This document shows positions 1 to 32,376 of a DNA stretch of 32,376 nucleotides, piece after piece. Source of the DNA: Gammaproteobacteria bacterium (GTDB taxonomy: Bacteria > Pseudomonadota > Gammaproteobacteria > Xanthomonadales > Marinicellaceae). The DNA lies in the NCBI GenBank assembly GCA_024280395.1, contig JAJRQG010000153.1, positions 1 through 32,376 on the forward strand, read 5' to 3'. A program made the position numbers and the translations under genes. Position 1 is the first letter of the stretch; every line of letters begins with the position of its first letter. Under the pieces are notes generated by a model. The model was given only the letters and a program-made list of their open reading frames with translations. It ran no database searches and was not told the origin of the DNA.

Positions 1-3000
1 ACCATCAAATATGCTTTGTGCCAGTGCTCCTTTGTGCTTTTGCAATTTCTGAATTTTTTCTTCGACAGTACCTTTGCTAATCAATTTATACACGAAAACT
101 TTTTTATCTTGCCCAATACGGTGCGCACGATCACTGGCTTGCGATTCAGCTGCGGGATTCCACCAAGGGTCAAAGTGTATAACAGTATCTGCGGTGGTTA
201 AGTTAATTCCTGCACCACCGGCTTTAAGGCTAATCAGAAAAACGGGCACATCACCGGCTTGAAATTGTTCAATCAAAGGTCCTCGTTTGGTAGCAGGGGT
301 TTTTCCTGTTAGCATGATTGAAGGGATGCCCAATGTGTTTAAATGCTTTTCGATAATATCTAACATGCTGGTAAATGAGGAAAATAACAGTATGCGTCTG
401 CCTTCTTCAACCATGTTGGGTAACACTGTTGTTAACCAATTGAGTTTAGCAGAACCCATTGTTTCATCAATGGTATTTAATTTCAACAGAGCAGGGTGGC
501 AACAGACTTGGCGAAGCCGTAAGAGTGCATTGCCAATAATCATTTTATTTGCTGATCCTTGTGTCTTTTGCATGGCTTGTTTGATTTCATCACTCATGGT
601 TAATCGAATGGTTTCATAGACATTGGCTTGTGCTTCATCCAGTTCAATGATTTGTACAATTACAGTTTTCTCTGGAAGTTCTTTGGCCACTTCTGATTTG
701 GTTCTACGCAACATAAAAGGCGAAACCCGTTTGCTTAAATCGGCTTGTCGGTCTTGGTTTTGTTCTTTTTCTATCGGCATTTGATAAATGTGTTCAAATT
801 GTTTTTGTGAGCCCAAAAAACCAGGCATTAAGAAATTAAACAATGACCACAATTCACCCAAATGATTTTCAATAGGTGTTCCAGATAGACACAACCTTTG
901 CTTGGCATTAATTGAACTGGCGACTTTTGCCGCACGAGTTTTGGCATTCTTAATGGCTTGTGCTTCGTCTAAAATATGTATATGGAAATTAAATTCAGAC
1001 AATTTTTCGACATCTCTAATCATCACACCATAACTAATAATCACAATATCTACAGTGCTAATATTGGGATAAATTTTGTGTCTGCCCGTGCCGCTTAAAA
1101 CCAATGAACTTAAACTGGGTGTAAATTTTCTGATTTCTGCTTGCCAGTTACTCAGTAAACTAGTGGGAACCACAATCAAGCACGGTGTTTTAAGTTTTCC
1201 GGTGTTTTTTTCATGCAGAATATGGGTCAATACTTGTAGTGTTTTCCCCAAACCCATGTCATCGGCTAATATTCCTCCCAATTCATATTGACTTAAAAAT
1301 TGTAACCAAGAAAAACCAGTTTTTTGATAGTCGCGCAATTCAACGGTTAGATTTTTGGGAATAGCTACTTCAACCAAGCCCTGTGACTGAGCCAGTTCGT
1401 CGGCTTTCTGTTTCAGCCATGAATCACCTTGCCACTTTAAATTTGGTTTCTCCCCTGTGTACTTGTCATCGCTTTGAGTTAAAGATTCTTGTAATTGATT
1501 AATCCGAATTAACTGCGTGGTGGATAAGGTCAATTGTTGATCTTTATTGAGCGAAGATCCATCATACAGTTCGGTTAATGTAGAAACAATTTGATTTAAG
1601 CTATTGTTATTTAAGCCAATATTCTTTCCGTCGGACAACTTGATGCTAAAGTTTTTACTTTGGGTTTCTGACAATTTTCCTGAAGCAATGGCTTTGACTA
1701 AATAAGGCAGAATATTGACAGAGTGCCCATCAATAGTTACTCCCAACTCGAAATCAAACCAATTATTATTGAGGATGGATGGATTTCTTGTTTGGTCTGT
1801 TTTTTGGTCTTTTATTTGATTTTTTGATGCTTTATGAGACTTAACCTTGGCATACCAATCATTAACAACCAATTGATTGAACTTGAAGTTGTCATTGATG
1901 CTGATTTTCCAACCATCCAATTGTAGTCCTCGCAATAAACAAGCATTGGTACTGAAATCTTTATCGATAAAACGATCATTCAAATGAAAATCTTTTAAAA
2001 CCGTTTTCTCAAAGTGGGCATAGACCGAATCTAAGTTTTCAATCTGTCGCAAATATCCCGCCATTAGATTGAGAAGGTTGCTTTCCGGTACAATTTTCCC
2101 AGATGATAAATCAGCAAAACTAAACTCGTTGCTGCCATGAATGAAGCTGATTTTCGCCACATCGATATCAAAATAATGATTGGTTCTTGCTTGAACAGTT
2201 ACTTCATAACTGTTGATACTTAAATGTGGAATCAGTTTTTGATGAGTCACATCAATTGAAAGTGCCCTAGTATTGGTGGTTGATTTATAAGCAATGCTGT
2301 TTTCATTGATAGAAAAATAGAAATGATCAATGATGAGTTTTGCCCCTGGATTAACCACAGCTACATCCTGGTTGTACTCTAAAGCCGAACGATAAACAGC
2401 CCGCCAAAAACAACGATTAGTCAGCAGTATTTCATTCAATAATTCATGGTCTCTATCGGCTTCAAGTACAAACTGATGCTGTTTAATAATTAATCTTTGT
2501 TGTAATAAATGCAATATCCTTTGATCGGCAATAGTCACAAACTTTGGCATGGGAGATTTATCCAACAAATTAGAGTCTATCTTTGCTTTTAATGTATACC
2601 TTTGGTCGGTTGAAATATAGGCTTTGTGTAAGGCAATAGTAAATTGATTCAACTCGCCATCATAATCCAAAATATAGACCAAACGGTGACGGGCCATATT
2701 GGGATAGGGATCATGCTGTTGTTTGACCATCCAGTTTGAAAAAGTCTCTCCAATGTTGTAACTGGCTTGAAGTTGCTGAGTAAAAGGCGGCAATTGGTCT
2801 AAACGGGTTTTTGATTCAACCACCAGAGCAGCCAAATGTACACAAGGCTTAGCCAATTGACATTCGCAACTGCCAATGGGTTCATCAAGGTCTTTGCTCA
2901 GTGGCCAGTTTATGCTCGATTTATGCGAAGTGTTGTCGTCATCTCGAATAACAGAATTAATGGTTTCAATATGCTCTTTATATTGCCATTTAAGTACAGC

Positions 3001-3102
3001 GCCATTCAATAGAAGTTTAGTGGCTTTATAAACCACATCTTCTGAAAACCATTGTTGTATTTGTCCTTTTGGGCCTTTAAAAGCCATGGGTATTTTTAGC
3101 AT
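1..3102 (-). CDS. SNF2-family helicase with N-terminal SWIM zinc finger (3' end outside window)
   Basis: This is a Swi2/Snf2-type DNA-dependent ATPase, expected to remodel or translocate along DNA-protein complexes in the cytoplasm; the exact substrate is unknown. All 1034 visible codons are in one frame wherever I checked. A SWIM motif CxCx5CxH lies at residues 79-89 (C79, C81, C87, H89). The Walker A segment DDMGLGKT is at about 614-621 and the DEAQ box at about 712-715. The C-terminal helicase lobe ends with SDRAHRIGQ, the usual motif VI. The reading frame is still open at base 1, and by comparison with the family probably only a few tens of residues are missing. ATG at 3102 is chosen; ATG at 3087 is a possible alternative, and the frame stays open upstream without an ATG. 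The gene is divergent from the DUF1579 gene. The family call is firm, the cellular role is not. Confidence 0.93.
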   Translation of the reverse strand, partial: MLKIPMAFKGPKGQIQQWFSEDVVYKATKLLLNGAVLKWQYKEHIETINSVIRDDDNTSHKSSINWPLSKDLDEPIGSCECQLAKPCVHLAALVVESKTRLDQLPPFTQQLQASYNIGETFSNWMVKQQHDPYPNMARHRLVYILDYDGELNQFTIALHKAYISTDQRYTLKAKIDSNLLDKSPMPKFVTIADQRILHLLQQRLIIKQHQFVLEADRDHELLNEILLTNRCFWRAVYRSALEYNQDVAVVNPGAKLIIDHFYFSINENSIAYKSTTNTRALSIDVTHQKLIPHLSINSYEVTVQARTNHYFDIDVAKISFIHGSNEFSFADLSSGKIVPESNLLNLMAGYLRQIENLDSVYAHFEKTVLKDFHLNDRFIDKDFSTNACLLRGLQLDGWKISINDNFKFNQLVVNDWYAKVKSHKASKNQIKDQKTDQTRNPSILNNNWFDFELGVTIDGHSVNILPYLVKAIASGKLSETQSKNFSIKLSDGKNIGLNNNSLNQIVSTLTELYDGSSLNKDQQLTLSTTQLIRINQLQESLTQSDDKYTGEKPNLKWQGDSWLKQKADELAQSQGLVEVAIPKNLTVELRDYQKTGFSWLQFLSQYELGGILADDMGLGKTLQVLTHILHEKNTGKLKTPCLIVVPTSLLSNWQAEIRKFTPSLSSLVLSGTGRHKIYPNISTVDIVIISYGVMIRDVEKLSEFNFHIHILDEAQAIKNAKTRAAKVASSINAKQRLCLSGTPIENHLGELWSLFNFLMPGFLGSQKQFEHIYQMPIEKEQNQDRQADLSKRVSPFMLRRTKSEVAKELPEKTVIVQIIELDEAQANVYETIRLTMSDEIKQAMQKTQGSANKMIIGNALLRLRQVCCHPALLKLNTIDETMGSAKLNWLTTVLPNMVEEGRRILLFSSFTSMLDIIEKHLNTLGIPSIMLTGKTPATKRGPLIEQFQAGDVPVFLISLKAGGAGINLTTADTVIHFDPWWNPAAESQASDRAHRIGQDKKVFVYKLISKGTVEEKIQKLQKHKGALAQSIFDG

Positions 3103-3159
3103 TGTAGTGGCAAAATTGAATTCAACCTGAGAGTTTAACACCAAATTTAAAAGCAGTAA

Positions 3160-3196
3160 CGCAAAGTGCGTAAAGAATGCGCAAAGATTCGCAAAG
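3160..3196 (+). repeat. Phased GCAAAG array, copy A1
   Basis: Four heptamers related to CGCAAAG start at 3160, 3169, 3180 and 3190, a spacing of 9, 11 and 10 bp. The array lies in the divergent gap between the SNF2 helicase and the DUF1579 gene. The left flank AAAGCAGTAA also precedes copy A3, so the repeated unit is somewhat longer than the array. Confidence 0.8.
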
Positions 3197-3301
3197 GCAC
3201 TTTATTAACCCTGCGGTTTAATAAGTTGATGGGTTTTAGCTAATGTATAAATTTCAGGTTTATGCTACAATTTGATAAAAATTAATCAAATGAGGCCAGC
3301 A

Positions 3302-3865
3302 ATGAATAAGCAAAGTATATTAACACTGTCCATTGTTCTATTTCTTTCATTTTCAATCCAGGCACACGAGCCAGAACAACAAAACAAAGAGGCATTCAAA
3401 ATGGCACATGAAAAATTATTCAAAACACTCATCGGAAAATGGCAAGGCAATGTAAAAACTTGGTTTGAACCAGAAAAATTGGCCGATGAATCATCAGTCA
3501 CAGGTGAATTTACTGAGATACTTGGTGGTAAAGTTATTCGCCATAGTTACGTAGGCTCTATGCAAGGAAAACCCAGAACAGGTGAAGAAACTATCACCTT
3601 AAATAACGTAACCAAAGAATATGAAATCTCATGGTTCGATAGCTTTCACATGAACTACGCACTGTTGTTCTCTAAAGGCAAAGCAACCGATAAAGGATTC
3701 AGCATTTTCAGTAAATACGATGTTGGAAAAGACATTCCTCAATGGGGATGGCGTACAGAATTTGAATTAATCGACGATAACCACCTCACCATTACCGCTT
3801 ACAATGTTACACCAGAAGGCGAAGAAGCGAAAGGTGTTGAAACGGTTTATACACGTATACAATGA
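3302..3865 (+). CDS. Secreted DUF1579-family protein
   Basis: The product is a predicted periplasmic protein of 187 residues whose function is not known. The N-terminus MNKQSILTLSIVLFLSFSIQA is a signal peptide, with likely cleavage before HEPEQ. The mature part carries the DUF1579 pattern: LIGKWQG near residue 44, ILGGKVIRHSYVG in the middle, and a strand rich in aromatic residues around SWFDSF. ATG at 3302 is preferred because GAGG lies 6 bases upstream and the signal peptide starts there; an upstream in-frame TTG at 3272 is a poor start. It stands alone between a divergent helicase gene and a convergent toxin-antitoxin module. The family assignment comes from the overall pattern and is fairly sure; I make no functional claim. 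Confidence 0.8.
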   Translation: MNKQSILTLSIVLFLSFSIQAHEPEQQNKEAFKMAHEKLFKTLIGKWQGNVKTWFEPEKLADESSVTGEFTEILGGKVIRHSYVGSMQGKPRTGEETITLNNVTKEYEISWFDSFHMNYALLFSKGKATDKGFSIFSKYDVGKDIPQWGWRTEFELIDDNHLTITAYNVTPEGEEAKGVETVYTRIQ

Positions 3866-3909
3866 TTAATTGTTAATTATGAGTTATTAATGGAAGATCA
3901 AAAGCGGAA

Positions 3910-3945
3910 CGCAAAGGTCGCAAAGAAAGCGCAAAGTTTACAAAG
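3910..3945 (+). repeat. Phased GCAAAG array, copy A2
   Basis: Four heptamers (three CGCAAAG and one TACAAAG) start at 3910, 3919, 3930 and 3939, a spacing of 9, 11 and 9 bp. The array lies in the convergent gap between the DUF1579 gene and the ParE-type toxin gene, so it is not a promoter element for either. Confidence 0.8.
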
Positions 3946-4027
3946 AATATATCGGATGTAGGGCTTTAGTCTCGCCTTTGTCTTCATCTCGTTCCCACGC
4001 AGACATGGGGTATAGGGAAAAAACATA

Positions 4028-4342
4028 CTAAGATTTAAGCTGATTTTCAATATCCATCCTCTTATGCAAAATCCGTGCAATTTCAATTTTGGTATCTAGG
4101 TCTTTATTTATAGCATAAAAGATTATATGGCTACCAATGGGAAGACTCAAAGCACTTTGATATAGGTTCTCTCTAGATTTGCCAATATTGGGTTTTTGGG
4201 ATAATAAATCGAAACCATCAGAAAGTTTTTGAGCGTATTCTTTTGCTTGAACTTCACCCCAGTTTCGAATGGTGTACTTAAAAATATTGTTTAAGTCCTT
4301 TTTCGCCAGTGCAGATAATCTAAAGTTTGTAGGGAGATTCAA
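4028..4342 (-). CDS. ParE/RelE-type toxin
   Basis: This is the toxin of a type II toxin-antitoxin pair. ParE-family toxins inhibit DNA gyrase and RelE-family ones cleave mRNA; the sequence does not tell which applies here. The protein has the typical length (104 residues) and pattern: an N-terminal LSALAKKDLNNIFKYT helix, a central KPNIGKSRENL segment, then the strands SHIIFYAI and IEIARILHKRMD. The first usable start is a TTG at 4342, since no ATG occurs before the conserved helix. That start lies inside the last codons of the antitoxin gene (23-bp overlap), suggesting coupled translation and low toxin output. Confidence 0.85.
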   Translation of the reverse strand: MNLPTNFRLSALAKKDLNNIFKYTIRNWGEVQAKEYAQKLSDGFDLLSQKPNIGKSRENLYQSALSLPIGSHIIFYAINKDLDTKIEIARILHKRMDIENQLKS

Positions 4343-4583
4343 CTTCAGCTATTTTTTGAAATAAATCCATTATATTTTCATCAGTAGAATTTTTAGATTC
4401 CAGTTGTTGAAAACCCAATAAAACCTGTTCTTTTAGTATTTCAAATTTTTTGTCACGTATTAAATCTTTTTCAAATAACAGTCTCAATCCTTCACGGATG
4501 ACTTCACTAGAAGAAGTGTATAAACCACTTTGTACTTTTTTAGCAATTCGAGTTTCAAACTCAGAACCCAATGTAATATTCAT
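4320..4583 (-). CDS. ParD-type ribbon-helix-helix antitoxin
   Basis: The 87-residue protein is the antitoxin partner of the overlapping ParE-type gene. Residues 1-40 form a ribbon-helix-helix DNA-binding domain (MNITLGSEFETRIAKKV, then SSSEVIREGLRLL), and the C-terminal half is the flexible toxin-binding tail. By family analogy it should bind and neutralise the toxin and repress its own promoter. A good ribosome site, AGGTGA, lies just before the ATG. The promoter and repeated TATGCG elements directly upstream fit autoregulation. Confidence 0.87.
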   Translation of the reverse strand: MNITLGSEFETRIAKKVQSGLYTSSSEVIREGLRLLFEKDLIRDKKFEILKEQVLLGFQQLESKNSTDENIMDLFQKIAEVESPYKL

Positions 4584-4605
4584 AACTCACCTATAATATT
4601 TGTTC

Positions 4606-4628
4606 TATGCGCATAATATATGCGTATT
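4606..4628. promoter_or_regulatory. Probable ParD operator
   Basis: A perfect 10-bp palindrome TATGCGCATA (4606-4615) is followed by a related TATGCGTATT starting 13 bp later at 4619. The pair lies between the -10 box and the antitoxin start, where binding by the ribbon-helix-helix antitoxin would block transcription. Binding is inferred from position and symmetry only. Confidence 0.5.
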
Positions 4629-4655
4629 ATAAACTATTTTACAAGTGTTGGTCAA
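4626..4655 (-). promoter_or_regulatory. Promoter of the ParD/ParE module
   Basis: On the minus strand a -35 box TTGACC (4650-4655) and a perfect -10 box TATAAT (4626-4631) are separated by 18 bp. Transcription would start about 36 bp before the antitoxin ATG. Confidence 0.6.
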
Positions 4656-4706
4656 TTTTAGATAAGATTTTAATTCCACACCGCTATGAGAAATTCTTCA
4701 AACCGC

Positions 4707-4729
4707 GGGAGAACACATGGGTGTTCCCC
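4707..4729. repeat. Small inverted repeat downstream of hutH
   Basis: GAACAC (4711-4716) pairs with GTGTTC (4721-4726) around the loop ATGG, extended by GGG/CCC with one bulged A. It lies 27 bp past the hutH stop. It lacks a T-run on either strand, so it looks more like a dispersed GTAGGGG-type hairpin element than a terminator. Confidence 0.5.
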
Positions 4730-4755
4730 TACGGAGGATTTGATTTAAATTTGCA

Positions 4756-6282
4756 CTATAGGCTAGGGCACAACCCTTTCAGATGTTTATTTAATTCACC
4801 TTTCATAACCATATTACGCAAGTTGTGCAAATCATCTGTCATCAACCTGTCTTTGTCTAAAAACGGCACTTGTTCGCGCACTTGTTGGTAAACTTTATAC
4901 AAGCTGGGTGATGTTTTTAAATCCTTGTGAAAATCGATACTTTGACAGGCTGCCATGATTTCAATACCAATAATGGTTGCGGTGTTTTCTGCAATATCAC
5001 TTAATTTTCGAGCTGCATAGGTTGCCATAGAAACATGGTCTTCTTGGTTGGCAGATGTCGGAATGGTGTCACAAGATGCTGGGTGTACCAATGTTTTGTT
5101 TTCACTAGCCAAAGCCGCAGCAGTCACGTGTACAATCATAAAACCTGAATTCACGCCCGAATCTGGCACCAAAAAAGCAGGTAAACGCGACATATGAGGA
5201 TCGATTAACATAGCAATTCTACGCTCTGACATATTGGCCATATCCGCTAAACCAATTGCAATAAAATCAGCCACAAGTCCTACAGGTTCTGCATGGAAAT
5301 TACCACCAGAAAGCACATCGCCTTCGGCAGAAAATATCAAAGGGTTATCAGTTGCTGCATTGGCTTCAATCAATAAACGACTGGCGGTGTATTCGACCGA
5401 ATCTAAAATAGCACCCATCACTTGTGGTTGACAACGCAAGCAATACGGGTCTTGTACACGATCACAATCTTCATGAGAATTGACTATTTCTGAATCTCGT
5501 AATAAACCACAATAAACCTTGGCAAGTTTAATTTGTCCAATTTGACCTCGAGCTACATGAATACGTGGATCAAATGGAGAGAGTGAACCTTTAGCGGCAT
5601 CAACCGATAAAGCTCCCGATAAAACCGCTGCAGTTAAACAATTTTCAGTTAAAAACATACCCTTAAGTGCCAAAGCGGTAGAAACTTGGGTGCCATTCAA
5701 TAAGGCTAGGCCTTCTTTAGGTCCAAGCTTTATCTGTGTTAATCCAGCTTGTTCCAATGCATAAGCTGCTTCTACCACTTCGCCTTTGTACATTGCCTTA
5801 CCCATGCCAATCATCACCAATGACATGTGAGCAAGCGGCGCCAAATCACCCGATGCACCAACCGAACCTTTTTCAGGAATTATGGGATAAATTTCATGGT
5901 TAATCATTTCAATCAAAAGCTTAATGGTATTGGGATGAATCCCCGAAAAACCTTGCGATAAACTCACCGCTTTTAAAGTCATAACTAAACGAGTGGTATT
6001 TTCATCAATCGGATTGCCCACACCTGTAGCATGTGAAATCACCAAATTGCGTTGTAATTTATCTAAATCTTTTCGTGCGATTTTTTCACTGGCAAGCAAA
6101 CCAAAGCCTGTGTTAACTCCATAGACTGTTTCATCTGAATCGGCAATATCGGTCACTGTTTTACGCGAAGCCTTAATACCCACCATCATTTCATCATCAA
6201 GAGAAAACTCAATGGGGTTTTCCCAAATGTAACGTAATTGTTTAAGCGTTAAGCCTGATTTGTTTAGTTTTATTTTTTTCAT
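4756..6282 (-). CDS. hutH: Histidine ammonia-lyase
   Basis: HutH deaminates L-histidine to trans-urocanate, the first step of histidine catabolism, in the cytoplasm. The 508-residue length is normal for the family. The Ala143-Ser144-Gly145 triad within GSVGASGDLAPLAH is the segment that cyclises to the MIO electrophile. Other family segments are YGVNTGFG near residue 54, NLVISHATGVG, and SANQEDHVSM in the C-terminal half. ATG at 6282 is preceded by AGGAAAC at suitable distance. The gene is read in the same direction as hutU but is separated from it by about 675 bp containing a small membrane-protein gene, a long inverted repeat and a phased repeat array, so it may have its own promoter. No separate promoter was recognised. 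Confidence 0.97.
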   Translation of the reverse strand: MKKIKLNKSGLTLKQLRYIWENPIEFSLDDEMMVGIKASRKTVTDIADSDETVYGVNTGFGLLASEKIARKDLDKLQRNLVISHATGVGNPIDENTTRLVMTLKAVSLSQGFSGIHPNTIKLLIEMINHEIYPIIPEKGSVGASGDLAPLAHMSLVMIGMGKAMYKGEVVEAAYALEQAGLTQIKLGPKEGLALLNGTQVSTALALKGMFLTENCLTAAVLSGALSVDAAKGSLSPFDPRIHVARGQIGQIKLAKVYCGLLRDSEIVNSHEDCDRVQDPYCLRCQPQVMGAILDSVEYTASRLLIEANAATDNPLIFSAEGDVLSGGNFHAEPVGLVADFIAIGLADMANMSERRIAMLIDPHMSRLPAFLVPDSGVNSGFMIVHVTAAALASENKTLVHPASCDTIPTSANQEDHVSMATYAARKLSDIAENTATIIGIEIMAACQSIDFHKDLKTSPSLYKVYQQVREQVPFLDKDRLMTDDLHNLRNMVMKGELNKHLKGLCPSL

Positions 6283-6332
6283 TTTGTACAGTTTCCTGTT
6301 GGTTGTTCGTTTACTGAAAGCCTGCTAAGGAA

Positions 6333-6370
6333 CGCAGAGTTTCGCAGAGGTCTCACAGAGATACACAGAG
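6333..6370 (+). repeat. Phased CAGAG array, copy B1
   Basis: Four heptamers (CGCAGAG twice, CACAGAG twice) start at 6333, 6343, 6354 and 6364, a spacing of 10, 11 and 10 bp. The array lies about 50 bp upstream of the hutH start codon. Its left flank CTGCTAAG is shared with copy B2. Confidence 0.85.
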
Positions 6371-6408
6371 TTTATTTCGGTTTGAATCATTTTTATTTGT
6401 AACTCTTT

Positions 6409-6463
6409 CGGGTAGTTGGCTTTAGTCAACCTCTCAAAAGTGTTGACTGAAGCCAACTACCCG
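6409..6463. repeat. Long inverted repeat, 22-bp arms
   Basis: The arms at 6409-6430 and 6442-6463 are reverse complements over 22 positions with one T/G mismatch, around an 11-base spacer. Each arm carries GGGTAGTTGGCTT or its complement. In either RNA it would form one long hairpin. There is no T-run directly after the stem on the minus strand, and on the plus strand TTTTTT only begins about 9 bases beyond the stem, so a dispersed palindromic element is more likely than a classical terminator. Confidence 0.8.
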
Positions 6464-6533
6464 TATGAGCCTTTTTTATGACTCATTGTTGTAAGGCGCT
6501 CTTTACTAACATGATGGTTAATTTTACTGGTAT

Positions 6534-6860
6534 TTATGGTAACCAAAACAATGTTTTGATATTTGGAGCGTCAGTAATTTGCTTTTCAATAACACTATGT
6601 GGATTTATCAATAATTTTTTCCTTAATTGTCTTAACTTAATAATAGCTCTTATTGATTGAATAAAAATAAGCCCCATAAATAGAGTAATAAAACCGCTCA
6701 AAATTGTAAAACCATATTGTATATCAATAAATATATATGGAATAAAAATTAATCCCGATAATAAACAAGCAGTCCAATTCCTCCCTAAATTTCTATTGAG
6801 CAACCTGTAGACACCTAAGGGTCTATTTTGCTTCCTTTGTCTTCTTCTATTTGTTCCCAT
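6534..6860 (-). CDS. Small two-helix membrane protein, function unknown
   Basis: I do not recognise this 108-residue protein. The first 30 residues are strongly basic (MGTNRRRQRKQNRP), followed by two hydrophobic segments at about residues 33-53 and 54-74, then another basic stretch IIKLRQLRKKLL and a hydrophilic tail. The charge pattern suggests a small inner-membrane protein with both ends in the cytoplasm. AGGA lies about 8 bases before the ATG, which supports a real gene. It sits between hutU (97 bp upstream) and hutH in the same direction, but nothing in its sequence suggests a histidine transporter. Confidence 0.6.
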   Translation of the reverse strand: MGTNRRRQRKQNRPLGVYRLLNRNLGRNWTACLLSGLIFIPYIFIDIQYGFTILSGFITLFMGLIFIQSIRAIIKLRQLRKKLLINPHSVIEKQITDAPNIKTLFWLP

Positions 6861-6957
6861 CGTGTTTGTCCTAATTTATATTTACTAGGCATATAAGCCG
6901 TTTTCCTTACTATCTTCAACGCCTTGCCACTCTTGACCTATCATTAATAATTCACCA

Positions 6958-8628
6958 TTAATCATTAACCATTGGCAACACAAGTTCATTCTCCCTCGCA
7001 CATTTCTTCGCAATTTCATACCCCGCATCCGCATGCCTCATCACTCCTGTGGCAGGATCATTCCAAAGCACTCTTGCAATGCGTTCATCGGCTTCTTTGC
7101 TACCATCACAAACAATAACAATGCCTGAGTGTTGTGAATAACCCATACCTACACCACCACCGTGATGGAGTGAAACCCAAGTGGCTCCGCTGGCGACATT
7201 GAGCATAGCGTTTAATAATGGCCAATCAGATACGGCATCTGAGCCATCTTGCATGCTTTCGGTTTCTCTGTTTGGGCTGGCAACTGAGCCTGAGTCTAGG
7301 TGGTCACGGCCAATAACTACGGGTGCGGATAATTCGCCTGTTCGTACCATTTCGTTAAATGCTAAACCTAATTTATCACGTAAGCCTAAACCGACCCAAC
7401 AGATACGGGCAGGCAAGCCTTGAAATTGAATACGCTCGCGTGCCATGTCTAACCAGTTGTGTAAGTGTGGGTCATCGGCTATGATTTCTTTGACTTTGGC
7501 ATCGGTTTTGTAGATGTCTTCGGGATCACCGGATAATGCCACCCAACGGAATGGACCAACACCACTGCAAAATAATGGGCGAACATAGGCAGGCACAAAT
7601 CCAGGGAAGTCAAAGGAATTTTTTAGGCCTTCGTTATAGGCTTCTTGGCGTATGTTGTTGCCGTAATCTACAGTTGGTATGCTTTGTGAGTGAAAATCTA
7701 ACATCGCTTGTACTTGCACACGCATGGATTTTCGGGCTTCTTTTGCCACTAAATCTGGGTTTTCTTTGGCTTGTTTTCTCCATTCTTCAACACTCCAGTT
7801 TTGTGGTAAATACCCATTGATTGGATCATGTGCTGAGGTTTGGTCAGTGACTAGGCTAGGGCGAATGCCATCTTTGTACATTTGTGGGAAAATATCAGCG
7901 GCGTTGCCCAGTAAGCCAATTGATATTGCTTGATTATTTTCTAAGGCTTGGTTTAACATGGCCATGGCTTGTTCTATTGAATAGGCTTTTTTATCCACAT
8001 AACCTGTTTTAATGCGAAAATCGATGCGCGTTTCATCACATTCAACCGCTATCATGCAGTATCCAGCCATCGCCGCTGCCAAAGGTTGCGCTCCACCCAT
8101 ACCACCGAGTCCACCAGTTAATATCCACTTGCCTTTTGTGACTCCATCAAAATGTTGTCTGCCAGCCTCAACAAAGGTTTCATACGTGCCTTGGACAATG
8201 CCTTGAGAACCAATATAAATCCACGAACCAGCAGTCATTTGACCGTACATCATTAAGCCTTTTTTATCCAATTCGTTAAAATGCTCCCAATTAGCCCAAG
8301 CCGGAACCAAGTTTGAGTTGGCAATCAAGACACGTGGCGCATCTTTGTGGGTTCTAAACACCCCAACTGGTTTGCCAGATTGGACCAATAACGTTTCATG
8401 GTCTTCCAGATTTTTTAAACTTGCAATAATTTGGTCATAACATTCCCAGTTACGTGCGGCGCGTCCAATACCACCATAAACCACCAGTTCTTCAGGGTAT
8501 TCGGCTACTTCTGCATCCAAGTTATTCATCAACATGCGCATCGGTGCTTCAGTTAGCCAAGACTTGCAGCTTAATTTTGTGCCAATAGGTGCTTTAATTT
8601 TTCGGGTTTTATCAATTCTTGTGTTCAT
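6958..8628 (-). CDS. hutU: Urocanate hydratase
   Basis: HutU hydrates urocanate to 4-imidazolone-5-propionate using tightly bound NAD+ as an electrophile. The 556-residue length matches the family. The NAD-binding glycine-rich loop [13 protein letters not shown] is at about residues 171-183. Cys410, in the segment [11 protein letters not shown], aligns with the catalytic cysteine known as Cys410 in the Pseudomonas putida enzyme. [13 protein letters not shown] near the C-terminus is also a family signature. The ATG is preceded by GAGG at normal spacing and overlaps the 3' end of the upstream MarR-type gene by 17 bp, which implies co-transcription and probably translational coupling with that regulator. 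Confidence 0.97.
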
Positions 8629-9097
8629 CTTTTTCCTCGTTGAATCTCGTCAATAAGTCTTTATTTTTTAGACCATTAATGGCATTGTTTAAGACTAAAT
8701 GTAAATCTGCTCCAATTTCATCAGATAAATGTTGATACACTGTAATCAGTGAATTTTGTTCTAATAATAGGGCTTGTTGCTTTCCGTCTTTTGTCAAATG
8801 ATAAGTACTGCGTCGCTTATCATTGTGATCATCTCTTTGTTCTATCAATCCCAAAGATTGTAATTTTGGTAATTTCTGTTTAACCAATTGATGTGATTGC
8901 TTTAAATGTTTGGCTAAATCTGTCAATGATAAATCATCATATTTGTTCAAATAATGAACCACTGAACAAGACTTAACAGGCACAACAATACCCAAAGATT
9001 CGTAAATAGGTTTGATCTGCTCTCGAATCAGATTGCTCAAATCATCGGCTTGCTTGCCAATAAAAGAATGGGATAAATTGTTTTGTTGATTTTGCAT
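8612..9097 (-). CDS. MarR-family regulator, probably of the hut operon
   Basis: The 161-residue protein is a winged helix-turn-helix regulator of the MarR family, expected to bind palindromic DNA as a dimer. The helix-turn-helix spans about residues 55-83 ([21 protein letters not shown]), and the wing has the DxxxDKRR pattern (D89, D93, K94, R95, R96) before STYHLTKDG. The helices at both ends should form the dimer. It is the first gene of a transcript that continues into hutU with a 17-bp overlap, and a perfect 32-bp palindrome lies 26 bp before its start. I infer that it represses its own operon and responds to histidine or urocanate. Proteobacterial hut genes are usually controlled by HutC (GntR family), so this is a different arrangement. 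The start lacks a strong ribosome site. Confidence 0.88.
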
Positions 9098-9123
9098 TGT
9101 TGTTAAATGTTTTTAATCACAGA

Positions 9124-9155
9124 TAAGGTAATATATTGCGCAATATATTACCTTA
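9124..9155. promoter_or_regulatory. 32-bp perfect palindrome, probable MarR operator
   Basis: All 16 base pairs of symmetry match, centred between 9139 and 9140 on TTGCGCAA, with outer ends TAAGGTAAT and ATTACCTTA. It covers the -10 box of the minus-strand promoter for the MarR-hutU operon, the position expected for an autorepressor site. The symmetry is seen directly; binding by the adjacent MarR protein is inferred. Confidence 0.8.
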
Positions 9156-9172
9156 ATTACAAAAGTTGTCAA
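9145..9172 (-). promoter_or_regulatory. Promoter of the marR-hutU operon
   Basis: On the minus strand a perfect -35 box TTGACA (9167-9172) and a -10 box TAATAT (9145-9150) are separated by 16 bp. The -10 box is inside the 32-bp palindrome. Confidence 0.6.
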
Positions 9173-9186
9173 TCTATACTTTAAAC

Positions 9187-9215
9187 TTTACAAAAAATAG
9201 TAAAATTATTACAAT
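9187..9215 (+). promoter_or_regulatory. Promoter of the second toxin-antitoxin pair
   Basis: TTTACA (9187-9192) and TACAAT (9210-9215) are 17 bp apart, each matching five of six consensus bases. A small inverted repeat GTAA(aatta)... with TTAC at 9209-9212 lies in the spacer and could be an antitoxin site. Confidence 0.5.
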
Positions 9216-9244
9216 GTATGACAAACCACTACAAGGTATTAATC

Positions 9245-9514
9245 ATGGGCATAACAAGCGTAAGAATTAAAGATGATTTAGATGAATCACTGAAAAAAAT
9301 TGCAGAAAAAAAACAACGCAGCAAAAGTTGGATAATTAACGAAGCAGTGGCAGAGTATATTGTAAAAGACAAAGTTGATTCGCAAAAATGGCTTGATACT
9401 TTAGAAGGGTTAGAAGATATTAAAAATGGAAGGGTAATAGATGGAGAAGAGGTCTTAGCTTGGATTGAAAGCTGGGGTACGGACAAAGAACTTGAAATGC
9501 CTAAAGTTAAATAA
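9245..9514 (+). CDS. Ribbon-helix-helix antitoxin (CopG/RelB-like)
   Basis: The 89-residue protein opens with a ribbon-helix-helix domain: the strand ITSVRIKDDLDESLKKIAEK is followed by the helix SKSWIINEAVAEYI. An acidic tail (LEGLEDIKNGRVIDGEEVLAWIESWG) of the type that wraps around ParE/RelE toxins follows. ATG at 9245 is preferred over ATG at 9218 because AAGG precedes it at normal spacing and the conserved domain begins right after it. It overlaps the toxin gene by one base (TAATG). The pair is divergent from the MarR-hutU operon. Confidence 0.88.
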   Translation: MGITSVRIKDDLDESLKKIAEKKQRSKSWIINEAVAEYIVKDKVDSQKWLDTLEGLEDIKNGRVIDGEEVLAWIESWGTDKELEMPKVK

Positions 9515-9792
9515 TGAGACTACAAATATCAGAACATGCAACTAAAGATTTTAAACGGCTTAAAAAATTTATAGAAATCAAAAACCCTATTGCAGCAAAC
9601 AAAATGGCAAAGAAGTTGGCTAAAGGAATTAGAGCTTCATTGCTATATCCAGAGATAGGCAAAGAAGTAAGAGAAGCCATAAATCCTAAGATTACAAGAG
9701 ATGTGTTTATTCTTGATTATCATGTCAGATATACTTACACAAAAAAAATATTGTTAATTTTAAGAATCTGGCATCAAAGAGAAGAGAGGTAA
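9514..9792 (+). CDS. ParE-type toxin
   Basis: The 92-residue protein has the ParE/RelE superfamily pattern: the first strand LQISEHATKDFKRLKKFI, two helices with PIAANKMAKKLAKGI, the segment YPEIGKEVREA, and the final strands FILDYHVRYTYTKKILLILRIWHQREER, whose IWHQREE ending is typical of ParE toxins. Its start codon overlaps the antitoxin stop. The target (gyrase or mRNA) cannot be read from the sequence. It is clearly different in sequence from the toxin at 4028-4342. Confidence 0.88.
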   Translation: MRLQISEHATKDFKRLKKFIEIKNPIAANKMAKKLAKGIRASLLYPEIGKEVREAINPKITRDVFILDYHVRYTYTKKILLILRIWHQREER

Positions 9793-9882
9793 TAGTACAA
9801 ATAATTAATTAAACTACTTGTTCCAAAAAAGAACAATAATTCATCTTTGCCATAATTCATCATAAATCCAACATTTCACTGC

Positions 9883-9888
9883 TATAAT
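9883..9888 (+). promoter_or_regulatory. Possible -10 box for the macroglobulin gene
   Basis: A perfect TATAAT lies 42 bp before the start codon at 9930. No good -35 box is seen at 16-18 bp, so this is a weak call. Confidence 0.35.
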
Positions 9889-9929
9889 AATGCACTAAAC
9901 TCTCAGCCAATCAAATAAAAATAATACCT

Positions 9930-12900
9930 ATGAAAAAAAATCTTATCTTAATCGCGTTTCTCTTTTTCTTCCTTTTCCTCTCGGCTTGTAATGACGAACA
10001 GGCTAATCAGCCAGAAAATAATACAGATACAAATACGATCTCTCAAGCCAGCCAATCTAAAGTTTCGATTTTAAATTTATCACATTTTAAAGTGTTAAGT
10101 ATGACCGAAGGGTTGTTTGAAAATGCACCCGCTTTGCAAGTAAATTTGACATTGCCCATTGATGAAAACCAAAATGTTTCACAATTAGTCGAGGTCACCA
10201 CCAATAAACAAAGCGTTAATGGTGATTGGATTTATAGCGATAATCGCATGGTTTTGTATTTTCCTTTTATTCAGTCAGACACTCAGTACCAAATAAAAAT
10301 TGATGCCAATTTAATGTCAGTTAAAGGCAAGAAAATTGACAAAAATTACAGTAAAATCATTAAAACTAAACGCAAACAAAAAAACGTAAGGTTTGTTTCC
10401 AAAGGCAATACCTTATTGAAAGACAGCAATAAACTTCCCATAGAAGCGGTCAATGTTTCTGCTGTAGATTTGAAATTTTGGCGCATTAAAAACAACAAGT
10501 ACCATGAATTTTTAAGACAACCCAATCGCCGTGATACATATTACTTAAGGGATATGAGTAATATTGCCGACTTGGTTTATACCAGTCAATTTGCATTAGA
10601 TATGAAGGACAATAAAACAGAAAAGCACAATCTATCAATTGCAGACATCAAACCCATTCAGCAAGCGGGTATTTATTTCGTCACCATGATTGCCAGTGAC
10701 TCTTATCCTTATGAGGTCGAGTCTAGTTGGTTTTCTGTGACAGATATTGGCTTGCATTCTCGAAAATTCCCGCATTCTATGGCTGTTTTTGCCCACAAGA
10801 TACCAGAGGCGACAGCTTATGCCAATGTTGAGTTGTCACTATTAAATGTAAAGGGAGAAGTGATAGAAAATGTCAAAACAGATCAAACTGGATTTGCAGA
10901 ACTGACCAGTAATGACTTAAACAAAGCCAATTTAATAATAGCTACCCAAGGCTCTAACTCAAATTTGATACGCATAAATCAACCGAAGATGGATTTAACC
11001 GAATTTTCACTGTCAAATCGTGCTTACAAGACCCAAGAATTGTTTCTTTATGCACCCAGAGATTTATATCGGCCTGGAGAGGCAGTAAATATCAATGCTT
11101 TATTGCGAGATGCTGACGGTCAAATGGTCACGGCTACACCGGTTCGAGTGGAAATAAAACGTCCCGATAACCGCACATTTAAAACCTTTAATTGGCAAGG
11201 TGACGAAAATTCTTTTTATACCACACAGTTTAAAATTCCAAGTGACGCCATGACTGGCGAATGGATTTTTACTGCCAAATTGGCCAATAATGATGTTTTT
11301 CAATACCCATTTGCTGTAGAAGATTTTATGCCCGAGCGTTTAAAGTTGGATTTGGCAGCAGGCAATGATTCATTGAACATCTCTTTAAGTGAAACCCCAA
11401 AGATAAAAGTACAAAGTGATTATCTTTATGGCGCTCCTGCGGCAAAGAATCGATTTGATGCCACAGTCACGGTCAATGCACAAAATAAATTATTTGAAGA
11501 TTATGCTGATTACAGTTTTGGCTCAAATAACTACAAAGAATACGATTTAAATTTCACCACTGCTTCCCAGCTTCTAGATGAACAAGGCAGTGGAGTATTG
11601 AGCATAAAACCCAATTGGAAAAGTGCTAAATTTCCTTTGCGGGTTAAAAGTTTTGTCAACGTTTATGAATCAGGTGGCAGACCGATTTCACGTAAAATTA
11701 TTCAAACCATTTGGCCTTATGATGTGGCCATTGGTGTGCGTTCATTGTGGGATGGTGATTATGCCAGCCCAAACTCAAACAGCGATATAGAATTGCTTGC
11801 CATTAACCAACAAGGTCAGCGTATCGCAATCAACAATGCTGAAGTGTTGCTTATACGAGAGAACTCACAAAGATATTGGCATTGGGGTGATGATGGCTGG
11901 AGCTACAATCAGAGCCAACACAATATACCAGTTTATAGCAGTATTGTGAATATCAGTGATAATACCAAAACACAGCTATCTTTGCCTTTAGATTATGGCA
12001 ATTACCGCGTAGAAATCAGAAATCAAAAACAACAATTGATTTCCAGTTATCAATTTTTCTCTGGATGGCGTTGGTACAACCAGAACAGCGCCAGTGGCGA
12101 ACGTCCAGATCAAATCAAGTTACAATGGCAGGCCGATAGTCTCACTTCTGGCAGCGAAGCGGAACTAAAAGTCACCGCTCCTTATACCGGTACTGCTTTA
12201 ATCACGGTTGAAAGTGATGCATTGTTATGGAAAAAAACAATTCAGATGAACAGTGCAGAGCAAACGATCAAAATTCCAATTGATGCGAATTGGAAACGTC
12301 ATGATATTCATGCCACTGTTATGGTTATTCAAAAAGGTGAAGTCAAACGCAAACACCTACCGACTCGTGCTTTCGGTGTGATCCACTTGCCGATCAATCG
12401 TGATGATAGGAAATTAGACATTGTTATTGATGCGCCTGAAAAAATACTTCCTGATAGAGAAGTCACAATAAAAGTCAAAGCAGCTAACTTAAAAAATACC
12501 CAAACTTTTGTGACTTTAGGGACAGTTGATACAGGCGTGCTCAATGTCAGTAATTTTGATACGCCCAAACCGCATGAATGGTTTTTTGCTACGCGCCAAT
12601 ACATTGCCGAGATTCGTGACATGTACGGTTCTATCATTGCTTTGGTTGATGGCAAAAACACTAACCAGAAATTTGGTGGTGATGCCGATTTAGCCCGAGG
12701 AGGAGACGAGCCATCAAGTGATGTTCAAATCATATCCATGATCAGTGACAAGGTACAATTTGATGCCGATGGTGTGGCGGAAATCACTGTGAAAATGCCT
12801 TATTTCAATGGAGAAGTGCGTTTAATGGCAATGGCTTTCAATGACAATCAATTTGCTGGTGCTGATACACGCATGAAAGTCGCTGCACCGGTTGTGATAG

Positions 12901-14825
12901 AAACATCGTTGCCACGCTTTATTGCCAAAGGCGATGAAACATTCGCTACCATTGATGTGCACAATACTGAAAATACCAGCCAAAGCATAGATTTGAAAAT
13001 TATCGCTTCTGATTCTTTAGGAGGAGAAATTTTTGAACAAAAAATCGAATTATCTGCCAATCAAAAGGAGATATTTAAATTACCTATAAAAGCGCTATTG
13101 CACAGTGGCACAGGTCAAATTGATGTGGTCGCACACATGAAAAGCAATGATGCTTTTAGTGTCAATCGTCAATGGACTGTTGGTATCCGACCTGCCTTTC
13201 CTGCTATTATTAAAAGCAGCAGTGATATCATTGATGCGGGGAATAGTTTCAAGATCACCAACAAGATGTTTGATAATTTTGATCAAGCCAATTTGAAATC
13301 AGTATTAAAAATATCTAATTTACCCGTACTCAATGCCGATGAACAATTACAGCATTTGATTCAATACCCTTATGGTTGTTTGGAGCAAACCACCTCACGC
13401 GCATGGCCACTGATGTTGGTAGAGAAATCTGATTTGGGATTGTTTGAAACCGAACAGCAGGAAAAGATCTACTCAAAACGTTCTGAACTTATTGATGGAG
13501 CCATCAGTCGATTATTAGGGATGCAACGCTATGATGGCAGTTTTGGCTTGTGGAACAGCGACAGTCATGAAGAATATTGGTTAACAGTTTATGTCACCGA
13601 ATTTATGCTCAAAGCCCGCGGTCTGGGTTACAATATTTCTAAAAGTGCTCTAGAAAAAGCCATCAAACGCTTACAATATTATGTCAAGGGCAGGGCGTAT
13701 CTCAATTCGGATTTAAAAAAATATTTGAGTAACGTTAGCTATTACAAATTAAGTTATCGAGCCTATGCCGCTTATGTTTTGGCAGGCATTAAACAAGTCA
13801 ATTTGCAGGATATTCGTAAATTGTTCGATAATAATGCAGACAAGTCTAAAAGCCCTTTGCCCTTGGCCTATTTAGCACTGGCTCTAGAGAAAATGGGCGA
13901 TAACCGACGAGCACAACAAGCTTGGTTGAAGGCTGTAGATTTTAAATGGACTCAAGACCGTTACCGTTATTATGGTGATTATGGCTCCAAAATTCGTGAT
14001 CTAGCACAAGTTGTTCAATTGGGATTACAAAGCAATTTGACCCATGATTTACCAAAGTCAACCTTACAAATGTTAAAACCATTGCAACAGGAGTTGCGTA
14101 CCAGAAGGTGGCTATCTACTCAAGAGCGCGGTGCCATATTTAGAGTGGCAAAAGCTTTGAAAAACAGCAAAAGTATGAATAAAAAATGGCGCGCCACCCT
14201 GAGTATTAGTAAGAACAAAGAATCATTTGAACAAGCCGAAGATCTAATCAGGGTGTGGTACCAAAAGGATGCCAGTCGACCCTTAACTGTTAATAATTCT
14301 GGTGATATTCCATTGTATGTGGATTTTAAAACCCAAGGTTATTTAAAAGATGCGATACCTGAGAGTAATGGGATCAATGTAGAGAGACGGTTTTTCAACC
14401 TACAAGGCGAAAAACTGGATATATCAAAACTATCCACAGGTGATATGGTTTTAGTGCATATTAAAATAAACCTTGAAAAGAAATACAGTTATTTGCCTGA
14501 TGCCATGTTGATTGAGTTATTGCCAGCAGGGTTGGAGTTGGAAAACCAGAACCTTGAACACAGCATGAAATTGGGTGGTATCAAGATTGATGGTAAAAAA
14601 GTCACCGATATGATCCACACTAGAATCAAGCACAGTGAATATCGCGATGACCGCTACATTGCAGCCTTGACCTTATCGGGTTACAGCGACAACAATCTCT
14701 TCTACTTAGCTCGTGCAGTTACCCCTGGAACTTACACCGTCCCACCTTCACTAGTAGAAGACATGTACCGCCCGGAAATCCGAGCCATTGGTGAAAGCGT
14801 TGGTAAGATGGTGATTAGTGAATAA
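9930..14825 (+). CDS. yfhM: Bacterial alpha-2-macroglobulin lipoprotein (YfhM/ECAM-like)
   Basis: This is a bacterial alpha-2-macroglobulin, a protease trap thought to protect the periplasm when the wall or outer membrane is breached. The 1631 residues match the family length. The N-terminus is a lipoprotein signal with lipobox LSAC, so Cys20 would be lipidated; the next residue is Asn, not the Asp that retains lipoproteins in the inner membrane in E. coli-type sorting. Repeated beta-sandwich MG domains follow, including ELFLYAPRDLYRPGEAVNI around residue 370. The thioester motif Cys1150-Leu-Glu-Gln1153 within YPYGCLEQTTSRAWP is intact, which marks a covalent-trap type. The following alpha-helical thioester domain runs to about residue 1430. 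The gene is followed, after two small genes, by pbpC, its common genomic partner. Confidence 0.95.
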   Translation: MKKNLILIAFLFFFLFLSACNDEQANQPENNTDTNTISQASQSKVSILNLSHFKVLSMTEGLFENAPALQVNLTLPIDENQNVSQLVEVTTNKQSVNGDWIYSDNRMVLYFPFIQSDTQYQIKIDANLMSVKGKKIDKNYSKIIKTKRKQKNVRFVSKGNTLLKDSNKLPIEAVNVSAVDLKFWRIKNNKYHEFLRQPNRRDTYYLRDMSNIADLVYTSQFALDMKDNKTEKHNLSIADIKPIQQAGIYFVTMIASDSYPYEVESSWFSVTDIGLHSRKFPHSMAVFAHKIPEATAYANVELSLLNVKGEVIENVKTDQTGFAELTSNDLNKANLIIATQGSNSNLIRINQPKMDLTEFSLSNRAYKTQELFLYAPRDLYRPGEAVNINALLRDADGQMVTATPVRVEIKRPDNRTFKTFNWQGDENSFYTTQFKIPSDAMTGEWIFTAKLANNDVFQYPFAVEDFMPERLKLDLAAGNDSLNISLSETPKIKVQSDYLYGAPAAKNRFDATVTVNAQNKLFEDYADYSFGSNNYKEYDLNFTTASQLLDEQGSGVLSIKPNWKSAKFPLRVKSFVNVYESGGRPISRKIIQTIWPYDVAIGVRSLWDGDYASPNSNSDIELLAINQQGQRIAINNAEVLLIRENSQRYWHWGDDGWSYNQSQHNIPVYSSIVNISDNTKTQLSLPLDYGNYRVEIRNQKQQLISSYQFFSGWRWYNQNSASGERPDQIKLQWQADSLTSGSEAELKVTAPYTGTALITVESDALLWKKTIQMNSAEQTIKIPIDANWKRHDIHATVMVIQKGEVKRKHLPTRAFGVIHLPINRDDRKLDIVIDAPEKILPDREVTIKVKAANLKNTQTFVTLGTVDTGVLNVSNFDTPKPHEWFFATRQYIAEIRDMYGSIIALVDGKNTNQKFGGDADLARGGDEPSSDVQIISMISDKVQFDADGVAEITVKMPYFNGEVRLMAMAFNDNQFAGADTRMKVAAPVVIETSLPRFIAKGDETFATIDVHNTENTSQSIDLKIIASDSLGGEIFEQKIELSANQKEIFKLPIKALLHSGTGQIDVVAHMKSNDAFSVNRQWTVGIRPAFPAIIKSSSDIIDAGNSFKITNKMFDNFDQANLKSVLKISNLPVLNADEQLQHLIQYPYGCLEQTTSRAWPLMLVEKSDLGLFETEQQEKIYSKRSELIDGAISRLLGMQRYDGSFGLWNSDSHEEYWLTVYVTEFMLKARGLGYNISKSALEKAIKRLQYYVKGRAYLNSDLKKYLSNVSYYKLSYRAYAAYVLAGIKQVNLQDIRKLFDNNADKSKSPLPLAYLALALEKMGDNRRAQQAWLKAVDFKWTQDRYRYYGDYGSKIRDLAQVVQLGLQSNLTHDLPKSTLQMLKPLQQELRTRRWLSTQERGAIFRVAKALKNSKSMNKKWRATLSISKNKESFEQAEDLIRVWYQKDASRPLTVNNSGDIPLYVDFKTQGYLKDAIPESNGINVERRFFNLQGEKLDISKLSTGDMVLVHIKINLEKKYSYLPDAMLIELLPAGLELENQNLEHSMKLGGIKIDGKKVTDMIHTRIKHSEYRDDRYIAALTLSGYSDNNLFYLARAVTPGTYTVPPSLVEDMYRPEIRAIGESVGKMVISE

Positions 14826-14864
14826 AATGTAGGGTGCGTGACCTTGTTTAAAAAAAAGCAGTAA

Positions 14865-14900
14865 CGCAAAGTCTGCAAAGAAGACGCAAAGAGAGCAAAG
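14865..14900 (+). repeat. Phased GCAAAG array, copy A3
   Basis: Four heptamers (CGCAAAG, TGCAAAG, CGCAAAG, AGCAAAG) start at 14865, 14874, 14885 and 14894, a spacing of 9, 11 and 9 bp. The left flank AAAGCAGTAA is identical to that of copy A1. Confidence 0.8.
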
Positions 14901-14979
14901 TTTAATAAAGCACTCCGTCATTCTGGTGAAGATAAAATTTTCATAAGGAATCACGGTTTTGATAAAAACTGCTAAGTAA

Positions 14980-15017
14980 CACAGAGGTTCACAGAGTAGA
15001 CACGGAGTGATACAGAA
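14980..15017 (+). repeat. Phased CAGAG array, copy B2 (partly degenerate)
   Basis: CACAGAG, CACAGAG, CACGGAG and TACAGAA start at 14980, 14990, 15001 and 15011. The spacing of 10, 11 and 10 bp is identical to copies B1 and B3 although the last two heptamers have drifted in sequence. Confidence 0.8.
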
Positions 15018-15084
15018 GTTTTTAGTGTTAAAATATAACCATCCCGAAAAGTTGTATTCGCTCATTTTAACCTTGCAACCTTGT

Positions 15085-15109
15085 AAATATAAAGCTAGAC
15101 TTTATATTT
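15085..15109. promoter_or_regulatory. 10-bp inverted repeat before the racemase gene
   Basis: AAATATAAAG (15085-15094) and CTTTATATTT (15100-15109) are perfect reverse complements around a 5-base loop. It ends 24 bp before the racemase start codon, a position suited to an operator or an RNA hairpin that affects translation. Confidence 0.45.
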
Positions 15110-15133
15110 GCAAACTTACACAGTTGTTGACTT

Positions 15134-15829
15134 ATGAAAACAATCGGATTATTGGGTGGCATGAGTTGGGAGTCCACAGTTAGTTATTACCAAGCGATAA
15201 ACCAAGGTGTTAAAGCCAAACTTGGTGGCTTGCATTCGGCAAAAATCGCATTGTTTAGTGTGGATTTTGATGAGATTGAGAAATTGCAACATACCGGTGA
15301 TTGGCAGGCTACGGCGGTTATTTTGTCACAAGCGGCTCAAGCCATTGAAGCGGGTGGGGCTGATTTTTTATTGATTTGTACCAATACCATGCATAAGGTT
15401 GCTGATGTTATTCAAGCGGAAATCACCATTCCAATTTTACATATTGCCGATGCCACAGCCAAACAATTACAAGCTGATGGTATCACTAAGGTTGGCTTGT
15501 TGGGTACGCGATTTACCATGGAGCAAGATTTTTATAAGAGTCGATTGATTGATAAGTTTGGAATTGATGTGCTGGTGCCCAATAAAGATGATCAAACCAT
15601 TGTGCATAATGTAATTTATAATGAATTGTGTTTGGGGTCGGTGCAGTCTGGTTCCAGGGAGAAATATTTAAATATTGTTGATAAATTGCAACAACAGGGT
15701 GCGCAAGCTGTCATATTAGGGTGTACAGAAATTGCATTGCTGATTCAGCAATCACATACACAAGTACCATTGTATGATACAACCGAGATACATGCCGCTG
15801 CAGCGGTTGAAAGGGCATTGTCGTCTTAA
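15134..15829 (+). CDS. Aspartate/glutamate racemase-family protein
   Basis: The 231-residue protein belongs to the cofactor-independent Asp/Glu racemase superfamily (aspartate racemase branch, resembling YgeA/RacX). It begins MKTIGLLGGMSWEST, the usual signature. The two catalytic cysteines are in place: Cys82 in LLICTNTMHK and Cys197 in VILGCTEIALL. It should interconvert L- and D-forms of an amino acid in the cytoplasm; which amino acid is uncertain, because relatives act on substrates other than aspartate. The ATG fits the conserved N-terminus although no clear ribosome site precedes it. It lies between the macroglobulin and pbpC genes on the same strand. Confidence 0.9.
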   Translation: MKTIGLLGGMSWESTVSYYQAINQGVKAKLGGLHSAKIALFSVDFDEIEKLQHTGDWQATAVILSQAAQAIEAGGADFLLICTNTMHKVADVIQAEITIPILHIADATAKQLQADGITKVGLLGTRFTMEQDFYKSRLIDKFGIDVLVPNKDDQTIVHNVIYNELCLGSVQSGSREKYLNIVDKLQQQGAQAVILGCTEIALLIQQSHTQVPLYDTTEIHAAAAVERALSS

Positions 15830-15849
15830 AAAACTTTAGAGAATTAAAT

Positions 15850-16158
15850 ATGATGATAAAATTAACAAGAGATACAGGCTGGACAGATAGACTCAGAGCC
15901 TATAGTGTTGTTGTGGATGGAACTGATTTAGGAAATATTAAAAATGGAGAAAATCAGGAATTTCCAATTGCTCCGGGCACACACGAAATAATCATCAAGG
16001 TGGATTGGTGTTCTAGCAATACGATAACTTTTGTAGTAAAGGAAGGTGAAACGTTATCTTTTTCCTGTGGAAGTAGCTTAAGAGGAATTAAAGTTTTTCT
16101 AGCCATTGTCTATATTACCTTTCTTAGAAATAAATATTTGTGGTTGAAGCAAAGATGA
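15850..16158 (+). CDS. Small PEGA-like beta-domain protein with C-terminal hydrophobic segment
   Basis: This 102-residue protein resembles small proteins built on one PEGA-like fold. Residues 20-50 read VVVDGTDLGNIKNGENQEF then APGTHEIIIKV, the usual pattern of short strands joined by glycine turns. DWCSSNTITFVVKEGE follows, and the C-terminal part (about residues 80-93) is hydrophobic and could touch the membrane. There is no signal peptide. It starts 21 bp after the racemase stop and may share its transcript. The function is unknown, and the fold call rests on pattern only. Confidence 0.7.
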   Translation: MMIKLTRDTGWTDRLRAYSVVVDGTDLGNIKNGENQEFPIAPGTHEIIIKVDWCSSNTITFVVKEGETLSFSCGSSLRGIKVFLAIVYITFLRNKYLWLKQR

Positions 16159-16259
16159 ATTTTATGTCTGTCATAAAATTAGCATGATTTAACAATGTTT
16201 TGAACACAAGTTTATACAATAATAGGCTTGTGTAAAACTTCAATGACTTCAATTGCTTT

Positions 16260-18593
16260 ATGGTAAAACTTCTTAAAATCAAAAAATGGCTGAAAAGAAT
16301 AATTCTAATCAACCTTTTTCTGTTTGTCACGTTTATATTTTTAGATTGGTTAATACCTTTGCCCATCGATGATTTTAATAAGAGAAGTTTTGCTCAAGTT
16401 GTGGTGGATAAAGATGGACAACCCTTGCGGGCTTTTCCTGATTCGCAAGGTGTGTGGCGGTATCCTGTTGAATTATCAGAAGTTTCGCCGTTATATCTTG
16501 AGGCCTTGATTAACTATGAAGATAGGTATTATTACCAACACTTTGGGATCAATCCATTGGCTGTTGGACGGGCTTTTTGGCAATGGATTTGGGAAGGAGA
16601 GTTGGTTTCTGGCGCTTCAACTTTAACCATGCAAGTCTCAAGAATTTTAAAGCCACATCAGAAAACGCTAACGGGCAAGTTGGGACAAATGTTTCGGGCT
16701 TTGCAGTTGGAGTGGCATTTTAGCAAAGAGGAAATTCTTACCTATTACGTCAATTATGCGCCTTTTGGTGGAACAATAGAGGGCGTACAAGCCGCCAGTT
16801 ATGCCTATTTTGGTAAAAATGCCAATGAACTCAGCCATTCCGAAGCGGCATTACTAGCGGTTATGCCGCAATCTCCCTCTCGATTTAGGCCTGATAGATA
16901 TCCACAAAGGGCAGAGCAAGCCCGCAATAAATTACTCAAACGCCTACAACAATTTAAAGTGTGGGATCAACTGATTATTGGAGAAGCCATGGACGAAGAG
17001 GTTTGGGCAGAATACAACACCAGACCGATGATTGCACCGCTTTTGACCCGCAGATTAACCAAGCAATTTGCAAAACAACAGGTGATTGAATCGACCATTG
17101 ACATTGGATTGCAAACAGAATTGGAAAGGTTGGTTAAAAACTATGTTTTATCTAAATCTGACAAAATGTCAGCGGCATTGTTGTTGGTAGAAAATGACAG
17201 TATGGCAACTCGTGCCTATATTGGCAGTGCTGATTTTCTCAACAATAATAGAGTGGGTCATGTTGATATGATACAGGCCATTCGATCACCTGGTTCTACT
17301 CTAAAACCCTTTATTTATGGCATGGCAATTGATCAAGGGTTGATTCATTCTCAATCTTTGTTGTTCGATGTTCCACAATCATTTAGTGGTTATCGTCCAA
17401 AAAATTTCAGTAGCTCCTTTCATGGTGCGGTCAGTGTTTCTCAAGCTTTGGGCCGTTCGCTCAATATGCCTGCTGTACAGTTACTCAATGAAGTCACTGC
17501 TGAATCCTTCTATGCACAGATGAAAAATGCAGGTTTAGACATGCAATTACCCAATGCGGCAAAACCCAATTTATCCTTGGCTCTGGGTGGTGGTGGAGTC
17601 AGTATGCAGCAATTGGTCGGAACATTTAGCAGTTTGGGGCGTAAAGGGAAATCTGCAGATATTCGATTGACAAGAGATGAAAAATTAAAACAATACTCAA
17701 CCATGAGTGAAGGCAGTGCTTGGATTGTGCAAAATATTTTATCCAATGTGCCGATGAAAAGAGTACGTTCCAAATACATCGATTCAAGCAATACTGTTGC
17801 CTACAAAACAGGAACCAGTTATGGTTCACGTGATGCTTGGGTGATTGCCAGCAATAAAAAATTCACCATCGGTATTTGGCTGGGTCAAGCCGATGGTTCA
17901 GCTATTGAAAAGAACAGTGGCAGACAAGCAGCCGTTCCTTTATTGCAGCAAGTCTTGGCTATTTTACCAGCGGATTGGCAACAAAAAGTAGATAAGCCTT
18001 TTAATGTCAGTTATGAAAAAATTTGTTGGCCCTTGGGTACAAAAGCCAGTTCACAAACACAAGCCAATTGCCACCAGTCAAGAAATGCTTATCTTCTTGA
18101 TGGCACCGCATCACCCACCATCAGTGATCCATCCAGTGATGTTTTCTCATCAGGATTGTTGCCTGTGCAGATAGAAAAAGATTCAGGGTTAAGGGTATTG
18201 CCGAATTGTTGGAGTGGAGAAACCACCACACAACAATTTGCTGTCTGGCCAAAAGTATTAGAACCTTGGATTGCCAAGCCTTATCGCCGTTCTAGTTTTT
18301 TACCTCACTTTAGTAAAAAATGCGCCATCATTCAATCAACCAGTAAACTCAAAATTTCAGGTGTTCACAATCATTCTATTGTCTACCCAGAAGCATCAAG
18401 TTTATTTATGCCCGATGTTCAATTAAGGCTGCAAGGATCATCGGGGAAAAACTACTGGTTTGTTAATGGTGTGTTACAAGAGAGCAATAATCGAGATTTG
18501 ATTTTGTCCCAATTAGAATTAGGAAAATATAAAGTGACGGTGGTTGATAACAGTGCTAATTTTGCAGAAATTGAGTTTGAAGTGAGGTTGTAA
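16260..18593 (+). CDS. pbpC: Penicillin-binding protein 1C
   Basis: PbpC is a bifunctional class A penicillin-binding protein anchored in the inner membrane. The 777-residue protein has a basic N-terminus and one membrane helix (about residues 13-35). The GT51 transglycosylase domain follows, with the catalytic glutamate motif NYEDRYYYQHFG (E87, D88) and GASTLTMQVSR. The transpeptidase has all three motifs: S346-T-L-K349, S400-L-N402 and K516-T-G518. After about residue 590 comes the C-terminal domain typical of PBP1C. It is commonly encoded next to alpha-2-macroglobulin, and the pair is thought to trap intruding proteases and repair the wall. Here a racemase and a PEGA-like gene separate the two. 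No strong ribosome site is visible before the ATG. Confidence 0.95.
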   Translation: MVKLLKIKKWLKRIILINLFLFVTFIFLDWLIPLPIDDFNKRSFAQVVVDKDGQPLRAFPDSQGVWRYPVELSEVSPLYLEALINYEDRYYYQHFGINPLAVGRAFWQWIWEGELVSGASTLTMQVSRILKPHQKTLTGKLGQMFRALQLEWHFSKEEILTYYVNYAPFGGTIEGVQAASYAYFGKNANELSHSEAALLAVMPQSPSRFRPDRYPQRAEQARNKLLKRLQQFKVWDQLIIGEAMDEEVWAEYNTRPMIAPLLTRRLTKQFAKQQVIESTIDIGLQTELERLVKNYVLSKSDKMSAALLLVENDSMATRAYIGSADFLNNNRVGHVDMIQAIRSPGSTLKPFIYGMAIDQGLIHSQSLLFDVPQSFSGYRPKNFSSSFHGAVSVSQALGRSLNMPAVQLLNEVTAESFYAQMKNAGLDMQLPNAAKPNLSLALGGGGVSMQQLVGTFSSLGRKGKSADIRLTRDEKLKQYSTMSEGSAWIVQNILSNVPMKRVRSKYIDSSNTVAYKTGTSYGSRDAWVIASNKKFTIGIWLGQADGSAIEKNSGRQAAVPLLQQVLAILPADWQQKVDKPFNVSYEKICWPLGTKASSQTQANCHQSRNAYLLDGTASPTISDPSSDVFSSGLLPVQIEKDSGLRVLPNCWSGETTTQQFAVWPKVLEPWIAKPYRRSSFLPHFSKKCAIIQSTSKLKISGVHNHSIVYPEASSLFMPDVQLRLQGSSGKNYWFVNGVLQESNNRDLILSQLELGKYKVTVVDNSANFAEIEFEVRL

Positions 18594-18599
18594 TAATGA

Positions 18600-18719
18600 A
18601 ATTTTAATAGACCAGGAGCTTTCCCCAGTATAGTAATCGTAGCAAAGGATAGTTGGTTTGGGCCAGGTATTTTTGCACTGGGTTTTCTATTTTTCAGAGA
18701 TGTTTTAATGTGGCTTTAG
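18600..18719 (+). pseudogene. Possible C-terminal remnant of a membrane protein
   Basis: An open stretch of 39 codons without a start, directly after pbpC, encodes a plausible membrane segment (AKDSWFGPGIFALGFLFF, then RDVLMWL) ending in a stop at 18717-18719. The composition looks protein-like and is unlike the surrounding spacer. It could be the tail of a decayed gene, or chance. The remaining bases up to 18750 show nothing else. Confidence 0.25.
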
Positions 18720-18750
18720 TTCTTATTTTAACTAAAGAATGAAATTCTTA

Positions 18751-18779
18751 TTGACAGTATACTTGTCTTAAAGTAACCT
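18751..18779 (+). promoter_or_regulatory. Possible promoter with embedded palindrome
   Basis: A perfect -35 box TTGACA (18751-18756) is followed after 17 bp by TAACCT, a poor -10 box. The hexamer GTATAC directly after the -35 box, flanked by ACA and TTGT, makes a small palindrome where the XRE regulator encoded by this operon could bind. Confidence 0.35.
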
Positions 18780-18812
18780 AAAGATATCAAATAGATAATT
18801 AAAGGTGTAGTT

Positions 18813-19289
18813 ATGAATAATAAAATAGAAATTTTAGAAGATTTAGAAAGTAAAAGAAGAACCTATTTATTGGGGTTTATCGTTTTCTTTGGAATATGGC
18901 AATTGGGTATGCTTGGTACATGGTATTTTAAAGAGGTTTTACCAAACTCTATTTATATAGTTTTTGGTGTGTTGTTATTGGTTGGGTCATTTGGTTGGGT
19001 TTGGGTTTCATATTTGCTATTGAAGATTAATAAGATATTTAAACAAAACCCCGGTTTTTGTAAATTGTTTAATGATGAAAGAGAATCCAATATCAAGTAT
19101 AAATCTTCTTTTTATGGATTGATGACTGTTATGACTTTGTCATTTGTCCTTACTGTCTTATTTCTGCTAGGTAAAGAGTGGTTTGGGATTGATTTTTCAA
19201 TTTATTCTGGACAGTTTGTCGCTCACTTGACTGGGGTAACTGCTATTTTGTCCACGATCATTGCCTACTATCACTTGAGCAAAGACTAA
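18813..19289 (+). CDS. Four-helix membrane protein paired with an XRE regulator
   Basis: The function of this 158-residue inner-membrane protein is unknown. It has four hydrophobic segments at about residues 18-38, 46-68, 100-120 and 134-153, with charged loops between. AAAGG lies before the ATG at suitable spacing. Its stop overlaps the start of the following XRE-family regulator by one base (TAATG), so the two are made together. Pairs of a small membrane protein and a short helix-turn-helix regulator are common in bacteria, usually with undefined roles. Confidence 0.75.
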   Translation: MNNKIEILEDLESKRRTYLLGFIVFFGIWQLGMLGTWYFKEVLPNSIYIVFGVLLLVGSFGWVWVSYLLLKINKIFKQNPGFCKLFNDERESNIKYKSSFYGLMTVMTLSFVLTVLFLLGKEWFGIDFSIYSGQFVAHLTGVTAILSTIIAYYHLSKD

Positions 19290-19492
19290 TGAGCATTCAA
19301 GTCGGTAATAGTTTAAAAGTATGGCGAGCAAAATTTGATCTTACTCAAGCCGAACTTGCCATCAAAGCCAGAGTATCTAGAAAAACGATCAGTACCCTTG
19401 AAAGAGGCGTTTACATGCCCTCTGTTGGATTGGCATTAACTTTGGCAGAGCTTTTTGAAACGACTGTTGAGGAAGTGTTTTATTTATCATAG
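19289..19492 (+). CDS. XRE-family transcriptional regulator
   Basis: The 67-residue protein is almost entirely one HTH domain of the Cro/CI (YozG-like) type. Helices 2 and 3 correspond to LTQAELAIKARVSRKTISTL, followed by ERGVYMPSVGLALTLAELFET and the common ending VEEVFYL. It should bind DNA as a dimer, probably the promoter of its own operon. It overlaps the preceding membrane-protein gene by one base. Confidence 0.88.
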   Translation: MSIQVGNSLKVWRAKFDLTQAELAIKARVSRKTISTLERGVYMPSVGLALTLAELFETTVEEVFYLS

Positions 19493-19539
19493 GCAATTTA
19501 AAATAGTAGTGCAGCTTGCTTGATGGCTACAAAAGCTAA

Positions 19540-20601
19540 CTATAAATTTTTTAAAACGGCATCAGTAAATTCAATTGTGCCTACTTTAATATCACCTTCT
19601 TGATAAATATCACCCGTTCTAAATCCTGCTTCTAAGGTTTTAATAATGGCTTGCTCAATTTGAGAAGCTTGTTGTTCCATGTCAAAGGAATAACGCAGCA
19701 TCAATGCTAGGCTTAAAATTTGTGCGGTTGGATTGGCAATGTTTTGATTGGCAATATCAGGTGCAGATCCTCCTGAGGGTTCGTACAAGCCAAAACCTTC
19801 AGCAGAAAAGCTGGCAGAAGGCATCAAGCCCAAAGAACCGGGCAGGGCGCTTGCAGCATCTGAGATAATGTCACCAAACAAATTGGCAGTAACGATGGTG
19901 TCAAATTGAGCTGGATTAAGGATGATTTGCATGGCGCAGTTATCTACCAACATATGTTCCAGAATCACCTCTGGATACTCTTTAGAAACTTCATTGGCAA
20001 TGGTTCTCCACAATTTAGAGGTGTCCAGTACATTGGCTTTATCAACAGAAACCAATTTTTTATTTCTAGCCATCGCTGTTTTAAAACCTTGGTGCATGGC
20101 AATTTTAATTTGGTTTTCGTCATAACGCGCCACATCGGTGGCTACACGCAAACCATTTTCTTCAAATTGTTTGTGTTCACCAAAGTAAATATCGCCCAAT
20201 AATTCACGGATAATCATAATATCCACACCTTGTTCAATCAATTCTGGTTTTAAAGGTGAGATACTTATGAGTGATTTGAATAGAGTCGCAGGGCGTAGAT
20301 TGACATTTAATCCGAGAGCTTGGCGCAAGGCTAAGATTGAATTGGCTTCACAGCGGTGCCATTTGGGCAAATGTGCATCAACAATGGGGCCACCAACTGA
20401 ACCAAATAAAACCGCATCGGCTGATTGACATAATTGTGAAGTAACTTCTGGGAAGTGCGATTGGTGTACATCATATGCCGCTCCACCTATTAAACCGTGC
20501 TCAATTTTAAAACCTAAATTCAAAGCCTCGAGTATTCTCAATGTTTGTGTCATCACTTCGTGGCCGATTCCATCACCGGCTAGGATTGCTATTTTTTTCA
20601 T
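19540..20601 (-). CDS. leuB: 3-isopropylmalate dehydrogenase
   Basis: LeuB oxidises and decarboxylates 3-isopropylmalate to 2-oxoisocaproate with NAD+, the third leucine-specific step. The 353 residues match the family. It begins MKKIAILAGDGIGHEV, and other signatures are the substrate-binding segment with LRQALGLNVNLRP, VDKANVLDTSKLWR, and the metal-binding NLFGDIISDAAS. ATG at 20601 is chosen; the frame extends to a TTG at 20622 but the conserved N-terminus begins at the ATG. The gene has the same orientation as leuD but an oppositely directed RDD gene lies between them, so it probably needs its own promoter in the 160-bp gap at 20602-20760, where I saw no convincing boxes. Confidence 0.97.
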   Translation of the reverse strand: MKKIAILAGDGIGHEVMTQTLRILEALNLGFKIEHGLIGGAAYDVHQSHFPEVTSQLCQSADAVLFGSVGGPIVDAHLPKWHRCEANSILALRQALGLNVNLRPATLFKSLISISPLKPELIEQGVDIMIIRELLGDIYFGEHKQFEENGLRVATDVARYDENQIKIAMHQGFKTAMARNKKLVSVDKANVLDTSKLWRTIANEVSKEYPEVILEHMLVDNCAMQIILNPAQFDTIVTANLFGDIISDAASALPGSLGLMPSASFSAEGFGLYEPSGGSAPDIANQNIANPTAQILSLALMLRYSFDMEQQASQIEQAIIKTLEAGFRTGDIYQEGDIKVGTIEFTDAVLKNL

Positions 20602-20760
20602 GGTTATATTTAGGTTATCCAACTTATTGTTATTTTACATGTATGATGATGAACTTGAATAAAATACTCCTTGTTGTAGTAAATTAATTTATAAAATGGT
20701 TACACATTTTAGATTTAGTAGAATATGATGATTATTTATTTGGCTATTAAGGAAGTAAAT

Positions 20761-21309
20761 ATGGTTTACGCAGGGTTTTCGAAAAGATTTGGCGCATTTT
20801 GGATAGATTTTATAATATTTGTTCCATTAATATTTTTTGTTATGTGGGGAAATGAACAATGGAGATTATTTGAACTATTCTATTTTGCACCTGGTATGGT
20901 TTTTGGTGTCTATTTTTCAGTATATTTGGTTAAGCGATATGGAGGAACTCCAGGGAAACTTTTACTTAATATTAAAATAGTTAAACTAGATGGAAGTAAT
21001 GTTGGTTATAAGGAGTCAGTTATTCGGTATTCTGTTATATTTTTATTGTCAGTTGTATCTTCAATAGTTGATTTTCCTGTGTTGTTAGAAATGTCCGACT
21101 CTAAGTATTTTTCTATGGGTTTAAATGCACGATGGGATTATAGAATAAGTCATCAATCTCAGTTTAGTAAATATTTAACTATCCTAACACAAATTTGGAT
21201 TTACTCAGAATTTATTGTGTTGTTATTAAATAAAAAGAAACGAGCTCTTCATGATTATATGGCAGGAACTGTTGTAGTTGAAAAATATTCATTGCCTATT
21301 AATAAATAA
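20761..21309 (+). CDS. RDD-family membrane protein
   Basis: The 182-residue protein is an RDD-domain inner-membrane protein; the biochemical role is unknown for most members, though some affect ion or compound transport. It starts VYAGFSKRFGAFWIDFIIF, the usual first helix with the conserved Arg and Asp. It continues with RYGGTPGKLLLNIKIVKLDG and ends with KKKRALHDYMAGTVVV, the typical RxLHDxxAGT signature. ATG at 20761 is chosen over 20725 because AAGGA lies 7 bases upstream. It runs against the leucine genes and its last 21 bases overlap the 3' end of leuD tail to tail. Composition is more AT-rich than its neighbours by eye, consistent with insertion into an older leu operon. Confidence 0.85.
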   Translation: MVYAGFSKRFGAFWIDFIIFVPLIFFVMWGNEQWRLFELFYFAPGMVFGVYFSVYLVKRYGGTPGKLLLNIKIVKLDGSNVGYKESVIRYSVIFLLSVVSSIVDFPVLLEMSDSKYFSMGLNARWDYRISHQSQFSKYLTILTQIWIYSEFIVLLLNKKKRALHDYMAGTVVVEKYSLPINK

Positions 21310-21879
21310 TGAGTTACTAACCTGTTTTTGTTTAAAGTCTTTAATATTGTCAATATTCGACATCAAATAATCTAACTCGTCTAAACCATTGATTAAACAA
21401 TGTTTAAAAAATTCACTTAAGGTGAACTCTAATGTATTCTCATAATATTGAATGGTTTGATTTTCAATGTCAATTTTGAGTATCAATTCACTGGATTCAG
21501 CATCATTAAATAGTTTATCAACCACATCTTGTGGTTGTTGGATTAATACCAAGCCATTTTTTTTGGCATTATTGGCAAAAATATCAGCAAAACTGGGTGC
21601 AATAATGGCATTGATGCCTAATTCTTTTATTGCCCAAACGGCGTGTTCTCGAGATGAACCACAACCAAAATTTGCGCCAGTAATTAATATCGGTGCTTGT
21701 GAATATTTACTTTGGTTCAATACAAAATCAGGGTCTGATTTTAACCGTGAAAAGGCATGTTGCCCATAACCCGTTTGTGAGGTGCTGGTTAAATACTGAG
21801 CAGGGATAATAATATCGGTGTCAATATCAGTCATGTTCATAGGAATGGCAATGCCTTGAATTTTCTTTATGGCTTTCAT
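21289..21879 (-). CDS. leuD: 3-isopropylmalate dehydratase small subunit
   Basis: LeuD is the swivel subunit of isopropylmalate isomerase and works with LeuC to convert 2- to 3-isopropylmalate. The 196 residues match the family. The loop GANFGCGSSREHA (about residues 68-80) is the substrate-binding signature, and DTDIIIPAQYL precedes it. The start overlaps the leuC stop by 4 bases (ATGA), showing translational coupling with leuC. Its 3' end overlaps the convergent RDD gene by 21 bp; the last residues (about 185-196) are variable in the family and may have been shaped by that junction. Confidence 0.96.
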   Translation of the reverse strand: MKAIKKIQGIAIPMNMTDIDTDIIIPAQYLTSTSQTGYGQHAFSRLKSDPDFVLNQSKYSQAPILITGANFGCGSSREHAVWAIKELGINAIIAPSFADIFANNAKKNGLVLIQQPQDVVDKLFNDAESSELILKIDIENQTIQYYENTLEFTLSEFFKHCLINGLDELDYLMSNIDNIKDFKQKQVSNSLFINRQ

Positions 21880-23279
21880 GCAATTTCTCCTGCTTGATTA
21901 AAATAGGCGATTGGCGAAACAATTTTCCCAGCAATTGCACTGGCTGCAACGGTTGCAGGTGAGGCTAAATGCGTAATACTACCTGTGCCTTGTCTGCCTA
22001 CAAAATTACGGTTGGTGGATGAAATACATCGAGAACCCGCAGGGACTTTGTCATCATTCATGCCTAAACACATGGAACATCCAGGCATCCTAAATTCTGC
22101 ACCAGAAGAATTGATGATATCTATCAATCCCTCATCATCAGCTTGCGCCATAACTTGTTCTGAACCTGGTACCACATAAAAAGTGATGTGTTCAGCAATT
22201 TTTTTGTCTTTTAAAATAGCAGCGGTAACGCGCATGTCTTCAATCCGTCCATTGGTACATGAGCCAACAAATGCCCAATCAAGCTTGGTGTCTTTTATAG
22301 GTTGATTGATTGATAATTTGACATAATCCAAAGCATTTTTTGACATGTCATCTGTGTTTTTTGGAATAGTTTGATTAATTTCAATCGCTTGTTGTGGATT
22401 GGTACCCCACGAAACCATCGGGTTTAAATCACTGACATCAATGATGATTGTTTTGTCATAACAACAATCGCTATCGCTTTTTAAACTTTCCCAATAGGCA
22501 ATAGCCTTATTCCAACTGTCTCCAGTTGGTGCATATTTTTTACCTTTTAGATAATCATAAGTTGCCTTGTCTGGCGCAATCAATCCAGCTACTGCTCCAC
22601 ATTCGATGCTCATATTACACAAAGTCATGCGCGCTTCCATACTCATGGATTCAATCGCCGAGCCTGTGTATTCAATAATATGGCCATTGGCACCACCAAT
22701 ACCAATATTCGCAATCAATTTCATTACGGCGTCTTTAGCTGTCACACCAGGCTGAAATTCTCCTGTGAATTCAACTTGCATTGTTTTGGGTTTGTTCATC
22801 AACAAACAACCACTGGCAAATACATGTCCAACTGTTGAAGTGCCAATGCCAAAAGCGATTGCCCCAAAAGCACCATGAGTAGCAGTATGTGAATCCCCGC
22901 AAACTATTGTCATTCCAGGTTGAGTCATACCCAATTCTGGCCCGACGACATGCACAATGCCTTGGTGTGAAGAATCCATATCATAAAAAGGCACGTTAAA
23001 TTCTTTGGTATTATCACGTAGTTTTTGAACTTGTGCTTTTGCCATTTCATCAAATATTTCATGGCGGTTTTTACGAGTAGGAATACTGTGGTCAACTGTC
23101 GCCAGTAATGATTTGGTATCAAATACGGGCAGTTTTCTTTCCCGCAGTGTATCAAAAGCTTGAGCAGATGTAACCTCGTGAACCAAGCAAAAATCTATGG
23201 CTAAGATTGCTGGGTGGCCTTGTTTTTGTTGGACGATGTGTGCGTTCCATACTTTGTCGATTATGTTTTCTTTTTTCAT
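21876..23279 (-). CDS. leuC: 3-isopropylmalate dehydratase large subunit
   Basis: LeuC carries the 4Fe-4S cluster of isopropylmalate isomerase, an aconitase relative. The 467 residues match the E. coli length. The three cluster cysteines are visible: Cys341 in VGSCTNGRIEDM, and Cys401 and Cys404 in PGCSMCLGMN. GDSHTATHGAFGA and SSTNRNFVGRQG are further signatures. It starts 6 bp after the OsmC-like gene and overlaps leuD by 4 bp, so leuA, the OsmC-like gene, leuC and leuD look like one transcript. Confidence 0.97.
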   Translation of the reverse strand: MKKENIIDKVWNAHIVQQKQGHPAILAIDFCLVHEVTSAQAFDTLRERKLPVFDTKSLLATVDHSIPTRKNRHEIFDEMAKAQVQKLRDNTKEFNVPFYDMDSSHQGIVHVVGPELGMTQPGMTIVCGDSHTATHGAFGAIAFGIGTSTVGHVFASGCLLMNKPKTMQVEFTGEFQPGVTAKDAVMKLIANIGIGGANGHIIEYTGSAIESMSMEARMTLCNMSIECGAVAGLIAPDKATYDYLKGKKYAPTGDSWNKAIAYWESLKSDSDCCYDKTIIIDVSDLNPMVSWGTNPQQAIEINQTIPKNTDDMSKNALDYVKLSINQPIKDTKLDWAFVGSCTNGRIEDMRVTAAILKDKKIAEHITFYVVPGSEQVMAQADDEGLIDIINSSGAEFRMPGCSMCLGMNDDKVPAGSRCISSTNRNFVGRQGTGSITHLASPATVAASAIAGKIVSPIAYFNQAGEIA

Positions 23280-23285
23280 TTTATT

Positions 23286-23753
23286 TTATATGTGCCTTGA
23301 TATATGTATTTTGGTTTTAACAGAATTGGCTATAAAGCATTGTTTATGGGCATTGTGGTGTATTTTGTCAATTTGTTCTTGTGTTGGTTGTAGTTCACCA
23401 GAAAAAACTATTTTTGGTTGTAAAGTTACATCGGTCATGGACATTTTATTGTCTTTGTTAATTTGCATAATGCCAATGGCCTTGTCTGTATAACTTTCAA
23501 CAGTATATTTTCGATTGGCAGCGAATGACAAGAAGAACAACATGTGACAACTGGATATTGATGCAATAAAGGCTTCTTCAGGATCAACATTGGCTTCGAT
23601 AGAATAGGGCAGAGGCACTACATGTGGAGATGAAGAGGCTTGTATGATTTGTCCACCATCAAATTCCCATGTGTGTCCCCGTGAGTATTTGTTGTCGATA
23701 AATTTTTCATCATCTTGACGTTGCCAATTGATTGTTGCGTTATGGTTTGACAT
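23286..23753 (-). CDS. OsmC-family protein in the leucine operon
   Basis: The 155-residue protein is an OsmC/Ohr-like fold protein. Family members reduce organic hydroperoxides using two cysteines. Both are present here: Cys69 in ISSCHMLFFL and Cys139 in HKQCFIANSVK. GHTWEFDGGQIIQASSSP and VDPEEAFIAS are typical of the OsmC branch that is often annotated as peroxiredoxin. It starts 2 bp after the leuA stop and ends 6 bp before leuC, so it is co-transcribed with leucine genes. One guess is that it shields the oxygen-sensitive cluster of LeuC, but nothing in the sequence proves it. Confidence 0.88.
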   Translation of the reverse strand: MSNHNATINWQRQDDEKFIDNKYSRGHTWEFDGGQIIQASSSPHVVPLPYSIEANVDPEEAFIASISSCHMLFFLSFAANRKYTVESYTDKAIGIMQINKDNKMSMTDVTLQPKIVFSGELQPTQEQIDKIHHNAHKQCFIANSVKTKIHISRHI

Positions 23754-23755
23754 GA

Positions 23756-25378
23756 CTAAATGGCTTTTTTATTGGGTATAACGGCAAAGTTCTTATGCAC
23801 TTTCGCACGATTTACTGCGTTCACTAAGGCTTTTAATGCTGAAACCTCAATATCAATGTCCTCACCAATACCTGTATACAATTCATTGTTGTATGAAATA
23901 CTGATTGATGAAATACTCATTGCTTCTTCGCCCTTGTCTTTGGATTGGGAACGGAATGACTCAATACTAATGGGCGAGAGATAATTTTCTAAAGCATGGT
24001 GCAAAGCTGTTAGAGCTGTTCCTCCAACTTTACTGGTGGCATTGATGTGTTTTTGTTCGCCATTAAATGTGCCTTCTATACAGATCTCTGTTACTTCGGC
24101 ACGTTTGCGGTATTTGTAAGTATCAATCTTAATCGGCGCACGGTAAGCAAAATAGGCCTGCATAAACTCAACATCGGTTAAACCTTTACGACGATTGGAA
24201 AAATAATCTTTGATGTACTGAGTCACAGCTATTTTTTCATCGCTATTGCAAATATAACCATGGTCTTTGATGATGGATTGTGCATGATTGCTGCCACTTA
24301 ATGGGCCAAAAATAAAGGTAATTTCTTTGCCCACTTCTTTTGGATCAAAGGGTTGATAGGCTTGAGGGTTCTTCAAAATAGCATTGGTGTGTCCACCTGA
24401 AGAATGTCGGGCTGCATTTTCGCCACTGATTGGCCAATGCGCCTGTCTGGGTAACATGTGAGTGGCCACAAAATCCGATATGTCTTTGATATTGTGTGCG
24501 TTGGTGTTGGTGTGAAAGTTTTTATTTTCGCTGTTGTTGTAACCAAAGGCTTTTAAATACATGATGCATTGTTCAATCGAAACATTGCCAGCTCGCTCGC
24601 CAATACCGTTAATGCAGCCTTCGATTTGAGTCACGGGACCATCAAAAATTGAGGCCATAGTATTGGTTAAAGCCAAACCATAATCGTTGTGACAGTGAGC
24701 TGACCAGATGATGTCTTTATCGGGATAACGCTCTTTCATTATATCCGCATGGCGAATCATTTTATTGACAAAGAAATCTTCTCCTTGCAAATAACAGGCT
24801 CCTCCTATGGTATCAGGGCAATTGATAATGGTTGCCCCCGCCCTTATTGCTGTATTAATCACATCGGTAACAAAATCAAAAGTATCGCCCATTCGTGAAT
24901 AACCTTCGGGTGAAAATTCGACTTCACATCCCGCATCAACAGCCATGCGGATATATTTATCCAAATCTTTGTGAATTTGTGGAATGTTGTTGGCATATTC
25001 ACCAAGTGAAGCTTGCATTAACTCAGGGTCAACTGGTAAATAAACATGCAATCGTGCCCGCTTGCTTGGAATTAGACTTTTGATAGATTCTATGGTTGTG
25101 ATGACTTGCTTTTCTCGCATTTGACACAAGGCAGCAACAGTTGGAGATGTTTCCATTTGCGCATACATTTGAGCGATGCTTTCAACAATTTTATAATCCT
25201 CAGCACTGGCAGCAGGAAATCCCGCTTCTAATATGTCGATATTGACATTGGCAGCCAGCCTTGCATATTCCATATTCTGTTCAAAATCCATACCCGCGCC
25301 AGGACATTGCTGTCCATCACGTAAGGTGGTGTCAAAGATATAGACTTGTTTGCTGGCTTGTTTGTTTGGGTGTTTCAT
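23756..25378 (-). CDS. leuA: 2-isopropylmalate synthase
   Basis: LeuA condenses acetyl-CoA with 2-oxoisovalerate, the committed step of leucine synthesis. The 540-residue protein begins with a DRE-TIM barrel: FDTTLRDGQQCPGAGM carries the metal and catalytic residues D16, R20 and D21. The metal-binding HCH motif is at H228-C-H230 in WSAHCHNDYG, and INGIGERAGNVS follows. The C-terminal portion from about residue 395 is the regulatory domain through which leucine inhibits the enzyme. The frame from ATG at 25378 is supported by an AGAG ribosome site. The 200 bp upstream encode a candidate leader peptide and hairpins, suggesting attenuation control. Confidence 0.97.
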   Translation of the reverse strand: MKHPNKQASKQVYIFDTTLRDGQQCPGAGMDFEQNMEYARLAANVNIDILEAGFPAASAEDYKIVESIAQMYAQMETSPTVAALCQMREKQVITTIESIKSLIPSKRARLHVYLPVDPELMQASLGEYANNIPQIHKDLDKYIRMAVDAGCEVEFSPEGYSRMGDTFDFVTDVINTAIRAGATIINCPDTIGGACYLQGEDFFVNKMIRHADIMKERYPDKDIIWSAHCHNDYGLALTNTMASIFDGPVTQIEGCINGIGERAGNVSIEQCIMYLKAFGYNNSENKNFHTNTNAHNIKDISDFVATHMLPRQAHWPISGENAARHSSGGHTNAILKNPQAYQPFDPKEVGKEITFIFGPLSGSNHAQSIIKDHGYICNSDEKIAVTQYIKDYFSNRRKGLTDVEFMQAYFAYRAPIKIDTYKYRKRAEVTEICIEGTFNGEQKHINATSKVGGTALTALHHALENYLSPISIESFRSQSKDKGEEAMSISSISISYNNELYTGIGEDIDIEVSALKALVNAVNRAKVHKNFAVIPNKKAI

Positions 25379-25414
25379 GTGTTTCTCTTATTTGTTTAAA
25401 TTTTAATACGGTTT

Positions 25415-25476
25415 GACTTAGTTTCCTGAATATTATCAGGTAATTGGCAGTTTCTTGAAAAACTGCTAAATAAGTC
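25415..25476 (-). promoter_or_regulatory. Candidate leuA leader RNA structure
   Basis: Between the leader peptide and leuA, GCAGTTT/AAACTGC (25447-25466) and CCTGA/TCAGG (25425-25440) each form a small hairpin. GACTTA (25415-25420) can pair with TAAGTC (25471-25476) and would enclose both, giving a three-way junction that involves the last codons of the leader peptide. A ribosome stalled on those codons would disturb the outer stem. No T-run typical of a terminator follows, so the mechanism is unclear. Confidence 0.45.
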
Positions 25477-25579
25477 GTAAGAGAATCAGAATTATTGAAG
25501 GAAAAATAAGGCCAATAGGTGAAAGTTGCTGGTTTGAAACAACAATTTTAGTGCCTAAATATGCGGATTGAATTTTCAT
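25466..25579 (-). CDS. Candidate leader peptide of the leucine operon
   Basis: A 37-codon frame starts with ATG at 25579 (minus strand) and stops with TAG at 25466-25468, 87 bp before leuA. Its end reads SIILILLRLI, so eight of the last nine codons before the stop are leucine or isoleucine. Four different leucine codons (CTG, CTC, TTA, CTT) are used. The stop sits on the edge of the first leader hairpin. This is what a branched-chain amino acid attenuator peptide looks like, though it differs from the E. coli leuL sequence. The ribosome site is weak, and no clear promoter was found before it. Confidence 0.55.
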   Translation of the reverse strand: MKIQSAYLGTKIVVSNQQLSPIGLIFPSIILILLRLI

Positions 25580-25605
25580 GTTGTGCTTAAGGTAACAAGT
25601 TTAAT

Positions 25606-26103
25606 TTAATCTAGCAAGTGGTTTTTTGAAATTTGCCTGATAAATTTAATTAATCCTTGTTTTTCTTTGATTTGGATTTCATCAATAAATGCAATGGCTG
25701 GATTTTGTTTTTTTAAAAACATAACAAACAAACCATCTTCAAATTCCACAACGTTACCAAATTTGAAGTGAATAGTGGTTTGATTGCCACAGCTGGGAGA
25801 TTTACTTTTGAGGATTAGTCCTGAAAATCCAGAAATTATTTTTGTTTGTTCTTGGAACCATGTCTCCATTTGTTGGGTATAATTAATTCTGTGGTCAGCT
25901 ACTTGTACCAGTTTTATTTTTCCATCGTTGATGACTTGAATAGGAGGTCTTGGAATAGTTAACCCCATTTCTACTTCTGGACATATAGGGATTAATTTAT
26001 AAATATTTGGGTCAAAATATTTACCCAAGTCTGCATTCTTGTTTTTTCCATCATAACGCACGTTTTCACCCAAAAGACATGCGCTAACACCAATTTTAAT
26101 CAT
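25606..26103 (-). CDS. DUF523 family protein
   Basis: The 165-residue protein has the conserved cysteine pattern of DUF523: IGVSACLLGENVRYDG at the start, the CPEVEMGL segment near residue 41, and LKSKSPSCG near residue 107. These cysteines look suited to bind a metal or cluster, but the function of the family is not established. The gene is in the same orientation as leuA and lies 61 bp after the glutamate-synthase-like gene. It begins with ATG at 26103 and its stop is 26 bp before the candidate leu leader peptide, whose promoter may lie within its 3' end. Confidence 0.87.
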   Translation of the reverse strand: MIKIGVSACLLGENVRYDGKNKNADLGKYFDPNIYKLIPICPEVEMGLTIPRPPIQVINDGKIKLVQVADHRINYTQQMETWFQEQTKIISGFSGLILKSKSPSCGNQTTIHFKFGNVVEFEDGLFVMFLKKQNPAIAFIDEIQIKEKQGLIKFIRQISKNHLLD

Positions 26104-26164
26104 TTAAAACTCATGGAATGTAGATTGTAATAATTTTACGCAGCTAAAGCAGCGATTCCATTGG

Positions 26165-27670
26165 TTATTTATTATCATCATATTTACTCTTTTTATCTGG
26201 GAACAGTATGTTTAAAGGTTTAGATAGGCTATTTGAAAACACCATACGTACATGTGAACGTCTAAGTTGTCTGGGTTCTTTGACACCACAAGAATGGGCA
26301 ATAACGCCCACTTCTTTAATCATGTGTTTGGCAAAATTGGCCACACGTTTGGTTTTATTTTCAACCACCAATCCTTTTTGTAAATCGGGGTTATGGGTGG
26401 TGATTCCTGTTGGGCAGGTATTTTTGTTACATTTAAGGGCCTGAATACAGCCCAGAGAAAACAAAAAACCTCGTGCATTGTTAATGAAGTCTGCTCCAGC
26501 GCACAAAGCCCATGCCACTTCAGCAGGTGTTATCATTTTACCAGAAGTCATGATGCGAATTCTGTCTTTTAAACCATATTCATTGCGTAAGTCTACCAGC
26601 ATAGACAATGATTCTTTGATGACCATGCCGACATCATCCATCAATGATTGCGGGGCGGCACCTGTTCCACCATCACCACTATCAAGGGTAATAAAGTCAG
26701 GCGCTGACTCGATACCACGGTTATGTATTTCAGTAAATAGCTCATGCAGCCAGGCATCGTTGCCCATGACCATTTTAAATCCTACAGGTAAGCCGCTGGT
26801 ATCACGAATTTTGTTTATCATGTCGAGTAACTGATGAGGGTTTTTTATTTCAGGATGTCGATTGGGACTGATTGATGGCTCGCCAGCAGGAATGCCACGA
26901 ATATCGGCAATTTCTTCTGTGACTTTTGCGGCAGGTAAGATACCGCCTTTTCCAGGTTTGGCTCCTTGTGCTAACTTCAGCTCAATCATTTTAACTTGTG
27001 GAATTTGTCCGACTTCTTTGAGTTTGTCAAAATCAAACCCGCCATCTTTGTTGCGGACACCATATTTGGCGGTTCCAAATTGATAGACTATGTCGCAACC
27101 ACCTTCTAAATGATAAGGCGAAATGCCACCTTCTCCCGTGTTCATCCAGATACCTGCTTTTTTTGCGCCATGAGAGAGTGACTGAACAGCTGGCATTGAT
27201 AAAGCGCCAAAGCTCATGGCTGAAATGTTGAAAAAACTGGGGCTTTTATACGGTTGTTTGGCATAGGGTCCAATTAACATATTGTCAGCTTCAACGGCAT
27301 CTTTCTTCATCACTGGAAAGGCGCAATTCATAAATATCATGGCACCACGTCGGTCAAGGTTACGAGTCGAACCAAATGCGACTGTATTATTTTGTCCTTT
27401 AGATGCTTTGTAAACCCATGTTCGTTGTGCACGATTAAAGGGTAGCTCTTCACGATCCATAGCGAAGAAATATTGTCTGAAAAATTCACCTAGATGTTCA
27501 AATAACCACCTGAATCGACCAATAACGGGGAAATTGCGACGAATGGTGTGTTTTTTTTGGGTTTTATCAACAATATACATGATAATAGCTGCAAGAATTG
27601 CCAGGCCGATGACAAATACCAACAATAAGACCATTATTTTAATGGCGGAAATAAACCAAGAATCTAACAT
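26165..27670 (-). CDS. Membrane-anchored FMN-binding glutamate-synthase-like protein
   Basis: The 501-residue protein consists of the FMN and 3Fe-4S domain of glutamate synthase without the glutaminase domain. A membrane helix lies at about residues 9-33. FMN and substrate segments include FFNISAMSFGALS, NTGEGGISPYH, ELKLAQGAKPGKGGILP and TLDSGDGGTGAAP. The three cluster cysteines are at C408, C414 and C419 in GCIQALKCNKNTCPTGI. Such stand-alone proteins are widespread (YerD-like), but their reaction and electron donor are not settled. No partner small subunit is nearby. The gene is divergent from the L36 gene. Confidence 0.92.
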   Translation of the reverse strand: MLDSWFISAIKIMVLLLVFVIGLAILAAIIMYIVDKTQKKHTIRRNFPVIGRFRWLFEHLGEFFRQYFFAMDREELPFNRAQRTWVYKASKGQNNTVAFGSTRNLDRRGAMIFMNCAFPVMKKDAVEADNMLIGPYAKQPYKSPSFFNISAMSFGALSMPAVQSLSHGAKKAGIWMNTGEGGISPYHLEGGCDIVYQFGTAKYGVRNKDGGFDFDKLKEVGQIPQVKMIELKLAQGAKPGKGGILPAAKVTEEIADIRGIPAGEPSISPNRHPEIKNPHQLLDMINKIRDTSGLPVGFKMVMGNDAWLHELFTEIHNRGIESAPDFITLDSGDGGTGAAPQSLMDDVGMVIKESLSMLVDLRNEYGLKDRIRIMTSGKMITPAEVAWALCAGADFINNARGFLFSLGCIQALKCNKNTCPTGITTHNPDLQKGLVVENKTKRVANFAKHMIKEVGVIAHSCGVKEPRQLRRSHVRMVFSNSLSKPLNILFPDKKSKYDDNK

Positions 27671-27747
27671 TTGTTACCTCAATAATTAAGATTTGAATTA
27701 TACCACTTAATAGAGTGTAAATTATTGAATATATTTCATAAAACTTG

Positions 27748-27776
27748 TTGAAATATAAGAATCAAGTCCGTATAAT
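27748..27776 (+). promoter_or_regulatory. Strong promoter of the L36 gene
   Basis: TTGAAA (27748-27753) and a perfect TATAAT (27771-27776) are separated by exactly 17 bp. Transcription should begin near 27783, about 33 bp before the start codon. I see no clear long palindrome of the Zur-box type over it. Confidence 0.75.
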
Positions 27777-27815
27777 CCACGACCTTTATAATTAATCAAT
27801 AAACAAGGTACTGTC

Positions 27816-27941
27816 ATGAAAGTATTATCATCTTTGAAATCAGCCAAATTACGTAGCCGTGACTGCAAAGTAGTACGTCGTCGTGGCAAGGTTTTCGTTA
27901 TCTGTAAATCAAACCCTAAATTTAAAGCCCGTCAAAGATAA
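27816..27941 (+). CDS. ykgO: 50S ribosomal protein L36, zinc-independent paralogue (YkgO type)
   Basis: This 41-residue basic protein was found by direct reading. It starts [20 protein letters not shown] and ends [13 protein letters not shown], matching the YkgO/RpmJ2 paralogue of L36 that replaces the zinc-ribbon form. Only two cysteines (17 and 30) are present instead of the four ligands of the zinc form. AAGG precedes the ATG at normal spacing. The gene is monocistronic, with a strong promoter and an intrinsic terminator. In many bacteria this paralogue is induced under zinc limitation through Zur; the lack of an evident Zur site here leaves its control open. Confidence 0.95.
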
Positions 27942-27969
27942 ACTCTTTAACAGCAAAAAATTTAAAAAA

Positions 27970-27994
27970 GCCCTCAGAATTGAGGGCTTTTTTT
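27970..27994 (+). terminator. Intrinsic terminator after the L36 gene
   Basis: GCCCTCA (27970-27976) pairs with TGAGGGC (27981-27987) around the loop GAAT and is followed by seven T. A run of A precedes the stem, so the structure can also end transcription from the right, serving the DUF6122 gene on the minus strand. Confidence 0.93.
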
Positions 27995-28005
27995 ATGATC
28001 TAAAA

Positions 28006-28320
28006 TCATGTAAACCAAATTCCATTGGTCATTTGACAATCAATGGAATCTAAAAGCATGTGAATAATCAAACCAATACCTATGTATCTTGTTTTGGGAA
28101 TGAAACAAGCAACTAGATATATAATTATTGGAAATAAAGTATGCAAAGGATGAAAACCAATACTACAACGAGTGGCATCATAAATAGGGTTGGCCAATAA
28201 ATGGTCTAAATCTATTAGCATGGTTGCCATCATAATCAAATAAGCTTTGCGCCAATTTTTCCTAAAAAAAAGCAAGCTTATGATTAGTGGGATAAGGAAG
28301 TGGAGAAATATATGCAACAC
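28006..28320 (-). CDS. DUF6122-family membrane protein
   Basis: The 104-residue protein has about four hydrophobic segments and conserved polar motifs in between: LHIFLHFLIPL at the start, MLIDLDHLLANPIYDATRC near residue 34, SIGFHPLHTL, and HMLLDSIDC close to the end. The pattern matches a family of small membrane proteins (DUF6122) sometimes described as putative metal-dependent hydrolases because of the His/Asp motifs inside the membrane. The activity is unproven. It is flanked by the L36 terminator and a hairpin-rich spacer, so it appears to be transcribed alone. Confidence 0.75.
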   Translation of the reverse strand: MLHIFLHFLIPLIISLLFFRKNWRKAYLIMMATMLIDLDHLLANPIYDATRCSIGFHPLHTLFPIIIYLVACFIPKTRYIGIGLIIHMLLDSIDCQMTNGIWFT

Positions 28321-28381
28321 AGTGAATTAGAGCCTCGTCGTAATCGTTGAGATGGATTAGTCGTATCGTCCATGATACTCC

Positions 28382-28446
28382 CCATCATCCATGATGGCTA
28401 GCATGAAAATACATTCCTGATGTATTTTTCCCGCCTTCGTGGGAAT
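28382..28446. repeat. Three consecutive hairpins, dispersed-repeat type
   Basis: CCATCAT/ATGATGG (28382-28397), AAAATACAT/ATGTATTTT (28406-28428) and TTCCCGC/GTGGGAA (28428-28445) stand side by side. The last, read on the minus strand as CGTCATTCCCACGAAGGCGGGAA, split here as CGTCATTCCCACG and AAGGCGGGAA, belongs to a class of short intergenic palindromes common in proteobacteria. It lies just past the 3' end of the dihydropyrimidinase gene. Confidence 0.6.
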
Positions 28447-28456
28447 GACGGTTCAG

Positions 28457-29944
<1,488 letters not shown>

Positions 29945-29962
29945 TTAAACACATAAAAGTAT

Positions 29963-30000
29963 CACAGAGGTTCGCAGAGAATACACAGAGTTACACAGAG
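29963..30000 (+). repeat. Phased CAGAG array, copy B3
   Basis: CACAGAG, CGCAGAG, CACAGAG and CACAGAG start at 29963, 29973, 29984 and 29994, a spacing of 10, 11 and 10 bp. The array lies about 65 bp upstream of the dihydropyrimidinase start. Confidence 0.85.
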
Positions 30001-30034
30001 ATTTTTTCAATATAACTACTTTCTGTTTTTTATT

Positions 30035-30188
30035 TAGGTTGGGCGGAGCAACGCGAAACCCAAGAATAAGGTGTTGAAAGTAAATCACTATATAATTTAT
30101 TATAGTGATTGTAGCATATTTATTATGAGTATTTATTGTGAGTTAGCTTAAATTTTGCTGTTAGGCTACGCAAGCTCAGTCCAACCTA
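30035..30188. repeat. MITE-like element with imperfect inverted ends and a central hairpin
   Basis: The ends begin TAGGTTGG and finish CCAACCTA, and similarity continues inward with mismatches (CGGAGCAACGCGAAACCCAA on the left, TTAGGCTACGCAAGCTCAG on the right). In the middle AATCACTATA (30083-30092) and TATAGTGATT (30101-30110) form a perfect 10-bp stem. The 154-bp unit has no coding capacity. It could be a small non-autonomous mobile element, or two dispersed palindromes flanking a hairpin. Confidence 0.5.
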
Positions 30189-30306
30189 TATTTTTTCGAT
30201 TATTTTCAAATTAGCATGAATACTTTCTATTTTCCATCGCTTCCATGTGTTGTACAAAACTCTGTCATATATTAAGATACCCAATCTATTCTCAATTAGA
30301 ACACTC

Positions 30307-30603
30307 ATGAAACTATTAATACGTAATTTAGACCGATCGACAACAGAGAAAGAACTGAAAGCCTTGTTTGAAGAATTTGGCGTGGTGCAATCTTGTAATC
30401 TGGTCATCGACCGAGAAACGGGCAAATCAAAAGGTTTTGGTTTTGTAGAAATGCCAAAAATAGGTCATGCCAAAGCTGCAATCATAAACCTTAATAATAA
30501 AGTTATTGGAGGCAATAAATTACGCGTAAAGAAAACTGAAGACAAGAAAACTGAAAATAGCAAATCTGAAAAAATTGAAACTGATAAAAACGAAGATAAT
30601 TAA
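30307..30603 (+). CDS. RRM RNA-binding protein
   Basis: The 98-residue protein is one RNA recognition motif plus a charged tail. RNP2 is LLIRNL (residues 3-8) and RNP1 is KGFGFVEM (residues 42-49), with aromatic residues in place for stacking on RNA. The final 25 residues are almost only Lys, Glu, Asp, Thr, Ser and Asn and should be disordered. Such small RRM proteins in bacteria are often cold-induced RNA chaperones. ATG at 30307 is chosen because the fold begins there; upstream codons to a GTG at 30247 do not resemble the family. It is divergent from the dihydropyrimidinase gene. Confidence 0.92.
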   Translation: MKLLIRNLDRSTTEKELKALFEEFGVVQSCNLVIDRETGKSKGFGFVEMPKIGHAKAAIINLNNKVIGGNKLRVKKTEDKKTENSKSEKIETDKNEDN

Positions 30604-30654
30604 AGGATATTTGTAAATTTTTTTAATATGTAAAGGTCTATAATAATTAACTCT

Positions 30655-30726
30655 ATGAATTATAAAGCCTTCAATGAAATTTGCAAATCACTCAGTACTA
30701 CCTCAAGGTTGACCAAGAAAAAATAA
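30655..30726 (+). pseudogene. Possible remnant of a YjbR/MmcQ-like gene
   Basis: A 23-codon frame reads MNYKAFNEICKSLSTTSRLT followed by three lysines and a stop. The first 15 residues resemble the N-terminus of YjbR/MmcQ-family proteins, and LTKKK resembles the end of some of them, as if the middle had been deleted. The remaining bases up to the dipeptidase gene show no further match. The similarity is from memory and short, so this is tentative. Confidence 0.25.
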
Positions 30727-30820
30727 AAAGAATAGGAACTGAATCAAAGTTAAGTGTCATTGTTAACATGATTCAACAAAAAACGTTCCTTCAAATTCAC
30801 CTTCTATGTGTGCTTTGAGA

Positions 30821-32230
30821 TCATTTTTCTTTAGGCTCTTTTATTAAATTTAGTAAGCGCTTGGATTGAAATAACGTGTCTTCAGATTGGCTGTATGAAA
30901 ATTGATTGAGTAAACTAATGGCTTTATCTTTTTTACCTTGGCTAATTAAATCGAGTGCTTTAGTTTCAACTAGTTTTTGTTCAATAACCATTTGAGCATG
31001 ATTGTTGCTCAATACTTTTTTCACCATTGGATAATATTTGGTATAATTTTTACCCGCTTGATTGTGTAAATTTTTAAACGACCACCAAGCAGAATTACCA
31101 TTGTTTTTGCCATCTAAAATACTAAAGTCTTGTGTCACTGTTGCCGATCCTGCATAAAGAGGAAAATAACCGCTGAACTGTGGGTTGACCATGCCATACC
31201 ACATCATAGCGCCAACCTCGATTGGTAAGTCGCTTCGTAAAACTGCAACAGAAGTAGATTGTGCAAGGTTGCTCGCTATTGTTCGAGGAATATGGTTAGA
31301 CTCGCTTGTTTCGCGCCAGAGTTCTTCATTTTGTGGCTTTGTAAATTTACTGGTTCCATCATAACGGTCTCTTAAAACTTCAAAAAGATCATCTGCTGAA
31401 AGTAATCCTTTTTTATTTTTGAGTAAAGAATATGCACGTCCTTCTCTTGCAATATCATAAGCCTGATTCATGTTTTCAGGCTTGCCATAGGCTTTAGAGA
31501 AATTAAACTGTTTGTCGGTTTTAGGATTGTACCAACCCTGTTTGATCGCATTATCAATCAGTGAATGGCTACTTAAATCAAAATCAGTGCCTATTCTAAA
31601 TCGATTGGCTACCACCCAAATTTCATTGTCTTTAATTCTTCTTGCAGCCCAGTTGTTCGTGGTGGTTTCAATAACCCACGATTCGTTGGTGTCAGATAAA
31701 TTGTAGGTCAAGCCTCCCCAATCAGCTTGTCCATATTTTTCAATAAAATCTCCAACGATTTCAACTGCTTCCCTTGCAGTCTTTGCACGTTCTAAAATCA
31801 ATTGTCTTATGGCGTATCTGCGAATGCCTTTTTCTAATGAGTTCTCTGATTTTGAGTTCATCCAGTTACAACTCATCGTCACGCCCCATTGGTTCATTCC
31901 CACTAAAACTGAATCATAGGGTTTTGTTTCGTTTGAAATATCTAAACCAGATGTGTTATTTGCATTGCCTGAAGCCCAATAGGAATAGCTGTTTTGTTGG
32001 TTTGGAATTTTTACATAAGGCACATTTATTAAATCACCTTTTTTATGTGTTTGAGCATCCACATGCCAAAGCCGTCCTACAGCAGAAGCTCCCATGTCCT
32101 CATTGTGGGCGTGAATTACAGAGCCATCAACAGTTAGGTCTTTGCCTATTAATACTGTGGTGCAGCTAAGGCTTGAGAAAGATGTAAATAGTGCTATAGT
32201 AATAAATAATAGAAGGGTTTTATTTTGCAT
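30821..32230 (-). CDS. Secreted C69-family dipeptidase
   Basis: The 469-residue protein is an N-terminal-nucleophile dipeptidase of the PepD type. A signal peptide (MQNKTLLLFITIALFTSFSS) precedes Cys23, and CTTVLIGKDLTVDGS followed by HAHNEDMG is the family start, so cleavage would expose the catalytic cysteine. Further segments are NQWGVTMSCNWM and ARTAREAVEIVGDFIEKYG, then ESWVIETT. The last 40 residues form a helical tail. It probably acts in the periplasm or outside on short peptides. The open frame continues 40 codons upstream, but those codons belong to an IS3-type element whose end lies 8 bp before this ATG. The insertion has replaced the native upstream region, and only a weak AGG remains as a ribosome site. 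Confidence 0.9.
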   Translation of the reverse strand: MQNKTLLLFITIALFTSFSSLSCTTVLIGKDLTVDGSVIHAHNEDMGASAVGRLWHVDAQTHKKGDLINVPYVKIPNQQNSYSYWASGNANNTSGLDISNETKPYDSVLVGMNQWGVTMSCNWMNSKSENSLEKGIRRYAIRQLILERAKTAREAVEIVGDFIEKYGQADWGGLTYNLSDTNESWVIETTTNNWAARRIKDNEIWVVANRFRIGTDFDLSSHSLIDNAIKQGWYNPKTDKQFNFSKAYGKPENMNQAYDIAREGRAYSLLKNKKGLLSADDLFEVLRDRYDGTSKFTKPQNEELWRETSESNHIPRTIASNLAQSTSVAVLRSDLPIEVGAMMWYGMVNPQFSGYFPLYAGSATVTQDFSILDGKNNGNSAWWSFKNLHNQAGKNYTKYYPMVKKVLSNNHAQMVIEQKLVETKALDLISQGKKDKAISLLNQFSYSQSEDTLFQSKRLLNLIKEPKEK

Positions 32231-32237
32231 AACAGTT

Positions 32238-32376
32238 TGACCTATACCCCAAAAAACGGACACAGTTTTATTAACTTGCATTTTCATACTCATCAGGCGA
32301 TTTATAGCCCAATTTAGAATGAAGACGTTTACGATTATAAAACGCTTCAATGTATTTAAACAAGCTCATTCTTACT
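32238..32376 (-). mobile_element. Right end of an IS3-family insertion sequence (continues outside window)
   Basis: The element boundary is placed at 32238 because the terminal sequence TGACCTATACCCC, followed by AAAAAACGGACAC, has the form of an IS3-family inverted repeat. It lies 32 bp past the transposase stop. The other end and any target duplication are beyond the window. Confidence 0.8.
32271..32376 (-). CDS. IS3-family transposase OrfB, C-terminal 34 residues
   Basis: The visible codons end [20 protein letters not shown] followed by NAS and a TAA stop at 32271-32273. This is the characteristic C-terminus of the DDE integrase (OrfB) of IS3-family elements, which catalyses cut and joining of the element ends. 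The rest lies beyond the right edge of the window, so I cannot say whether the transposase is intact. Confidence 0.93.

Follow-up and report, generated by a model that had tools for sequence, protein, structure and literature searches.

A MarR-type regulator and its conserved operator appear to stand in for HutC at the histidine utilization genes of the Marinicella group

What controls histidine breakdown in a bacterium that carries a MarR-type gene, and no recognizable hutC, at the head of its hut genes? In proteobacteria, local control of histidine use usually falls to HutC. It has been reported in 113 proteobacterial genomes (PMC5343134), and in Pseudomonas aeruginosa it binds the promoters of both hut operons, with histidine and urocanate as effectors (PMC12977541). 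The window considered here, a whole stretch of 32,376 nucleotides from a member of the Marinicellaceae (contig JAJRQG010000153.1), was originally predicted to hold a hut operon under the control of a MarR regulator instead, and that prediction of control is probably right. As read here, the MarR protein quite probably represses the operon that its gene heads, marR-hutU-hutH (with hutG added in Marinicella), as a local regulator that also controls itself, and stands in for HutC. The features concerned are collected in Table 1.

Table 1. Genes and predicted regulatory features of the MarR-hutU region (window coordinates)
Feature	Position	Strand	Basis or remark
hutH, histidine ammonia-lyase, 508 aa	4756..6282	-	TIGR01225, 676.6 bits (cut-off 539.15)
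108-aa ORF between hutU and hutH	6534..6860	-	no Pfam or NCBIfam match
hutU, urocanate hydratase, 556 aa	6958..8628	-	TIGR01228, 941.5 bits (cut-off 375)
MarR/hutU overlap, 17 bp	8612..8628	-	
MarR-family regulator, 161 aa	8612..9097	-	first gene of proposed hut operon
Putative recognition helix, MarR residues 67-77	8867..8899	-	model helix 69-81 and invariant residues
Perfect 32-bp palindrome, proposed operator	9124..9155	.	
Conserved 24-bp operator core GTAATATATTGCGCAATATATTAC	9128..9151	.	
-10 box TAATAT, within operator	9145..9150	-	
-35 box TTGACA	9167..9172	-	

Membership of the regulator in the MarR family follows from its winged-helix domain, which passes the curated gathering cut-offs of two Pfam families, PF12802 (MarR_2; 34.3 bits, cut-off 27) and PF01047 (MarR; 26.8 bits, cut-off 24.6). 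The AlphaFold2 model (pLDDT 86.2, pTM 0.72) is that of a standard MarR fold, helical in its N- and C-terminal parts, and it matches both Escherichia coli MarR (3voe; Z 15.1, rmsd 5.0 over 136 residues) and MarR with operator DNA (5h3r; Z 14.6, rmsd 3.5 over 139). None of three equivalog models claims the protein: the HpaR model gave 22 bits, far under its cut-off of 121.2, the BilQ model gave 31.1 bits, far under its cut-off of 125, and TIGR02018, the HutC model, had no match at E 0.001. Residues Q67, S68, H69, Q70, L71, K73, Q74, K75 and P77 are invariant in two MarR alignments, A1 (21 rows) and A2 (15 of the 27 MarR proteins at hand, that is, the window protein and those of 26 public loci, with four rows from the Kangiella group). 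By analogy with the MarR fold, residues 67-77 would form the recognition helix. Cys44 is nearly invariant and may serve in redox sensing, although the valine found in its place in Marinicella meishanensis (L021/L088) counts against this.

The palindrome upstream, TAAGGTAATATATTGC|GCAATATATTACCTTA, has no mismatch in its 32 bp. No other perfect even palindrome in the window reaches 16 bp, and in 100 simulated Markov-1 sequences as long as the window, the longest perfect palindrome averaged 15.8 bp and never exceeded 22 bp. The promoter predicted for the MarR gene, TTGACA and TAATAT at a spacing of 16 bp with the -10 box inside the palindrome, is present as described. Such a match proves little by itself, because the promoter scan returned only modestly more promoter-like sites than expected (seven in 701 bp, with a mean of 4.0 in shuffled sequence). 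The predicted transcription start falls at the centre of the dyad, near 9138. A palindromic site overlapping the regulator's own promoter, as is characteristic of the MarR family, can thus be recognized here by its location and, as described below, by its conservation.

Is the association with hutU more than a local accident? A protein search with the MarR sequence (E 0.001) through 61 genomes of the same genus, family and order, the own genome included, found matches in 34. The 21 best, at 54-100% identity, all belong to the family of the window and come from 10/11 genomes of its own genus and 11/18 of a second genus, which includes named Marinicella species. In every one of these 21 loci, hutU lies directly downstream on the same strand. 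The two genes overlap in 15 (in 11 of them by 4 bp) and are separated by gaps of 5-115 bp in the other six, by the start-codon rule used in this analysis; the overlap predicted for the window was accordingly borne out at 17 bp and recurs as such in relatives, but its exact length is not conserved. The next matches (L023 to L026, at about 40% identity and below) have no hutU in their loci.

The conserved part of the palindrome is shorter than the 32 bp that are perfect in the window: only a core of 24 bp is kept among relatives. When the pattern RYAAYATRTTGCGCAAYATRTTRY was searched within three mismatches in the 33 genomes of the family, it was found directly before the MarR gene in 18 of the 21 MarR genomes. 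In the remaining three, the site is perfect but at the end of another contig (G002), truncated by a contig end (G032) or reduced to its right half, the right 12-mer (G016). Among the 12 family genomes without this MarR, a site was found in one (G025, three mismatches), where the reversed-pattern control matches too. Five extra sites with two or three mismatches (in G001, G005, G010, G020 and G025) compare with control matches in 4/33 genomes (G016, G022, G023 and G025), and a second set of ten genomes yielded two extra sites at three mismatches (G064 and G066) and one control match (G069). Since the site occurs in 18/21 against 1/12 genomes and the extra sites stay at about the level of the control, it would seem to accompany the MarR gene and, within reach of the pattern, nothing else. 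Candidates for further operators of a regulon were thus not convincing; the extra site in G020, with two mismatches, lies at C3:410926.

The placement of the site relative to the promoter was compared in a table of 26 sites, drawn from 9/10 own-genus, 10/11 second-genus and 7/7 Kangiella-group loci (G002 and G032, with sites cut by contig ends, were excluded). TTGACA lies 16 bp from the second base of the operator in 8/9 own-genus rows, which makes the -10 box the edge of the operator, and TTGAC[ACT] lies 25-27 bp away in 9/10 second-genus rows, so that a normally spaced -10 box falls immediately ahead of it. The spacing is fixed within each of the two lineages. Because a bound protein would cover the start region in both geometries, this would be a repressor's place. 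The 26 sites fit one 24-bp dyad and two tandem 12-bp sites about equally well: complementarity is 253/312 for the former and 247/312 for the latter, with the two 12-mers agreeing at 243/312 positions.

How far would such control extend? In the window, hutU and hutH are 675 bp apart with the 108-aa ORF in between, so the term "hut operon" in the original prediction is presumptive there, as is co-transcription of hutH across that distance. The term does suit three named Marinicella loci (L088 of M. meishanensis, and L079 and L082, which represent M. litoralis and M. marina), in which marR, hutU, hutH and hutG are contiguous and in that order; hutG was confirmed by PF05013 at 208.2 bits in L082 and recognized by eye in the other two. 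The 108-aa ORF is absent between hutU and hutH in the three named Marinicella loci read, and has tblastn matches at 49-73% identity in L072, L073, L077 and L080. In the own genome (3.77 Mb in 158 contigs, 99.31% complete), hutI, hutG and hutF are on other contigs (C127, C49 and C66, respectively). The original prediction proposed looking for additional palindromes in front of other hut genes, and none appeared: the central 30-mer has one copy within three mismatches in the own genome, and a weight matrix built from 18 typed sites found no site around hutI in nine own-genus genomes (flanks of about 1.5 kb on each side, less at contig ends). With the remaining genes elsewhere and a single operator in the genome, control would therefore cover only hutU and hutH, the first two steps.

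If MarR controls the operon, where is HutC? By the TIGR02018 equivalog model (cut-off 220 bits), HutC is found in 5/61 genomes (G011, G038, G044, G048 and G053), in 0/21 of those with MarR next to hutU and in 0/4 named Marinicella genomes. The best match in the own genome reaches 51 bits and covers only model positions 1-74, so the look for hutC proposed with the original prediction found none over the cut-off there. The claim that a MarR-type regulator with a well-defined site, and not HutC, is linked to hut in this organism was thus upheld by the adjacency, the co-occurrence of the site and the distribution of HutC. Neither regulator is necessary, since 9/33 family genomes have hutU with neither the orthologous MarR nor HutC over the cut-off; single absences carry little weight, most of the genomes being drafts.

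A further comparison comes from Kangiella. A scan of public genomes by two short peptide patterns, which can miss relatives, gave 26 MarR loci, seven of them from Kangiella and its family. These proteins are 38-50% identical to the window MarR and have the same recognition helix, and the same operator lies upstream of the gene in 7/7 loci (and in 6/6 genomes searched). No hutU or hutH was found by tblastn in the flanks of these genes, which extended to at most 8 kb and less far on one side in L091 and L092. Six of the seven genomes (all but that of L092) were searched for HutC and hutU: hutU-hutH lies elsewhere in the genome, without this operator, and HutC over the cut-off is encoded 31-100 bp directly before hutU in 6/6. 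In a tree of hutU (48 rows after five identical ones were dropped; G011, G025, G028 and G029 are not included), a single branch (100/96) unites all 19 MarR-linked rows with the six Kangiella-group rows and G031, and the hutU of MarR-less family members G013, G017, G019, G022 and G024 falls outside it. At least three changes of the MarR label are needed on this tree, and the forks within the shared branch are partly open. The MarR tree (without L008) was used for the split between Kangiella and Marinicella only, because its outgroup branches are very long. The simplest account would be that of one hutU-hutH lineage with HutC at the head in Kangiella and, in the Marinicella group, MarR plus operator; the two regulators exclude each other at the operon. 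MarR and operator apparently occupy the place of HutC, and this would therefore be a non-orthologous replacement of the regulator.

Does the MarR protein really regulate hut? The MarR gene might regulate itself or a divergent gene only, with hutU and hutH under a promoter and control of their own and no regulatory meaning in the adjacency. The 675 bp before hutH in the window could be taken in that sense, as could a toxin-antitoxin pair that diverges from MarR at 9245-9792 and weak promoter-like matches inside the MarR gene (such as TTGATA-18-AATGAT, 8848-8819, 9/12), which are near shuffle level. However, the divergent genes seen differ between lineages while the order marR-hutU does not, the operator's promoter points toward hutU in both genera of the family, and in the 15 loci with overlapping genes there is no intergenic room for a promoter of hutU. 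Mere adjacency is thus quite improbable. It is scarcely credible that the palindrome acts as a nucleic acid structure, as a cruciform or an mRNA hairpin, rather than as a protein site. Its single-strand fold is far better than that of shuffled sequences (z -5.9), but so would be that of any perfect palindrome. Over the 26 sites it is the letters that are conserved, while at three of the 12 pairs complementarity is kept in about half of the rows (pairs 5/20, 13/26; 8/17, 12/26; 2/23, 13/26). With the -10 box inside the palindrome, moreover, the transcript would start near the dyad centre and so lack half of the stem.

A more serious competitor is that hutU and hutH came under the promoter of an autoregulated MarR when hutC was displaced, and that the regulator still answers a signal unrelated to histidine, such as peptides. 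The Kangiella-group loci lend this some substance. There, the operator overlaps a promoter-like TTGACT-18-TAAYAT pair on the strand opposite MarR in 7/7 loci, facing away from the MarR gene; on the MarR strand, the 60 bp upstream of the operator contain TTGAC[ACT] in 0/7. Among the four loci covered (L091, L093, L094 and L095, with L092, L096 and L097 outside this reading), the divergent gene was assigned to Peptidase_M19, a dipeptidase, by Pfam in L091 and by visual reading in L093 and L094, and L095 has an Rce1-like (protease-like) gene there; a dipeptidase neighbour might suggest a peptide signal. A distant MarR (L026) from a genome that lacks hutU adjoins ABC-transporter-like genes and also has a similar site. 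Against this stands the link between MarR and hutU in all 21 orthologues of two genera, 15 of them with overlapping genes, and selection should act against a hut operon ruled by an unrelated signal, except where the two signals correlate. On balance, such a capture is unlikely.

In the preferred reading, that of MarR as a repressor of its own hut operon, a MarR dimer, or two side by side, would bind the 24-bp GYAAYATRTTGC-GCAAYATRTTRC site. The bound protein would cover or abut the -10 box and so exclude RNA polymerase, until a small ligand released it from the operator. DNA binding, repression and induction by MarR are ascribed to it here by analogy with the family. What would the ligand be? 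Given the rest, urocanate is the most economical guess, albeit a tentative one that could well be wrong; it is favored as an intermediate of the hut pathway that is also a named HutC effector, and because small aromatic acids are ligands of some fold neighbors of the MarR protein. The original prediction went further and called sensing of urocanate or histidine probable, a claim that finds no support here. Kangiella counts against assuming it, since an orthologue with the same operator is found away from hut while HutC stands before hutU, and the original signal of the regulator therefore need not belong to histidine breakdown. It is conceivable, if rather doubtful, that MarR and its operator, whose Kangiella relative would serve a dipeptidase-type promoter, displaced hutC at the same hutU-hutH and thereby put histidine degradation under a different signal. 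The operator and the recognition helix would then have stayed constant, while promoter, direction and target changed.

Compared with known systems, the likeness to HutC is one of role. Like HutC, the MarR gene heads a hut operon with a conserved site at its promoter, and repression of the hut genes at the hutU promoter is predicted for it. HutC itself is a different gene from an unrelated family (GntR/UTRA) and occupies in the Kangiella group the position held here by MarR. Another parallel is HmgS of the tyrosine pathway, likened here by description, not by sequence: the available part of PMC5343134, which names replacement regulators for other pathways, presents it as a MarR protein and a predicted local, non-orthologous regulator of an amino acid degradation operon. 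In the portions available, that paper names no replacement regulator for hut, and PMC4349456 no MarR regulator of hut. None was found in the literature searched, which comprised freely accessible papers, and novelty is claimed within that scope. NadR, BpsR, PcaV and HpaR, MarR proteins with small aromatic ligands, share the fold (5aip, Z 12.6; 6pco, Z 13.9; 4fht, Z 13.2; 7el3, Z 13.4; values less than 1 apart are tied) but are 13-18% identical to the window MarR, and the ligand cannot be read from the fold. The titles of the structure entries name the ligands of NadR and BpsR; PcaV and HpaR are known to bind small aromatic ligands.

Judged from the genomes, this appears to be a real, conserved pair of regulator and operator and a well-marked case of regulator replacement, with an ordinary mechanism that is new in the hut pathway as far as could be searched. 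The same lineage of the operon has, at one position, unrelated repressors in the two groups, the MarR one predicted. This offers a clean natural case of how regulators are swapped without breaking control, and of whether the newcomer took over the old signal. It also provides a 24-bp motif by which this MarR group can be recognized in genome sequences.

Several further observations concern the loci and their surroundings. A MarR profile (E 1e-12) run over 369 genomes of the class returned the own genome and two weak matches only, L025 of G044 and L155 of G208, and thus gave no sign of a wider family; the neighbors of L025, the one of the two that was read, do not point to hut. The distant MarR of L026 (G047; 30% identity) has its similar site, ACAATATATTGCGCAATATGTTGC, upstream of 1920, and adjoins the ABC-transporter-like genes by eye; the operator type may belong to a wider group of MarR proteins. 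In L077, the first 33 bases of the contig lie inside an operator half-site and look like a sequencing-library adapter, so that the assembly seems to be broken at the palindrome. The hutU of G011 was matched in pieces at C1:3721359-3722958 and 4211993-4213623, which suggests frameshifts or broken copies. Variants of ATAATGATAATCATTATCATT, which resembles a Fur box, occur in second-genus loci, whether or not these contain MarR, in the intergenic region ahead of MarR or hutU (L051, L054, L056, L079, L081, L082, L085, L086, L088 and L089), and may belong to a divergent gene of unknown family.

Within the window, the pair divergent from MarR consists of a ribbon-helix-helix antitoxin (PF01402; 9245-9514, plus strand) and a ParE toxin (PF05016; 9514-9792, plus strand). 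By eye, a similar pair is at the same place in L073, and a second ParD/ParE-like pair follows just after hutH, at about 4028-4583 on the minus strand. Farther along the plus strand are a bacterial alpha-2-macroglobulin (9930-14825, ten Pfam families matched) and penicillin-binding protein 1C (16260-18593), a common pairing.
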